Source of the DNA: Pseudooceanicola sediminis
Lineage (GTDB): Bacteria > Pseudomonadota > Alphaproteobacteria > Rhodobacterales > Rhodobacteraceae
Assembly (NCBI RefSeq): GCF_003575965.1
Contig: NZ_QWJJ01000003.1
Span: 186,001 to 250,000, forward strand
DNA: 64,000 nucleotides
Direction of reading: 5' to 3'
Both the position numbers and the translations under genes were made by a program. Positions 1 through 64,000 of the stretch are shown here, piece after piece (position 1 is the stretch's first letter; each line of letters opens with the position of its first letter). The notes beneath the pieces were generated by a model that saw only the letters and a list, made by a program, of their open reading frames with translations, had not been told where the DNA came from and searched no databases.

Positions 1-1091
1 CGCAGAACCCTCAGGCAGCGCAGTTGCAAAGCTTGTGCGTGGCGCACGTCAAAACCGCGGGCACCGTCAAAGATCAGGCGGTCAGGTTCGCTTGGCATGA
101 CCAGGATGACCTGAAGCTCAGGCGCGCGTTCCGCCGCACGGGCCAGCGCCTTGGCCAGTGGCATGTGGCGAAAGAACTGGGTTTCGATGTAGATCAGCCG
201 TTTGGCGCTGTCGAAGGCGGCAATATGGGCCTCTTCGTGCTCGGTTACCTTTGATCTTGGTCCCAGTCGGATCGGGCTTTCGGGATCGCAAGAGATGGTC
301 CGCAGCAAACGGGGACCGCTGGCCGAATGCAGTTTGCTCGGCAAAGGCTTGGTATCGGAAACGGGCGTGACCTCGACCCCGAAACTGGCAGCACCCGAGT
401 TGCGGGCACGTTCCCAGCTGTCCGCGAAATGGCGGCGCAGATCACCGACCACACGACCGGCGATCAGGATGCTGACGTCATGCCATGTTTCCTCGGCGCG
501 TCGGTCATGTTTCTCGTCATCCCAGCGTCGTTCGTTGACGTCGATGCCACCGATGATCGCAGCTTCGCCGTCGGACACCGCGAATTTCTGGTGCAGAGTC
601 ACCGGGTGCAGGTTCACCTCTCCGTGCATCGCCTGATGTTGCAGAGGCGTCAGCTGGGACGGCGCATAGTTCGACAGATCCGCAATGCAGTTCTTGATCT
701 TTGGCCAGAAGATGCGTTTCCAGACCGGCGCCGATTTGCATTCGTGCAAGGCGCACAGGATTTCGGTATCCTTTGGCATCCGATGGCCGAACCTCTGCGC
801 ATTCGTCCATGCGCCTCGATGCAGGTCCGGCGTGAACAACGGGTCGAAGTCGGCGATCAGCAGCCGGACCTTGATTCCGCGCTCCGCGATGTGGGTAATC
901 AGATCAGCCCACGTTTTCAGGCCCAGATCCTGCGCCTCGGTACTACGCAACCTTGTCATCGGATCGATGATCCGAAACGACATCAGCAGCTCTTCCTTGG
1001 TGTTCAGGCAGAGCCGCTCCAGCGCGGGGAACATCTCCGAAGCCGTGATGAGCGGCTGGAAACGCGGTGTCGTGGATCTGTCCTTGGGCAT
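1..1091 (-). CDS. Phospholipase D-like protein (3' part outside window)
   Basis: At least 363 residues are encoded, and the C-terminus lies beyond the left edge. An HxK(x)4D-type motif (LHQKFAVSDG), followed by a Gly-Gly-Ile-Asp stretch, reads near residue 180 and matches the first HKD half-site of the phospholipase D superfamily. The second half-site would be expected just past the edge, after the segment MPSEPDRLIFDGARG. Members hydrolyse or transfer phosphodiester bonds, often on phospholipids. No signal peptide or membrane segment is visible. The ATG at 1091 follows a poor ribosome site. It lies upstream of murJ on the opposite-facing side of no other gene, so its operon context is not visible. 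Substrate unknown. Confidence 0.8.
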   Translation of the reverse strand, partial: MPKDRSTTPRFQPLITASEMFPALERLCLNTKEELLMSFRIIDPMTRLRSTEAQDLGLKTWADLITHIAERGIKVRLLIADFDPLFTPDLHRGAWTNAQRFGHRMPKDTEILCALHECKSAPVWKRIFWPKIKNCIADLSNYAPSQLTPLQHQAMHGEVNLHPVTLHQKFAVSDGEAAIIGGIDVNERRWDDEKHDRRAEETWHDVSILIAGRVVGDLRRHFADSWERARNSGAASFGVEVTPVSDTKPLPSKLHSASGPRLLRTISCDPESPIRLGPRSKVTEHEEAHIAAFDSAKRLIYIETQFFRHMPLAKALARAAERAPELQVILVMPSEPDRLIFDGARGFDVRHAQALQLRCLRVL

Positions 1092-1172
1092 GATATGTTT
1101 TTAATTCCGGGCATGTGCGCTGGTTGAAGGTTTGCTTCGTGATTGACCAACGCCCAGCCCGGAAGAATTGTT

Positions 1173-2732
1173 TCAGCCTGTCGCGCCTTTGTTTCCTCGC
1201 GACACCGCATTGCGGAAATCGGACAGCGTAAATGCGCCCAGCACGGTCCCCGCAACGAAATAGGCCAGGCTGCCGATGGCGATCAGCAAGAAGAGCGCGG
1301 GGTAGCGTACAAAGTCGCTGTGCAGCCAGCCCCACATGAGCTGGGACACCGGCCAGAGTACGGCGCCCATCAGGACGGACGCAAAGATGATCCGCCAGTT
1401 CCGGCTGTGAAATCGCTTGTCGAACCGCGCGATGTCGCCCATCGGTCGCGTGCCGCGCACCAGCAGGACCACCATGACCCAGGCCGCGCCGGTTGTTGCC
1501 AGCGCCGAGGCGATCCACCCGACGAATGGCGCAAGACCGATGGCGAGCACGGCGTTGGCGATCATGGCAACCACTGCATAGTTGAAGGGGCTGCGGGTAT
1601 TTTCGCGTGCGAAAAAGATGGGTTGCAGGACTTTTTGCAGTACGAAGGCTGGCAGGCCAGCACCATAGACGGCGACGGCCAAGGCAATCGCGCGACTATC
1701 TTCGGGTCGGGCCGCGCCACGTTCGAACAGCACCGATACTATCGGCAATGGAATGACCACCAACGCGACTGCGCAAGGTACGGTCAGGGCCAGCGCCAAC
1801 TCTCCCGCGCGTGACAGGGCGTTGCGCGATCCGGCAACATCCCCGGCTTTCAGTCGGCGCGACAGATCCGGCAGCAGAACGACGCTGATGGCAATGCCCA
1901 CCACCCCCAAAGGCAGTTGGTACAGCCGGTCGGCAGTGAAAAGCCATCCGACAGCGCGGTCGAAGTAGCTGGCAACCTGCTGGCCCACCAGCAGGTTCAG
2001 CTGCACGACACCCCCTGCCATCGCCGCAGGAACGGCGACGCGGATCAGGCGCCGCATGTCCTTGCTCATGCGCGGGCGCACGAACCGCACGGGCATGCCC
2101 GCCTTTCGCGCGGCCAGATACAGCAGAGTGAATTGCGCGATTCCGGCCAGCGGGATCGACCAGACCAGCGCGGTACCCACGTCGTAACCTAAGTACCCCG
2201 CCAACAGCAGGGTCGCCACCAGCAGGATGTTCAGCAACACCGGGGCGGCGGCGGATTCTGCAAATCGTCCCGCCGCATTCAGGACACCCGACAGCAGCGC
2301 CGCCAGCGATATGAACAGGATGTATGGAAAGGTGATGCGCCCGAATTCCACGGCAAGCGAGAATTGCTCCTGCCCCTTGAACCCTGAGGCAAGGGCGAGG
2401 ATCAGCCATGGCATCGCGGCCTGTGCAATCAGCGTCAGCACGATCAGGATCGTCGCAAGCCCGGCGAAGGCCTGATTCATGAAATGGGTCGCGTCCTCCT
2501 CGGCTTCCAGCTTTTTCGAGAATATCGGCACGAAGGCCATGTTGAACGCGCCCTCCGCAAAGAAACGGCGGAACATGTTGGGCAGACGAAAAGCGACAAT
2601 GAATGCCTCGTACACCGGGCCCGTGCCAAGTGTCCCGAGCAGGATGATGTCACGCGCCAATCCCAGAACCCGGCTGAGCAGGGTCCAGAGGCCAACGGTG
2701 AAGATGCCCGAAACCAGCCGGATGGGCGTCAA
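1173..2732 (-). CDS. murJ: Lipid II flippase MurJ (MviN family)
   Basis: A 519-residue polytopic membrane protein with about 14 hydrophobic segments. The N-terminus (SGIFTVGLWTLLSRVLGLARD) is typical of MurJ/MviN, which moves lipid-linked peptidoglycan precursor across the inner membrane. The length is normal for the family. The start is TTG at 2732, which overlaps the glnD stop by four bases (TTGA). That coupling and the conserved N-terminal sequence support it over later ATGs. glnD-murJ adjacency is common in alphaproteobacteria. Confidence 0.95.
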   Translation of the reverse strand: MTPIRLVSGIFTVGLWTLLSRVLGLARDIILLGTLGTGPVYEAFIVAFRLPNMFRRFFAEGAFNMAFVPIFSKKLEAEEDATHFMNQAFAGLATILIVLTLIAQAAMPWLILALASGFKGQEQFSLAVEFGRITFPYILFISLAALLSGVLNAAGRFAESAAAPVLLNILLVATLLLAGYLGYDVGTALVWSIPLAGIAQFTLLYLAARKAGMPVRFVRPRMSKDMRRLIRVAVPAAMAGGVVQLNLLVGQQVASYFDRAVGWLFTADRLYQLPLGVVGIAISVVLLPDLSRRLKAGDVAGSRNALSRAGELALALTVPCAVALVVIPLPIVSVLFERGAARPEDSRAIALAVAVYGAGLPAFVLQKVLQPIFFARENTRSPFNYAVVAMIANAVLAIGLAPFVGWIASALATTGAAWVMVVLLVRGTRPMGDIARFDKRFHSRNWRIIFASVLMGAVLWPVSQLMWGWLHSDFVRYPALFLLIAIGSLAYFVAGTVLGAFTLSDFRNAVSRGNKGATG

Positions 2733-5488
2733 GATCGTGCCCTTTCCTGGCCGGCGTCGATGGCGGCGCGCAGCTTGGATTCCAGCGATTTCTGCTTGCT
2801 TTCGGAGTAGAGCTTCAGCCCGAACATGTCTTTCACATAAAATGTATCGACGACCTGCTCTCCGTATGTGGCAATCACGGCGCTGGCAAGCTGCACGTGC
2901 GCGGCGGCAAGAGTCCGCGTAAGATCGTGCAGCAGGCCGGGGCGATCTCGGGTATCGACCTCGATGATCGTGTAGATTTCCGACCCTTCGTTGTCGAAGG
3001 CGATCGAGGTCGTGACGCGGAATGCGCGTTCGCGCTTCTTGATCTTGTCGCGGTCCTGCATGGCATCGCGGGCAACCACTTCCCCCTTCAGCGTCTTGTT
3101 GATCATCTGGGTCAGACGAGGCAGTCGGCTGCGCTCGTATGGATGCCCCTCGGAATCCTGTATCCAGAAGGCAGCGGTCGCATAGCCGTCCTTGGCCGTA
3201 TAGGTCCGCGCATCGACCACGTTTGCACCGACCAGTGCCAGGGCACCCGACAGGCGCGCAAAGATACCGGGGTGATCCGCCATGGCGAACAATGCGCGCG
3301 TGGCGTCGCGATCCTCATCCATATGCAGGTCGATGCGGATCTCGTCGACGGGCAGATCGCGCAGCATTTCGGCAAAGGTCACATGGGTCGTGACGTGCAG
3401 CCCCTGCCAGTAGGGCGGATAATGGCGGCGCATCTCGCGGTCGATGTCGGCCTTGGACCAGCCCACCAGTTCCTTGCGCAGGTTGCTTTTCGCCTCGCGG
3501 CCCCGGTGCGTGCGGTTCAGCTCTTCCAGTCCGGTTTCCATGGCGCGGCGGGTCTGACGATACAGGGCGCGCAGCAGCGCGGCCTTCCAGTTGTTCCAGG
3601 TGCCGGGGCCGACCCCGCGGATATCGCAGACGGTCAGCACGGTCAGCAGGTCCAGCCGTTCGCGGGTGCGCACGGCCTTGGCGAAATCGCGCACCGTGCG
3701 CGGATCGGCAATGTCGCGCTTCTGCGCCATGTCCGACATCAGCAGGTGATAGCGCACCAGCCATTCGACCGTGTCGCATTCATCCGGTGTCAGTCCGAGG
3801 CGCGGCGCGACCTTGCGGGCGATCTTTGCACCCAGCACCGAATGGTCCTCCTCACGCCCCTTGCCGATATCGTGCAACAGCAGGGCCACATAGAGCACAC
3901 GCCGGTTCACCCCTTCCTTCAGGATGGTCGATGCCACCGGCAACTCTTCCTCAAGGTCGCCGTGTTCGATCAGGGCGAGGTGGCGGATACATTGGATCGT
4001 ATGCTCGTCGACGGTGTAGTGGTGGTACATGTTGAACTGCATCATCGCGACGATGGGTTCGAATTCCGGGATGAAGGCGGCAAGAAGGCCCAATTCGTTC
4101 ATCCGGCGCAGGGCGCGTTCTGGGTTGCCGTGTTTCAGCAGCGTCCCGAGGAAAATCTTCGCGGCTTCCGGATCCTCGCGCATCCCGTCGTCAATCAGTT
4201 TCAGATTGCTGTGGATCGAACGCAACACGTTCGGGTGGACCAGCATTCCAGTGCGCAGCGCCTCGTCGAAGATCCGCAGCATGTTGATCTTGTCGGCGAA
4301 AAAGCTGCCCTGGTCGGTGACGTCAAGGCGGTTGTTGACCACCCGATAACCTGCACCGATCTTTGGGCGGCGGCGGAACACCCGGTCTATCATCGGGCCG
4401 CTCTTGATGTGGGCCGCTTCCATCTGCGTCAGAAAGATCCGCGTCAGCTCTCCGACCGAGGTGGCGTAGCGGAAATAGGCCTGCATGAAATGCTCAACCC
4501 CGCGCAGGCCGCCCTTGTCCTTGTATCCCATCGCGTCGGCCACCTGGACCTGCATGTCGAAGGTCAACTGGTCCAGCGGGCGATCCGCCAGCAGATGCAA
4601 ATGGCACCGCACGGCCCAGAGAAAATCCTCGGCCTTCAGGAACATCTCGTATTCTTCCTGGCGGAAGACGCCCAGCCGCACCAGTTCGGCAGTGGATTGC
4701 ACGCCGTGAACGTATTTGCCTATCCAGTAGAGCGATTGCAGGTCGCGCAGCCCGCCCTTGCCCTCTTTCACATTGGGTTCAACGACATAGCGCTGGCCGC
4801 CTTGCTTTAGATGGCGTTGCAGACGTTCCTTCAGCTTGGCCTCGATGAACTCTTTTTCGGTGCCCTTGAACAGTTCCGACCAAAGGCGCTTGTTCAGCTC
4901 CTTGTCCAATGCCTCGTCACCGGCAAGATAGCGGTTTTCCATCATTGCGGTGCGGATGGTGTAATCTTCGGCGCCCAGCTTGAGGCATTCCCTGATCGTC
5001 CGGCTGGAATGGCCGACTTTCAGATGCAGATCCCAAAGCAGGTAGAGCATGTTTTCGATAAGGGCTTCGAGGCCTGACGAAATCTTTGTCTTGGCCAGGA
5101 ACAGCAGGTCGACATCGGAATAAGGGGCCATTTCGCCCCGCCCGTATCCGCCAACGGCACAAACCGCGAATTTTCCGACAGTCTTGCTGTCTTTTTCGGG
5201 CAAGGTCGTGGTTGCGTGGTCGAGAACCGCATGGATGATGCAGTCTGTAAGATATGTATAGGCGCGCGTGGTGCGGCGGGCCTCAAAGGGCTGTGCCTGA
5301 AACGCGGCAGCGATGACGGCAGCGCCTTCGTCCCGTGCCTTGGACAGCACCGCGACGACCCTTTGGCGCATGTCCTCCTCCGGCCCCTCTGCACGGGCGG
5401 CCGCAATGTCAGCCGCAAGTCGCGCCGGATCGAGTATTTCCACTGCCGGACGAATCAAGTCGTCCGGCAGGTCCAGTATTTGTGTCAT
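2729..5488 (-). CDS. glnD: [Protein-PII] uridylyltransferase / uridylyl-removing enzyme
   Basis: A 919-residue bifunctional nitrogen sensor that adds UMP to PII proteins when glutamine is low and removes it when glutamine is high. The nucleotidyltransferase signature GGYGRGEMAPYSDVDLL is at about 113-129. The HD-domain motif (LLLHDIGKG, removal activity) is at about 536-544. Two ACT domains occupy roughly 735-785 and 840-895 and carry the glutamine response. Length and domain order match the family. ATG at 5488 follows GGATGAGAC. It is translationally coupled to murJ downstream. Confidence 0.97.
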   Translation of the reverse strand: MTQILDLPDDLIRPAVEILDPARLAADIAAARAEGPEEDMRQRVVAVLSKARDEGAAVIAAAFQAQPFEARRTTRAYTYLTDCIIHAVLDHATTTLPEKDSKTVGKFAVCAVGGYGRGEMAPYSDVDLLFLAKTKISSGLEALIENMLYLLWDLHLKVGHSSRTIRECLKLGAEDYTIRTAMMENRYLAGDEALDKELNKRLWSELFKGTEKEFIEAKLKERLQRHLKQGGQRYVVEPNVKEGKGGLRDLQSLYWIGKYVHGVQSTAELVRLGVFRQEEYEMFLKAEDFLWAVRCHLHLLADRPLDQLTFDMQVQVADAMGYKDKGGLRGVEHFMQAYFRYATSVGELTRIFLTQMEAAHIKSGPMIDRVFRRRPKIGAGYRVVNNRLDVTDQGSFFADKINMLRIFDEALRTGMLVHPNVLRSIHSNLKLIDDGMREDPEAAKIFLGTLLKHGNPERALRRMNELGLLAAFIPEFEPIVAMMQFNMYHHYTVDEHTIQCIRHLALIEHGDLEEELPVASTILKEGVNRRVLYVALLLHDIGKGREEDHSVLGAKIARKVAPRLGLTPDECDTVEWLVRYHLLMSDMAQKRDIADPRTVRDFAKAVRTRERLDLLTVLTVCDIRGVGPGTWNNWKAALLRALYRQTRRAMETGLEELNRTHRGREAKSNLRKELVGWSKADIDREMRRHYPPYWQGLHVTTHVTFAEMLRDLPVDEIRIDLHMDEDRDATRALFAMADHPGIFARLSGALALVGANVVDARTYTAKDGYATAAFWIQDSEGHPYERSRLPRLTQMINKTLKGEVVARDAMQDRDKIKKRERAFRVTTSIAFDNEGSEIYTIIEVDTRDRPGLLHDLTRTLAAAHVQLASAVIATYGEQVVDTFYVKDMFGLKLYSESKQKSLESKLRAAIDAGQERARS

Positions 5489-5519
5489 GTCTCATCCGAT
5501 TGGAGGATCAGGCCAGGTT

Positions 5520-6767
5520 TCAGAACCCGAACCCCGAGAAGCTGCGCGGTGCAGGATCGATCACGACGACCTGCTTGTCGCGGATGGTCGCGATGGCCAG
5601 ACCCCGTTCGTTGGTGCCATCGGACAGCAGGCGAAACACCCCGCCGACGCCTTGGAACCCGGATCTCTGCGTCAGGGCCGATGCGGTCAGAGCGTTGCTC
5701 TTGCCCTGCCTGATCAGCGCGCCGATAGCCGCGACACCATCGAATGCCAGGCTGCCGATCGGATGCGGATCTGCGCCATAGGCTGCACGGTAGCGTCCAA
5801 TGAACTGTGCGGACAGATTGGGGTCAGGCAAGGCAAACCAGCCGCCCTGGACGCCAGGCAGTTCCAGCGTCTGGCGCGGAATGTCCCAACGTGTCAGGCC
5901 GATGAATTGCGTCGTCTCCGACGAGATCCCCTGTTCGGGCAGCATCTGGGTGAACAAGGGCAGGGCCCCGGCGGTGTTGGCCGTCAGAAAGATTGCGTCT
6001 GCCTGCCCGCCACTGACGGCGGCCTTGACCGAAGGGATGGCCGCCACGACGCCCTGTTGCGAAAACTCGTACGGGACGTTGGCCGTAATCGTCGCACCGT
6101 TGCGTCCGGCCGCAGTCTGGATGGCCGCTGCACTGGCTTCGCCTTCAGCGGTCTGCCCACTGACGACAACGATCCGCGATTTACCTTGCGATACGGCAAA
6201 GTCGGTCAGGCGGTCCGCGGTGTTCTGAAAGGTCGGCCCGAGGATGAAGACGTTTCCGCCGGCAATGTTGGGGTTGTTGGAAAACGCCAGCACGTTCACG
6301 CCACGCTGCGCGGCAACACGACCGGCGGCATTCGCATTGGCAGCATAAACCGGCCCCAGAATGATCTTTGCGCCTTCGTCGATCGCCTGCGTGGTGACGT
6401 TCGCCGTCACCGCAGGATCGCCCGCCGTGTCGTAGACCCGCAGATCGATTTGCACGCCGTTCAGTTCGGACGCCGCGAGACGGGCAGCGTTTTCCAGGCT
6501 TGCGGCCAGAATCGCGTCGCCGGAGTTCGCAGATCCGCGCGGCACCAACAGGGCAACAGGCACCGGTTTCGAGGTATCGACGGACGGTCCCATGCCGCCC
6601 CCGCCCATTGCCATCGGCTCACATGCAGCCAGCAGCCCGAGGGCCGGAATGGCCAACACGAGGCGACGACGTGCGAGGGCCCCGGTCAGAGTATTGGTTT
6701 TCGACGGTGTCTGCGTCGCTTTGCGGCCGGTCATCGCCTTGCGGGCGGCGCTCAAAAGAGCGAACAT
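5520..6767 (-). CDS. Penicillin-binding protein activator (LpoA-type lipoprotein)
   Basis: A 415-residue protein with a twin-Arg-rich n-region, a hydrophobic core and a lipobox (GLLAAC near residue 40), so an outer or inner membrane lipoprotein is expected. The mature part (VPVALLVPRG... SLENAARLAASELNG) is a type-1 periplasmic-binding fold, as in LpoA/YraM and the amino-acid ABC receptors. The ATG at 6767 is chosen because AGGAG lies six bases upstream. It is divergent from rsmI and close to yraN, repeating the yraL-yraM-yraN neighbourhood of enterobacteria, which favours the LpoA-like role in activating peptidoglycan synthases. An amino-acid-binding role cannot be fully excluded. Confidence 0.85.
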   Translation of the reverse strand: MFALLSAARKAMTGRKATQTPSKTNTLTGALARRRLVLAIPALGLLAACEPMAMGGGGMGPSVDTSKPVPVALLVPRGSANSGDAILAASLENAARLAASELNGVQIDLRVYDTAGDPAVTANVTTQAIDEGAKIILGPVYAANANAAGRVAAQRGVNVLAFSNNPNIAGGNVFILGPTFQNTADRLTDFAVSQGKSRIVVVSGQTAEGEASAAAIQTAAGRNGATITANVPYEFSQQGVVAAIPSVKAAVSGGQADAIFLTANTAGALPLFTQMLPEQGISSETTQFIGLTRWDIPRQTLELPGVQGGWFALPDPNLSAQFIGRYRAAYGADPHPIGSLAFDGVAAIGALIRQGKSNALTASALTQRSGFQGVGGVFRLLSDGTNERGLAIATIRDKQVVVIDPAPRSFSGFGF

Positions 6768-6871
6768 AGGGTTCTCCTCGCTTCGGGGTGCCGACGTCTG
6801 CCTGTTTGGGCACCGTTCGGCGGGACTTCGATATCCAGAAAATATAAACGCATCGTACAAAGGGTCCAGAG

Positions 6872-7732
6872 ATGAATGCCGAAAGCACGAAACTCTCTCC
6901 GGGTCTATACCTTGTTGCGGTGCCGATTGGTACCGCCCGCGACATCACGTTGCGGGCGCTGGACATATTGGCGAGTGCCGATGTGCTGGCGGCAGAGGAC
7001 ACCCGCTCTCTGCGCAGGCTGATGGATATTCACGGCATCGCCGTCGGGGATCGCCCTCTGCTGGCCTACCACGATCACAACGGTGGGCGGATGCGGCCGC
7101 GGCTGATGCAGGACATCGCGGACGGCAAATCGGTCGCCTATGCCTCCGAAGCGGGCACACCCCTGATCGCGGACCCCGGCTATGACCTGGCGCTGGACGT
7201 GCGCAACGCCGGGCATGGTGTCGTCGCGGCGCCCGGACCCTCTGCGGTGATCACGGCGCTGACATTGGGCGGGCTGCCGACTGACCGCTTTCACTTTGCG
7301 GGTTTCCTCCCCAATGCCGCGGGGGCGCGCAAATCCTTTCTGCTTGAGCTGAAGGATATCCAGGCGACGCTCGTGCTTTATGAATCGCCCAATCGGGTGG
7401 CCGCTGCGCTGGACGCTGCGGCGGAAATTCTCGGGCCGGATCGCCCCGCCACCCTTTGCCGCGAATTGACCAAGAAATTTGAGGAAATTCGCCGCGGTAC
7501 GCTGTCCGAAATCGCGCAGACCTGTCGCGACGTTCCGCCGAGAGGCGAAATCGTTCTGCTGATCGGGCGGGCAAATTCGTCAAACGTTAGTGATCAGGAT
7601 CTAGAATCGCAGCTGCGGATCACGTTGGAGCGGGCAACTGTGCGTGATGCCGCGGACGAGGTTGCAGCACAATTCGGTCTGCCCAGGCGAAAGGTCTACC
7701 AGATGGCATTGAAGATGGGGAAAAGCGACTGA
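6872..7732 (+). CDS. rsmI: 16S rRNA (cytidine(1402)-2'-O)-methyltransferase
   Basis: A 286-residue SAM-dependent tetrapyrrole-methylase-fold enzyme that 2'-O-methylates C1402 in the ribosomal P site. The N-terminus LYLVAVPIGTARDITLRAL, the segment AEDTRSLRRL, and the YHDHN and SEAGTPLIADPG motifs are hallmark RsmI sequences. Length is normal. The ATG at 6872 follows AAAGGGTCCAGAG. Its stop shares one base with the yraN start (TGATG), so the two are coupled. Confidence 0.96.
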   Translation: MNAESTKLSPGLYLVAVPIGTARDITLRALDILASADVLAAEDTRSLRRLMDIHGIAVGDRPLLAYHDHNGGRMRPRLMQDIADGKSVAYASEAGTPLIADPGYDLALDVRNAGHGVVAAPGPSAVITALTLGGLPTDRFHFAGFLPNAAGARKSFLLELKDIQATLVLYESPNRVAAALDAAAEILGPDRPATLCRELTKKFEEIRRGTLSEIAQTCRDVPPRGEIVLLIGRANSSNVSDQDLESQLRITLERATVRDAADEVAAQFGLPRRKVYQMALKMGKSD

Positions 7733-8139
7733 TGCCCGCGTCAGCGGGCCAAGGCAGCAGCGCGCGCGCACTTCGCGGCAAGCGCGCCTATCTGTCCGGT
7801 CTTGCTGCCGAGGAAATCGTTGAGCGCCATTACCTGGCCCTGGGATGCAAGATAGAGACACGGCGCTGGCGTGGTGCCGGTGCGGAGATCGACCTGGTCT
7901 TTCGGGATGCGCAGAACCGGCTGTTGTTCGTCGAGGTTAAGGCCGCTGCAACGTTCGATGAGGCCGCCCAACGGATCGGCTGGCCGCAAATCCGGCGGAT
8001 CATGACGGCGGGCGAAGTCTATGCGGCGCACCATGCGCAGCCGGTCGCGGGCTGTGAGGGGGAAATGCGAATTGACGCGGCGCTGGTCGATGGGCAAGGC
8101 ATGGTGCAGATCATCGAGAATGTGAGCATGGCAGGCTGA
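7732..8139 (+). CDS. YraN family (UPF0102) nuclease-fold protein
   Basis: A 135-residue protein. The GAEIDLVFRDAQNRLLFVEVKA segment is the E-x-D-x(n)-ExK core of the restriction-endonuclease-like UPF0102/YraN family, here at about residues 48-70. Its cellular substrate is not established in the family. It overlaps rsmI by one base. The pairing with rsmI and the PBP activator is widely conserved, and the sequence gives no clue why. Confidence 0.9.
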   Translation: MPASAGQGSSARALRGKRAYLSGLAAEEIVERHYLALGCKIETRRWRGAGAEIDLVFRDAQNRLLFVEVKAAATFDEAAQRIGWPQIRRIMTAGEVYAAHHAQPVAGCEGEMRIDAALVDGQGMVQIIENVSMAG

Positions 8140-8209
8140 GCAGCCATTGCACCCGGCGCCGGTATCGGCCATCAACTGACCCCAGACGACTTTTCAGGAG
8201 GTCCCGGTC

Positions 8210-9145
8210 ATGAAGATCGCCTTTCAGATGGATCCGATCGGCCCCATCAACATCAAAGCCGACAGCACATTCCGCATCGCCGAAGAGGCGCAAGCCCGCG
8301 GCCACGAGCTGTTCTACTACACCCCGGACAAGCTCAGCTATCAGGAAGGCCGGGTCATGGCACGCGGCCAGTCCCTGACGGTGCAGAGGGTCGAGGGGAA
8401 TCATGCCATTCTCGGTCCTGAGCAAGAGGTGGACCTGAGCGATTTCGACGTCGTCTGGTTGCGGCAGGACCCTCCCTTCGACATGTTCTACATCACGACG
8501 ACGCACCTGCTGGATCGTATTCACCCCAAGACGCTGGTCGTCAACGACCCGTTCTGGGTGCGTAACTTTCCCGAAAAGCTTCTGGTGCTGAACTTTCCCC
8601 AGCTGACACCGCCGACGACCATCGCGCGAGATCTGGCAGCGATCCGTGCGTTTAAGGACAAACACGGCGATGTCATCCTCAAACCGCTATACGGAAATGG
8701 CGGGGCAGGGGTGTTCCGTCTGGTCGAGGATGATCGCAACTTGTCGTCCCTGCATGAACTTTTCACCGGCTTTTCGAGAGAGCCGCTCATCGTCCAGAAA
8801 TACCTGCCAGCGGTGGCCAAGGGCGACAAGCGGGTCATTCTGGTCGATGGAGAAGCCGTGGGCGCGATCAACCGCGTGCCGGCCGCTGGCGAGACGCGGT
8901 CCAACATGCACGTCGGGGGACGCCCGGAAAAGGTCGCACTGACTGAACGCGATCTGGAAATCTGCGCTGCCATTGGCCCGGTCCTCAGGGAAAAGGGCCA
9001 GATTTTTGTCGGTATCGACGTGATCGGGGACTACCTTACCGAAATCAACGTCACCTCTCCCACGGGTATCCAGGAGCTTGAGCGGTTCGACGGCGTCAAC
9101 ATCGCCGAAAAGATCTGGCAGGCGATCGAGGCAAAACGCGCCTAA
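8210..9145 (+). CDS. gshB: Glutathione synthase
   Basis: A 311-residue ATP-grasp enzyme that joins gamma-glutamylcysteine and glycine to give glutathione in the cytoplasm. The N-terminus ([19 protein letters not shown]) and the C-terminal [12 protein letters not shown] motif are characteristic of bacterial Gsh[17 protein letters not shown] is the ATP-grasp loop. A strong AGGAGG sits eight bases before ATG 8210. It converges on the comM-like gene, and the two stop codons interlock (CTAA, read as TAA one way and TAG the other). Confidence 0.97.
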
Positions 9146-10650
9146 CCCCGAAGCGCGGAAATGCGATAACTCAACGCCTCGGCAATGTGGTCGCGATGGA
9201 TGGCATCGGATGCCTCAAGATCGGCAATGGTCCGGGCGACGCGCAGGATACGGTGGTAGCCGCGCGCCGACAGCTTGAAGCGGTCCGCCGCAAGTAGCAG
9301 CAGGTCGCGCCCCTCGGCGTCGGGCTCGGCCACCTCGTCAAGCAGGTCGCCTTGGATATCGGCATTCAGCGAGACGCCCTCGATTTCGGCATAGCGTTCG
9401 GCCTGTCTGTTGCGCGCAGCGGTCACCCGCTGGCGTACGTCTACCGAGGTGTCGCCCGAAGGTGGCATCGTCAGATCGCAGTGCGCGACGGCGGGAATCT
9501 CGATCCGCAAATCGAAACGATCCAGCATTGGCCCGGAAATTCGGGCAAGGTATTTCTCGCTGCATTTGGGAGCTTGCGAGCACGCTCGATTGGCATCGCT
9601 CAGGTAGCCGCAGCGACAGGGATTGGCTGCTGCGATCATCAGGAATTTGCAAGGGTAATGCACATGCGCGTTCGCCCGCGATACCGTTACCTCGCCGCTT
9701 TCCATTGGCTGCCGCAGGGTCTCCAGCACGGCGGGGGCGAATTCCGGCAGCTCGTCCATGAACAGCACGCCATTGTGGGCCAGGCTGATCTCGCCTGGCA
9801 GGGCGGCACGGCCGCCGCCGGCGATTGCAGCCTTTGAGGCTGTGTGGTGCGGTTCACGAAACGGGCGGTCGCGGCAGATACCACCGCCCTTGAGCAGCCC
9901 GGACACCGAATGGATCATCGAGGTTTCCAGCGCCTCCATCGGTGTCAGGTCCGGCAATAATCCCGGCATCCGCGACGACAGCATGGATTTACCTGCCCCT
10001 GGGGTGCCGATCATCAACAGGTGGTGGCGTCCGGCTGCCGCGATCTCCAACACCCGCTTCGCGCGTTCCTGGCCTTTGACATCGCGCAAATCGCGCGAGT
10101 CGACGCGCGGTGACAGCATACCTGCCGTGGCGGGCAGGATCGGGACGGCCCCTGTCAGGTGGCGGACCAGTTCTGCAAGACTGCGCGCGCCGATGACGCG
10201 CGCGGCGTCGACCCAAGCGGCTTCGGGGGCCGTTTCTTCGGCGCAGAGCAATCCGCGCCTTTCCTCTGCGGCGCAGAACGCGGCCGGCAGGGCGCCGGCC
10301 ACGGGTACGAGTTTGCCGTCCAGCGAAAGCTCGCCCATCGACGTATTTTCCTCGGCAACATCGGCCGGGATCACCTTGAGTGCCGCAAGGATCGCAAGGG
10401 CGATCGGTAGGTCGTAATGGCTACCGGCCTTCGGCATGTCTGCTGGCGACAGGTTGATGGTGATGCGTTGCGATGGCAGGGCAATGCGCATGGCAGACAG
10501 GGCGGCGCGCACCCGTTCACGGGCCTCTGTCACCGTCTTGTCCGGCAAGCCCACGATCGAGAAGCCCGGAATGCCCGGCGCCATGGCGCACTGCACCTCG
10601 ACCGGGGCCGCCTCGGCACCGTGAAAGGCAATCGTATAGGTTCGCAACAT
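9142..10650 (-). CDS. comM: YifB/ComM-like Mg-chelatase-type AAA+ ATPase
   Basis: A 502-residue protein with an N-terminal ChlI/Lon-like domain ([20 protein letters not shown]... [18 protein letters not shown]), a Walker A at about 216-223 (GTPGAGKS) and the [13 protein letters not shown] motif. The C-terminal Mg-chelatase domain ([12 protein letters not shown]... [15 protein letters not shown]) follows. In Vibrio and Haemophilus ComM is a hexameric helicase that helps branch migration of incoming DNA during transformation. Whether this bacterium is competent cannot be told here. The start at ATG 10650 matches the family N-terminus. Confidence 0.93.
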
Positions 10651-10731
10651 GTCCCACCCCACATCCGGCCAGGGCGACACCCTGCACCATATGGTTAACG
10701 GCACAGGTCTTACGCGTTGGTTAACAACACC

Positions 10732-11604
10732 TCAGGGCTGGAGCAGCGCCATGACAGCGGGCCAAGCCTCAGCGTCGTTCACGGTTTTGTCGCGGCACGT
10801 CGGGTTGCAGAAGCCAAGGGTCTGGCCGGCGACCTCGGCCAGGTGCGCCACGGGCTTGCCCGAAAAGGGGCAGAACTGGTTGATGGGCGTGCCTACCTCG
10901 ACAGCTTTGGCCGGCAAGGGGCTAGGTCCGGGCCAGCGCGCTGTCGGCAGATCCAGGGCATAGGGCACTGGGTCGTAAGATCGCGTCAGGCCTAGTGCGC
11001 GCCAGCGACGAAAGGCCGGATCGTTCAATGTCGTGTCGACATAGGCCTTCACCGGGCCATCCACGGTTAACCCATACCCTGCGATCCGCGCGGCAACAGG
11101 GGCATAGAAGGCATCTGCGATGGAGTAACGGCCAAACAGCCATGGGCCCTCTTCGACGCGCCGGGCCTGGGCTTCTTTGAACAGCAGGGCGATCCGGTCC
11201 AGATCGCGTTGGACGGCGGGCGTAACAGCAAACTCTTGATATTGATGCAGCAATTGCATGGGGCAAGCACTGCGCAAGTCGACGAAACCGGCGTGCATTT
11301 CCGCCGCCATCCACCGCGCCATGGTTCTTGCTGATGGGGTGTTTGGCCACATGTTTGCATCCGGGTGACGCTCGGCCAGCATTTCGGCCATGGCAAGGGT
11401 CTCGCCAATGATATCGCCGTCGGGTGTGCGCATCGCAGGTACCAGACGCGCCGGAGAGAGCGCCGCCAGATCGCGGGCGAAATTGTCGCCATACAAATCC
11501 AGCAGATGTGTTTTTACCGGCAAACCGAATTGTTCGAACATGAGCCAGCCGCGCAGCGACCAGCTGGAAAAACTACGGTCTCCGATAAACAGGTCATAGG
11601 TCAT
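10732..11604 (-). CDS. Glutathione S-transferase family protein with C-terminal Cys extension
   Basis: A 290-residue protein. Residues 1-80 form a thioredoxin-like GST N-domain (DLFIGDRSFSSWSLRGWLM), with Ser/Trp residues near the usual catalytic site. An all-helical C-domain follows to about 215. The last 60 residues are unusual: NQFCPFSGKPVAHL... GFCNPTCRDKTVNDAEAWP, with three cysteines in a CPFSG...CxxxC pattern that resembles a metal-binding or redox mini-domain. The start is ATG 11604, seven bases after GAGGA. It sits near gshB but on the other strand. Substrate unknown. Confidence 0.85.
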   Translation of the reverse strand: MTYDLFIGDRSFSSWSLRGWLMFEQFGLPVKTHLLDLYGDNFARDLAALSPARLVPAMRTPDGDIIGETLAMAEMLAERHPDANMWPNTPSARTMARWMAAEMHAGFVDLRSACPMQLLHQYQEFAVTPAVQRDLDRIALLFKEAQARRVEEGPWLFGRYSIADAFYAPVAARIAGYGLTVDGPVKAYVDTTLNDPAFRRWRALGLTRSYDPVPYALDLPTARWPGPSPLPAKAVEVGTPINQFCPFSGKPVAHLAEVAGQTLGFCNPTCRDKTVNDAEAWPAVMALLQP

Positions 11605-11685
11605 TTGCAAATCCTCGCACCGGGGGTTCGCAAAGGGTATTACCGTAGGGGCATCACTGAAAATGATATTTCCTGCGAAGCCCCG

Positions 11686-12276
11686 TCACGGAACGTGATT
11701 GATCAGGCGCACCGTTTCCCCCTCCGGCGTCACGTCGATCTGCGTCACCGAAAGCGTCTCGATCTCATGGGCCAGCACCTCGGCCGGGCGTTTGTCGGAC
11801 ACGCGCGCGACCTGGGACAGGATCACCGCGAAATGAGCCACCACGATCAAGTCCCCGCCCTCGGCGGCCAGGGCCGATAAGGCGGCACTGACCCGCGCCT
11901 CCATGTCGTTCCAGCTTTCCCCGCCCGGGGCAGCGCACTCTCCTGGGTCGGTCCAGAAGGCACGCGAAAGGTCAGGGTGGCTCTTGTCTATCTCGACGAA
12001 GGGCTTCAGTTCCCATTCACCGAAATGGATCTCTCTCAGGCCGGGCGCATCAGGCAGACGCTGGCGCAGTGGCGATTGCAGGGCATCCGCTGTTGCACGC
12101 GTCCGCGTCAGGTCTGACGACACCAACCGCGCGCGCTCCGGTAAAAACGCGGACAAGGCGCTGATCCGCGCGCTATCGGACAAGTCCGCAGGCAGATCTG
12201 ACCAGCCGACCAATGCCTTTGCATGTGTCGGCCCATGGCGCACCAGAAAGATGCGTGTCGGCGATTGCGTGGTCAT
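11686..12276 (-). CDS. Histidine phosphatase family protein (CobC-like?)
   Basis: A 196-residue protein with the phosphoglycerate-mutase-type motif FLVRHGPTHA (catalytic His) near residue 12, a second His in VVAHFAVI and the REIHFGEWE segment. It overlaps cobU by four bases (ATGA), so the two are translated together. This context suggests alpha-ribazole-phosphate phosphatase (CobC/CobZ role) in the nucleotide-loop assembly of cobalamin. The family is broad and the substrate is inferred from context only. Confidence 0.85.
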   Translation of the reverse strand: MTTQSPTRIFLVRHGPTHAKALVGWSDLPADLSDSARISALSAFLPERARLVSSDLTRTRATADALQSPLRQRLPDAPGLREIHFGEWELKPFVEIDKSHPDLSRAFWTDPGECAAPGGESWNDMEARVSAALSALAAEGGDLIVVAHFAVILSQVARVSDKRPAEVLAHEIETLSVTQIDVTPEGETVRLINHVP

Positions 12277-12791
12277 GGCAGCGACCCTTTCAATACATTC
12301 GGCAGGCCCGCGATCACCTGAACGACGCAATCAGCCTGCTGTGCCAGGGCGATGTTCAATCGCCCCTGCGCTTCGCGAAATTGTCGCGACAACGCGTTCT
12401 CCGGTACGATGCCCTGTCCAACTTCGTTCGTGACGGTGACCACGGGGGCGGGGCAGGCTGCGATGGCGTCCAGCAAGGCGCCCTGGGCGCGTGACAGGTC
12501 GGACCCGGCAAACATGTGATTGCTGAGCCACATCGTGGCACAGTCGAACAGGATCGGGCGGCGATCTGGCGATGTCAGTTCCGGCGCCAGATCCAACGGG
12601 GCCTCGATCACCTGCCAGCCCGCACCACGCCGGGCAGCATGGCGCGCGACCTTGGTGCGCATTTCGTCATCCAACGCATGGGCTGTAGCGATATAGCGCC
12701 ATTCCGACCCAAGGAAACATACGGTTTCCTCGGCAAATTCCGACTTGCCTGAGGCCGCGCCGCCCAGGATCAGCACCTTTGTGCCTGACAT
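12273..12791 (-). CDS. cobU: Adenosylcobinamide kinase / adenosylcobinamide-phosphate guanylyltransferase
   Basis: A 172-residue bifunctional enzyme of late cobalamin synthesis: it phosphorylates adenosylcobinamide, then adds GMP. The P-loop is VLILGGAASGKSEFAE (about 5-20). Further motifs are YIATAHALDDEM, the catalytic-His region ARHAARRGAGWQVIEAP and the Walker-B-like segment ILFDCATMWLSNHM, then VTNEVGQGIVP. ATG 12791 follows GGGAGC. Only these two cobalamin genes are present here, so the rest of the pathway must lie elsewhere. I saw no cobalamin riboswitch in the 122-bp spacer before it. Confidence 0.95.
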   Translation of the reverse strand: MSGTKVLILGGAASGKSEFAEETVCFLGSEWRYIATAHALDDEMRTKVARHAARRGAGWQVIEAPLDLAPELTSPDRRPILFDCATMWLSNHMFAGSDLSRAQGALLDAIAACPAPVVTVTNEVGQGIVPENALSRQFREAQGRLNIALAQQADCVVQVIAGLPNVLKGSLP

Positions 12792-12913
12792 TTTTTTGCT
12801 CCCGGATGAAACCGAACACCTATGTCGCGCGTATAGCTCATGAGTGTTCCAAATCAAATGGCGCCGTCCGGGTCAGCCAAGAGCACAAGAAAAATGAGAG
12901 ACAGGGGATAATA

Positions 12914-13792
12914 ATGGCTTTCGCGGAACCTTCCACCAGCACATTTACCCGCACCGCAATGAAAGCGGAATTGCTTGACGCCGAAACAGAGCTGGCCCTT
13001 GCCTATGCCTGGCGCGACGAGCGGAATACGGACGCGCTTCATCGCCTTGTGACGGCCTACATGCGTCTGGCAATTTCCATGGCGGGCAAGTACCGCCGTT
13101 ACGGCGCTCCGATGAACGACCTTATTCAGGAGGCCGGGCTGGGCCTGATGAAGGCCGCAGACAAGTTCGATCCGGACCGCGGCGTGCGGTTTTCCACATA
13201 TGCTGTGTGGTGGATCAAGGCATCGATCCAGGACTATGTGATGCGCAACTGGTCGATGGTCCGCACCGGCTCCACCTCCTCCCAGAAGTCGCTGTTTTTC
13301 AACATGCGCCGCGTTCAGGCCCGTCTGGAGCGCGAGGCGCTTGGTCGTGGTGAGGAACTCGATGGCCACCAGCTGCGGCAGATGATCGCGACGGAGGTCG
13401 GCGTGCCCCTTCGCGATGTGGAGATGATGGAAGGGCGCCTGTCGGGATCGGATTATTCCCTGAACGCAACCCAGTCCAGCGATGACGAGGGGCGCGAATG
13501 GATCGAAACCCTCGAAGACGACAGCGCCGGCGCCGCCGAGACCGTGGCGGATGACCATGATCGCCTGGCCCTGCGCCACTGGCTGGTGGGTGCCATGTCG
13601 GCATTGAACGAGCGTGAACGCCTGATCGTGCGCGAACGCAAACTGCGCGATGACCCCCGCACATTGGAGAGCCTCGGAACCGAACTTGGCCTCTCTAAGG
13701 AACGCGTGCGCCAACTTGAGGCGGCCGCGTTTACCAAGATGCGCAAGACCTTGCAGGCCACCGGTGCCGAGGCCGAAGCGCTTCTTCACTGA
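12914..13792 (+). CDS. rpoH: RNA polymerase heat-shock-type sigma factor (RpoHII-like)
   Basis: A 292-residue sigma-70 family protein. Region 2 reads DALHRLVTAYMRLAISMAGKY... DLIQEAGLGLMKAADKFDPDRGVRFSTYAVWWIKASIQDYVMRNWSMVR, and region 4.2 reads LGLSKERVRQLEAAAFTKMRK. The 'SxxQKxLFFNMRR' segment after region 2.4 is the RpoH-specific box. The N-terminus lacks the GLNRYLxEIRKxPML stretch of standard RpoH, so it looks like the second paralogue (RpoHII), which in Rhodobacter serves photo-oxidative stress. ATG 12914 follows AGGGGATAATA. A weak ECF-type candidate (GAAACC... CGTATA) lies in its leader near 12810-12835, but I give it little weight. Confidence 0.9.
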   Translation: MAFAEPSTSTFTRTAMKAELLDAETELALAYAWRDERNTDALHRLVTAYMRLAISMAGKYRRYGAPMNDLIQEAGLGLMKAADKFDPDRGVRFSTYAVWWIKASIQDYVMRNWSMVRTGSTSSQKSLFFNMRRVQARLEREALGRGEELDGHQLRQMIATEVGVPLRDVEMMEGRLSGSDYSLNATQSSDDEGREWIETLEDDSAGAAETVADDHDRLALRHWLVGAMSALNERERLIVRERKLRDDPRTLESLGTELGLSKERVRQLEAAAFTKMRKTLQATGAEAEALLH

Positions 13793-13871
13793 CCACCCGC
13801 CGCTGCTTGTGCCGCCGCGCCAGCCCCTCTAGTCTCGCCGCAACAACGGCGCGACAAGAAGGGTGGCGGCA

Positions 13872-15068
13872 ATGCTTGCAGGCAAACGGATCTTGCTGAT
13901 CATCAGTGGCGGAATAGCGGCGTTCAAGATGCCGCAGCTGATCCGTCTTCTCAGGGCACAAGGGGCGACGGTCTGCCCCGTGATGACGTCGTCGGCGCAT
14001 GAATTTATCACCCCGCTGACAGTCTCGTCGCTTGCCGGTGAAAAGGTATATACAAATCTTTTCGACCTGACCGATGAAACCGAGATGGGACATATCCAAC
14101 TGTCCCGTGTCGCGGATCTGGTGGTCGTGGCACCCGCGACCGCCAACCTGATCGGAAAGATGGCGCAGGGGCTCTGCGATGATCTTGCCTCGACCCTGCT
14201 GTTGGCGACGGACACCCAGGTGCTTGTCGCGCCGGCGATGAATGTTCGGATGTGGCTAAACCCTGCGACGCAACGCAATGCAGCACAGTTGCGCAAGGAT
14301 GGGGTGCGTTTCGTGGGGCCGGTCGATGGCGACATGGCTTGCGGCGAATACGGCCCGGGTCGCATGGTCGAACCTGAACAGATCCTTGATGCCATCGCGG
14401 GTTTCTTCATCGATGGTCCCTTGGCGGGCAAGCACATCCTTGTCACGTCAGGACCGACGCATGAGCCGATCGACCCCGTGCGTTATATCGCAAACCGGTC
14501 CTCAGGGGCGCAGGGCACGTCCATTGCACGCGCTCTCGTGGCGCTCGGCGCGCATGTGACGTTTGTCACCGGTCCTGCCGATGTCGCGCCACCCGACGGT
14601 GTAACCCTGGTTCAGGTAGAGACGGCACAGCAGATGCTTCAGGCGGTGGAAACCGCCTTGCCCGCCGACGCAGCGATCTTTGCCGCAGCGGTCGCGGACT
14701 GGCGCGTGGCATCTGCCAGCGGATCGAAGATAAAGAAACGCAAGGGCACCCTCCCGACGCTAGAGTTTGCCGAAAACCCCGACATCCTTGCGCGCGTCGC
14801 GCAAATGCCGTCGGGGCGTCCCCGCCTGGTCGTTGGCTTTGCCGCAGAGACCGATGATGTCGTTGCCCATGCCACGGCAAAACGGCAGCGCAAGGGCTGC
14901 GATTGGATCGTGGCCAACGACGTCAGCCCCGCCACCGGCATAATGGGCGGCAGCGAAAACGCGGTGGTTCTGATTTCGGACGCCGGCGTCGAAGAATGGC
15001 CGCGCATGAGCAAGGCCGACGTCGCAATGCGTCTTGCCGACAAGATTGCCACGGCGCTGACTGTATAA
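13872..15068 (+). CDS. coaBC: Bifunctional phosphopantothenoylcysteine decarboxylase / phosphopantothenate-cysteine ligase
   Basis: A 398-residue coenzyme A biosynthesis enzyme. The N-terminal flavoprotein decarboxylase half (CoaC) has LLIISGGIAAFKMPQLIR, the PAMNVRMW motif near 121 and the CGEYGPGRM motif. The C-terminal ligase half (CoaB) starts near 183 with GKHILVTSGPTHEPIDPVRYIANRSSG and includes KIKKRKG. Both halves are complete. ATG 13872 is preferred over an in-frame GTG nine bases earlier because the GAAGG ribosome site is then correctly spaced. It begins a run of closely packed genes up to the M3 peptidase. Confidence 0.95.
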   Translation: MLAGKRILLIISGGIAAFKMPQLIRLLRAQGATVCPVMTSSAHEFITPLTVSSLAGEKVYTNLFDLTDETEMGHIQLSRVADLVVVAPATANLIGKMAQGLCDDLASTLLLATDTQVLVAPAMNVRMWLNPATQRNAAQLRKDGVRFVGPVDGDMACGEYGPGRMVEPEQILDAIAGFFIDGPLAGKHILVTSGPTHEPIDPVRYIANRSSGAQGTSIARALVALGAHVTFVTGPADVAPPDGVTLVQVETAQQMLQAVETALPADAAIFAAAVADWRVASASGSKIKKRKGTLPTLEFAENPDILARVAQMPSGRPRLVVGFAAETDDVVAHATAKRQRKGCDWIVANDVSPATGIMGGSENAVVLISDAGVEEWPRMSKADVAMRLADKIATALTV

Positions 15069-15086
15069 AACCAAAGGGCCGGACAC

Positions 15087-15557
15087 ATGGAACAGATGCA
15101 ACGCATCGCGATCGAAATCATGTGGGAGGAGGGGGCGGACCGCAGCCTTGGCCTGCCTGCTTACGAAAGTGCCGGGGCTGCCGGTGCGGATCTGCGTGCC
15201 AATTTGCCTGACCGGACTCAGATGACGCTTGCCAGCGGTGCGTGGGCGTTGATCCCGACTGGCCTGCGCATGGCTATCCCCGCCGGGTACGAGGTGCAGT
15301 TGAGGCCGCGTTCCGGCCTTGCGCTGAAATTCGGCATCACATTACCCAATGCGCCGGGTACCATCGACAGCGACTATCGCGGTCCCTTGGGGGTAATCCT
15401 GATGAATGCCGGCCCCCAGGCGTTCACCGTCAATCATGGCGATCGCATTGCGCAGATGCTCGTTGCTCCGGTGTTGCAGGCGCGTTTCCACGTGGTCGAA
15501 ACGTTGGATGATACGCCGCGCGGTACCGGCGGCTTTGGCTCCACCGGGCGGGCGTGA
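15087..15557 (+). CDS. dut: dUTP diphosphatase
   Basis: A 156-residue trimeric dUTPase that hydrolyses dUTP to dUMP and PPi. All five family motifs are visible: AGADLRA, RPRSGLALK, NAPGTIDSDYRGPLGVIL, DRIAQMLVAP, and the C-terminal RGTGGFGSTGR that closes over the active site. It sits 18 bases after coaBC, a pairing common in alphaproteobacteria, and its TGA overlaps the next ATG by one base. Confidence 0.97.
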   Translation: MEQMQRIAIEIMWEEGADRSLGLPAYESAGAAGADLRANLPDRTQMTLASGAWALIPTGLRMAIPAGYEVQLRPRSGLALKFGITLPNAPGTIDSDYRGPLGVILMNAGPQAFTVNHGDRIAQMLVAPVLQARFHVVETLDDTPRGTGGFGSTGRA

Positions 15558-16624
15558 TGATCTGGGCCCTTTTGTTGGTCGGCGGGTTATGGTTCGCCGG
15601 GCGTCGTCTTGGCATCTCCGCGCGAACGTGCGCGTTTGTGCTGGCTGTGCTCTATATCGGGGTGCTTTTGGGGCAATTCGTGCTGCCGCGGGACAACGCG
15701 ATGCGGGTCGCGCTCGGCGGCGGGCCGGCGCCTTGGCTGATGCTTGGGGGCGTGGTCGCGCTGATCCTGATCTATGGCAAGGGCATTGCGGCTCTGCGTG
15801 CCCGCGCCGATCCTGCGCAAGCGACGCAGAGTGCCGCAACGACTGTCCCCGCAGCCCTATTCTCGGAGACTGAGCTGAACCGGTATGCCCGTCACATCGT
15901 GTTGCGCGAATTGGGCGGGCCGGGGCAAAAGGCGCTGAAACAGGCACGGGTTCTGGTGATCGGGGCCGGGGGGCTTGGCTCGCCCGCGCTGCTGTACCTG
16001 GCGGCGGCAGGGGTCGGCACCATCGGGGTGATCGACGATGACCTGGTCGACAATTCCAATCTGCAACGGCAGGTGATCCACCGTGATGCCGATATAGATA
16101 CGCCAAAGGTGCATTCGGCCGCGCGGGCGATGCGGGCGCAGAACCCCTTTGTCACCGTTCTTCCCTACCAGCGCCGTCTCAGCCCGGACATTGCCGCTGA
16201 CCTGCTGGGTGATTTCGACGTGATCCTGGATGGCACCGACAATTTCGACACCCGGTATCTTGCCAACCGTATCGCCGTTGCCACCGGCAAGCCGCTGATC
16301 TCTGGCGCCTTGTCGCAGTGGGAAGGCCAGCTTTCGGTCTTTTCCCCGCGCCATGGCACCCCATGTTATGAATGTATCTTTCCCGTGGCGCCCGCGCCGG
16401 GGCTTGCGCCATCCTGTGCCGAAGCCGGGGTCTTGTCGCCGTTGCCCGGCGTTCTGGGCAGCATGATGGCAGTCGAGGCGGTCAAGCTGATCTCGGGTGC
16501 TGGTGCGCCGCTTCTGGGCGAGATGCTGATATATGATGCGCTCTGGGGGGAAACCCGCAAGATCGCCCTGAAACCGCGCCCGGACTGCCCTGTTTGCGGC
16601 GCCATCCACGAGGTGAGCGAATGA
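15557..16624 (+). CDS. MoeB/ThiF/HesA family adenylyltransferase with N-terminal membrane anchor
   Basis: A 355-residue protein. Residues 1-80 carry two to three hydrophobic segments (about 1-14, 24-43, 57-74). A linker is followed by an E1-like domain from about 103: ARHIVLRELGGPGQKAL, the nucleotide loop VIGAGGLGSP (about 135-143), DDDLVDNSNLQRQ and a Zn-binding pair CYEC ... CPVC. MoeB adenylates the C-terminal glycine of MoaD for molybdopterin synthesis. ThiF/HesA act on other sulfur carriers. The usual catalytic-Cys area is occupied by PSCAEAGVL. Membrane attachment is unusual for MoeB. It overlaps dut by one base and the peptidase by four. Confidence 0.88.
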   Translation: MIWALLLVGGLWFAGRRLGISARTCAFVLAVLYIGVLLGQFVLPRDNAMRVALGGGPAPWLMLGGVVALILIYGKGIAALRARADPAQATQSAATTVPAALFSETELNRYARHIVLRELGGPGQKALKQARVLVIGAGGLGSPALLYLAAAGVGTIGVIDDDLVDNSNLQRQVIHRDADIDTPKVHSAARAMRAQNPFVTVLPYQRRLSPDIAADLLGDFDVILDGTDNFDTRYLANRIAVATGKPLISGALSQWEGQLSVFSPRHGTPCYECIFPVAPAPGLAPSCAEAGVLSPLPGVLGSMMAVEAVKLISGAGAPLLGEMLIYDALWGETRKIALKPRPDCPVCGAIHEVSE

Positions 16625-18642
16625 CCAACCCCCTGCTGCGCGACTGGACAACGCCGTTCCAGATGGCCCCTTTCGACCAGATTTCAGATGATGACTTTGC
16701 CCCTGCGCTGGAGATTGCGCTGAAAGAACACAGCGCGGAAATCGTCGCGATCGCGGACAACGCAGCGGACCCCGACTTTGCCAATACCATCCTTGCATAT
16801 GAGGCATCCGGTCAGGCTCTGGACAAGGTGCTGTCACCCTTCTACGCCCTTGCCGGGGCAGACAGCACCCCGGCGCGTGAGGCGCTACAGCGTGACTTTT
16901 CCCCAAAACTGTCGGCGCATTTTTCGGATATCCACGCCAACAAGGCGCTCTTTGGGCGCATTGCCGATCTGTGGTCGCGCCGCGACACTTTGGGCTTGGA
17001 TGCGGACCAAGCCCGCATTCTCTACCTCGTGCATCGCGGTTTCGTACGGTCAGGGGCTGCGCTGGATGGGGCAGATGCAGCACGGATGAAGACGATCATG
17101 GGGCGCCTGGCCCAGCTCGGCACCCAGTTCACGCAGAACCTTCTGGCGGACGAACGCACGTGGTTCATGGAACTGGAGGAAGACCAGCTGGGTGGCTTGC
17201 CCGCCTTCCTGGTCAACGCGGCGCGGGCAGCGGGGCAGGAGCGCGGCAAGGGGCCGGTGATCACCTTGTCCCGTTCGCTGATCGTGCCCTTCCTGCAATT
17301 CTCGACCGACCGCGCCCTGCGGGAGCGGGCTTATGGCGCCTGGGTTGCGCGTGGCGAAATGGGCGGCGAGACCGACAATCGCGCCGCCGTGACTGAAATC
17401 CTGGCCCTGCGCGAAGAGCGTGCCAAGCTGCTAGGCTATGAAAACTTTGCCGCTTTCAAGCTGGAAACGGAAATGGCCGGAACCCCGGACAAGGTACGTG
17501 ATCTGCTGATGCAGGTCTGGGCACCGGCCCGGGCCGCCGCGCTTGAAGATCAGGCAGCGATGCAGACCATGTTGGCCAACGACGGGCACAACGGCCCCTT
17601 CATGCCTTGGGACTGGCGCTACTACGCTGAGAAACGCCGCAAGGCCCTGCATGACATCGACGAAGCGGCATTGAAGCCTTACCTTCAACTGGACAGGATG
17701 ATCGAGGCAGCGTTCGATTGCGCGCATCGTCTCTTCGGGCTGTCCTTCTCGCCTGTCGAGGTGTCGAATTATCACCCCGATTGCCGCGCGTGGGACGTGA
17801 CGCGCGATGGCGAACACGTCGCCCTGTTCATCGGCGATTATTTCGCCCGGGGTTCCAAGCGGTCGGGCGCCTGGTGCTCGGCGATGCGCAGCCAGTCTCG
17901 GCTGCCAAAGGTGCAGGCACCTATCGTGATCAACGTCTGCAACTTTTCCAAGCCGACCGACGGCGAGGCTGCGCTGCTGTCCTACGACGATGCGCGCACG
18001 CTGTTTCACGAGTTTGGCCATGCCCTGCACCAGATGCTGTCCGACGTGACGTTCGAGCGGGTGTCCGGCACCTCCGTCAGCCGTGATTTCGTGGAGCTTC
18101 CAAGCCAACTCTACGAACACTGGCTGGAAGTTCCCGAGGTGCTGGAAACCTTCGCCACACATGTCGACACAGGCGCGCCTATGCCCAAGGAAATGCTGAA
18201 CAAGGTTCTGGGCGCCGCCACCTTCGACATGGGGTTTCAAACCGTCGAATATGTCGCCTCGGCGCTGGTCGATCTTGAATTCCACGACGGCGCGGCCCCG
18301 GCCGATCCGATGGCCAGGCAGGCGCAGATCCTTGACGCGCTCGGGATGCCAGACGCGATCACCATGCGCCATGCGACGCCGCATTTCGCTCATGTGTTTT
18401 CCGGCGATGGCTACAGTTCTGGCTACTACAGCTACATGTGGTCGGAGGTCATGGACGCCGACGCCTTCGCCGCGTTCGAGGAAAAAGGCGATGCTTTCGA
18501 TCCCGAAATCGCGCGCGCACTTGAGGAAAACATCCTGTCCAAAGGCGGTTCTGTCGAAGCGGACGAGCTTTACATGCGGTTTCGCGGGCGGATGCCGGGC
18601 GTAGATGCACTTCTCAAGGGCAGGGGCCTCGCTGCGGGCTGA
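16621..18642 (+). CDS. M3 family metallopeptidase (oligopeptidase A / dipeptidyl carboxypeptidase type)
   Basis: A 673-residue cytoplasmic zinc peptidase. The active site HEFGHALHQML (HExxH) is at about residues 463-473, with the downstream Glu in the FVELPSQLYEHW segment, as in thimet-oligopeptidase relatives Dcp and PrlC. The C-terminal YSSGYYSYMWSEVMDADAF motif completes the site. No signal peptide is seen, so it likely degrades short peptides in the cytoplasm. ATG 16621 overlaps the previous stop (ATGA). A good terminator follows at 18668. Confidence 0.93.
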   Translation: MTNPLLRDWTTPFQMAPFDQISDDDFAPALEIALKEHSAEIVAIADNAADPDFANTILAYEASGQALDKVLSPFYALAGADSTPAREALQRDFSPKLSAHFSDIHANKALFGRIADLWSRRDTLGLDADQARILYLVHRGFVRSGAALDGADAARMKTIMGRLAQLGTQFTQNLLADERTWFMELEEDQLGGLPAFLVNAARAAGQERGKGPVITLSRSLIVPFLQFSTDRALRERAYGAWVARGEMGGETDNRAAVTEILALREERAKLLGYENFAAFKLETEMAGTPDKVRDLLMQVWAPARAAALEDQAAMQTMLANDGHNGPFMPWDWRYYAEKRRKALHDIDEAALKPYLQLDRMIEAAFDCAHRLFGLSFSPVEVSNYHPDCRAWDVTRDGEHVALFIGDYFARGSKRSGAWCSAMRSQSRLPKVQAPIVINVCNFSKPTDGEAALLSYDDARTLFHEFGHALHQMLSDVTFERVSGTSVSRDFVELPSQLYEHWLEVPEVLETFATHVDTGAPMPKEMLNKVLGAATFDMGFQTVEYVASALVDLEFHDGAAPADPMARQAQILDALGMPDAITMRHATPHFAHVFSGDGYSSGYYSYMWSEVMDADAFAAFEEKGDAFDPEIARALEENILSKGGSVEADELYMRFRGRMPGVDALLKGRGLAAG

Positions 18643-18667
18643 GCCGTTCAGGCACGTGACTGCAAAG

Positions 18668-18692
18668 GGGCGCCCGGGTGGCGCCCTTTTTT
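18668..18692 (+). terminator. Rho-independent terminator after the M3 peptidase
   Basis: A perfect 7-bp stem GGGCGCC / GGCGCCC with a five-base loop is followed by six T. It lies 26 bases past the peptidase stop and 16 bases before the end of the convergent kpsE-like gene, so it mainly ends the plus-strand operon. Confidence 0.88.
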
Positions 18693-18707
18693 ACGCGTCT
18701 GACACGG

Positions 18708-20375
18708 TCAGTTTGCAACCTGCTCCCTCAGGATCGCGCCGGTCAGTGAGATCATGAGGTAGATCCCCGAAAGCACCAGAAATACCAGGATGGTGTTTTC
18801 GAACGAGTGCGGGTGGCTCGGATCCTGGGGGGCGATCGGTCGTACCGAGGTTGTCAGGTACCGAACCTGCCGATTGGCCTCCAGCTCGGTCTGCTTTTCA
18901 TTCTGCAGGGCCGATTGCAGAAACATGTCGGCCGTACTCAGATCCGCCTGGGCCAACTGCACCTGCGCCGTCTTTGCGGCAAGCGAGCTGTCGTCGGCCT
19001 GGGTTTGGGTCATCTTGTCGTTCAGATCGGCCAGCAGCGCCTGTAACCGGTCGATATCGGCCTCGGCGCCGTTGACGCGTGCCAGGTTGGGGCGATTGTT
19101 GTCGCGCAAGGCAGACAGTTGCAGTTGCTTTTCCTGCAATTGCACTTCGTAGCCTGCTATCTGGCTGCGCAAGGTGGCGATGACTGCCTCCGGATCCACG
19201 ATCGTGCCTTCTTGCAGCCGCACCAGCGTTTCCTGCGCCTCCCGCCTGTCCGACTTGGCCTTTTCCAGGCCCTCACGCGCGGAACGCACCGCATCCTCCC
19301 GCTTGCGTCGCGACAGATCGTCGACCCGCTCCTCGGCGTAGGCGATCAGATGGGTAGAGAATTCCGTTGCCAGATTGGGATCGGCGGCCTGTGCCTCCAT
19401 CTTGATGACGCCTTCGGTCGGATCATAGCCGATTTTGACGTACTTCTTGTATGTGCGATAGGCGACTTCGTTCGAGGCATTCGGCGGCATGCGCTGAATG
19501 GGATCGATGGCGGGGTCGCTGAAATGGTCATTGAACCCGACATCGTCGTTCAGGCGCAGCATCGCGTCCTTGGATTGCAGGTAGGATTGCACCGCGATGG
19601 AATCCTGGTTCGTGGCGAACTGCGTGCCGGAAAACAGCCCGCCCAGACCGCCGCCGCTTGTCGCATCGGCTTGCAGAATCAGGAATTCGGATTTCACCGA
19701 ATACATCGGCGTGGCCACGCGGAAATAATAGTACCCGGCCAGGATCGTCGGCAGAAAGACAAAAAAGGACAATCGCGTCAGCAGTTGCAGCAGCTTTCGG
19801 CGGCGGCGATGCGCAATGTCACGTTGAATGGTGAATATGTCGTGGTGGCGGCGCGACAAGGTGCTTTCGCGCGACGCGGGGTGCTGGTTTGGTACCCTGT
19901 CCGGCAGGGCATCATCCTGCGTTCGTCGTACCAGGGCGTTGCTGTCCTCGGCCCGGATCACCTCCAGCATCCTGCCGGTTTCGAACGGGTCGATCCCCAG
20001 ACCGCGCAACTGGCGTACCGCGTCGAAATCCGACCGGGTCGTCAGCATGTGATTTTGCGCCAACCGGCGGGCGCTGCGCAATTGCTGACGTGTCAGGCCC
20101 TCGCGGCGGATGGATTTCAGTTCCGCTTCCAGTGCCGCGTTCCGTGCCTCGCGGGTGGCCGCGTCATCTTCGCTGATATCACCCTCATGCGCGCCGCCCA
20201 TCTCCGTGTCGTGTTCCAGCAGATGGCGGCTCGCCTGATCGGGGTCGGCCGTCGCGGATGGGTCTGCGGCATCGTCCACGCTTTGCCGGCCCGCGTCCGG
20301 GGCGGCCCGATGTGCCTTCACGCGTCCGTCGTCGCGTCGGGGCGGAGGGTTATGCGCCTTGGGGTCCGTAGTCAT
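18708..20375 (-). CDS. Capsule polysaccharide export inner-membrane protein (KpsE/CtrB/BexC type)
   Basis: A 555-residue polysaccharide co-polymerase-like protein. Residues 1-190 are charged, low-complexity and probably disordered, much longer than in KpsE. TM1 is at about 195-218 and a second TM is near the C-terminus (about 525-548). Between them is a Wzz-like periplasmic domain (MYSVKSEFLILQAD) with long predicted coiled coils (340-470, rich in Arg/Glu/Gln). It partners the KpsT-like ATPase, whose 3' end it overlaps by 26 bases. The permease (KpsM) and outer-membrane exporter (KpsD) are not in this window. Confidence 0.85.
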   Translation of the reverse strand: MTTDPKAHNPPPRRDDGRVKAHRAAPDAGRQSVDDAADPSATADPDQASRHLLEHDTEMGGAHEGDISEDDAATREARNAALEAELKSIRREGLTRQQLRSARRLAQNHMLTTRSDFDAVRQLRGLGIDPFETGRMLEVIRAEDSNALVRRTQDDALPDRVPNQHPASRESTLSRRHHDIFTIQRDIAHRRRRKLLQLLTRLSFFVFLPTILAGYYYFRVATPMYSVKSEFLILQADATSGGGLGGLFSGTQFATNQDSIAVQSYLQSKDAMLRLNDDVGFNDHFSDPAIDPIQRMPPNASNEVAYRTYKKYVKIGYDPTEGVIKMEAQAADPNLATEFSTHLIAYAEERVDDLSRRKREDAVRSAREGLEKAKSDRREAQETLVRLQEGTIVDPEAVIATLRSQIAGYEVQLQEKQLQLSALRDNNRPNLARVNGAEADIDRLQALLADLNDKMTQTQADDSSLAAKTAQVQLAQADLSTADMFLQSALQNEKQTELEANRQVRYLTTSVRPIAPQDPSHPHSFENTILVFLVLSGIYLMISLTGAILREQVAN

Positions 20376-21012
20376 ACATCTGCTTCGCTTCTTCCAAGGT
20401 ATCAAACATGAACAGGTTGCCATCGCGCAGCACCGCTGCCTCGCGCGCGAATTTCGCCAGCGTCCTGGCCTGATGCGATACGATCACGATCGTCGTCGTC
20501 TCCAGCCGTTCCCGAAGGATTTCCCCTGCCTTGCGATTGAACTCCATATCTGTGGAATTCGGCATCCCTTCGTCGATCAGGTACATGTCGAAATCCAGAG
20601 CCAGCATCAGCGCAAAGCTGAAACGCGCCCGCATCCCCGACGAATACGTCCCGAGGGGCTGCTCGAAATATTCGCCCAGGCCGCACAGCCAGCGACAGAA
20701 CGCTTCGACATAATCCGGGTCCAGCCCATAAAGCCGCGCAATATATCGCGAATTTTCCATCGCGGTATGCTTGCTGATCACCCCGCCCATGAAACCCAGC
20801 GGAAACGAGATCCGGCAGGTTTTGCGCACGGTCCCCTCATCTGGCTTCTCCAGCCCCGCCATCATGTTGATAAGGGTGGTTTTGCCCGTGCCGTTGGGGG
20901 CGAGGATTCCCAGAGAGCGGCCCAACTCGACGCGAAAGGAGACACGGTCCAGGATCACCTTGCGATGGCTGCCCGTCCAGAACGATTTACTGACATTCTC
21001 GAATTCGAGCAT
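20350..21012 (-). CDS. Polysaccharide ABC exporter ATP-binding protein (KpsT type)
   Basis: A 220-residue ATPase with Walker A LAPNGTGKTTL (about 37-47), a divergent signature YSSGMRARFSFALMLALDFD and Walker B MYLIDEGMP, all typical of KpsT/BexA. It would energise export of capsule or similar polysaccharide across the inner membrane. The 'GMP' following Walker B and the SSGM signature separate it from Wzt O-antigen ATPases. It is first gene of a two-gene minus-strand operon. ATG 21012 is the first good start. Confidence 0.9.
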   Translation of the reverse strand: MLEFENVSKSFWTGSHRKVILDRVSFRVELGRSLGILAPNGTGKTTLINMMAGLEKPDEGTVRKTCRISFPLGFMGGVISKHTAMENSRYIARLYGLDPDYVEAFCRWLCGLGEYFEQPLGTYSSGMRARFSFALMLALDFDMYLIDEGMPNSTDMEFNRKAGEILRERLETTTIVIVSHQARTLAKFAREAAVLRDGNLFMFDTLEEAKQMYDYGPQGA

Positions 21013-21144
21013 GGGGGCGTTAAACTCGTATGACCAGTCTCCCAGGCGGAGTTGCGTTTCGATCCGTCCGCCGAATTGGACCGACTATGCCGGATTTCTT
21101 GTGTTCATGGCAATCTTGCCTGTCGAAAATGTAAGACCGCATGA

Positions 21145-21173
21145 AAAAGCCGGCAAAACGTCTGCCGGCTTTT
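21145..21173 (-). terminator. Terminator downstream of nhaA
   Basis: A perfect 11-bp stem (AAAAGCCGGCA / TGCCGGCTTTT) with a seven-base loop. Read on the minus strand it follows the nhaA stop by about 70 bases and ends in a T-run. On the plus strand it also ends in TTTT. The remaining 130 bp to kpsT probably hold the kpsT promoter (TTGCCA-N18-CATAGT is a weak candidate near 21070-21100). Confidence 0.85.
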
Positions 21174-21240
21174 AATTGAATTGTCGCGATTTTCGCGCCG
21201 CAGGGAATTGGCCTGCGACGCGATGCCGCCGTCGACATGT

Positions 21241-22488
21241 TCAGGCGACAACCTTTTGAACGCGGCATACCAGGCCCGCAACCAGGGCAATCCCGGCGGC
21301 GGCGAAACTGAACAGGGCACCCATCTTTGCCGCGTCCTGCACCGGGCCGGCATCAAAGGCGACCGAGGCGATGAACAGCGAAACGGTAAACCCGATGGCG
21401 GCGACACACCCGACCACCAACAGATCCGCTGTGCGCATTCCCCGGGGCAGACCCAGGCGCAACGCATGCGCGCCAAAGGCGCCGAACAGCAGCACGCCGA
21501 TCGGTTTGCCCAGCAGCAGCCCGAACATCACCAGCCATGTCGGTTCGGAAATCGCGTTGAACTCTACCCCCGCATTCATCAGGCCGAAAAAGAACAGGAC
21601 GATTTCGACAGGATGCTTCAGCACATGCTCGATATGGTTCAGGAGATCGGTCAGATATTGCTCTGCTTCGCTGAAAAAGCCAAAGGCCCGATCGGCGTGC
21701 GGGATCGTCGGCACAATCGGCAGCAGCCCAAGTGCGGGATGAATCCCGGCGCGCATGAAGCCATACCAGCTGATGCAGGCCGCGATTGCATAGGGCCAGA
21801 GGCCCAGCCTCTCTCGGACCCAGGATGAATTGGGCCGATCCTGATTGTTGCGATCCATCCGGCGGGGCAGGGCGTTGAACAGCACGAAAACCGCGCCCGC
21901 AGCCGCCAGCGACAGTAAAAGCCACTCCGGCGCCAGATCGCCTGACGGATAAAAGATGGCCAGGATGATCAGCCCGGCGGCGTCATCGGCAATCGCCAGC
22001 AGCAGCAAAAAGCGCACGGCAGGATGCCCCGCCCCGAAGACCATCCGCCCCACGAGGTAGGAAAACGCGATGTCGGTGGCCGTCGGAATGGCCCATCCGT
22101 TGGACACGGCATCATACGTGGTCGAGCCGAACACCATCGCCAACCCCAGGTACACCGTGACCGGGCCCAACATGCCGCCAAGCGTGGCGATCAGCGGCGT
22201 CGCGGCCTTCTTGCCGCGCAGCGACCCCTCTTTCAGGATCACGGCCTCCCAGACCTCCTTGGCGGCAATGGCAAAGAAGAACGCCATCAACATGTCGTTG
22301 ATCAGGTAGTGGAGGGTCAGCACGCGATGACCGTCGTGCAGGGCGCCCACCGGGGCATCCTCCCAGATCACCAGGTGCACGAAATGATGATAGCCCTCCG
22401 CGTCCAAATTGGCCCAGATCAGGGCAACCAATGCCCCGATGATCAACAACAGAGAATAATTGGTAACGAAATTCCAGACCCGATACAT
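21241..22488 (-). CDS. nhaA: Na+/H+ antiporter NhaA
   Basis: A 415-residue, roughly 12-TM inner-membrane antiporter that expels Na+ in exchange for protons. It carries the TATDIAFS motif and the paired aspartates ADDAAGLI that bind the ion in NhaA, plus FFFGLMNAGVEF and GKPIGVLLFG. It is slightly longer than E. coli NhaA because of the loop RRMDRNNQDRPNSSWVRERLG. ATG 22488 has GGGAAGG upstream. A marine lifestyle would fit but is not proven. Confidence 0.96.
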   Translation of the reverse strand: MYRVWNFVTNYSLLLIIGALVALIWANLDAEGYHHFVHLVIWEDAPVGALHDGHRVLTLHYLINDMLMAFFFAIAAKEVWEAVILKEGSLRGKKAATPLIATLGGMLGPVTVYLGLAMVFGSTTYDAVSNGWAIPTATDIAFSYLVGRMVFGAGHPAVRFLLLLAIADDAAGLIILAIFYPSGDLAPEWLLLSLAAAGAVFVLFNALPRRMDRNNQDRPNSSWVRERLGLWPYAIAACISWYGFMRAGIHPALGLLPIVPTIPHADRAFGFFSEAEQYLTDLLNHIEHVLKHPVEIVLFFFGLMNAGVEFNAISEPTWLVMFGLLLGKPIGVLLFGAFGAHALRLGLPRGMRTADLLVVGCVAAIGFTVSLFIASVAFDAGPVQDAAKMGALFSFAAAGIALVAGLVCRVQKVVA

Positions 22489-22627
22489 GTGGCCTTCCCC
22501 CGTTTCATTTTTGGTTAATCGCGAGGTAAGGGAATTGCGGCGGCTGGGCAACGGGGTCTCATGGCGCCGCGCCTGCTTTACGATGAACGGTGGTTTGCGG
22601 CAGGCGGGCGGCGCGCCTGGATGCCGC

Positions 22628-23689
22628 TCAAAGCGGCAGCACGGTGCCTTGCGCCACGGTCGGAGCCCACAGCCCCCACAGGCCCCCTGCGATCATTGCG
22701 CCCAGGATGGCCAGGCCGAGGTAGGCCATAAAGACGCGAGGCTTGACCAGCGCCCAGACGGCAACGGCGGCGGGGATGCAGCTGACACCCCCCGCGATTA
22801 TGAATGACATGGCCGCACCGGGCGCCATTCCCTGATCCAGCAAGGCGCCGACCAGCGGCACGGCGGCGTAGCCATTCAGATAGGCCGGGGCGCCGACCAG
22901 CGCGCCCAGCACGATGGGACCCGGCCCCGTACCCCCCAGAACGCCCGCAATCCATTCGGCCGGAACGTATTCCAGCATCACCGTTTCCAACACATAGGCC
23001 AGTACGAGCCACTTGGTCAGGAACAGCAGGTTTTCAAAGGCGGTCTCGCGAAAGGTGGCGCGACGGTCGGCGTCGGTCCAGACGCGCCAGACCGGTTTCC
23101 CCTGAAAGGGCTGTTTCACGCCGCAGCAGCCTCCGATAGCGGGCCGCTGGCGCAAGGGGTCGGCAAAGACGACGCTACCTTTCAGCGCCATCACCACAGC
23201 GCCCCCGAACAGGCCCAGCCCGATGGCCGCGATGGCCTTGCCGACGGCGAATTCCATCCCCAGTGTGCCGGCGGTAATCGTGAACATCGCCGGGTCCATC
23301 AACGGCGAGGCCAGCCAGAAGGCCATGACCGCGCTCAGCGGCGCGCCGACAGCCAGCAATGCGGCGATGAAGGGGATCACCTCGCACGAACAGAACGGTG
23401 ACAGCCCGCCCAGCAGGGCCGCCATGACGATCATCCGCGCTTCGCGCCCCTCGAAGGCGCGTGCCAGAACAACCTCGGCTCCGCTGGCCTTGAGGTATCC
23501 GATTGCGCAGACCGCGAACACGATGAACGGCAAGGTACCCAGATAGGCTCGGCCCGCGAACACCACGCTATCGCCCAACTGCGCCGGGTCCAGCGCCGCG
23601 ATCAGGCCCAGCACCAAAAGCACGGATACCCACGCGCCGTCGAGTTTGGCGCGCAGGCGGCGATATTCGATCAGCATCATTTCAGTCAT
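22628..23689 (-). CDS. ArsP-like / UPF0718 permease (PF03773 family)
   Basis: A 353-residue membrane protein with about eight TM segments. The FCSCEVIPFIAALLAVGAPL motif near residue 105 and the second half-repeat CIPAAVAVWALVKPRV with MSFIIAGGV are features of the permease family that includes ArsP, an exporter of trivalent organoarsenicals. A cytoplasmic loop carries GGCCGVKQP. Its ATG overlaps the arsR stop by eight bases, so both proteins come from one mRNA. Substrate (arsenical, antimonial or another soft metal) is inferred from that pairing. Confidence 0.85.
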   Translation of the reverse strand: MTEMMLIEYRRLRAKLDGAWVSVLLVLGLIAALDPAQLGDSVVFAGRAYLGTLPFIVFAVCAIGYLKASGAEVVLARAFEGREARMIVMAALLGGLSPFCSCEVIPFIAALLAVGAPLSAVMAFWLASPLMDPAMFTITAGTLGMEFAVGKAIAAIGLGLFGGAVVMALKGSVVFADPLRQRPAIGGCCGVKQPFQGKPVWRVWTDADRRATFRETAFENLLFLTKWLVLAYVLETVMLEYVPAEWIAGVLGGTGPGPIVLGALVGAPAYLNGYAAVPLVGALLDQGMAPGAAMSFIIAGGVSCIPAAVAVWALVKPRVFMAYLGLAILGAMIAGGLWGLWAPTVAQGTVLPL

Positions 23690-24029
23690 TCGGGGTTTCC
23701 TCGTCATGAGCACAGCCGACATCGGCGCAACAATTGGCCAGCAGGAAATCCGCCAGCGCCTTCAGATCCTCATAGGCGACCGCGGCACAGATCACGCTGC
23801 GCCCGACCTTGGCCTGCCGCACCAGTCCGGCCTGCGCCAGGATCTTCACGTGATGCGTCAGGGTCGATCCGGTGATGCCGACCCGGGCGCCCAACTCACC
23901 GATGCTCAGCCCCTGCGGCCCGGCACGCACCAGCGTGCGCAGCACTTGAAGCCGTTGTTCCGATCCGAGCGCGGCAAAGCTCGATGCGGCAAGGACGAGG
24001 GTGAGGTCAGGCGATGACAATGCTTTCAT
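23682..24029 (-). CDS. ArsR/SmtB family metalloregulator with C-terminal Cys triad
   Basis: A 115-residue winged-helix repressor. The recognition helix lies in GITGSTLTHHVKILAQAGLV. The C-terminus has C100-C101 and C106 (NCCADVGC), the CC-x4-C arrangement close to the As(III)/Sb(III) site described in Acidithiobacillus ArsR, rather than the helix-alpha3 CxC of the E. coli type. The derepressed target is presumably the overlapping permease. No Shine-Dalgarno is visible before ATG 24029, and a palindrome ends three bases upstream, so the mRNA may be leaderless. Confidence 0.9.
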   Translation of the reverse strand: MKALSSPDLTLVLAASSFAALGSEQRLQVLRTLVRAGPQGLSIGELGARVGITGSTLTHHVKILAQAGLVRQAKVGRSVICAAVAYEDLKALADFLLANCCADVGCAHDEETPND

Positions 24030-24031
24030 GA

Positions 24032-24047
24032 TTCTAGAAATATAGAA
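24032..24047. promoter_or_regulatory. Candidate ArsR operator 1
   Basis: Inverted repeat TTCTA-N6-TAGAA immediately before the arsR start. Read towards arsR it also contains a -10-like TATATT. It has the same half-site spacing as the second palindrome 39 bp away. Confidence 0.55.
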
Positions 24048-24068
24048 ATGAAGGCGACCTGGCAAGAT

Positions 24069-24088
24069 ATTTCGATAATTGTCGAAAT
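24069..24088. promoter_or_regulatory. Candidate ArsR operator 2
   Basis: Perfect inverted repeat ATTTCGA-N6-TCGAAAT in the 120-bp divergent spacer. It shares the TTC-N10-GAA geometry with operator 1. Dyads of this size are typical ArsR/SmtB sites. Confidence 0.6.
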
Positions 24089-24149
24089 GTTGGCGCGCCA
24101 GGTGCGCTTTCCATTTGACGCCACCCTGCGCGCCCCCACATTGCAACGC

Positions 24150-24743
24150 ATGACCGACCCGTTCAGCGATATCCGCACCTGCCGCCTCTGTGCCGCGCGC
24201 TTTGCCGCCACCCGCACACGTCATGCGCCTGCGCCGGTGGTCTGGCTGGATCCGGCCGCGCGCATCCTGATCGCGGGGCAGGCGCCGGGGATCAGGGCAC
24301 ACGAACGCCAGCGCCCCTTCGATGATCGCTCCGGCGACCGTCTGCGCGACTGGATGGGCGTGACCCGGGATGAGTTCTACGATCTGCGCCAGATGGCATT
24401 CCTGCCCTCGGCTTTCTGCTTTCCGGGGTACGACGCAAAGGGATCGGACCTGCCGCCGCCCCGGATCTGCGCCCAGACGTGGCATGGCGATGTCATGGAA
24501 AAGCTGCCCAACCTGCGCCTGCGGCTGCTGATCGGCGTCTATGCGCAGGCCATCCACCTCGGGACTCGCGCGCCCCTGACACGGACCGTGGCAGAATGGC
24601 GCGAACATCTTCCCGGCACGATCCCCTTGCCTCATCCGTCCTGGCGCAATACGGCATGGCTGCGCCGCAATCCGTGGTTCGAAACCGATCTCCTTCCGGT
24701 GCTGCGCGCCGAAGTCCGAAAGGCAATGACATGTCCGACCTGA
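24150..24743 (+). CDS. Uracil-DNA glycosylase family protein
   Basis: A 197-residue protein of the UDG superfamily. ILIAGQAPGIRAHERQRPFDDRSGDRL is the motif-1 region (GxAPG), and LPHPSWRNTAWLRRNPWF is the motif-2 region (HPSxRN). Two N-terminal cysteines (CRLCAARF) recall Fe-S UDGs, but the full four-Cys set is not seen. This subfamily is often annotated only by fold, and real uracil excision is unproven. ATG 24150 gives the family N-terminus. The last 13 bases overlap the next gene. Confidence 0.8.
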   Translation: MTDPFSDIRTCRLCAARFAATRTRHAPAPVVWLDPAARILIAGQAPGIRAHERQRPFDDRSGDRLRDWMGVTRDEFYDLRQMAFLPSAFCFPGYDAKGSDLPPPRICAQTWHGDVMEKLPNLRLRLLIGVYAQAIHLGTRAPLTRTVAEWREHLPGTIPLPHPSWRNTAWLRRNPWFETDLLPVLRAEVRKAMTCPT

Positions 24744-25540
24744 CCCAAGACGCACCCGAAGTCACCGCGCTCGACGCGGCCCATGCCGCGATGGAGGCCG
24801 CGCCCGATGACGACAACGTCCGCCTGCGGTTCTACGAACGCCTTGCGGACAGCGAGCTTTTCCTGCTGCTCAGCGCCGAGGCCGATGGCGGCAATGCCAG
24901 CCCCGAGATTTTCCCGGTCGAGGACGTGCAGTTCGTTCTGCTGTTCGACCGCGAGGAAAGGCTGTCATCCTTTACCGGCCGCCCGTCGCCCTATGCGGCG
25001 CTGTCCGGGCGCACCATCGTCGAACAGCTTGCCGGGCAGGGGGTCGGCCTTGCCGTCAACCTCGAAACCCCCTCTGCCATCCTGATCCCCCCCGAGGCCG
25101 TGGACTGGCTGCGAGACACCGTCGCCCACGCCCCGGACGAGGTCGAGGCACAGATCGCGGCCTTTCACCCCCCGCATGGGCTGCCGGAATACCTGATTGC
25201 CGCGATCGACGCGAAACTCGCGACCGCCAGGGGCCTTGCCGATTGTGCCTTTCTCGCAGGCACCGAAGACGAACAGGGCCGCCGCAGCCACATGCTCGCC
25301 TTCATCGATGCCGTGCCCGGCGCCGAACCGTCGCTGGCCAGGGCAGCCTCCGAAGCGCTGACATTTTCCGGGGTAGAGGCCGGGCAGATGGACGTCGGGT
25401 TCTTTGCCGCGACCGACAGCCACGCGGCATCCCTCGCACGGGTCGGTCTGCGCTTTGACCTGCCCGAGGCCGAGACCGCGCAGGAGATAACCCATGTCGC
25501 GCCGGGCTCGGACCCGAACAAACCGCCGATCCTGCGCTAA
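24731..25540 (+). CDS. SseB family protein
   Basis: A 269-residue cytoplasmic protein with the SseB N-terminal domain (ELFLLLSAE... FPVEDVQFVLLFDREERLSSF) at about 35-115. The C-terminal half (170-269) resembles the SseB C-domain. SseB proteins have no agreed biochemical role; the name comes from a serine-sensitivity phenotype. It overlaps the UDG-like gene, so co-expression is likely. There is no signal peptide. Confidence 0.8.
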   Translation: MSDLTQDAPEVTALDAAHAAMEAAPDDDNVRLRFYERLADSELFLLLSAEADGGNASPEIFPVEDVQFVLLFDREERLSSFTGRPSPYAALSGRTIVEQLAGQGVGLAVNLETPSAILIPPEAVDWLRDTVAHAPDEVEAQIAAFHPPHGLPEYLIAAIDAKLATARGLADCAFLAGTEDEQGRRSHMLAFIDAVPGAEPSLARAASEALTFSGVEAGQMDVGFFAATDSHAASLARVGLRFDLPEAETAQEITHVAPGSDPNKPPILR

Positions 25541-25642
25541 GGCAACGCACCCCTCGGCGGGGCTGGGGCGTCCGCCCTTGACGCGCCGATCCTCCGAAGC
25601 CACCTTCCGCCCGACACAAAACAATAAAAGCAGGATGTCAGC

Positions 25643-26929
25643 TTGAGCAGATCCGCCCCCCCCTTCGCCCCGTTCGAATGGATGATCGCCTGGCGCTACC
25701 TGCGCGCCCGCCGTGCCGAAGGCGGGGTTTCGGTGATGACCTGGATCTCACTGATCGGCATCGCCCTCGCGGTCTTTGCCCTGATCGCGACGCTGTCGGT
25801 GCGCGCCGGTTTTCGCGCCGAATTCGTTGACACAATCCTTGGGGCCAATGCCCACGTCACGGTCTATTCCGCCGGGCAAGCCACCGAAACCGGCCAGCTG
25901 GATCGCACCATCCCCGATTACACCGAGATGGCCACGCGCATCGCCGCCGTCCCCGGTGTCAGCCGGGCCGCTCCCCTGATCAAGGGGCAGGTGATGGCAA
26001 CAATGAACGGCCGCAACGCGGGGGTCGAGATTTTCGGCATCGCGGCCGCCGACCTCGACAGCATCCCGCGCATCGCCCGCCCCGAGGAGTCGATGGGCAA
26101 CATCGCGGACTTCGGCTCAGGTGTCGCCATCGGTTCGGGCGTGGCGCGTGAACTGGGCCTCGTGCCGGGCGACCGGATCAAGCTGATTTCGCCGGATGGC
26201 GTGAAGACCGCCTTTGGCACCTCTCCCCGCGTCGGCACCTACGATGTCACCTATATCTTTACCGCTGGGCGCTATGACATCGACCGCACGCGGGTTTACA
26301 TGCCCTTCGCCGAGGCGCAGTCCTACTTCAACCGCGAAGGCGCTGCGGACGAGATCGAGGTGATGCTCGACGATCCCGAAACAGTCGATGAACACGTCCC
26401 CGACATCCTGCGTGCCGCCGGGGACAACGCGATGGCCTGGACCTGGCGCGATGCCTCGGGCAGCTTCCTGCGTGCCCTGACGGTCGAGGACAACGTGATG
26501 TTCATCATCATGTCGATCCTCGTGCTGATCGCGGCGATGAACATCGTCTCGGGGCTGATCATGCTGGTCAAGAACAAGGGGCGCGACATCGGCATCCTGC
26601 GCACCATGGGCCTGACCGAAGGGTCTATCCTGCGCGTCTTCTTCATCTGCGGCGCCTTCACCGGCATCATCGGCACAGTGGTCGGGCTGGTGCTGGGCGT
26701 GGTTTTCACCCTCTATATCGACCCGATCTTCGCCATGGTGAACTATGTCGCCGGCGGCGGTGTCTGGGATCCGTCCGTGCGCGGCCTCTACGCGTTGCCG
26801 GCCAAGCTGCAATGGCATGATGTCCTCTCGGCGGTGTCGCTTTCGCTGATCCTGTCCTTTGGGGTCACCATCTTTCCGGCCCGCCGCGCGGCCCGGATGA
26901 ACCCGGTCGAGGCGCTGCGCTATGAATGA
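25643..26929 (+). CDS. Lipoprotein-releasing ABC transporter permease (LolC/LolE/LolF type)
   Basis: A 428-residue permease that, with LolD, extracts outer-membrane lipoproteins from the inner membrane for transfer to LolA. It has one TM near 28-50, a periplasmic MacB-like domain (50-270) and three C-terminal TMs with [24 protein letters not shown]. The N-terminus [22 protein letters not shown] is typical of rhodobacterial members. The start is TTG 25643, with AGGAT upstream; the first ATG (25682) would remove conserved residues. Only one permease is encoded, as in the LolDF systems of alphaproteobacteria. Confidence 0.93.
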
Positions 26930-27623
26930 TGTTGAAATGACGCCCGCCCCGGTGCTGGAACTGCGCGGCCTGTGCAAGGGCTACAACCCCGGTCAACCGA
27001 ACGAGATAACGGTGCTGCATGATGCCACCCTGACGGTGCAGCGGGGCGAGGTCGTCGCCCTTGTCGCGCCTTCGGGTGCGGGCAAGTCGACACTGCTGCA
27101 TATCGCGGGCCTGCTGGACCAGCCCGACACCGGCACGGTACGCATCGCAGGCGAGGACATGTCGGACCTGTCCGACCGCCGCCGCACCGCCGTGCGGCGC
27201 GACAAGGTCGGCTTCATCTACCAGTTCCACCACCTGCTGCCCGAATTCACCGCGGCCGAAAACATCATTCTGCCGCAACTGGCTGCGGGTGCCCCGCGCA
27301 AACAGGCGCAGGACCGTGCCGAGGACCTGTTGGCCCGTGTGGGGTTGTCGGCCCGCGCCGGTCATCGCCCCGCCGCGATGTCGGGGGGGGAACAGCAGCG
27401 CGTCGCCTTCTGCCGCGCGCTGGCCAATGGGCCCGCCCTGCTGCTGGCGGATGAACCGACCGGCAACCTCGACCCGACGACCTCGGACACGGTGTTCGAT
27501 GCGCTGATGGGGCTGGTGCGCGACACGGGCCTGTCGGCCCTGATCGCGACGCATAACCTTGCCCTCGCCGCGCGGATGGACCGGACCCTGCGTCTGGACA
27601 CCGGCACCCTCAGCGAAGGCTGA
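26922..27623 (+). CDS. lolD: Lipoprotein-releasing system ATP-binding protein
   Basis: A 233-residue ATPase of the LolD/MacB group: Walker [13 protein letters not shown], signature [15 protein letters not shown], Walker [13 protein letters not shown] and the downstream switch His in IATHN. It powers the adjoining permease. The ATG overlaps the permease stop by eight bases. A GC-rich hairpin follows the stop. Confidence 0.95.
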
Positions 27624-27633
27624 GATCGAAAAA

Positions 27634-27651
27634 GGGGGCCGCGCGGCCCCC
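27634..27651 (-). terminator. Bidirectional hairpin between lolD and parE
   Basis: GGGGGCC-GCGC-GGCCCCC, a 7-bp GC stem with a four-base loop. On the minus strand it is followed by five T, making a good terminator for parE. On the plus strand only a poor T-stretch follows. Confidence 0.8.
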
Positions 27652-27662
27652 TCTTGCTCTGT

Positions 27663-29621
27663 TCAGACGTCCAGCTCGACGGCGAACTTGGCGTTTTCCT
27701 GGATGTACTGGAACCGCAGCTCGGGTTTCTTGCCCATCAGCCGCTCAACCAGATCACCGGTCTCGCCCGGTTCGTCCTCGTCGATGGTGACGCGGATCAG
27801 CTTGCGCGAATTCGGGTCCATCGTGGTTTCCTTCAGGTCCTTGGCGTCCATTTCACCAAGACCCTTGAAGCGTGACACGTCGATCTTGCCACGCCCGCCC
27901 AGCCCCTTTTCCAGCCACATGTCGCGCTCGGCCTCGTCCTGAACATAGACGCGGTTGGCGCCCTGCGTCAGACGGAACAGCGGCGGACAGGCCAGGTACA
28001 GATGGCCATTGTCGATCATCGGCCGCATCTGGGTGAAAAAGAACGTCATCAGCAGCGAGGCGATATGCGCGCCGTCGACATCCGCGTCGGTCATGATGAT
28101 GATCTTGTCATAGCGCAGATCGTCGACCCGGAACTTGCTGCCCAGGTTGACGCCGAGCGCCTGGCACATGTCCGCAATTTCCTGGTTGGCACCGATCTTG
28201 CCGCTGGCTGCGCCAAGGACGTTCAGGATCTTGCCACGCAGCGGCAGCAGCGCCTGTGTCTTGCGGTTGCGCGCCATCTTGGCCGACCCACCTGCCGAAT
28301 CACCCTCGACCAGGAACAGCTCCGTGCCCTCTCGGTTGGTGTTGGAACAATCCGCCAGCTTGCCGGGCAGACGCAGCCGTTTCGTCGCCGTCTTGCGCGA
28401 GGTTTCCTTTTCCATCTTGCGCCGCAGACGCTCGTCCGCCCGCAGGATCAGGAAATCGAGGATCGCGCCCGCCGATTTTGTATCCGCCGCCAGCCAGTTG
28501 TCAAAGTGGTCGCGCACCGCGTTTTCCACCAGACGCCCGGCCTCGACCGTGGCCAGCCGGTCCTTGGTCTGGCCGACGAATTCCGGCTCGCGGATAAAGC
28601 ACGACACAAGGGCCGAACCGCCGACAACCAGATCCTCGCGGGTGATCTGGCTGGCCTTCTTGTTGTTCACCAGCTCGCCGTAGGCACGAATGCCCTTCAG
28701 CACGGCCGTCCAGAAACCCTGCTCGTGCGTGCCGCCCTCGGGCGTTGGAACCGTGTTGCAATAGGACTGGATGAAACCGTCGCGGGCCGGCGTCCAGTTG
28801 ATCGCCCACTCCACACGCCCCGGCACGCCAAAGCGTTCCTTGAAATCGACACGCCCCGCAAAGGGCCGCTCGGCGTAGGTCGTGATGCCCGACATTGTTT
28901 CGCTCAGATAGTCCGCCAGACCGCCGGGAAAGTGAAACACGGCCTCAAGCGGCGTCTCGCCATCGTCAATCGCGGTCTTCCAGCGGATCTCGACACCCGA
29001 AAACAGGTAGGCCTTGGACCGGATGGACTTGAACAGGCGCGCCGGCTTGAACTTGTGGCTGCCAAAGATCTCCGCGTCGGGATGAAAGGTCGTCGTGGTG
29101 CCGCGCCGGTTCGGTGCCGCGCCCATGTCCTCCAGCGGCCCCTGTGGAATGCCGCGCGCGAATCGCTGTTGCACCAGTTTGCGATCCCGGGCCACCTGCA
29201 CGACCATATGATCGGACAGCGCATTGACCACCGAGGCGCCGACGCCGTGCAGACCGCCCGAGGTCTCATAGGCCTTGCCGCCGAACTTGCCGCCCGCGTG
29301 CAGGGTACACAGGATCACCTCCAGCGCCGATTTGCCGGGAAACTTCGGGTGCGGGTCGAACGGCATCCCCCGCCCGTTGTCGCGGATGGTGATTGCGCCG
29401 TCGGCGTGCAGCTCGACCTCGATGCGATTGGCATGGCCCGCAACGGCCTCGTCCATCGAGTTGTCCAGAACCTCGGCGACAAGGTGGTGCAGGGCGCGTT
29501 CATCCGTGCCCCCGATGTACATGCCGGGGCGTTTGCGAACAGGCTCCAGCCCTTCCAGAACCTCGATCGAGGAGGCGTCGTAGGTTTCCGGGGCCGCGCC
29601 GTTCAAAAGATCGTCTGCCAT
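27663..29621 (-). CDS. parE: DNA topoisomerase IV subunit B
   Basis: A 652-residue GHKL ATPase subunit of topoisomerase IV, which decatenates daughter chromosomes. Motifs: EVLDNSMDEAV, DNGRGMPFD, GGLHGVGASVVNAL (ATP lid), and the TOPRIM segment ELFLVEGDSAGGSAKMARNR with IIMTDADVDGAHI. The C-terminal QFIQENA-type ending (RFQYIQENAKF) is normal. The ATG at 29621 is preferred; an in-frame ATG at 29654 adds 11 residues but lacks a ribosome site. Confidence 0.95.
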   Translation of the reverse strand: MADDLLNGAAPETYDASSIEVLEGLEPVRKRPGMYIGGTDERALHHLVAEVLDNSMDEAVAGHANRIEVELHADGAITIRDNGRGMPFDPHPKFPGKSALEVILCTLHAGGKFGGKAYETSGGLHGVGASVVNALSDHMVVQVARDRKLVQQRFARGIPQGPLEDMGAAPNRRGTTTTFHPDAEIFGSHKFKPARLFKSIRSKAYLFSGVEIRWKTAIDDGETPLEAVFHFPGGLADYLSETMSGITTYAERPFAGRVDFKERFGVPGRVEWAINWTPARDGFIQSYCNTVPTPEGGTHEQGFWTAVLKGIRAYGELVNNKKASQITREDLVVGGSALVSCFIREPEFVGQTKDRLATVEAGRLVENAVRDHFDNWLAADTKSAGAILDFLILRADERLRRKMEKETSRKTATKRLRLPGKLADCSNTNREGTELFLVEGDSAGGSAKMARNRKTQALLPLRGKILNVLGAASGKIGANQEIADMCQALGVNLGSKFRVDDLRYDKIIIMTDADVDGAHIASLLMTFFFTQMRPMIDNGHLYLACPPLFRLTQGANRVYVQDEAERDMWLEKGLGGRGKIDVSRFKGLGEMDAKDLKETTMDPNSRKLIRVTIDEDEPGETGDLVERLMGKKPELRFQYIQENAKFAVELDV

Positions 29622-29839
29622 GTGCTGCTCTCGGTGCTTATTGTTGGCGGCCATTATGGCAGCGCGCCCCGCCGGGGGAAAGGGCTGTGGCGCAAGCCGC
29701 TGTCATTCGCGACACGCGCGGCACGGGGCGCGGGCAATGCTGCGCCGGAACGGACGGGCAGGGGTGCCGTCGGTCGGTGCCGCGCGCGTCCAGTGCCTGA
29801 CAGGCCCGGGCCTCGACACCCCCTGCAAGGCCCCCCGTC

Positions 29840-29948
29840 CACGGCCAGACGACACGGCCATATGACACGGCCATGTGACATGGGCATGTGAACGGGCACG
29901 CGACCGGCCACGGCCTGTCATCACGGGCCTGTCATCACGGGCCTGTCA
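29840..29948. repeat. Intergenic tandem repeats, 13-bp then 14-bp units
   Basis: This lies in the 340-bp gene-free stretch between parE and the DUF2461 gene. Four clear 13-bp units start at 29840, 29853, 29866 and 29879 (CACGGCCAGACGA, CACGGCCATATGA, CACGGCCATGTGA, CATGGGCATGTGA), then a decayed 12-bp copy. From 29913 a 14-bp period follows, with GCCTGTCA at 29913, 29927 and 29941. No credible gene is seen in 29622-29963. The part from 29655 to 29839 shows nothing else. Confidence 0.85.
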
Positions 29949-29963
29949 TGTTGCCGAACAGGC

Positions 29964-30626
29964 TCAGTCGTGGTCGCGCAAGGCCCCGCGCACCAGTTTC
30001 ATCGCTGGCCAGAACAACGCGAAGGCGCCCATCACGGCATCGTCGAAATCCCGCTCGGGGTGGGGCAGGTCGGCCCAGATCGTCAGCCCCTTGTGGCGCA
30101 GCAGCGGACCGCGCGGATGCGTCTCGGAATAGGGGGCAGGCACGCGTTTCAGGCTCGGTGCGCGCAGGTTGCACCCCTGGGCCATCAGCGCCCCGACCGC
30201 GTCATCGATGCGGTCCCCACGCTTGCCCGCCAGCGCCGCGCGCCAACGCTCCAGCGCCGCGCCCTCGAACTTCATGTAGCCCGCACCGACCCGGATGCGG
30301 TCCAGCTCGATACGCAGGAACCAGCCCAGCGGCTGCGCATCCTCGTCCGGCGCGCTCCACATCATGTGCAGATGCGGCTTGTAGGGCGGTTCTCCCCTGG
30401 CGAACTTCTCGTCCCGCTCAAGGCCGAACAGGGTGGTTGAGCATGTGCCGCCGGTCAGGTCCGCGATCCTGGGGCGCAAGGCCTCCAGCAGCTGCGTCGC
30501 AGGCGTCTTCAGGCGAGCTGTGAACTCGGCCTCGTTGGCCTCGAACCATTCGGTCGCGTTGTTGTCATCCAGACGGCGGCAGAAATCCTGCGCGTCCGGC
30601 ACCAATGTGTCGAATGCCTCACTCAT
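29964..30626 (-). CDS. DUF2461 (TIGR02453) family protein
   Basis: A 220-residue cytoplasmic protein. Its pattern (DFCRRLDDNNATEWFEANEAEFTARLKTPATQLLEALRP, then FLRIELDRIRVGAGYMKFEGAALERWRAAL, then LKRVPAPYSETHPRGPLLRHKGLTIW) matches the TIGR02453 family. No activity is known for the family, and no catalytic motif is evident. AAGGA lies just before two adjacent ATGs (30629, 30626); I use the second. It is divergent from the MATE gene. Confidence 0.85.
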   Translation of the reverse strand: MSEAFDTLVPDAQDFCRRLDDNNATEWFEANEAEFTARLKTPATQLLEALRPRIADLTGGTCSTTLFGLERDEKFARGEPPYKPHLHMMWSAPDEDAQPLGWFLRIELDRIRVGAGYMKFEGAALERWRAALAGKRGDRIDDAVGALMAQGCNLRAPSLKRVPAPYSETHPRGPLLRHKGLTIWADLPHPERDFDDAVMGAFALFWPAMKLVRGALRDHD

Positions 30627-30638
30627 CATGCGTTCCTT

Positions 30639-30670
30639 TCGAAGCTGTGGTGGGTCGAAGCTGCGGTGGG
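30639..30670. repeat. Two-copy 16-bp tandem duplication
   Basis: TCGAAGCTGTGGTGGG followed directly by TCGAAGCTGCGGTGGG (one mismatch), in the 288-bp divergent spacer between the DUF2461 gene and the MATE gene. The rest of the spacer shows no gene. Confidence 0.75.
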
Positions 30671-30914
30671 CAAATCGCCTCGTCTTCCTCCCTTTACGGC
30701 AAAACGCGGGAATGCCCAGTGCCGTCTGCTCCGGCCGGTCTATCCAACGGTGCCGCCCCCCAACACTCGACATGGCACCCGCACGCTTTACGAAAAAACG
30801 CGCACCCCCCACGCCGGTTCCGATCAGAGGAGAGCACTTTTGCACAATTTCATCTTCCGCCTGTGCGCGGCGCACCCTCTTGCCCAGTGAGCCGACCCAT
30901 CGTAAGGCCTGCGC

Positions 30915-32327
30915 ATGATCCCTGCCATGACATACCGCCAACATATCCGCGCCATCCTGGTGCTGGGCCTGCCGCTGGCCGGCAGCCAGCTGGCACAGGT
31001 GTCGCTGTCGCTTGTCGACGCCATGATGCTGGGCTGGTACGACACCACCGCGCTGGCAGGCGAGGTGCTGGGTGGGTCACTGTTCCTGATCCTCTTCCTT
31101 GCCGGTACCGGCTTTGCCTCGGCGGTGGCACCTCTCGTCGCCGCCGCCGAAGGGCGTGGCGACATGACCCGCGCACGGCGTGTGACGCGCATGGCGCTGT
31201 GGCTTTCGATGCTGGCGGGGCTGGTCTGCCTGCCGATCCTGCTGAGCGCCGAAAGCCTGTTCCTGGCCCTTGGGCAGAAACCCGAAGTGGCCGAACAGGC
31301 CGGCATCTACCTCGACACGCTGGCCTACGGCATCTTTCCGGCGCATGCGGCCATGGTCCTGAAAAGCCACCTTGCCGCGATGGAGCGTACGCGCGTCGTG
31401 CTTATCGCGATGCTGGTCGCCGTCGTGGTCAACGCGGCGGGCAATTACGCGCTGATCTTCGGTCAGTGGGGCGCACCCGAGCTCGGCATCCTCGGGGCGG
31501 CCATCGCCTCGCTCGTCATGCACTTCGCCACGGTGGTCTTCCTGGTGGCCTACGTGCAGCGGTCGATCCCCGAACACGCGCTCTTCGTGCGCCTCTGGCG
31601 GCCCGACTGGGACGTGATGGGCGATGTCTTCCGCCTTGGCTGGCCCATCGGCCTGACGCTGGTGGCCGAAGTTGGCCTGTTCGGGGCCTCTTCGATCATG
31701 ATGGGGTGGGTGTCTGAAACGGCATTGGTGGCGCATGGCATCGCGCTCCAGATCACCTCCGTGACCTTCATGATCCACCTCGGCCTCAGCCAGGCTGCAA
31801 CCGTGCGGGCCGGTCGCGCCCATGGGCGTGGCACGATTTCGGACCTCAAGCGCGGGGCGCGCATGGCGCTCTTGCTGTCGGGTATTGCCGTGGTCGCGAC
31901 GATCATTGCCTTCGTCACCATTCCGGGCTGGCTGATGGGGCTGTTTCTCGATCCCGACGCGACTGCGCGGGACGAGATCATTCGCGTCGGCACGCTGTTG
32001 TTGCTGGCCTCGGCGGTGTTTCAACTGGCCGATGCCTTTCAGGTCATGGCGCTCGGCCTGCTGCGCGGATTGCAGGATACGCAGCGTCCGATGATCTTTG
32101 CGGCCGTCAGTTACTGGGTGGTCGGCGTGCCGACGTCCTATGCCCTCGGCTTTACGCTGGGGATGGGGGGCGTCGGGGTCTGGCTGGGGCTGGCGACCGG
32201 CCTGGCCCTGGCGGCGGTGCTGATGATGGCGCGGCTATGGAACACCATGATCCCCGCTGTCCAGGCCGAGGTTTCGGCCCGACTCGGGATCAAGGCCGGC
32301 ACGGCGCGCCCCGCGCCCCGCGCCTAG
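30915..32327 (+). CDS. MATE family multidrug/cation efflux transporter (NorM type)
   Basis: A 470-residue protein with 12 hydrophobic segments and the two-fold MATE repeat. N-half: LVLGLPLAGSQLAQVSLSLVDAMMLGWY. C-half: LGWPIGLTLVAEVGLFGASSIMMGWV. These transporters exchange Na+ or H+ for drugs or metabolites; the substrate cannot be read from sequence. ATG 30915 has AAGG seven bases upstream. Confidence 0.92.
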   Translation: MIPAMTYRQHIRAILVLGLPLAGSQLAQVSLSLVDAMMLGWYDTTALAGEVLGGSLFLILFLAGTGFASAVAPLVAAAEGRGDMTRARRVTRMALWLSMLAGLVCLPILLSAESLFLALGQKPEVAEQAGIYLDTLAYGIFPAHAAMVLKSHLAAMERTRVVLIAMLVAVVVNAAGNYALIFGQWGAPELGILGAAIASLVMHFATVVFLVAYVQRSIPEHALFVRLWRPDWDVMGDVFRLGWPIGLTLVAEVGLFGASSIMMGWVSETALVAHGIALQITSVTFMIHLGLSQAATVRAGRAHGRGTISDLKRGARMALLLSGIAVVATIIAFVTIPGWLMGLFLDPDATARDEIIRVGTLLLLASAVFQLADAFQVMALGLLRGLQDTQRPMIFAAVSYWVVGVPTSYALGFTLGMGGVGVWLGLATGLALAAVLMMARLWNTMIPAVQAEVSARLGIKAGTARPAPRA

Positions 32328-32400
32328 CGCCCGCTTCGGCGCCCGGAACCTGCTTGGGCGCCCTAGAACCCGGCCCGGCACAAACGCCCAGGCCGCAGCG

Positions 32401-32445
32401 CCGCCACCGCGATGGCCGCCACCGCGATGGCCGCCACCGCTATCT
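32401..32445. repeat. 15-bp tandem repeat, three copies
   Basis: CCGCCACCGCGATGG occurs twice exactly (32401, 32416), then once with a changed tail (32431, ending TATCT). The third copy contains the stop codon of the minus-strand gene ending at 32440, so the array grew at the 3' end of a gene. Confidence 0.85.
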
Positions 32446-32847
32446 GCCGGCGGGGGGCAGCCGGTCGGCCTGCTTGCGCACCAGCACGCCGCGCAGGTCG
32501 TGCATCGCCAGCAACAGCTGATCGGTCACCGCCTCCAGCTGCGCCTGCGTCGCCTTTGATTGCGCCCATTGCGCCGTCAGGCTCAGATGATCGACGGTGC
32601 GAAAGATGTCATCGACCTCGCGCGCGGCAAGGGTCGCCTGCCGCTGCGCTGTCCAGTCGCGGATCGCGGCCATGTCCTGCGGGTCAAGCACACGGTCGCC
32701 GTGGGCCCTGATCTCGCCGTTGCGGATATTCACCGCCGCAATCTGGTCCATCTCGATCCGCCGGGCACGGTCCTGCGGATCGAGTCGAAAGACAAAGGCC
32801 CCATTCTCGCGCACGCGAAAGAAATACTGCGGCAGATCGGCTGACAT
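32440..32847 (-). CDS. Conserved hypothetical protein, 135 aa
   Basis: No recognised family. The N-terminal half (LPQYFFRVRENGAFVFRLDPQDRARRIEMDQIAAVNIRNGEI) looks like a small beta-sheet domain. The C-terminal half is helical and rich in Gln/Ala/Leu (82-125), probably a coiled coil. Soluble, no signal peptide. ATG 32847 follows GGGGAGC. It is 35 bases upstream of the aspartate aminotransferase end and could be transcribed from its promoter or its own. Codon use matches neighbours, so I take it as real. Confidence 0.65.
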   Translation of the reverse strand: MSADLPQYFFRVRENGAFVFRLDPQDRARRIEMDQIAAVNIRNGEIRAHGDRVLDPQDMAAIRDWTAQRQATLAAREVDDIFRTVDHLSLTAQWAQSKATQAQLEAVTDQLLLAMHDLRGVLVRKQADRLPPAGR

Positions 32848-32881
32848 TGCTGGCTCCCCGAACGAACTGTCCGGGGCGCTT

Positions 32882-34569
<1,688 letters not shown>

Positions 34570-34573
<4 letters not shown>

Positions 34574-34836
34574 CCGAACCCGTCCCCGTTGGCGAAGCCC
34601 GCGAAACCCGGCTGAAACGTCTGCACATGCGCTCCATGCGGCGTGGCATCAAGGAAATGGACATCATCCTGTCGCGGTTTTCCCAAAGCCTGCCACAGCT
34701 CAGCGACAGCGATCTCGATGCCTATGACCAGGTGCTGGCCCAGAACGACCAGGATCTCTACCAATGGGTCTCGGGTCAGGAACAGCCGCCCGCGTCGCTC
34801 GCCCCGATGATCAGCCGGATCGCCGGGTACAACTGA
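34570..34836 (+). CDS. sdhE: Succinate dehydrogenase flavinylation factor (SdhE/SDHAF2)
   Basis: An 88-residue protein with the SdhE motif RSMRRGIKEMDIIL (RGxxE, needed to promote covalent FAD attachment to SdhA) at about 22-35. The later YDQVLAQNDQDLYQWVSG stretch is also typical. Length is normal. It is the second gene of a two-gene unit with the HTH regulator. Confidence 0.95.
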
Positions 34837-35144
34837 CCTCGCGGGGCGGAAAATGATGCGGGGCGTTTGCCGCGAAACGCCGACAGGCCCCCGCCGGGCC
34901 CCCGCCGGGCGTTGCCATCGCCGTTCCCGCTGGCCTCTTTCGCCCCGATCATCCGGGCGCGATCTTCAGATCCCGTGCCGCGTCTCTAATGGTACGTGTT
35001 GTGCCTCGGCTGCCGGGGACGCGCTGGCGTCGGGCTGCATGGCTAGGTTTTGTTAACCACAGAACGGTCTATCCATTTGGAATTAACATAATTTTCGGGA
35101 ATTTCATCCAGTTTCCGTCCGACATGAATTGACGGAGAACTTGG
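34837..35144. other. Gene-free spacer with hairpin and 11-bp duplication
   Basis: A perfect stem GGCGTTT-GCCGCG-AAACGCC (34862-34881) lies 25 bases after sdhE and may end or stabilise its mRNA, although no T-run follows. GGCCCCCGCCG is repeated in tandem at 34887 and 34898. The last 100 bases are AT-rich (TTAACCACAG... TTGGAATTAACATAATTT) and probably hold the promoter of the MarR-type gene. No coding region seen. Confidence 0.7.
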
Positions 35145-35645
35145 ATGAGCATTCAGAACGCGATCGGGCCGCGCACCGCTCCACAGGGGTTCATGACGGG
35201 CTACCTGGACACCCTCGCGCTGGTAGAGCGTCTGCATCGCCTTTTGCTGGACGTGATCAAGGATGAATTCGAACGCGTCGGCGTTCTGGAAATCAACGCG
35301 GTGCAGGCTCTGCTGCTGTTCAACATCGGCGAGAACGAGGTGACGGCGGGCGAACTCAAATCGCGCGGTTACTATCAAGGCAGCAATGTCAGCTACAACC
35401 TCAAGAAACTGGTCGAAATGGGCTACATGCACCATGAGCGGTGCGAGATCGACCGCCGTTCGGTGCGCGTCCGCCTGACCAAAAAGGGCCGCGACATCCG
35501 CGACGTGGTAGACGAGCTTTTCGTGCGCCACGCAGACGGGCTGGAACATCGGAAAGTCATCGACCTCGACGGGCTGGAAGGGATCAACACCTCCTTCCGC
35601 CGTATCGAACGGTTCTGGACCGACCAGATCCGCTATATCTACTGA
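35145..35645 (+). CDS. MarR-type winged-helix transcriptional regulator (LdtR-like)
   Basis: A 166-residue regulator. Winged helix: EINAVQALLLFNIGENEVTAGELKSRGYYQGSNVSYNLKKLVEMGYMHHERCEIDRRSVRVRLTKKG (about 48-115). The C-terminal helices continue to the end. It resembles LdtR of Rhizobiales, which controls an L,D-transpeptidase and stress tolerance. Target here unknown. GGAG lies 10 bases before ATG 35145, and it appears monocistronic. Confidence 0.85.
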   Translation: MSIQNAIGPRTAPQGFMTGYLDTLALVERLHRLLLDVIKDEFERVGVLEINAVQALLLFNIGENEVTAGELKSRGYYQGSNVSYNLKKLVEMGYMHHERCEIDRRSVRVRLTKKGRDIRDVVDELFVRHADGLEHRKVIDLDGLEGINTSFRRIERFWTDQIRYIY

Positions 35646-35820
35646 CGCCTGCCGCCACGGATCACAGGGCGTCCCGGCGGCGCCCCGTGGCGCCGTCGGT
35701 CCGCCCCTGCTCGCGTGACCTGCGCACGCCCTGCTGCACATCCACCCGGGCACACCGGGGCCGCGCCACCGTCACGGGGATTGCCCCCACCTTTACTGCA
35801 AACCTGTTTCTCGCCGATCG

Positions 35821-36630
35821 CTATCTTGCGACGACCAGACGCGACGGTCTCTGTTCCTGGCCCCGCACCGGTCCGGCCCAACCCTGTCGTGGCTGCCCCG
35901 CAGGCCCCGTCCGTGCATCGCGCCACGCATCCGGTCCCGGGCCGCTCTGGGCAAGCGACGGCACCTCCAGCTCCTTCAACAGCTTGCGCACCATCGCCGC
36001 TTCAAAGTCCCGAAATCCGAGCGCCGCTTCGGCAAAGGCATCCGGCCCCCGCAACACGTAGGCCCGGTAATAGGCCATCAGTTGCGCGATGCCGCCCGAT
36101 GCGTCATTCGCCTCGCCGATGACCAGCCCGTTTACCGTCAGGGCCCCCATGTCGATCTCTCTCGGATGCGGCCCGGCGTTGTGCATCCCGTCGCCCGAGA
36201 CATCCAGCACCCGCCGCCAGCATCCGTCCTGCCGGGCCAGCGCACCTGCGCCAAATCGCATTGCCGCGCCGATGGCGGTGGATGGCTCCATGTGCACCCG
36301 CCCGACTGCGCGCAACCGTTGCCGTACCGTCTCCAGTGCCGCCGCGTCGCCGATCACCGTCCAGGGCGACAGCACCCGCTGGTCCTGCGGTCCGCTCCAT
36401 TCATAGACCATCAGGCGCACCGGCGTTTCGGGCATCTGCAGCAGTGCCTCGCGTACCTGCGGGTTGGCCAGCGCCGCCGCCAGACCGTCCAGTTGCAGGC
36501 GGTATTCCGTATCATCGACCGACCCCGACACATCCAGCCCAAGGGCCAGCGCCTGACGGCAGGTTTCGGCGCGGGCGCCCCCGGCCGTCAGCGCCGCCAG
36601 CATCAGCGCGACCGCTATCACCCGCAACAT
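35821..36630 (-). CDS. Secreted DUF1194 / VWA-like protein (copy A)
   Basis: A 269-residue protein with an N-terminal signal peptide (LRVIAVALMLAALTAGGARAE). The mature part has a MIDAS-like DVSGSVDDTEY motif, a later LDVSGDGMHN and VNGLVIGE, as in DUF1194, a von Willebrand factor A-like fold. Function unknown; a periplasmic adhesion or assembly role is possible. A basic, Gly/Pro-rich tail (225-269) looks disordered. It overlaps its paralogue by 13 bases. Confidence 0.88.
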   Translation of the reverse strand: MLRVIAVALMLAALTAGGARAETCRQALALGLDVSGSVDDTEYRLQLDGLAAALANPQVREALLQMPETPVRLMVYEWSGPQDQRVLSPWTVIGDAAALETVRQRLRAVGRVHMEPSTAIGAAMRFGAGALARQDGCWRRVLDVSGDGMHNAGPHPREIDMGALTVNGLVIGEANDASGGIAQLMAYYRAYVLRGPDAFAEAALGFRDFEAAMVRKLLKELEVPSLAQSGPGPDAWRDARTGPAGQPRQGWAGPVRGQEQRPSRLVVAR

Positions 36631-37442
36631 GTCGTCGTCCCGTCCGCGCGCTCACCCACCTGCAAATCATTGAGCTCGCGAAACAGTTTCAGCGTCATCG
36701 CGCGGCGGAAATCCTCGAACCCCTCTGCGGTCACCATAAAGGCACCCGGTCCGTGCAGGATCTCCTCGCGGTAAAACCGCTGCACGCCCTCGTCCGGCCC
36801 CAGGATCGCCAGGCCGTTCACCACCACCCCGTCGAACGGGAAATGCTTGTAGGCCAGCGCCGGGGCAAACCCCTCGTTGTTGATGCCGTCGCCGGATACG
36901 TCGATCACCTGGCGGTCGCAGGCCGGTGCCTCGCGCAGCATACCCGCCCCGAACCCCAGGCCATAGCCCGCCGCAGTGGGAAAGCCGCTATAGCTGCGCC
37001 GCGCCCGCGCAATCACCCCGATGGCCTGTTCCAGCGCCGCGCGGTCCCGCAGCATCACCCAGGGCAGAACCACCACCTGCTGCTGCCGCCCGCTCCATTC
37101 AAAGACCGACAGCGCCACCGCACCTTGCCCCTGCAGGATCGCGCGCTGGATGTCCGGCGCGCGCAGCGCCGCCACCAACCCGTCGCGCTGCAACGCATAT
37201 TCCGCCGCATCCACCGATGCCGACACGTCCAGCGCCAGCACCAGCGCCAGACGACAGTGCCCCTCGGCCTGAACCCGTTGCACGAACGGCTTTGCAAAGT
37301 CCGGGCGGGACTTTGCAAAACCCTCCTCAGCCGCGGCACCCGAACCGGCCAGGGCAACACACCAGACCGCACCCGCCGCACGTCGCGCCCATGACCCCCA
37401 CCCTGCGGGCAGGGGCCACGTTCCGGGGAAATTCCCTACCAA
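36618..37442 (-). CDS. Secreted DUF1194 / VWA-like protein (copy B)
   Basis: A paralogue of the downstream gene: DVSASVDAAEYALQRDGLVAAL, FEWSGRQQQVVVLPW, DVSGDGINNEG and VNGLAILG align motif by motif with copy A, but the MIDAS Gly is Ala here. There is no in-frame ATG ahead of the signal peptide-like segment (RRAAGAVWCVALAGSGAAAEE). The most likely start is TTG 37442, overlapping the gloA stop by seven bases and giving 274 residues. An upstream start inside gloA is possible. Confidence 0.8.
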   Translation of the reverse strand: MVGNFPGTWPLPAGWGSWARRAAGAVWCVALAGSGAAAEEGFAKSRPDFAKPFVQRVQAEGHCRLALVLALDVSASVDAAEYALQRDGLVAALRAPDIQRAILQGQGAVALSVFEWSGRQQQVVVLPWVMLRDRAALEQAIGVIARARRSYSGFPTAAGYGLGFGAGMLREAPACDRQVIDVSGDGINNEGFAPALAYKHFPFDGVVVNGLAILGPDEGVQRFYREEILHGPGAFMVTAEGFEDFRRAMTLKLFRELNDLQVGERADGTTTCCG

Positions 37443-37864
37443 TGTCCCGTGTTCGCCATGCTCAGCCAAGGCTCCGCAGGTTCCAGCGATCCTCCCTCCT
37501 GCAACAGCTCGACCGAGATATTGTCGGGCGAGCGCACAAAGGCCATGTGACCGTCGCGCGGCGGCCGGTTGATCGTCACACCCGCATCCATCAGCGTCTG
37601 GCACATCTCGTAGATATTGCCGACGCTATAGGCCAGGTGCCCGAAATGACGGCTGTCGCTGGGCAGATCGTCGTCCCCGTCCCAGTTGTAGGTCAGCTCC
37701 ACAGGGCAGTCTTCCTGCCCCTCCGGCGCCATGAAGATCAGGCTGAACCGCCCACCTTCGTTATCGATCCGCCGGGTTTCCTTCAGCCCCAGCAGCTCGA
37801 AGAATGCCATGGTCTTTTCCAGGTCCTTGACCCGCACCATCGTGTGCAAATAGCGCACTTTCAT
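37436..37864 (-). CDS. gloA: Lactoylglutathione lyase (glyoxalase I)
   Basis: A 142-residue VOC-fold enzyme that isomerises the methylglyoxal-glutathione hemithioacetal to S-lactoylglutathione. Metal-ligand candidates are His7 (RYLHTMVRV), Glu56 (PVELTYN), His76 (GHLAYSV) and Glu119 (ISVELLQ). Length fits the bacterial Ni/Co type. AAGGAG lies 8-9 bases before ATG 37864. It leads an operon with the two DUF1194 genes. Confidence 0.93.
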   Translation of the reverse strand: MKVRYLHTMVRVKDLEKTMAFFELLGLKETRRIDNEGGRFSLIFMAPEGQEDCPVELTYNWDGDDDLPSDSRHFGHLAYSVGNIYEMCQTLMDAGVTINRPPRDGHMAFVRSPDNISVELLQEGGSLEPAEPWLSMANTGHW

Positions 37865-38132
37865 CGTGAAACTCCTTGTCATGTCCCCGCGCCGCGCCCT
37901 GAGAAGGCTGCGGCGGGGGCCCGTCCTGCATGTTCCGGGGCCACCCTCCCGGGGGCACCGCTCCGCCCTGAACGTAGCAGCCCCACGCCGCTTGTCGACG
38001 CAAAATCCCCTCGTGTGCGTCTCCTGCGGCACCGGACGCGAATTCGCCCCGTCGCCGCTCATGTAGAGGTTTTGCACGCCCCCCTTACAAGATAGAGTGG
38101 ATCTGCACTGAAGATGACAAAAGGATTCGCCC

Positions 38133-39041
38133 ATGCCGCTCTCCCCCGACCAGCAGGCCGAAATCGACGCGCAACGCAGCGCCCCCGCGCAGACCCTGCG
38201 CGCCACCGTTCCGGGGATGGAGGCGCATCTCTACACGGCGCATCCCGTGCTCGATCATGGCTTCGTGCGGGTGATCGACTACATGGGCGACGATTCCGCG
38301 ATCTGCCAGGCCGCCCGCGTCTCCTACGGTCGTGGCACCAAATCGGTGCAGAACGACGAAGGGTTGATCCGCTACCTGATGCGCCACTGGCATTCGACCC
38401 CGTTCGAGATGTGCGAGATCAAGCTGCACGTCAAGCTGCCGGTCTTCGTCGCGCGCCAGTGGATTCGCCACCGCACCGCCAACGTCAATGAATACTCGGC
38501 GCGCTATTCGATTCTCGACCGCGAATTCTACATCCCCGCACCCGATGCGCTGAACGCCCAGTCCCAGGTCAACAACCAGGGCCGCGGCGAACTGCTCGAG
38601 GGTGACGAAGCCGCCCGCGTGCTCGAACTCCTCAAGGCCGACAGCACGCGCGCCTACGACCACTACCAGGACATGATCAGCCAGGAAAACGGCCAGCAGG
38701 GCCTCGCGCGCGAACTCGCCCGCATGAACCTGCCCGCCAATATCTACACCCAGTGGTACTGGAAGGTGGACCTGCACAACCTGCTGCATTTCCTGCGCCT
38801 GCGCGCCGATGCTCATGCGCAATACGAAATCCGCGTCTACGCCGATGCCATGTGCAAGATCGTCGCCGACTGGGTCCCCTTCGCCTACAAGGCGTTCGAG
38901 GATTACCGCCTCGGCGCGGTCACCATGTCCAGCCAGATGATGGACTGCCTGCGACGCATGCTCGCCGGCGAAACGGTGACCGAGGAAAACTGCGGCATGA
39001 GCAAGCGCGAATGGCGCGAGTTCCAGGGCGTCCTGTCCTGA
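38133..39041 (+). CDS. thyX: FAD-dependent thymidylate synthase
   Basis: A 302-residue flavin enzyme making dTMP from dUMP with methylene-tetrahydrofolate. The ThyX signature [15 protein letters not shown] is at about 112-126, with the preceding [10 protein letters not shown] and the later [18 protein letters not shown] and [12 protein letters not shown]. The first 45 residues are an N-terminal extension common in alphaproteobacteria. AAAGGA precedes ATG 38133. It is monocistronic and divergent from gloA. Confidence 0.96.
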
Positions 39042-39471
39042 ACGACACCGCCCCGCGCATCCCCCCGGTGCCGGGGCGTCTCGCCACCCCCTCGACCCGC
39101 CGGGCCTCGTCCGCACCACACGCCTCTCCCCCCACATCTCCCCCCATACCTCCCGACATCGCCATACCTCCCACTCCCAATCGTTTCCCTGTTTCAAATA
39201 TCCCGGGGGGCCGCAGGCGGGGGCAGCGCCCCCTCCCACACCCGCCCCCTCCCACACCTGCCCTCCTTCCACCCTCCCACCAACAAACTCCTTCCCTTGG
39301 AACCGCGCCTCCCGCACCGTTCGGATGCCGCCCAGATACCGCTCAAATACCGACGTGCGAAATGTGTGATTTCAATGGCTTGGCCCGGGCCCGCCCGACA
39401 ATGTCGGTTCGTCTCTGATCCGAACCGCCCCGCGTCACGTAAACCTCTCGAAACACCTGCCGGGAGGCCCC
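39042..39471. repeat. C-rich gene-free spacer with hairpin element and duplications
   Basis: A 430-bp stretch with no credible gene. CCATACCTCCC recurs at 39144 and 39162 (18-bp period). A GC-rich element runs from about 39181 (GTTTCAAATATCCCGGGGGG...) and contains a hairpin GGGGGC-AGC-GCCCCC (39219-39233). CCCCCTCCCACACCCG is then duplicated at 39229 and 39245 with one mismatch. The upper strand is strongly pyrimidine-rich from 39120 to 39300. The AAATATCCCGGGGG...GGGGGCAGCGCCCCC design resembles an intergenic element I know from many Rhodobacteraceae genomes. Confidence 0.7.
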
Positions 39472-39882
39472 ATGCAAACTCTTGCTCTCTATCTCGTCAC
39501 CGCCGTGATCTTTCTCGGCCTCGACGCCGCGATGCTGAAATTCGTCATGCGCCCTTTGTTCGAAAAGAACCTGGGCGACATGGTGCTGAGCGACCCGCGC
39601 CTCGGCCCTGCCGCGATCTTCTATCTGTTTTATGTCGGGGGGCTGCTCTGGTTCGTGTCAGTGCCCGCGCTCGGCGCCGGCGCGCCGTCGCAAGCCTTTG
39701 TAAACGGGGCTATTCTTGGTGCACTTGCCTATGGCACGTACGAGTTTACCAATTTTGCCACGCTGCGCGGCTGGGCGCCGCAGATGGTCGCGACCGACCT
39801 GATCTGGGGGGCGTTTCTGACCGGTATTTCGGCGTTTCTGGGCGTGCTTGTCGTGACGCGCCTGTTTCCATCGGCCTCCTGA
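39472..39882 (+). CDS. DUF2177 family membrane protein
   Basis: A 136-residue protein with four TM segments (about 4-22, 48-66, 76-96, 106-128). LGLDAAMLKFVMRPLFEKNLGD, IFYLFYVGGLLWF and GALAYGTYEFTNFATLRGW match DUF2177. Function unknown. GGGAGG lies six bases before ATG 39472. It appears alone. Confidence 0.88.
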   Translation: MQTLALYLVTAVIFLGLDAAMLKFVMRPLFEKNLGDMVLSDPRLGPAAIFYLFYVGGLLWFVSVPALGAGAPSQAFVNGAILGALAYGTYEFTNFATLRGWAPQMVATDLIWGAFLTGISAFLGVLVVTRLFPSAS

Positions 39883-39975
39883 CGTCAGGGGCCGTCACGG
39901 TGCGGCCGGCAAACCAGCTGTCGAATGCTTGTCATCAATCTGTTACACTGGGTTGGCAAGCAACAGGGGCCGACT

Positions 39976-40320
39976 GTGACAGTACACCTTGCCGCGCCAC
40001 GGGCTATTTTCGCCATATTCCTGATTCCGTTGTGTTTTCTGGCGCCGGGGGCTGCGCCTGTCATGGCGGCCTCGCCAATAGCCGAAGTGATATGCGATCG
40101 CAGCCCCGCGATGCGGCACCGCCTCGCCTCGCGCCTCGGCAGCCATCGTCAGGCCATGGGCCTGCACGGCCCCGAGCAGGTGATGGAACTTTGGACAACC
40201 CCGCAGGGCGACTGGACCATGGTGGTGACCTATGCCTCGGGCACCTCCTGCATCGTTGCGATGGGCGAGGAGTGGCAAAACACTCTTCAGGACGGGCCCC
40301 AGAAAAAGGACCCGGCCTGA
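39976..40320 (+). CDS. Small secreted hypothetical protein
   Basis: A 114-residue protein beginning with GTG 39976, chosen because AGGGG lies six bases upstream; an ATG at 39925 has none. The N-terminus is a signal peptide (AIFAIFLIPLCFLAPGAAPVMAAS). The mature part is about 80 residues with two cysteines (ICDRS, TSCIVAM) that could form a disulfide, and a conserved-looking MELWTTPQGDWTMVVTYASG. No known domain. Likely periplasmic. Confidence 0.7.
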   Translation: MTVHLAAPRAIFAIFLIPLCFLAPGAAPVMAASPIAEVICDRSPAMRHRLASRLGSHRQAMGLHGPEQVMELWTTPQGDWTMVVTYASGTSCIVAMGEEWQNTLQDGPQKKDPA

Positions 40321-40353
40321 CCTGTTGATTTCGCATGTAAAATCGGGTGCCTG

Positions 40354-40398
40354 ATCAGGCGGGCCTGTCGTCCTGCCATGTGACGATCCCCGCCTGAT
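40354..40398. terminator. Inverted repeat between convergent genes
   Basis: ATCAGGCGGG (40354-40363) pairs with CCCGCCTGAT (40389-40398) over a 25-base loop; a nested palindrome GCCTGATCAGGC overlaps the left arm. It lies between the secreted-protein gene and the convergent cold-shock gene and may serve both, but neither side has a strong T-run. Confidence 0.45.
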
Positions 40399-40447
40399 GC
40401 CGACCCGACGTTCGTTGCCGCGGCGCCCCCCGCGAACCGGCTTTCGC

Positions 40448-40654
40448 TTACAGGAGCTTCAGATCTCCGGCCATTTGCCGGCCGTCCCGGCCCTCGGACA
40501 GCTCGTAGCCGACCTTCTGATTGTCTGCCAGCCCGGTCAGCCCCGACCGCTCGACGGCGGAAATGTGAACGAAAACGTCCTTGCCGCCTTCTTCGGGTTC
40601 GATGAAGCCGTAGCCCTTTGTCGTATTAAACCATTTTACGGTGCCTACAGGCAT
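40448..40654 (-). CDS. Cold-shock domain protein
   Basis: A 68-residue single CSD RNA/DNA chaperone. GTVKWFNTTKGYGFIEP (RNP1) and DVFVHISAVE (RNP2) are intact. AAAGGAGAG lies before ATG 40654. Monocistronic, with about 195 bp before the divergent ArsC-like gene, enough for a long structured leader as in many csp genes. Whether it is cold-induced is not shown by sequence. Confidence 0.95.
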   Translation of the reverse strand: MPVGTVKWFNTTKGYGFIEPEEGGKDVFVHISAVERSGLTGLADNQKVGYELSEGRDGRQMAGDLKLL

Positions 40655-40849
40655 TCCGTCTCTCCTTTTGCCTTTCCGCCCCGCCGTGGCGGGTCATTTG
40701 TGACACGATGGTCAAAGCGCAGGAAATGCTGCACTTATTCACCTTGCGACATGGTCAGGATTGCATTGGTTTTGTAAAAAGCAAGCAAAACAAGGGCGGT
40801 GCTGCGGCTCGGCCATGGAAATGCGCGAATGACAGGCAAGGATGCAGAT

Positions 40850-41164
40850 ATGAAGGTTTATGGATTGAAGGCATGTGACACCTGCCGCAAGGCGTTGAAA
40901 GAGCTTGGCAATCCGCCACTGGTCGATATTCGCGCTGACGGTCTCCCCGAGGCGTTGCTGCAACGAGCCGCCGAAACCTTCGGCAATGATTTGCTGAATC
41001 GCCGCTCGACAACCTGGCGCGGCCTGGATGAGGCGACCCGCGCGCGGCCCATGCTCGATTTGTTGCGCGACTACCCGCTGCTGATGAAACGCCCCCTTAT
41101 CGAAGACGCTGACAACCTCTATCTGGGATGGACACCCGAGGTACGCCGCGCAGTATTGCGTTAA
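40850..41164 (+). CDS. ArsC/Spx/MgsR family thioredoxin-fold protein
   Basis: A 104-residue protein with an N-terminal CDTC motif (YGLKACDTCRKALKEL) and the C-terminal LMKRPLIEDADNLYLGW typical of the YffB/Spx-like branch. True arsenate reductase lacks the CxxC and Spx itself is Gram-positive, so it is better left as ArsC/Spx-like; glutathione-linked reductase activity is possible. ATG 40850 with AAGGA is chosen over an upstream ATG at 40829. It is not linked to the arsR locus. Confidence 0.85.
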   Translation: MKVYGLKACDTCRKALKELGNPPLVDIRADGLPEALLQRAAETFGNDLLNRRSTTWRGLDEATRARPMLDLLRDYPLLMKRPLIEDADNLYLGWTPEVRRAVLR

Positions 41165-41206
41165 CGCGGGCCCGGGCACCGTCGTCTCTGGAAAGGGCAG
41201 TGAATC

Positions 41207-41575
41207 TTGCGCAATGCAGCTTTGATCCTTGGGGTGATTGGCGGCCTCATGGCCTTGCTGATTGGGATCGTCGGCTATGGATATACCAGCGCTGTCAATG
41301 CCTTGGGGCAGGTCGATGGCCTGTTTGTTCAGGTCGCAGACGTGCAGGCTCTGCGCATCGCTGCCGTCATCGCGCCGATCGTCGGCCTTGCCGGGGCGGG
41401 CATGGTGGTGTCCCGGGCGCTCTGGGGTGGGCTGTTGATGCTGGCCTCGGTCGGGGCGATGTATTTCGGCTTTGGCCTCAATGGCTTCACCTTGTTTCCC
41501 ATGTGTTTCAGCGGGGTCGCGGCCCTGCTGGCGCTGGCCGCTGGTCGCCCGGACGAGGCACATCGGCACTTCTGA
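41207..41575 (+). CDS. Small membrane protein, unknown
   Basis: A 122-residue protein with four TM segments (about 4-24, 50-70, 72-92, 95-112) and almost no charged residues apart from the tail. No recognised motif. Start is TTG 41207, after AAAGGG. It is 42 bases after the ArsC-like gene and may share its mRNA. Its last 68 bases overlap the 3' end of the convergent DoxX gene. Confidence 0.6.
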   Translation: MRNAALILGVIGGLMALLIGIVGYGYTSAVNALGQVDGLFVQVADVQALRIAAVIAPIVGLAGAGMVVSRALWGGLLMLASVGAMYFGFGLNGFTLFPMCFSGVAALLALAAGRPDEAHRHF

Positions 41576-42089
41576 AGATCACGCGGTCGAGGGCAAGCGG
41601 GCCTCCGCCCTTGATGACCAGCACGGCCAGAAGGAATACCCAAAGCGCGCGTTGATCCAGGATCACCCCGTCGGGCCACCGGTCAAACCAGGCCCCGCGC
41701 GTTTCCAGTTGGTCCAGCCCGCCATGGCCGACCAGATCGGTCAGGCTTTGCACGACGATGAAGCAGATCATGCCAAGCGCCGACAACCGTGTCGCCACAC
41801 CCAGAACCACCAACACGGGCAGCAGAAATTCAGCCCAGGTTCCTGCCACAGTGATCGCCCAGTGAAACATGCCCAGCTGCGCTTCGTCGTACCCAGCGGC
41901 CTCGAATACCCGGGGAAATATCTGGGCGTAAGCCCCTGTCGACGGGTGTAAAAAGCCCAATGTACCCTCCCCGAGCTTGGTCACGGCCGACGCCCAGAAG
42001 TACGGCAGAAGGATGGCAGCGAACAGCCCTCTGGCCAGGGGCGACAGCATGGGTGACAGGCGATCAAGGGGGGCCGTCGGGTCGGTCAT
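41508..42089 (-). CDS. DoxX family membrane protein of the bufferin operon
   Basis: A 193-residue protein with four TM segments; FAAILLPYFWASAVTKLGEG and GTWAEFLLPVLVVLGVATRLSALGM are DoxX-like. In bufferin/gig-type operons a DoxX protein is a regular fourth member, perhaps a redox partner in the inner membrane. The ATG overlaps the BufC-like stop by four bases, so it is translated from the same message. Exact role unknown. Confidence 0.85.
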   Translation of the reverse strand: MTDPTAPLDRLSPMLSPLARGLFAAILLPYFWASAVTKLGEGTLGFLHPSTGAYAQIFPRVFEAAGYDEAQLGMFHWAITVAGTWAEFLLPVLVVLGVATRLSALGMICFIVVQSLTDLVGHGGLDQLETRGAWFDRWPDGVILDQRALWVFLLAVLVIKGGGPLALDRVIFRSADVPRPGDQRPAPAGPRPR

Positions 42090-42844
42090 TGCGGTGTCTC
42101 CACATCGGTGATGGCCTGCGCCGAGATCAGCAGCGACAGCAGGGCGGTCAGGTCGAAACGCGGCGTGTCGACCAGGGCGGCGGCCAGCGCATCGGCGGCG
42201 GTTGCGCGCGCCAGGATGGCCGCAACAAAGGCGGCGCCACCAGCGGGCAGCGCCAGCGGTTGCGGGTCGTAGACCGGCCGCACGATCAGCACATCCTGGG
42301 CAACGATCCTCGGCTCGGGCGCATCGGCCTGATGGGCGCGGCGCCAGATGTCATGCAACGGCCAGGCCGATCGCAACAGCCGTACCGACGGGGCCAGCCG
42401 CAGGCGGGCACTGGCCAGCGTGTCGGCTGGCAGGTCCGACAGGGCGCCCGGCGCGATCGCGACGCTGTCAGCCGCGTGATAGGCGCTGCGCATCGCCAGA
42501 TCCAGGCGGGCGGCGTCGGGCAGGTACCCAAGGTGGGCAAGTGGCGAAAACCGTTCAAGAAAGGCGGGAAACTCAGCGCCGTAGCGGAACATCACGGGGC
42601 TGTCCGGGGGCGATTGACGCAGGAACACGCCTGCCACGCCTTGCAGGTTTTCCGTGCCGATCAGCCGTTCAATGGTGGGAAAGCCTTCGACCAGCGCATC
42701 GCGCAGCCCCACGGCCACATTGTTGCGATAGATGGCAAACCGCCGCCCTGCGACGCCCCCCCGGCCATCCGTCAAGCCCACGGGCACGGGCCGCGAGGCA
42801 TCCAGCAGCGCAGCGCGAAACCCTTCCGCCATGCGGTGTGTCAT
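42086..42844 (-). CDS. bufC: HvfC/BufC family protein (DUF2063)
   Basis: A 252-residue partner protein of MNIO enzymes. The N-terminal DUF2063 domain ([31 protein letters not shown]) is at about 33-64, and a second domain follows to about 245. In characterised systems the BufC/HvfC/MbnC-type partner binds the precursor leader and presents it to the enzyme. It overlaps both neighbours by ATGA junctions, showing tight coupling. Confidence 0.9.
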
Positions 42845-43695
42845 GCGGTGACCCCATGCAGCGCTTGCGCGGCCCGCGTGGCCTCGGCAGCAAGGGCTGG
42901 CCATTCGGGCACGTCAGTGTCCCATTCGATCAGCGTGGGGAGGGGGCCTGTCTGCGCCAGCGTATGCGCCAGCAGCGCCCAGACAGGATCGGCCACCGGG
43001 CGTCCGTGGCTGTCGATCAACAACGCTCGCCCCGCGTCATCTGCATCTTCGTCATGGCCGCCCAGGTGCAGCTCGCCGACCTTGTCCAGCGCGAAGGCAT
43101 CGATATAGGCGGCGGGATCGTGGCCCAGGTTTCGGGCCGAGACGAAGACATTGTTGATATCCAGCAGCAAGCCGCATCCGGTGCGCTGGCCGACTTCGCG
43201 CAGAAAGTCGGTTTCGCTCATCTCGCTTTCGGCAAAGCTGAGATATGACGAGGGGTTTTCCAGCAGCATCTGGCGGCCAAGGGCGGTCTGCACCTGATCG
43301 ACATGGTCGCAGACGCGCGCCAGCGTCGCTGCGGTATAGGGCAGGGGCAGCAGGTCATTGAAAAAGGTGCCGTCGTGCGTGGACCAGGCCAGATGCTCGG
43401 AAAAGCTGGCAGGGTTCAACCAGTTGCACAGGTGGCGCAGGCGCGACAGGTGGTCGGGGTCTGGCGGGGTCTCACCGCCGATCGACAGGCCGACGCCATG
43501 CACGGAAATCGGAAACCGCTCCGCCAGCTGGCGCAGTTGGGCAAGGGGGCGCCCCCCGTCACCCATGTAGTTTTCGGCATGGATCTCCAGCCAGGTGACC
43601 GGGCCGGGATCCTGCATCAGGGCGGCAAAATGCTGTGGTTTGTAACCGACCCCGGCGCCGTTGGGCAGGTGGGGCGGCAGAGCCAGGTCGCGCAT
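42841..43695 (-). CDS. bufB: MNIO family maturation enzyme (BufB, DUF692)
   Basis: A 284-residue TIM-barrel iron oxidase. Recognisable metal and active-site regions: [54 protein letters not shown] and [13 protein letters not shown]692/MNIO enzymes (MbnB, HvfB, BufB) modify cysteines of small peptides to make metal-binding groups. The ATG at 43695 has GGAGGA well placed. The four-Cys precursor lies directly upstream. Confidence 0.95.
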
Positions 43696-43730
43696 GTAGA
43701 TCCTCCGACAATGAAAGATGGGGTGGGGGG

Positions 43731-43769
43731 CTGTGCCGGTACCGACCCATGGGCGCGATACCGGCACAG
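43731..43769 (-). promoter_or_regulatory. Stem-loop between precursor and enzyme genes
   Basis: A perfect 11-bp stem (CTGTGCCGGTA / TACCGGCACAG) with a 17-base loop that itself holds the palindrome CCCATGGG. It starts eight bases after the precursor stop. No T-run follows on the minus strand. A partial terminator or an mRNA-stabilising structure that lets precursor RNA accumulate over the enzyme RNA is the natural reading. Confidence 0.75.
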
Positions 43770-43776
43770 GCCAGGA

Positions 43777-44091
43777 TCAGCCGTTCATCGGCAAGTCGCG
43801 GTCCAGCGCTTCGAGAGAGCCCATGCGCGCGCTGCCATCGGCCATGGGGGGCAAGTCGATGGTCATGCAGGTGCCCGCGTCGACAAGCGTCCAGGAGTTG
43901 CCCTGATAGTCGACCTTGGCCGTACCTGCGCATGTGGTGCCAGGGCCGGCAGCGCAGTCGTTCTCGCCTGCCAGGGACACGCCGAAACACTTCTCCTTGG
44001 CCATGTCGTCGGCCTGCGCCACACCGGCGAACCCGGCAAGGGCGGTTGCAAAGGCGGCGGCAAGGATGGCTTTGTTGGTGGGGGTGGTCAT
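43777..44091 (-). CDS. bufA1: Bufferin-type four-cysteine precursor (BufA1, DUF2282)
   Basis: A 104-residue protein with a signal peptide ([23 protein letters not shown]) and a mature core with four cysteines at 35, 46, 54 and 75. [21 protein letters not shown] is the DUF2282/bufferin signature. Caulobacter bufferins are copper-chelating RiPPs whose cysteines are converted by the MNIO enzyme and which are exported to the periplasm. GGAGA precedes ATG 44091. It is first in the operon, with a candidate ECF promoter about 50 bases upstream. Confidence 0.92.
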
Positions 44092-44142
44092 GTGTCTGAT
44101 CTCCGAATGGGTCGGCGCCGTCATGGCGTCCGTAGTGGTCCA

Positions 44143-44168
44143 TTCGCCGGCCTGGCGCGGTTCATTAC
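44143..44168 (-). promoter_or_regulatory. Candidate SigF-type promoter for the bufferin operon
   Basis: On the minus strand GTAATG (44168-44163), a 16-base spacer, then CGAA (44146-44143). It fits the Caulobacter sigma-F consensus as I recall it (GTAACC-N16-CGAA). Flanking bases also match the plus-strand copy: CT before and TGGA after. The start of transcription would fall about 45 bases before bufA1. Confidence 0.7.
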
Positions 44169-44215
44169 AGCGATCACGAACAGGTGAAACTTTTAGGAAA
44201 AAATCCCTCCCGACT

Positions 44216-44241
44216 GTAACGTTTACCTGACCTGCCCCGAA
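44216..44241 (+). promoter_or_regulatory. Candidate SigF-type promoter for the sigma/anti-sigma genes
   Basis: GTAACG (44216-44221), a 16-base spacer, then CGAA (44238-44241), continuing TGGA. Same layout as the divergent copy. Transcription would start near 44246-44249, past the ATG at 44241, so the sigma gene would begin at ATG 44253 with almost no leader. This implies autoregulation. Confidence 0.65.
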
Positions 44242-44252
44242 TGGAGAGGGGA

Positions 44253-44795
44253 ATGAGCGAACGCGACGACCATTGGGGCGATCTTTTGCGCCGAGCGAAC
44301 CGGGGTGACCGCCGGGCCTATGGGCATTTCCTGATCGAGGTGACGCCGGTCGTTCGCAACATTGCCCGCGCACGCAGCGCCGATGCGCCGGAAGATGTAG
44401 AAGACATCGTGCAGGAGGCGCTGCTGGCGTTGCATGACAAACGCCACACATGGCGCGAGGATGTGCCTGTGACACCCTGGATCTATGCCATCGTCCGCTA
44501 CAAGGCGATCGACGCCCGGCGCAGGCGGGGCATGGCGCATCACGATATCGCGGACCTGGCCGAGGTCCTGGCCGATGACAGCGCGGGCGATATCATGGCA
44601 TCGCGCGATCTTTCGCAGTTGCTGGGCGGCATAGACGACCGGTCGGCAGATATCGTGCGCGCCCTGGGAGTGACGGGGGAAAGTGCGGGCGATGTCGGGG
44701 CACAGATGGGCATGACCGAGGGGGCGGTAAGGGTCGCATATCACAGGGCGCTGACGCGGCTGCGGAAACTGGTCGGGGCGAACGAGGCGCAATGA
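44253..44795 (+). CDS. ECF sigma factor, SigF-like (ECF with DUF1109 anti-sigma)
   Basis: A 180-residue extracytoplasmic-function sigma factor. Region 2: [58 protein letters not shown]. Region 4: [33 protein letters not shown]. Its genetic partners match Caulobacter sigma-F, which answers to chromate, cadmium and copper. ATG 44253 has GGAGAGGGG just upstream; a start at 44241 would lack a ribosome site. It overlaps the anti-sigma gene (ATGA). Confidence 0.93.
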
Positions 44796-45454
44796 ACGGA
44801 CGAAAGGCGAAAATGAAGACCGAAGACCTGATCTCGCTTCTCGCGACGCAACCCGCGATCGCGCCGAACATGGGCCCCGAGGCCCGTCTTGGCCCTGCGT
44901 TGCTGTTCGGTGGCGCGGTGACTGTGCTGCTGTTCATGCTTGTTCTCGGACCGCGGTCCGATCTTGCTGCGGCCCTGGCTCAACCGGTCGTGCTGGCGAA
45001 AACCCTGTTGCCGCTGGTGTTGGGTTGCTTCGCGATTGTTCTGGCGTTGCGCATGGCGCGTCCCGGTGCTCCGCTGCGATGGTCGCGATGGCTGATCTGG
45101 GCGGTGCCGGGCGTGACGCTCGCCCTGTTGGGAACGGCGTTCGTGACTGCGGCGCCGGCACAGCGGCTGGCGCTGTTTCTTGGGCATTCGATACCGGTCT
45201 GTCTTCCCGCGATCTTCGTCTTGTCGCTGCCCTTGTTGGTCGCAATGATCCGTGCCCTGCAACGGGGGGCACCCGTACATCCGGCCCGCTGCGGCGCGCT
45301 GGCCGGCCTTGCCGCTGCTGGCCTTGCCACGACCCTCTACTCCCTGTTCTGTACCGAGGATTCGCCCTTGTTCTACGGCGTCTGGTATTCGCTCGGCATT
45401 TGCCTGACGGCGGGTGCAGGCGCATTGGCGGGTGCTCGCTGGCTGCGATGGTAG
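44792..45454 (+). CDS. Anti-sigma factor NrsF-like (DUF1109)
   Basis: A 220-residue membrane protein: a short cytoplasmic N-terminus (EDLISLLATQPAIAPNM), then six TM segments. DUF1109 proteins hold their ECF sigma factor at the membrane until a metal signal arrives. Cysteines at 79, 137, 167, 187 and 204; 137 and 187 are 50 residues apart, as are the two cysteines reported to matter in Caulobacter NrsF (C131 and C181, from memory). A bulged hairpin follows at 45454-45483. Confidence 0.9.
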   Translation: MNGRKAKMKTEDLISLLATQPAIAPNMGPEARLGPALLFGGAVTVLLFMLVLGPRSDLAAALAQPVVLAKTLLPLVLGCFAIVLALRMARPGAPLRWSRWLIWAVPGVTLALLGTAFVTAAPAQRLALFLGHSIPVCLPAIFVLSLPLLVAMIRALQRGAPVHPARCGALAGLAAAGLATTLYSLFCTEDSPLFYGVWYSLGICLTAGAGALAGARWLRW

Positions 45455-45483
45455 GCAGAGCTGGCAGGTTTTCCTGCTCTGCC
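45454..45483 (+). terminator. Bulged hairpin at the end of the nrsF-like gene
   Basis: GGCAGAG ... CAGG-TTTT-CCTG ... CTCTGCC, an 11-bp stem with a four-base bulge, begins on the last base of the stop codon. There is no T-run, so it may stabilise the 3' end rather than terminate. The rest of the 298-bp gap to thrS shows no gene. Confidence 0.5.
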
Positions 45484-45701
45484 GCTGGGCGGCAGGCTAG
45501 GCTGTCATCCTGATGCGCCAGGTCATCCCGGCTCTGCTATCTTCGGGGCGGGCGATGCCACCCAAGTCGCGCCTGTCGGGCAAGCTGGACGTTCTTCATG
45601 TCGCCAATCTTCGGCGCGCTGATCCTGGGCAAACAGCTGTCCGTCACGGGGTGCGGCGCTGCGCAGGTAGGTGCATTTGTCATTGCGCTGAGCTGAGCAT
45701 G

Positions 45702-45728
45702 AAAAAAAGGGCGCCATTCCAGGCGCCC
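45702..45728 (-). terminator. Rho-independent terminator of thrS
   Basis: GGGCGCC-ATTCCA-GGCGCCC (45709-45728) followed on the minus strand by seven T. It lies 25 bases past the thrS stop. Confidence 0.9.
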
Positions 45729-45752
45729 TTTCAATGCAAAATCGTGGTCGCG

Positions 45753-47699
45753 TCACAAAAGATCCGGCGCCGTCGCCTCGATCTTCAGCTGTGCGACAAT
45801 CTCGTCCAGCGTCTGCGTCCTGGTCTGCTTTTCACCAAGGCGGCGGGTGCTGACGGTGCGTTCCTCGACCTCTCGCTGACCACAGGCCAGAATATAGGGC
45901 ACCTTTCCGACGGAATGTTCGCGGACCTTGTAGTTGATCTTTTCGTTGCGCAGATCGGCCTCGGCCCGCACACCGGCGGCCTGAAGTGCGGCGACGACCT
46001 CGCGGCAATAGTCGTCCGCATCCGACACGATCGACGCCACGACCACCTGACGCGGGGCCAGCCAGACCGGCAGTTTGCCGGCATGTTCCTCGATCAGGAT
46101 GCCGATGAACCGCTCGAACGATCCGACGACGGCACGGTGCAGCATGATCGGGCGGTGCTTTTCACCATCCGGGCCGATATAATCCGCATCCAGACGTTCC
46201 GGCAGGTTGGGGTCCACCTGCAAGGTGCCGCACTGCCAGTCGCGCCCGATGGCATCGGTCAGTACGAACTCCAGCTTGGGCCCATAGAACGCACCTTCGC
46301 CGGGGTTCAGGGTATAGTCATAACCCGCCGCCTTGCAGGCATTGCCAAGGGCGGCTTCGACCTGATCCCAGCTTTCTTCGGTCCCGACGCGCTTTTCCGG
46401 CCGCGTCGACAACTTCACGCTCCAGCTGGCAAATCCGAGGTCGGAATAGATTTTCGCCAGGAATTCGATGAACTTCTTCGATTCCGCCTCGATCTGATCG
46501 AAGGTGCAGAAGATATGCGCATCGTCCTGCGTGAACCCGCGCACGCGCATGATGCCATGCAGCGCGCCCGACGGCTCGTACCGCGCGCAGGATCCGAACT
46601 CGGCCATGCGCAGGGGCAGGTCGCGATAGGATTTCATGCCGTGGTTGAAGATCTGAACGTGGCAGGGGCAGTTCATCGGCTTCAGCGCGTTGATGGTCTT
46701 TTCGCGCGCGTGATCCTCGTCCACCTCGACGATGAACATGTTTTCCTGATAGTTGCCCCAGTGGCCCGAAGCCTCCCACAACTTGCGGTTCACGACCTGC
46801 GGTGTGTTCACCTCGACATAGCCATCGCGGCGCTGCTGGCGGCGCATGTAATCCTGCAACGTCGTGTAGATCGTCCAGCCGTTCGGATGCCAGAAGACCT
46901 GACCGGGGGCCTCTTCCTGCATGTGAAACAGGTCCATCTCGCGGCCCAGGCGGCGGTGGTCGCGCTTGGCGGCCTCTTCCAGCATGGTCAGGTACGCCTT
47001 CAGCTTTTCCTTGCCTGTGAAGGCGACGCCGTAGATGCGTTGCAGCATCGCACGGTCGCTGTCGCCGCGCCAATAGGCCCCGGCCACGGACATCAGCTTG
47101 AACGCATCGGCGGGCACCTGGCCCGTGTGCTGAAGGTGCGGACCACGGCACAGATCCTGCCAATCGCCGTGCCAGTACATGCGCAGCGGCTCATCCCCGG
47201 GGATCGAATTGATCAGCTCGACCTTGTAGGGTTCGCCGCGATCCTCGTAGTACTTGATGGCGACGTCGCGCTCCCAGACCTCGGTGCGGACCGGGTCGCG
47301 AAGATTGATGATCTCTTTCATCTTCTTCTCGATCTCGCCCAGATCCTCGGGTGTGAACGGCTCGGCACGGTCGAAATCGTAATACCAGCCGTCCTTGATC
47401 ACCGGGCCGATGGTGACCTTCACGTCCGGCCACAGCTCCTGAACAGCGCGCGCCATGATGTGTGCAAGGTCGTGGCGCACCAGCTCGTTCGCCGGCGCCT
47501 CGTCCTTCATCGTGTTGATCGCAATCTGCGAATCAGCGGTGATCGGCCATTGCAGATCCCAGTGCTGATCATTGATCGTCGCGCTGATCGCCTTCTTGGC
47601 AAGCGACGTCGAAATGTCTGCCGCCACGTCAGCCGCCGTGACACCACTGTCGTAGCTGCGTGCATTGCCATCAGGAAAGGTGAGGGTGATCTGGGACAT
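45753..47699 (-). CDS. thrS: Threonyl-tRNA synthetase
   Basis: A 648-residue class II synthetase. N-terminal TGS domain ([15 protein letters not shown]), second additional domain with the editing motif [14 protein letters not shown], then the catalytic core: [42 protein letters not shown] (motif 2) and [20 protein letters not shown] (motif 3). A C-terminal anticodon domain ([18 protein letters not shown]) ends it. ATG 47699 has GAGGAGG upstream. All parts are complete. Confidence 0.97.
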
Positions 47700-47804
47700 G
47701 TCTGTCCTCCTCGTCGGTTTGGCGCCCACGGAACGCCCGGTTGCGGGTTATTGTGACTGTCGCTAATTGGAACACGGTGTTTAACAAGTCAAGGCGATGT
47801 GCCC

Positions 47805-49076
47805 ATGTCCCCAGCCCCGAAATCCGCCACCGATGGGTCGGCCTTTGCGCGCATTGCCGGGGCTGAAGATCTGTCGCCAAAGGAAAGCCGCAACGGGCTG
47901 CGTATCATCGCGGCACTGACGATGTCCAAGATCGGCGATGGCCTGATCGACCCCAAGCTGGTGCTCAGCTGGTTGCTGACCGCGCTCGGAGCGCCCGCAT
48001 ATTTCATCGGCGCGCTGGTTCCGATCCGCGAGGCCGGTGCGCTGCTGCCGCAATTGGTGCTGGCCGGGCGTCTGGGCCGGATGAAGCAACGTAAATGGAT
48101 GTGGGTGGCAGGGTCTGCGGTTCAGGGCATCGCGGCACTGGTCATTGCCCTGTCCGGTCTGGTGCTGGACGGGTGGCTGGCGGGGCTTGCGGTCTGTGCC
48201 GCCCTGGCGGTGCTGGCGATTGCGCGGTCGGCCTGTTCGGTCTCGTTCAAGGAGGTGCTGGGCAAGAGCGTGTCCAAGCACCGGCGCGGCGCGGTGACGG
48301 GCTTTGCCGGATCCACCGCCTCGGCGGCGGTCGTTGTCTTTGCCCTGTTGCTGATCTTTGGCGTGCTGACCAGCCAGACCGCGGTCGTCGCGGCAATTGC
48401 ATTGGCCGGTGCGCTCTGGGGGGCCGCCGCCATCTTCTTTGCCACGCTGAAGGAGGGGGACAGCCGCCGCTATGGCGGAAATGCCTCGGAGTTTCGCCGC
48501 TTGCTGCACGAAGACTGGTACCTGCGTCGGTTCATCCTCGTGCGCGGTCTGCTGGTGTCGACGGCGCTTGCACCGCCCTACCTCGTGGTCTTGGCGGCGC
48601 CGCAGGGCGGGGCGGTTCTGGGCCAGCTCGGCGCGCTTGTGCTGGCCTCGGCACTGGCCTCTTTCGTGTCGTCCTATATCTGGGGGCGGCTGTCGGACTG
48701 GTCGTCGCGCCGTGTGCTGTTCCTGTCGGGGGCGGTCGGGGCCATGTCGATCGCGGCGATGATCGTCGCGGCGCGGCTGGGTCTGGTTGAACGGGTCGTC
48801 TGGATCGCACCGGCGTTGTTGTTCGTGCTGATGATCGCCTATCACGGGGTGCGGCAGGCGCGCTCGACATACCTGGTCGACCTGGCGCCAAGGGATTTTC
48901 GCGGGGCCTATGCGGCCGTGGCCAACACGCTGATCGGGACAATCCTTCTGGTCGCCGGCGTGTTCGGCGGCGCGCTGTCGTTCGTCGGTCCCGAGGCCGC
49001 GCTGGTCGGCTTCGCGGTGATGTCGCTCTTTGGTGCTGGCCTGGCCATGACCCTGAAAGAGGTCGAAAAACGCTAG
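47805..49076 (+). CDS. Major facilitator superfamily transporter
   Basis: A 423-residue protein with 11-12 TM segments. The MFS loop 2-3 motif is loosely present (LVLAGRLGRMKQRKWMWV). Signature segments such as SACSVSFKEVLGKSVSKHRRGAVTGFAGSTAS recall the DUF-like MFS group that is common in Rhodobacterales. Substrate unknown. ATG 47805 follows AAGGCG; a GTG six bases earlier is an alternative. It diverges from thrS by 105 bp. Confidence 0.8.
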   Translation: MSPAPKSATDGSAFARIAGAEDLSPKESRNGLRIIAALTMSKIGDGLIDPKLVLSWLLTALGAPAYFIGALVPIREAGALLPQLVLAGRLGRMKQRKWMWVAGSAVQGIAALVIALSGLVLDGWLAGLAVCAALAVLAIARSACSVSFKEVLGKSVSKHRRGAVTGFAGSTASAAVVVFALLLIFGVLTSQTAVVAAIALAGALWGAAAIFFATLKEGDSRRYGGNASEFRRLLHEDWYLRRFILVRGLLVSTALAPPYLVVLAAPQGGAVLGQLGALVLASALASFVSSYIWGRLSDWSSRRVLFLSGAVGAMSIAAMIVAARLGLVERVVWIAPALLFVLMIAYHGVRQARSTYLVDLAPRDFRGAYAAVANTLIGTILLVAGVFGGALSFVGPEAALVGFAVMSLFGAGLAMTLKEVEKR

Positions 49077-49099
49077 GCCCGCCGCGCCCCGTTTTGCAA

Positions 49100-49193
49100 C
49101 CATGCCGCGGGGGGACCATGCCGTGTGGGGCCATGACGTGTGGGGACCATGCCGTGTGGGGCCATGACGTGCGGGGGCCATGACGTGCGGGGG
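49100..49193. repeat. Intergenic tandem repeat, six units of 15-16 bp
   Basis: Units start at 49100, 49116, 49131, 49147, 49162 and 49178, with consensus CCATGMCGTGTGGGG(A/G). Adjacent units alternate between CCATGCCG and CCATGACG, giving a 31-bp higher-order period in the middle. The array lies between the MFS gene stop and the hydrolase start, and ATG appears in every unit. No credible gene uses these ATGs. Confidence 0.9.
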
Positions 49194-49259
49194 CATGTGT
49201 TGCGCCGTTTTCCCGCCCGTGCGAACAAGGGCGCGAACCAGGCGGAAAGGGCAGTTCAG

Positions 49260-50036
49260 ATGGCAGATGCGCAACGGATCGACACACCCAGGGGCCGTAC
49301 CCTGGCCTACCATCTGACCCCGGCCGCCCCGCAAACCCAGGCCGGCACCTCCGAGCGGCCCGGCGTCGTCTTTCTGGGCGGTTTCAAATCCGACATGGGC
49401 GGCACCAAGGCGGTCTTTCTCGAGGAGTGGTGCGCGGCGCAGGGCCTGGCATTCTTGCGCTTTGATTATTCAGGACACGGCGAAAGCTCGGGGGCGTTTG
49501 TCGACGGCTGTATCGGGAATTGGGCCGAGGACGCCGAATTCGCCATATCGCACTTGACCCAAGGCCCGCAGATCCTTGTCGGTTCGTCGATGGGGGGATG
49601 GATTTCCCTGCTGATGACCCGCCGTCTTTGCGATCGTGTCGCGGGGCTTGTCACCATCGCTGCCGCCCCGGATTTTACCGAAGACAGCATGTGGGCGGGC
49701 TTCGATCAGGCACAGCGGCAGGCCCTCGAGATGGTGCAACAGGTTGCGCTGCCGTCGGACTATGGCGAGCCCTACATCATCACGCGGCGGCTGATCGAGG
49801 ACGGGCGCGATCACCTGGTTCTGCGTGATCCCGTCCCGCTGCCCTTTCCCACGCGCTTTTTGCATGGCACAGCGGACGCCGATGTCGACCTATCGGTCGC
49901 GCTGCGCCTGATGGAACGCGCAACCGGCGACGATATCCAGTTGAAACTGGTCAAGAATGCCGACCACCGCTTTTCGACACCCGAATGCCTGGCCCTGATC
50001 GGCGTCGCGATACAAGAGGTTCTGGCCGCGATCTGA
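49260..50036 (+). CDS. Alpha/beta hydrolase
   Basis: A 258-residue serine hydrolase. The nucleophile elbow is ILVGSSMGGW (Ser about 107). An oxyanion region FLGGFKSDMGG with LRFDYSGHGES precedes it. The acid is probably the Asp in FLHGTADADVD, and the His is in KNADHRFS. Substrate unknown; carboxylesterase or short acyl hydrolase are options. ATG 49260 follows AAAGGG. Convergent with pcs. Confidence 0.88.
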   Translation: MADAQRIDTPRGRTLAYHLTPAAPQTQAGTSERPGVVFLGGFKSDMGGTKAVFLEEWCAAQGLAFLRFDYSGHGESSGAFVDGCIGNWAEDAEFAISHLTQGPQILVGSSMGGWISLLMTRRLCDRVAGLVTIAAAPDFTEDSMWAGFDQAQRQALEMVQQVALPSDYGEPYIITRRLIEDGRDHLVLRDPVPLPFPTRFLHGTADADVDLSVALRLMERATGDDIQLKLVKNADHRFSTPECLALIGVAIQEVLAAI

Positions 50037-50044
50037 CGGGGCCG

Positions 50045-50740
50045 TCAGCGCTTTTTCGGCACGATCTGCTGGGCGATACCGACGAACAGCAGATACAGGC
50101 TGACAAGGATCAGAACGCCTTCGATCCAGTCCGGCATCACGAAATTGCGCAAGGTGGCGTACAGCGCGATGACAACCCACAGTGCGGCCATCGGCAACGA
50201 CAGCTTGCGCCAGCGCATCGTGCGCACCGGGTGGATGAATTTCAGTGGCACGAACATCGCGATGGTCAGCAGGGCGATGACGGCGACCATGGTGCCAGGG
50301 CGTGGTTCGACCGCGAAAAACACCAGCACCACCATGTTCCAGCAGCCGGGAAACCCCGAAAATGAATTGTCGGCGGTCTTCATCCGAGTATCTGCGAAAT
50401 ACAGCGACGAGGCAAAGGCGATCAGCAGCACCCCGAACCAGCCCGTCCAGCCCGGCAGCAGGCCCGACTGGTACAGCGCAAAGGCGGGGATAAAGACATA
50501 GGTCAGGTAGTCGATGATCAGGTCCAGCAGCACGCCGTCGATCTGCGCGGCATATCGCTTGACCTCGTAGCGACGGGCCAGCGGGCCATCGATCCCGTCG
50601 ACGGCAAAGGCCACGACCAGCCACAGGTACATGTTCTCCCATGCGGAATTGGCGGCGGCGATGATCGCCAGCATGGAGAAAATGGCACCCGTTGCAGTCA
50701 GGATGTGGACGGAAAAGGCGCGGGCTGTGTTTGGAGTCAT
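50045..50740 (-). CDS. pcs: Phosphatidylcholine synthase
   Basis: A 231-residue CDP-alcohol phosphotransferase with eight TM segments. The catalytic motif is DGIDGPLARRYEVKRYAAQIDG...D (DGx2ARx(n)Gx3D). The sequence SVHILTATGAIFSMLAIIAA and VDGIDGPLARR are typical of bacterial Pcs, which condenses choline with CDP-diacylglycerol in one step. It fits the phosphatidylcholine-rich membranes of many alphaproteobacteria. ATG 50740; ribosome site weak. Confidence 0.93.
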   Translation of the reverse strand: MTPNTARAFSVHILTATGAIFSMLAIIAAANSAWENMYLWLVVAFAVDGIDGPLARRYEVKRYAAQIDGVLLDLIIDYLTYVFIPAFALYQSGLLPGWTGWFGVLLIAFASSLYFADTRMKTADNSFSGFPGCWNMVVLVFFAVEPRPGTMVAVIALLTIAMFVPLKFIHPVRTMRWRKLSLPMAALWVVIALYATLRNFVMPDWIEGVLILVSLYLLFVGIAQQIVPKKR

Positions 50741-50779
50741 GTGCTGATCTACACACAGCCACCGGGGGCGTGCAAGTTC

Positions 50780-51703
50780 TCAACCACGGGGATGCGCCTT
50801 TCGGTAGACATCCATCAGCCGAGCGGAGTCCACTGCTGTGTACGCTTGCGTCGTCGACAGGCTGGCATGGCCCAGCAATTCCTGTATCGCACGCAGGTCG
50901 CCACCCGCATTCAGCAGGTGTGTCGCAAAGGAATGGCGCAGGGCATGTGGCGTGGCCGATGCGGGCAGCCCCATCTGTGCACGTGCCTGGGCCATGGCCG
51001 TCTGGATGCTGCGCGGCGACAGTGCGCCACCCTTTATGGCGCGAAACAGCGGCGCCCCGGATTCGAGCGGATAGGGGCACAGCGCGACATAGTGCGTCAC
51101 GGCGTCGCGGGCCGGGGCGATCACCGGCACGATCCGTTCCTTGCCGCCCTTGCCCAGGATGCGCAGGCTGGGTCCGATCGGCATGTCGTCGCCCCGCAAC
51201 GACAGCGCCTCGGAAATCCGCAGCCCGCAGCCGTACAGCAGCATCACGACAGCCGTATCGCGCGCCGACACCCACTGACGCGCGTCCTGTTCCCCGACCT
51301 GCACCATCATCTGTGCGGCATCTGCCTCGGGCAGGGGGCGGGGCAGCTTGCGTTGATATTTCGGCGTGCGCGCAGACAGTACGGCGGTCGGGTCGAACCC
51401 CTCACGCTCGGCCAGCCAGCGATAGAAACTCTTGACCGCAGACAGCTTGCGCGCCAGGGATCGTGGTCCGATACCGCTGGCCCGCATCTGCGCCATCCAG
51501 CTGCGCATATCGCTGACGCCAATCTGCGCCAGCGGCCCCAGTCCCTGCGCCTCGCCCTTGTGCAGGGCGACAAAGCTCAGAAACTCCGTCAGATCGCCGC
51601 GATAGGCCTCGACAGTGGCATTGGCATGGCCAAGTAGCGCCTTCTGGCCCTCCAGCCAGCTTTGCAACGCGTCACGCGCGGCGGCAGAGATCATCAGGCT
51701 CAT
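50780..51703 (-). CDS. xerC: Tyrosine recombinase XerC
   Basis: A 307-residue recombinase acting at dif to resolve chromosome dimers. Core-binding N-domain (SFYRWLAEREGFDPT). Catalytic residues: Arg in GCGLRISEAL, Lys in GKGGKER, His-x2-Arg in HALRHSFATHLL, His in LGHASLSTTQAY and the Tyr nucleophile in the same segment. It follows DUF484 by 24 bases, an arrangement shared with enterobacteria. GGGAGG precedes ATG 51703. Confidence 0.95.
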   Translation of the reverse strand: MSLMISAAARDALQSWLEGQKALLGHANATVEAYRGDLTEFLSFVALHKGEAQGLGPLAQIGVSDMRSWMAQMRASGIGPRSLARKLSAVKSFYRWLAEREGFDPTAVLSARTPKYQRKLPRPLPEADAAQMMVQVGEQDARQWVSARDTAVVMLLYGCGLRISEALSLRGDDMPIGPSLRILGKGGKERIVPVIAPARDAVTHYVALCPYPLESGAPLFRAIKGGALSPRSIQTAMAQARAQMGLPASATPHALRHSFATHLLNAGGDLRAIQELLGHASLSTTQAYTAVDSARLMDVYRKAHPRG

Positions 51704-51727
51704 GCCGGACCTCCCATGCGCCGGTGA

Positions 51728-52447
51728 TCATGACAGCCAGCGCCGCATCGTCCGTTCGAACACGCCGGCGAAAAAGGCCAGCAGGTCGGTGCCGTGCTGC
51801 GGAATGAACTGTTGCGGATCTTCGGAGCCCAGCAACAACATGCCGGGCAAACGACCAGCCCCGAAATCCAGCCGCAGACAGGCTTCCGACTGAATCCAGT
51901 CGGCCTTGCCGCCATAGAGGAACTCGGGGGCCTCCTCGACCTGGCGCAGGATCACCTGACGCGCGGGCGAGGTGCGATGGCCGTCAAAGTACGCGGCGAC
52001 AAAGCCCGGCTCGACCACGCGCAGAACATCGCCCAGACGTTGGACGGTCGGGTCGTCTTCTTCCTGCGCGGTTTCCAGCACCAGGTGCATGGCATCCACG
52101 CCCATCGTATCTGCCACTTCGCCGCCGAGATCTTTCAGGAACGTCTCGAAATCGACCGGGTCCATCAGGCGCAGGATCGCGCGGTGGATCTGGTTGGTGC
52201 CGGCAAGGTTCTCGTAGGCGGCGGCGATGACGGTGCGGTGCGTATCCTCCAGCCGGTCCAGGCGGTCTTCCAGGCGCACCATGGCGATGCCCCGCAGATC
52301 GACGATATTGCCGCCCTTGGCCTTGTCGTTGGCCGTGATCAGCGCCTGCATCACGTCCTTGTCGTCCAGGATCACATCCGGGTACGCCAGGATGCTGTCG
52401 CGCAGTACGGCCCCCAGTTCGGGGTCGATCTCAGGCTTGCTGCTCAT
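51728..52447 (-). CDS. DUF484 family protein
   Basis: A 239-residue protein with a predicted coiled coil at about 45-75 and a GAF-like C-terminal region (VADTMGVDAMHLVLETA... GMLLLGSEDPQQFIPQHGTDLLAFFAGVFERTMRRWL), as in the DUF484 family. No function is established; its constant place before xerC suggests a link to recombination or division. ATG 52447 follows GAGG. Its leader contains a large inverted repeat (52483-52550). Confidence 0.9.
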   Translation of the reverse strand: MSSKPEIDPELGAVLRDSILAYPDVILDDKDVMQALITANDKAKGGNIVDLRGIAMVRLEDRLDRLEDTHRTVIAAAYENLAGTNQIHRAILRLMDPVDFETFLKDLGGEVADTMGVDAMHLVLETAQEEDDPTVQRLGDVLRVVEPGFVAAYFDGHRTSPARQVILRQVEEAPEFLYGGKADWIQSEACLRLDFGAGRLPGMLLLGSEDPQQFIPQHGTDLLAFFAGVFERTMRRWLS

Positions 52448-52482
52448 GACCAGCCTCATCTTGTTTTCTGAAAACTATCAGA

Positions 52483-52550
52483 AGATCCCGGCAAGTTCGC
52501 GGTCTTTTTGGCCGCGTCATGCCTTTGTTGCTTTTTTGTTGCCGGGATCT
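52483..52550 (-). promoter_or_regulatory. Long inverted repeat in the DUF484-xerC leader
   Basis: AGATCCCGGCAA (52483-52494) and TTGCCGGGATCT (52539-52550) form a perfect 12-bp stem with a 44-base loop. Inside the loop a second stem CGCGG/CCGCG encloses a nine-base loop. It lies between the transaldolase stop (32 bases away) and DUF484 (36 bases away). It could be a read-through-controlling structure for the downstream pair. Confidence 0.65.
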
Positions 52551-52581
52551 GGTCTCTTGCCTGTCTGTGCGGGGGGCCGCT

Positions 52582-53235
52582 TTACAGGATCTTGATGCCC
52601 GCCGCCTTGATGTCCGCCAGAAAGGCGTCGAGGCCCTTGTCGGTCAGCGGGTGGGTGACAAGCCCCTTGATCACGGCGGGCGGAGCGGTGATCACATCTG
52701 CCCCGATGCGCGCGCAATCCAGCACGTGGTTGGCCGAGCGGATCGACGCGGCCAGGATCTGCGTCTCGAAGCCATAGTTGTCGTAGATGACGCGAATGTC
52801 CTCGATCAGCTCCATCCCGTCCATGTGGATGTCATCCAGACGGCCGATGAACGGGCTGATGAAGGTCGCGCCCGCCTTGGCCGCCAGCAGCGCCTGGTTG
52901 GCCGAAAAGCAAAGGGTCACGTTGACCATCGCGCCATCGTCGCTCAGCACCTTGCAGGCCTTCAGACCGTCCCAGGTCAGCGGCACCTTGACGGCGATGT
53001 TCTCGGCGATTTCCAGCAGCTTTCGGCCTTCCGCGATCATCGTGTCGGCGTCCGTCGCGGTGACTTCGGCCGAAACCGGACCGTCGACCAGATCACAGAT
53101 CTCCTTGGTGACTTCCAGGATGTCGCGGCCCGACTTCTTGATCAGCGACGGGTTGGTGGTGACGCCATCGACCATGCCGAGGGCATGGAGTTCGGCAATC
53201 GCGGGGATGTCGGCGGTGTCTACGAAGAACTTCAT
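52582..53235 (-). CDS. Transaldolase / fructose-6-phosphate aldolase family
   Basis: A 217-residue TIM-barrel enzyme of the small (type 4/5) transaldolase group. [28 protein letters not shown], and the Schiff-base Lys83 in [10 protein letters not shown], then [26 protein letters not shown]. Such short proteins act as transaldolase in the pentose phosphate pathway or as fructose-6-phosphate aldolase; sequence alone does not decide. ATG 53235 has GAGG. Confidence 0.92.
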
Positions 53236-53329
53236 CTGGAACCTCATCGGGGGATTGGTTATCTGTTGCTCCGGCTTTACCCGATAGAGGGGCTCACCGA
53301 AACCCCATTCGCCGCAACCGGAGACCGGA

Positions 53330-55528
53330 TTGGCTGATCGCCCGACATTTTTTCCCGAAGGCACGCTCGTATCGGTGCTGACCACGCAGCCACTGGACAG
53401 GACGCTTGATTACCGCGCCCCCGAAGGCGGTGTGGACGACGGGGCCTATGTCATGGTCCCGCTTGGCCCGCGGCAGGTGATTGGTGTGGTCTGGGGCGTG
53501 GGGCAGGGCGGTTTCGATTTGTCCAAGGCCCGCGCAATCAACAAGGTGCTGCCCGTCGCTCCGATGCGCCAGGAAATGCGCGACTTCCTGCTGCGCGCCG
53601 GCGACTACACCCTGACCCCGATGGCCGCGATGCTGCGCCTTGCCACCCGCGCGCCGGGCCTGACCGACCAGCCCTCGATGCAAAAGGTCTATCGTCTGGG
53701 AGAAGAGACGCCGGACCGCATGACCGACGCCCGCACCCGCGTCATCGCGGTGCTGGAGGAATTCGGCGGGCTGTCGTTCACCCTCAAGGAACTGGCCGAC
53801 AACGCCGGTGTCAGCGCCTCTGTCATCAAGGGCCTCGTCGCGCAGCAGGTCGTGCTGGAGGAAAACACGCCCCGCGATCTGCCCTATCCGCGCCTTGATC
53901 CCGACCTGCCCGGCAAACCCCTGACCGCGTCGCAATCCAGCGCCGCTGCGATCCTGCGCAAGGGCATCCGGTCCGGTGATTACGCCACGACCCTGCTGCG
54001 CGGCGTCACCGGATCGGGCAAGACCGAAGTCTATCTTGAGGCGGTGGCGGCCTGCCTCGCCAAGGGCCGTCAGGCGCTGGTGCTGCTGCCCGAAATCGCT
54101 CTGTCGGCGGAATTCCTGACGCGGGTCGAAAAGCGGTTCGGCGCCCGCGCGGCCGAATGGCACTCCGGCGTGACCATGACCGAACGCCGCCGCGCCTGGA
54201 AGATGGTGGGCGAGGGCGGTGCGCAACTGGTCGTGGGTGCGCGTTCGGCGCTGTTCCTGCCGTTCCGTGACCTCGGCCTGATCGTCGTGGACGAGGAACA
54301 CGACAGTTCCTACAAGCAGGAAGACGGCGTGCACTACAACGCGCGTGACATGGCGGTGCTGCGCGCCTCGATCGTGGGCGCGCAGGTCGTTCTGGCCTCG
54401 GCCACGCCCAGTTTGGAGAGTTGGGTCAACGCGCAGGCCGGCAAGTATCAGCGGATCGACATGACCGACCGTTTCGGGGCGGCCGTGCTGCCCGACATGC
54501 AGGCCCTGGACATGCGGCAAGAGGAAATGGCCTCGGGCCAGTGGATCTCGCCCAGCCTGAAAGCCGCCGTCGACGCCCGGATCGCGGCGGGCGAACAGGC
54601 GCTTCTGTTCCTCAACCGCCGTGGCTATGCGCCCGTGACCATCTGCCGGGCCTGCGGCGACCAGATCGAATGCCCCCATTGTGACGCTCGCATGGTCGAA
54701 CACCGCTTTCTCAAACGTCTGATGTGCCATCAGTGCGGAGAAAGCATTCCCCTCCCCGAGGCCTGCCCGAAATGCGAGGTGGTGGGCAAGCTCTCGGCCG
54801 TCGGCCCCGGCGTCGAACGCCTGACCGAGGAAGCAACGACGCTGTTCCCCGACGCCCGCATCGCCACCTTGTCCTCCGACCTCTTCGCATCATCCCGCGC
54901 GCTGAAACAGGCGGTCGAGACGATTGCCAATGGCGGCGCGGACATCGTCGTCGGCACGCAACTGGTGGCCAAGGGGCACAACTTTCCCCTGCTGACGCTG
55001 GTCGGGGTGATCGACGCCGACCTGGGCCTGCACGGCAGCGACATGCGCGCGGCGGAAAAGACCTTTCAGCTGATGCGCCAGGTCGCAGGGCGGGCCGGGC
55101 GCGCAGATCGTCCGGGCGAGGCGCTTTTGCAAACCTACCAGCCCGAACACCCCGTCATCCGAGCGATCCTGTCGGGCGAAGAGGAAGAATTCTGGAACGC
55201 CGAGGCCGAAAGCCGCGCGCAGGCCGGGATGCCGCCTTTTGGCCGCATGGCAGGCATCATCCTGTCGGCGGAAAAGCCTGAAATCGCCTTTGCCGCCGGG
55301 GCTGACCTCGCGCGCAACGATGGCCCTTTGCGCCGCGCGGGGGCCGTCGTCTATGGTCCCGCCGCCGCGCCGATCGCGCGCATCCGGGGCTGGCACCGCG
55401 TGCGCCTGCTGGTCAAGGCGCCAAAGGGCGCGCCGCTGCAACGCGCCGTATCGGATTGGGTCAATGGCGTGCGCCTGCCGAAAAACCTGCGCCTCGCCAT
55501 AGATATCGACCCGCAGAGCTTTTACTGA
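53330..55528 (+). CDS. priA: Primosomal replication protein N' (PriA helicase)
   Basis: A 732-residue 3'-5' helicase that restarts stalled forks. N-terminal 3'BD ([19 protein letters not shown]), Walker [14 protein letters not shown] near residue 230, [10 protein letters not shown] box, zinc cysteines [17 protein letters not shown] and [18 protein letters not shown], and [34 protein letters not shown]. The start is TTG 53330, six bases after GGAG; it gives the expected N-terminus and no better ATG exists. Confidence 0.95.
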
Positions 55529-55557
55529 CGGCCCCAGAGGCCGGCACACCCCACCCC

Positions 55558-55591
55558 TTGCATACCCCGCCGCCTTGCTTACCCCGCCGCC
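55558..55591. repeat. Two-copy 17-bp tandem duplication after priA
   Basis: TTGCATACCCCGCCGCC followed directly by TTGCTTACCCCGCCGCC (one mismatch), in the 193-bp gap before prmA. The remainder of the gap shows no gene. Confidence 0.75.
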
Positions 55592-55721
55592 CGGCACTTC
55601 GGCGCGCTCGCCCGTCCACTCTGCCGTCTGGCAGGACGCCCAGCTTGACGCCGCACGCGCTTGCGACTACCCCCGCCGCAACCTGCAATCATTGACTCAG
55701 ACACCCTTCGCGAGGATCGCC

Positions 55722-56594
55722 ATGCCCACCTTTACCGCCTTTACCACGCTGACCGGCAAGGCCGATGCCGAGGCGCTCGGCGAAGGGATGGAGACCCTGG
55801 CGCCAGAACCCTACGGGGTCGGCGTCTTCGAGATGGAGGACGGCTCCGGTCTGTGGGAGGTCGGCGGTTACTTTAACGAGGCCCCCGATCAGGCGGGCCT
55901 TGCCCTGCTGGCCACGATCCACAGCGCCCGTCCCTTTGCCGTGTCCGAACTGCCCGAAACCGATTGGGTCGCCAAGGTCCGGCGCGAGCTTTCGCCCGTC
56001 GTCGCCGGTCGCTTCTGGGTTTACGGATCACACGACGCCGACAAGATGCCAGACGGGGTCGAACCCCTGCTGATCGAGGCCGCGATGGCCTTTGGCACCG
56101 GCCACCACGGCACCACGCTGGGCTGCCTGCGCGCGCTGGATCGCATCGATACCGAAGGCTTCACGTCGGATCGCGTCGCCGACATCGGCTGCGGTACCGC
56201 CGTTCTGGCGATGGCCGCCGCCCGTATCTGGCCCGGCACGCCGATCGCCAGCGATATCGACCCCGTCGCGGTGGATGTGGCCGTTGCGAACCTTGCCGCA
56301 AACGGCATGGATGGCCGCGTCACCTGTCTCGAGGCGACCGGGTTTGACCACCCGACTCTGGCGGCCGGTGCCCCCTATGGCCTGATCTTCGCCAATATCC
56401 TGATGGGCCCGCTGATCCTGCTGGCGCCCGACATCGCCGCGCATCTGCAACCGGGCGGCTTTGCCGTGCTCTCGGGTCTGCTGAACGAACAGGCCGACGA
56501 CGTGTTCGCCGCCTACAAGGCGCAGGGGATGGAGCTGCACTTCTCGGAACAGATCCGCGAATGGACCACGCTGACCCTGAGCAAACCTGCCTGA
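55722..56594 (+). CDS. prmA: Ribosomal protein L11 methyltransferase
   Basis: A 290-residue SAM methyltransferase of class I. EAAMAFGTGHHGTTLGCL and VADIGCGTAVLAMAAAR (SAM loop) are characteristic of PrmA, and LIFANILMGPLILLAPDI follows as the NxxxPL-type motif. It trimethylates L11 lysines and the N-terminus. The divergent N-terminal domain (about 1-95) fits alphaproteobacterial PrmA. ATG 55722 follows GAGGAT. Confidence 0.93.
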   Translation: MPTFTAFTTLTGKADAEALGEGMETLAPEPYGVGVFEMEDGSGLWEVGGYFNEAPDQAGLALLATIHSARPFAVSELPETDWVAKVRRELSPVVAGRFWVYGSHDADKMPDGVEPLLIEAAMAFGTGHHGTTLGCLRALDRIDTEGFTSDRVADIGCGTAVLAMAAARIWPGTPIASDIDPVAVDVAVANLAANGMDGRVTCLEATGFDHPTLAAGAPYGLIFANILMGPLILLAPDIAAHLQPGGFAVLSGLLNEQADDVFAAYKAQGMELHFSEQIREWTTLTLSKPA

Positions 56595-56648
56595 GGTGAC
56601 TTGCGGCCTGGTCCTCTGGACCGGCCCGCACCGTACGCAAGACGTAAA

Positions 56649-56683
56649 AAAGCCGTAACCAGGTGATCCCGGGTTACGGCTTT
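56649..56683. terminator. Bidirectional terminator between prmA and the DUF1127 gene
   Basis: AAAGCCGTAACC (56649-56660) pairs with GGTTACGGCTTT (56672-56683) around an 11-base loop. Preceded by A5 and followed by a short T-stretch, it can serve prmA on the plus strand and the DUF1127 gene on the minus strand. Confidence 0.8.
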
Positions 56684-56733
56684 CTCATCTTCCCCAAGGC
56701 GATCCGGCGGCGTTTGCGCGCCGCGGATGCGCC

Positions 56734-56928
56734 TTAGCTGCGTGCGACGTCTTCGATGTCGCCGCGGACCAGACCGATATCGCTCAGTTCACGGTCGGTC
56801 AGGCGGGACAGGGCGTTGCGGGTCACGCGGGTGTCGTTCCAGTTCGAAACGGCCGAGATCAGCAGGCTGAACGGCGAAGCTGTTTTTGCGCGGGGAGCGG
56901 TCGGTGCATTGAAATTCGTTGCAGTCAT
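56734..56928 (-). CDS. Small DUF1127 (YjiS-like) protein
   Basis: A 64-residue protein whose C-terminus (RVTRNALSRLTDRELSDIGLVRGDIEDVARS) is the DUF1127 domain. In Rhodobacter and Agrobacterium such proteins bind RNA and affect sRNA and phosphate/stress regulation. AAAGGA lies nine bases before ATG 56928. Likely monocistronic, with its own terminator. A stress role is inferred from the family. Confidence 0.92.
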   Translation of the reverse strand: MTATNFNAPTAPRAKTASPFSLLISAVSNWNDTRVTRNALSRLTDRELSDIGLVRGDIEDVARS

Positions 56929-57288
56929 GTCGTGTTCCTTTCGGGGAGTCAGGTTGCGACAGCTTTTCCGTCGCGCTTCATTCTTACAGGGCGGCAGGTA
57001 GAGTTCTTTTTGTGCCCAAACAAGCAGCATTAAACGCAAGGTTCGCATGCAATTTCTGCATAGGTGGGGTGTTTTGGAAAAATTTTCTTGACCTGCGTGA
57101 TTTTTTCCTTGGAGAGACGTCGCAATCCGACCCCTGAAAGGCGTTTTTTGGCAGGATTTGACCAAACAGAAGGAAATTGGCCCCCCTTTTGGTCGTCGTA
57201 ACCTCTTTGCGGATGTTCCTGTTTCGTGCTAATTCGTTCTCAAGTCCTGCGACAAGGGCGGTAAAATTGGCAAAAGGCGGGGCGAAAT
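56929..57288. other. 360-bp AT-richer divergent spacer, no gene seen
   Basis: It separates the DUF1127 gene from ruvC and is clearly richer in A/T than its surroundings (runs such as GGAAAAATTTTCTTGACC and TGATTTTTTCC), so it likely holds promoters for both sides. TTGACC at 57088 and TTGACC at 57157 are the most obvious -35-like hexamers on the plus strand. No convincing small RNA or ORF with a ribosome site was found. Confidence 0.5.
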
Positions 57289-57786
57289 ATGCGGGTTTTG
57301 GGCATCGACCCTGGGTTGCAGAACCTTGGATGGGGCATGATTCGGGTCGAGGGCAGTCGGATATCCCACATCGCCAACGGCATTTGCCATGGCACGGGCG
57401 ACGATCTGGCCCAGCGTCTGCTGGCATTGCATGTCGGTCTGACGGATGTGGTGGAACGGTTTCAACCCGATGCCGCGGCGGTAGAGCTGGTGTTCGTCAA
57501 CCGCGACGGGGCCGGAACGCTGAAACTGGGGCAGGCGCGCGGCATCGCCCTTCTGGTTCCCGCGCAGGCCGGGCTGCCGGTTGGTGAATATGCGCCCAAC
57601 AAGATCAAGAAGACCGTGGTCGGCGTCGGCCACGCGGACAAGAAACAGGTGGCCCACATGGTGCGATTGCAGCTTCCCGGTGTCGAACTGGCCGGGCCGG
57701 ACGCGGCAGACGCGCTTGCCGTGGCGATCTGCCATGCGCATCACATGGGCTCGGGTCTGGCGCAGGCGCTGCGGAGGTCGGCATGA
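57289..57786 (+). CDS. ruvC: Holliday junction resolvase RuvC
   Basis: A 165-residue endonuclease that cuts Holliday junctions with RuvAB. Catalytic carboxylates are Asp7 (MRVLGIDPG), the Glu in [12 protein letters not shown], and the Asp pair in [17 protein letters not shown]. Length normal. ATG 57289 follows AAAAGGCGGGG. Overlaps ruvA (ATGA). Confidence 0.97.
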
Positions 57787-58469
57787 TCGGCAAGCTTTCG
57801 GGGGTCATCGACTACAAGACACTGGACCACGTGCTGATCGACGTGCGCGGCGTCGGCTATATCGTCTACTGCTCGGATCGCACGCTCGCCGCGCTGCCGG
57901 GGCCGGGGCAGGCGGTCGCACTCTATACTGATATGCTGGTGCGCGAAGACCTGATGCAGCTGTTCGGCTTTCCCACCCTGATCGAAAAGGAGTGGCATCG
58001 CCTGCTGATGAGCGTTCAGGGTGTCGGCGCCAAGGCATCGCTGGCCATTCTCGGGGCGCTCGGCGCCGAGGGGACGGGCCGCGCCATCGCCCTTGGCGAC
58101 TGGAACGCGGTCAAGGTGGCCAAGGGGATCGGGCCCAAGACCGCGCAGCGCGTGGTGATCGAGCTGAAGGACAAGGCCCCGACGCTGATGGCCATGACCG
58201 CGACACCCGCCGCCAGCCCCTCGGAGGACGTGATCGAGGAGGCCGCCACCGTCGCCGCCATGCCCGCGCCAAAGCCGAGGGCCAAAGCCGCAACCAAGGT
58301 CGACCCGAACGCCAACGCCCAGGCGGATGCACTCTCGGCCCTGACCAACCTCGGATACCTGCCGGGCGATGCGATGGCCGCTGTCGCACAGGCCGCCAAC
58401 GAAACCCCCGACCTGGACACCTCGGCGCTGATCCGCGCGGCCCTTCGCCTGCTGGCCCCGAAAGAATGA
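57783..58469 (+). CDS. ruvA: Holliday junction branch-migration protein RuvA
   Basis: A 228-residue DNA-binding subunit. OB-fold N-domain ([26 protein letters not shown]), two HhH motifs ([17 protein letters not shown] and [19 protein letters not shown]), an Ala/Pro-rich acidic linker (145-185) and a C-terminal domain III ([19 protein letters not shown]). The linker is a bit longer than in E. coli. Confidence 0.96.
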
Positions 58470-58524
58470 GCGGCGTGCCCCCCGCCCCTTGCCCGCCCGC
58501 GCCCCGCGCGGATAGGAAGTGCGC

Positions 58525-59571
58525 ATGAGCGAACCAGATCCCACCCTGCGCCCCGAGCAATTGCCCGAGGATATCGCGGCCGATACCCGTGCCCTGCGCC
58601 CGCAGACCCTCGATGATTTCATCGGGCAGGCCGAGGCGCGCGCCAACCTCAAGATCTTCATCCAGTCGGCTCGCCAGCGGGGCGAGGCAATGGATCACGC
58701 GCTGTTCCACGGCCCGCCCGGCCTCGGCAAGACGACGCTGGCGCAGATCATGGCGCGCGAACTGGGGGTGAACTTTCGCATGACCTCCGGCCCGGTGCTG
58801 GCCAAGGCGGGCGACCTTGCCGCGATCCTGACCAACCTCGAAGCCCGCGATGTGCTGTTCATCGACGAGATCCACCGCCTGAACCCGGTGGTCGAGGAAA
58901 TCCTCTATCCCGCGCTTGAGGATTTCGAGCTCGACCTCGTGATCGGGGAAGGCCCTGCCGCGCGCACGGTCCGCATCGAATTGCAGCCCTTCACCCTGGT
59001 CGGGGCGACGACCCGCCTCGGCCTGCTGACAACCCCACTGCGCGACCGCTTCGGCATTCCGACCCGGCTGGAATTCTACACGGTGGATGAGTTGTACGAG
59101 ATCGTCAGTCGCAACGCCCGCCTGATGGGCTGTCCCGCTGATCCCGAAGGTGCACGTGAAATTGCCCGCCGGGGCAGGGGGACGCCGCGTATCGCAGGCC
59201 GTCTGCTGCGCCGCGTCGTCGATTTCGCCGTGGTCGAGGGGGATGGCCGCATCACCCAGGAAATAGCCGATTCGTCGCTGACCCGCCTCGGGGTCGACAA
59301 GCTCGGTCTCGACGGGGCCGACCGCCGTTATCTGCGCATGATCGGCGAAGGCTATGGGGGCGGTCCTGTCGGTATCGAAACCCTCTGCGCGGCCCTGTCG
59401 GAAAGCCGCGATGGCCTGGAAGAGGTGATTGAACCCTACCTGCTGCAACAAAGTCTGATCCAGCGCACGCCTCGGGGGCGGATGCTGGGCCAGCGCGGAT
59501 GGCAGCACCTTGGTCTGACCCCACCGCGCCCGGCGACCGCAACCGACCTGCCCGATTTGTTCGACGGCTAG
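58525..59571 (+). CDS. ruvB: Holliday junction branch-migration ATPase RuvB
   Basis: A 348-residue AAA+ motor. [12 protein letters not shown], Walker [15 protein letters not shown], Walker [12 protein letters not shown], sensor 1 GATTRLGLL, and arginine-finger region RDRFG. ATG 58525 follows AGGAAG; a GTG six bases earlier is less likely. It completes ruvCAB in the usual order. Confidence 0.97.
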
Positions 59572-59652
59572 CGCATTTGCGCTTTCCACTTGCAACCGGC
59601 CCGCGCCCTTGGAAAACAGCGCGCGCGAGCGAGCCGGGAAAAGGATCAGACC

Positions 59653-60351
59653 ATGGCACAGGCCCCAGACGCACCAAAAGACTCACCAAAAGACGCACTG
59701 AAAACCGGCACACCCCAGCCGGACGCTGCGCAGATCGAGGGACTGTTCACCGACGCGGACGCAGGCTTCCGGTTTGCCCGCTGGGGCCGCCCCATCGTGC
59801 CGGTGATTTTCGGCGCGGCTGAGGATAGCCTGCCCGCCCTGAAAGGCGCGATCGAGGCCGTCGTTCTGGCCGCCGGTCACCATATGGCCGAGGCCGATCC
59901 CGATATCGGGGCCAACCTGATGATCTTTTTCCTGCGCGACTGGGATGAACTCTCCGGCGTTCAGAACATGGATCAGCTGGTGCCTGACCTTGCCGGCCTG
60001 CTGCCGCGACTGGCGTCGTCCGGCGCCGATCAATACCGCTTCTTCCGCTTTGATCAGACCGGCGCGATCAAGGCGGGGTTCGTCTTTCTGCGCATGACCG
60101 GCCCCCTGGCCGAGATGCCCGCTGCCGACCTCGGGATGGAGCAGGCGGTCAAGTCGATGCTGCTCTGGTCGCCACAGGCCTTTGCCGAACGCTCGCCTCT
60201 GGCCCGGATCGATACCACCGGGGCGACGGTGCTGCGTGCCGATATCGCCGCACTGCTGATGGCCGCCTACGACCCGATCCTGCCCGCCGCCAGCGGCGAC
60301 GCGGTGCTGTCCCTGCGCCTGGCCGCGCGGGCCGGGCAATTGATGGCCTGA
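59653..60351 (+). CDS. Conserved hypothetical protein between ruvB and tol genes
   Basis: A 232-residue soluble protein. The first 25 residues are Pro/Lys/Asp-rich and probably disordered. The body (GFRFARWGRPIVPVIFGAAEDSLPALKGAIEAVVLAAGHHMAEADPDIGANLMIFFLRDWDELSGV... YRFFRFDQTGAIKAGFVFLRM) looks like a compact alpha/beta domain. No signal peptide, TM or recognised motif. AAGGA lies before ATG 59653. Position between ruvB and ybgC may be conserved in related genomes. Confidence 0.75.
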   Translation: MAQAPDAPKDSPKDALKTGTPQPDAAQIEGLFTDADAGFRFARWGRPIVPVIFGAAEDSLPALKGAIEAVVLAAGHHMAEADPDIGANLMIFFLRDWDELSGVQNMDQLVPDLAGLLPRLASSGADQYRFFRFDQTGAIKAGFVFLRMTGPLAEMPAADLGMEQAVKSMLLWSPQAFAERSPLARIDTTGATVLRADIAALLMAAYDPILPAASGDAVLSLRLAARAGQLMA

Positions 60352-60475
60352 CAGCACTCCCGCAGAACCATCGCTCCCCCCGGGGTCCGCCGGCGCTTGC
60401 CGTTCGCGCGCCCATCGGTTTCAGTGCTGTCGAACCACACCCGGACCCGGCCGCGCCACACCAAAGGATGCCATT

Positions 60476-60865
60476 ATGACCCACCGCTTTGATCTGCGCG
60501 TGTATTACGAAGATACGGATCTGGCCGGTATCGTCTACTACGCCAACTACCTGCGCTTCATCGAGCGTGGCCGCACCGAATGGGTGCGCAGCCTCGGCAT
60601 CGACCAGGTCGCGCTCAAGGCAGAGGAAGGGGTCGTGTTCGCCGTCCGTCGGCTTGAGGCCGATTACCTGGCCCCGGCGAAATTCGATGACGAACTGGTT
60701 GTCGAAACCACCCCCGCCGCCGTGACCGGCGCGCGGATTACCCTGCTTCAGGAGGTACGCCGGGCCGGCAATGTCCTGTTCTCGGCGCAGGTGACCCTTG
60801 TTGCGCTGTCGGAGACGGGTCACCCGGTGCGGCTTCCGGCGAATATCCGCCTGATGCTTCACTAG
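60476..60865 (+). CDS. ybgC: Tol-Pal-associated acyl-CoA thioesterase YbgC
   Basis: A 129-residue hot-dog-fold thioesterase. YYEDTDLAGIVYYANYLRFIERGRTEWVRSLG contains the catalytic Asp (DTDLAGIVYYANY) of the YbgC/4HBT family. It hydrolyses short acyl-CoA or acyl-ACP and is regularly encoded before tolQ. ATG 60476 follows AAAGGA. Confidence 0.95.
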   Translation: MTHRFDLRVYYEDTDLAGIVYYANYLRFIERGRTEWVRSLGIDQVALKAEEGVVFAVRRLEADYLAPAKFDDELVVETTPAAVTGARITLLQEVRRAGNVLFSAQVTLVALSETGHPVRLPANIRLMLH

Positions 60866-60898
60866 TTGGTGTCCGGGGCGGGTTTCCGCCTTATTCCA

Positions 60899-60926
60899 TT
60901 GGCCATTCAACTCGAACTACTGTAAT
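60899..60926 (+). promoter_or_regulatory. Weak sigma-70-like promoter before tolQ
   Basis: TTGGCC (60899) - 16 bases - TGTAAT (60921), in the 114-bp gap between ybgC and tolQ, 54 bases before the ATG. The -10 matches five of six consensus positions, the -35 three. Possible, not certain. Confidence 0.3.
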
Positions 60927-60979
60927 TTCCCGCCCAATCAGGTCGCATCAGACGGCCGAGGCGGAAAAGAGCAGGCTTA

Positions 60980-61675
60980 ATGGAACCACAAACCCTCGCA
61001 ATGGCGCAGGAGATTGATTTCTCCATGCTCAGTCTATTTGCCCGTGCAACGTTGACCGTGAAGATCGTGATGCTCATGCTCACTGTCGCGTCCTTCTGGA
61101 GCTGGTCCATCATCATCCAGAAAGTCATCGGCTACCGGCGGGCCCGCGCCGAGGCGACCGAGTTCGACCGCGCCTTCTGGTCCGGTGAACCCCTTGATGA
61201 ACTCTACGACGAAATCGGGGCCGATCCCTCGGGGCGTTCCGAACGGATCTTTGCCGCCGGCATGACGGAGTGGCGCCGCTCGCACCGCTCCGACGGACAG
61301 ATGATCGCAGGCGCACAGGCCCGGATCGATCGTTCGATGGACGTTGCCATCGCGAAAGAGGCCGAAACCCTGCAGGCGGGCCTGCCGGTGCTGGCCACCG
61401 TCGGCTCCACCGCGCCCTTCGTGGGGCTGTTCGGCACCGTTTGGGGGATCATGCACGCCTTCATCGGTATTGCGCAGTCGCAGAACACCTCCCTCGCCGT
61501 CGTCGCCCCCGGTATTGCCGAGGCGCTTCTGGCGACGGCTCTGGGCCTGCTGGCGGCCATCCCTGCGGTCGTCTTCTACAACAAGTTCAGCACGGATTCC
61601 GACCGCATCGTGGGCAGCTACGAAGCCTTTGCCGACGAATTCTCGACCATCCTCAGCCGTCAGCTGGATTCCTGA
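60980..61675 (+). CDS. tolQ: Tol-Pal system proton channel subunit TolQ
   Basis: A 231-residue MotA/ExbB-type protein with three TM segments (about 26-46, 135-157, 172-193). GLPVLATVGSTAPFVGLFGTVWGIMHAF and AVVAPGIAEALLATALGLLAAIPAVVFYN are the ExbB/TolQ hallmarks. With TolR it converts proton flow into energy for TolA during outer-membrane invagination. ATG 60980 follows AGCAGG. Confidence 0.96.
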   Translation: MEPQTLAMAQEIDFSMLSLFARATLTVKIVMLMLTVASFWSWSIIIQKVIGYRRARAEATEFDRAFWSGEPLDELYDEIGADPSGRSERIFAAGMTEWRRSHRSDGQMIAGAQARIDRSMDVAIAKEAETLQAGLPVLATVGSTAPFVGLFGTVWGIMHAFIGIAQSQNTSLAVVAPGIAEALLATALGLLAAIPAVVFYNKFSTDSDRIVGSYEAFADEFSTILSRQLDS

Positions 61676-61676
61676 T

Positions 61677-62156
<480 letters not shown>

Positions 62157-62165
62157 GGCAGCGGC

Positions 62166-63350
62166 GTGCAGGCGGGTCATGTCATATCCGGCGCAGGTCA
62201 CATCGCCCTGATCGGATGGTTGCTGTTCGGCAACCTGCTTTCTCCGCCTCCCGCGGAGGTGGACGTGCAACCTGTGTCCATCATCTCCGAGGCGGAGTTT
62301 GCGCAGCTTAACGCGGCCGTCCAGGCGCCGGGCGCCGAAACCGACGTTGCCGTGCCCGAAACCCCCGATGCCGCGGACCCCGCGCCCAACCCCCCGGCCG
62401 AGACCGAGGCCGCGCCCCCTGCCACGGCAGAACCCGCGCCTGAGGCCCCCGCGCCCGAGGCCGAACCACAGGTGCCGACCCCCACGCCCCCCGTGGCGGA
62501 CGTGACCGACACGCCCCCCGATCAGCCAGAGACAGCCCCGACGCCCCCCGAAGACGTGGCAACCCTGGTCCCCGAGGACGTGCCCCTGCGCCCCGAGGCC
62601 CCCCCGACGCCGCGCCAGGCACCGCGCATTGCACCCGAACCGGTCGCGCCGTCTGAGCGTGACCTGCCGGTCGACGTCGATCAGCGCCCCGAGGTTGCGC
62701 CGTCCGAAGCCCCCGCAGAGGTGCCGCTGGAAGAGCAGAAGGAAACCGCGCCGCAGGAAAGCACGACCGAAATCGTGACCGAGGCCGACAAGCCGAACCG
62801 CGCGCCCACCACGTCGAAGCGCCCGCAGCTGCGGCCGCAACAGCTTGCCGTGGCCCAGCCTGAGCCGGACCCTGCGCCGGAGCCCAAGCCGGAACCTGAC
62901 CCGAAACCGACGCCCGCACCGGCCGAAAAACCGGCACAGGACCAGGCCGCAATCGACAAGGCCCTGCAAGAGGCGCTCTCGGGGGCCTCCGGCACCGGCA
63001 GTTCGACGCCGCGTCAGGCCCCCGCCGGGCCACCGCTGACGGCGGGCGAAAAGGAATCCCTGCGCCTTGCCGTGCAAAGCTGCTGGGTGGTCGATCCCGG
63101 CTCGCCCGCGGCGCATGTCACGGTCACGATCGCTTTTTCGCTGGATCGCAGCGGCAAGGTGCTAGGTAATACACTGAAACTCGTCGGTTCGGACGGCGGC
63201 GATGCAGGGGCCGCACAGTCGGCATTTGACGCCGCCCGCCGCGCCGTATTGCGCTGCCAAAGAGAAGGCTACGCCCTTCCGGTCGACAAATTCGACCAAT
63301 GGAGTGACATCGAAATGACATTCAACCCGGAGAAAATGCGGAACCTATGA
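62166..63350 (+). CDS. tolA: Tol-Pal system protein TolA (Pro/Glu-rich linker)
   Basis: A 394-residue protein: one N-terminal TM (about 6-24), then a low-complexity Pro/Ala/Glu-rich region to about 290, then a TonB/TolA-like C-domain ([37 protein letters not shown], two Cys). E. coli TolA has a Lys/Ala-rich helix in the middle; here it is Pro-rich and acidic. GTG 62166 follows AGGG with no better ATG. Its stop overlaps tolB (ATGA). Confidence 0.88.
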
Positions 63351-64000
63351 TGACACGCTTGACCAGGCCCAGCACCATGTTCGCCGCGCTGATCGCGCTG
63401 ATGACCGCCTGCCTGCCCGGTGTGCTGACCGCACAATCCGGGCCGCTGCGGATCGAGATCACCGAAGGCGTGATCGAACCCTTGCCCTACGCCGTTCCCG
63501 CTTTCGTGCCGGAAAACCCGGCGGCGGGACAGCTCGCCGGCCAGCTCAGCCGGGTTGTCGCCGACGACCTGACCGGCACCGGACTGTTCCGTGAAATCCC
63601 CACCAGTGCGCATATCGGCTCGATCACCTCCTTCTCCAGCCCCGTGCAATATGCCGACTGGAAAGCCATCAACGCCGAGGCACTGATCACCGGTGCCGTG
63701 GCGGTAAATGGCGATCAGGTGACGGTGAAATTCCGCCTCTATGACGTCTTCTCCGGGCAGGAGCTCGGCTCCGGTCTGCAATTCAACGGCACGCAGAGCG
63801 GTTGGCGGCGCATGGCGCATAAGGTGGCCGATGCCGTCTACAGCCGTATCACCAGCGAAGATCCCTATTTCGACAGCCGCGTCGTCTACGTCGGGGAAAC
63901 CGGACCCAAGGATGATCGTCGCAAGCGGCTGGCGATCATGGATTACGATGGGGCCAACGTTCAGTACCTGACCGACAGTTCCTCGATCGTGCTGGCGCCG
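63347..64000 (+). CDS. tolB: Tol-Pal system beta-propeller protein TolB (5' part)
   Basis: The first 218 residues of TolB; the gene continues past the right edge. A signal peptide ([20 protein letters not shown]) precedes the N-terminal domain ([34 protein letters not shown]). The start of the propeller ([30 protein letters not shown]) is seen. TolB links Pal to TolA in the periplasm. ATG 63347 overlaps the tolA stop. Confidence 0.96.

Follow-up and report, generated by a model that had tools for sequence, protein, structure and literature searches.

The spacer between a bufferin gene cluster and an ECF sigma-factor gene of Pseudooceanicola sediminis very probably holds two divergent promoters, both read by the neighbouring sigma factor, which is of the SigF type (ECF16). 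The locus lies in the window, by which we mean the whole 64,000-nucleotide stretch of DNA that was analysed. In the mechanism we propose, stress would lead the membrane anti-sigma factor NrsF to free SigF, which would bind TGTAAYG-N16-CGAANNG on both strands and fire sigF-nrsF in one direction and bufABC-doxX in the other. Less certainly, the sigF transcript would begin some 2-5 nt ahead of its ATG, skipping a Shine-Dalgarno-like sequence, the bufferin side would present a dyad to a putative second regulator, and the bufferin mRNA would start near a stem-loop guarding its 5' end.

Genes and promoter boxes of the divergent locus

Six genes make up the two gene groups:

44253..44795, plus strand: ECF sigma factor, SigF/ECF16 type (Pfam Sigma70_r2, 1.8e-11; Sigma70_r4, 2e-6), with nrsF next
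44792..45454, plus strand: NrsF-family anti-sigma factor, DUF1109 (PF06532, E 1.9e-53)
43777..44091, minus strand: bufA, Buf1 bufferin precursor, DUF2282 (PF10048, E 9.4e-24)
42841..43698, minus strand: bufB, MNIO bufferin maturase (NF050167, 380 bits, cut-off 310)
42086..42844, minus strand: bufC, DUF2063 partner protein (PF09836, E 4.9e-21)
41508..42089, minus strand: DoxX-family membrane protein (PF07681, E 1.5e-5; 26 bits, cut-off 23.6)

The sigma factor has the features by which ECF16 is recognized: sigma regions 2 and 4, an adjoining DUF1109/NrsF gene, and a GTAAC, N16/17, CGAA promoter ahead of both the sigma gene and its targets, with GTAAT as the -35 on the bufA side. The anti-sigma factor carries the two conserved cysteines of the group, Cys137 and Cys187, whose columns, matched by context, hold a cysteine in 74/74 and 73/74 relatives, respectively; with 107 bits against the cut-off of 300 of the NCBIfam equivalog NF042994, it is a family member and not a strict equivalog. 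On the opposite strand, the coordinates give the gene order of a Buf1 cluster, bufA (DUF2282), bufB (MNIO), bufC (DUF2063), and the bufferin is likely a copper-binding peptide. BufC scores under the cut-off of the NCBIfam HvfC model, and the DoxX-family gene is apparently the final gene of the operon. A search of the assembly returned one NrsF gene and one DUF2282 gene. Further along, a 658-aa open reading frame that looks by eye like a threonyl-tRNA synthetase (45753-47729, minus strand) converges with nrsF.

The 64,000 bases contain exactly two copies of the pattern GTAAYG-N16-CGAATGGA, at 44139-44168 on the minus strand and 44216-44245 on the plus strand, back to back in the 161 bp that separate the bufA ATG (first base 44091) from the ECF ATG (44253). 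Both boxes have CT directly 5' of GTAA, and together they share 15 identical positions plus one C/T position:

44139..44170, minus strand: bufA operon promoter, SigF type, CTGTAATG-N16-CGAATGGA (exact match and relatives), with -35 TGTAAT at 44169-44164, -10 CGAA at 44146-44143 and the conserved +3 G at 44140
44214..44245, plus strand: sigF-nrsF promoter, SigF type, CTGTAACG-N16-CGAATGGA (exact match and relatives), with -35 TGTAAC at 44215-44220, -10 CGAA at 44238-44241 and the conserved +3 G at 44244

The original prediction had described this mirror-image arrangement from the letters of the window, and it proved correct in its coordinates, in the CT ahead of each -35 and in the length of the spacer. 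It had also judged so many identical, identically spaced positions in a short span unlikely to be accidental, in agreement with the 100 dinucleotide-preserving shuffles of the window, none of which contained it, and had likened it to the sigma-F promoter of Caulobacter, whose published motif, GTAACC-N16-CGAA (PMC3511200, in the part of the paper available), indeed fits. The bufA-side -35 departs from the usual letters, reading GTAAT for GTAAC.

The plus-strand -10 contains an in-frame ATG at 44241-44243 (CGAATGGA, cgaATGga), where the listing of open reading frames begins the sigma gene. We prefer the ATG at 44253, because relatives align from this position and the promoter covers 44241. Automatic annotation could place the sigma start at 44241, which lies 5' of the sigma gene's own predicted transcript.

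Conservation of the boxes and reach of the regulon

A scan of named genomes (up to 30 matches from each genome search) confirmed at least 553 loci, and the spacer was compared among the 80 best of these, mostly from Rhodobacteraceae. Boxes were scored against TGTAAC-N15..18-CGAA out of 10, and scores of 8/10 were discounted, some of these matches plainly not being promoters. On the sigma side, for which 79 of the 80 loci could be scored (the remaining one, L044, had no sigma start), a box of at least 9/10 stands at 73 loci, against a mean of 0.93 and a maximum of 3 in 30 shuffles. On the bufA side, the same score is reached at 41 of the 58 loci of this set whose bufA is encoded on the opposite strand, compared with a mean of 0.73 and a maximum of 4 in 30 shuffles. 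The comparison with relatives that the original prediction had proposed as a check thus finds both boxes kept well above the shuffle level. Adjacent divergent loci have the sigma-side box in every case (55/55) and both boxes at 9/10 or better in 40/55; the -10 variants at the rest include CGTA, CGTC and CGAC. Conservation extends beyond the core, with the +3 G, three bases after CGAA, present in 69/71 aligned sigma-side and 43/44 aligned bufA-side promoters; the letter following GTAAC is mostly A or G among the aligned relatives.

A different gene order gives a further view of the boxes. At four loci (L082, L086, L107, L115), bufABC is followed by the sigma and NrsF genes on one strand. Here, the sigma-side box is found in 0/4 within 110 nt, as opposed to 55/55 at divergent loci (Fisher p 2.2e-6), and the bufA side scores 9 in all four, with a CGAA box at L082, L107 and L115 and CGAT instead at L086. 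A fifth same-strand locus, in genome G026, has a box 5' of bufA (L255) and none 5' of the sigma gene (L020). Among loci with bufA nearby, a missing sigma-side box is therefore confined to those that have bufABC upstream of the sigma gene and co-directional with it, a pattern to be expected if a single box 5' of bufA is enough for both gene groups there.

The original prediction had also offered its pattern as a query for finding the other regulon members, and here it yielded no likely further target. The extended motif TGTAAYR-N15/16-CGAANNG has two sites in the 4.44-Mb assembly, both at this locus (reversed control, 1). The strict string GTAAYS-N16-CGAAT has five (reversed control, 0), and the three extras are not target-like: two (L001, L004) lie antisense inside open reading frames, which read by eye as a dihydroorotate dehydrogenase and an ABC permease, and the third (L005, 1501-1527) is without the +3 G. 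The L005 match, GTAAC-N16-CGAAT, stands just 5' of a same-strand open reading frame that is LysR-like by eye. The stretch around the Oxidored_molyb gene (L218), scanned on both strands, holds no box of at least 9/10. The sigF circuit of this genome is apparently a near-private switch, with this promoter pair as nearly the whole regulon; variant boxes elsewhere are possible.

Genomes in which NrsF and bufA lie apart give a varied result: L230 and L252 have SigF-type boxes, a CGAC variant can be seen by eye at L258, and no SigF box was seen at L251, L253 or L254. Among these loci, the start at L256 is doubtful, and the genome of L257 has no more than a weak NrsF match. Second DUF2282 genes in two genomes (L213 in G1158 and L214 in G474) have no SigF box under the filter used.

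Predicted message ends, leader stem-loop and operator dyad

Four further features are predicted around the promoter pair:

44248..44251, plus strand: predicted sigF-nrsF transcription start zone, 2-5 nt before ATG 44253
44133..44136, minus strand: predicted bufA operon transcription start zone, 7-10 nt after CGAA, placed from the 5' ends of Bradyrhizobium and Sinorhizobium
44113..44132, minus strand: predicted stem-loop near the bufA mRNA 5' end, CGG-A-CGCC / loop AUGAC / GGCG-CCG
44174..44187, no strand: TCAC-N6-GTGA dyad, putative operator, 5 nt upstream of the bufA GTAATG and the sole exact match in the window

A predicted, nearly leaderless sigF message: The 5' end of Bradyrhizobium ecfF lies 6 bp past the predicted -10 box (PMC3420878, available part), and from the lower-case start letter in a table we infer that the S. 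meliloti transcripts start about 10 nt after CGAA (PMC6180224, available part). Transferred to the window, such distances predict a sigF mRNA that should be nearly leaderless; a start 2-5 nt before the ATG leaves the message without the Shine-Dalgarno-like GGAG at 44243-44246. The sigma loci comprise 139 with a box (106 non-redundant) and 34 without one. In 75 of the 106 non-redundant boxed loci, CGAA is 8-13 nt from the sigma start; the other 31, which include most of those outside the family, show a longer distance or an uncertain start.

A predicted stem-loop in bufferin leaders: The window leader (44136-44092) folds at -12 kcal/mol (z -1.93), and 12 of 200 shuffles fold equally well. The leader set comprises 87 of 114 sequences, after dropping those at least 90% alike and setting aside 23 box-less bufA loci; all 87 follow a SigF-type box, 65 of them coming from the family and 22 from the wider set, with an ECF or NrsF match at 85 loci. 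Predicted pairing, counted in offsets after CGAA, reaches 0.74-0.89 at offsets 11-17 and 0.74-0.95 at 24-30, and falls to 0.10-0.18 at 19-21; shuffled leaders give 0.44-0.51 at those offsets. The mean energy is -12.4 kcal/mol vs -8.0 for the shuffles, and 46/87 leaders fall within the lowest 5% of their own shuffles. When the 3' halves of leaders are swapped for those of other leaders, the mean energy rises from -11.9 to -7.6 kcal/mol (z -16.5, n=87). The effect persists in the 44 leaders less than 50% alike by position (z -13.1) and in the 22 wider ones (z -6.4). Off the hairpin, 23 test windows give z from -3.94 to +3.71, and two that overlap it give -12.1 and -9.1. A simple hairpin criterion is weak, since 86/87 leaders have a hairpin and the shuffles reach a mean of 48.0 and a maximum of 54. 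When 55 of the 87 leaders were aligned with MAFFT, RNAalifold predicted no pairs on the alignment, in our opinion because MAFFT leaves the varying arms unaligned, and we rely on the swap test instead; a search of Rfam with 43900-44400 returned no match at E <= 5. The leaders are thus predicted to hold a covarying stem-loop just past the start. With starts 7-10 nt after CGAA, the stem would begin within a few nucleotides of the 5' end, a placement of the kind that, in E. coli ompA, shields an mRNA from 5'-end-dependent decay, and 5'-end protection of the bufA mRNA is its most likely function.

The TCAC-N6-GTGA dyad: At the register of the window, the dyad recurs with at most one mismatch in 47 of the 65 family promoters, where 200 shuffles give a mean of 0.03 and a maximum of 1, and in 2 of the 22 wider ones. 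Allowing free position and spacing, a count that has no shuffle null, it is found in 63/65 family promoters, ending 4-6 nt from GTAAC in 58. Searched over 60 nt with one mismatch allowed, CACG-N4-CGTG occurs in 7/22 wider promoters (shuffles: mean 0.7, maximum 3), and several wider loci have the SigF box and no dyad. Across 198 genomes of the family, DUF2282 is found in 140, NrsF in 30 and both in 24, so that 116 of the 140 bufA genomes have no NrsF match. We examined 25 bufA loci, 19 of them in genomes that lack an NrsF match and 6 in genomes that lack an ECF match. None of these SigF-less loci has a SigF box of at least 9 at a plausible distance, the one 9/10 match lying 4 nt from the start. 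The dyad was sought over 110 nt in 26 rows, two of which, L230 and L245, belong to genomes that do have an NrsF match; 25 rows contain it with no more than one mismatch, at varying positions (shuffle mean 0.84). NTGG often comes next, and 21/26 rows match GTGANTGG with one mismatch or none (shuffle mean 2.4); rows recorded for this longer string are L225-L228, L233, L234, L236-L241, L243, L244, L246-L250, L186, L189, L191, L198 and L202. A sigma-70-type -10 was sought in these promoters and is not supported, no distance having three or more TANNNT among the 26 loci. On SigF-less leaders from 24 loci, the best of 15 windows in the swap test gives z -4.4, which is suggestive at most because windows off the hairpin already span -3.94 to +3.71.

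Because it is present at bufA genes that lack a SigF promoter, the dyad, and less surely the stem-loop, would seem to go with bufA and not with SigF, which suggests a bufferin-specific second layer of control. We consider it somewhat probable that alphaproteobacterial bufferin operons carry a sigma-independent cassette, composed of an operator dyad and a covarying 5' mRNA stem-loop, between which the core promoter is exchanged for the SigF or another type, with the SigF message being near-leaderless. In the searches made of an open-access library, no published description of the dyad or the leader stem-loop came up.

Several observations do count against two working promoters: both boxes reach 9/10 at just 40 of the 55 divergent loci, the bufA -35 of the window is GTAAT, and several bufA genes away from the sigma gene, in NrsF-bearing genomes, have no SigF box. 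The doubt of the Caulobacter authors about strong sigF autoregulation and the unchanged expression under H2O2, cadmium and chromate in Sinorhizobium also weigh against our reading, as does, for the stem-loop, the modest z of -1.93 in the window. In a rival reading, only the sigma-side box works and bufA is driven mainly by a dyad-binding activator and another sigma factor, its SigF-like box being a relic. The dyad at box-less bufA genes and the many bufA genomes without NrsF speak for such an arrangement, yet we regard it as very improbable: same-strand loci keep the bufA-side box and not the sigma-side one, and reporter fusions in Caulobacter show the bufA-side motif to be needed and sigF-dependent (PMC3511200, available part). 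That the boxes match by chance or through a functionless inverted duplication is scarcely credible; the published SigF core does need fewer letters than the two sites have in common, but the shuffles of the window lack the motif altogether and boxes in relatives are far above shuffles. The proposal that the ECF factor drives both its own operon and the bufferin operon is instead supported by the gene identities, the conserved boxes, the same-strand loci and the published data from Caulobacter and the mapped promoters of Sinorhizobium, as far as the available parts of those papers go.

Two further alternatives concern the messages. Shine-Dalgarno-like 4-mers at offsets 1-10 after CGAA are found in 32/75 sigma-side vs 6/87 bufA-side sequences, a hint of further transcripts from upstream. 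The GGAG before the sigF ATG could serve such an additional promoter, to which the SigF promoter would add its near-leaderless message; we hold this tentatively as a real possibility, compatible with our main reading, although no such promoter was identified. The inverted repeat in the bufA leader, lying close behind the predicted start at a position generally open to repressor binding, might act as a DNA operator rather than as RNA structure. A protein site, however, should keep its letters, as the TCAC-N6-GTGA dyad does, and the 87 leaders have 57 distinct 7-mers at offsets 11-17 with complementarity nonetheless kept, making the operator unlikely and an RNA stem-loop the preferred interpretation.

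Comparison with known SigF systems

The divergent SigF-bufferin circuit is already published, as a divergent pair in Sinorhizobium and also in Caulobacter, and the window adds another instance, which extends the circuit to this family. What is added to the known circuit, namely the dyad, the leader stem-loop and the near-leaderless sigma mRNA, consists of predictions. These added elements raise testable points about a second bufferin regulator, a dyad-binding protein and the role of a leader stem-loop in mRNA stability. The paucity of boxes in this assembly suggests that the circuit can serve as a private switch with hardly any further target. A 2025 survey places sigma and NrsF genes in Buf1 clusters and finds them absent from Buf2 clusters (PMC12452194, available part), and the ECF16 consensus has also been described for Brucella BcrS (PMC8315932, available part).

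In Caulobacter crescentus, the same gene families form two neighbouring operons, CC3253-CC3252 and CC3254-CC3257, divergent by gene numbering. SigF controls CC3254-CC3257, beside sigF-nrsF, via GTAACC-N16-CGAA, as established by 5'RACE, lacZ fusions and a mutant; the motif is found upstream of both operons and is sigF-dependent, as we propose for the window. The available part of this work (PMC3511200) differs from our locus in two respects: a second DUF2282/DUF692/DUF2063 operon and CC2748 are also SigF-dependent, whereas the window genome has no third extended-motif site, and the Caulobacter consensus has C directly after GTAAC, where most of the aligned relatives have A or G. CC2748 has an Oxidored_molyb domain. 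The authors lean to sigF not being strongly autoregulated (PMC3511200, available part).

In Bradyrhizobium japonicum EcfF-OsrA, the ECF16 promoter likewise precedes the sigma gene and the 5' end overlaps the annotated ATG; the authors favour a more distal start codon, and the available part of the paper describes no adjacent bufferin operon (PMC3420878).

A further parallel is RpoE7-EcfR7 of Sinorhizobium meliloti, where four genes, SMb20530-SMb20527, diverge from the sigma/anti-sigma pair. RpoE7 raises expression of its own operon and of the four divergent genes, with TGTAAC...CGAAT promoters stated for both; H2O2, cadmium and chromate gave no rise in expression (PMC6180224, available part). 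The locus lies on the plasmid pSymB, and its SMb20530 side, unlike the window, is without a G three bases after CGAA. A counterpart of the dyad, TCACGAAAGCGTG, stands upstream, 11 nt before GTAAC vs 5 nt in the window, and the SMb20530 leader could form the hairpin at near-identical offsets, GCGCC pairing with GGTGC at offsets 12-16 and 25-29.
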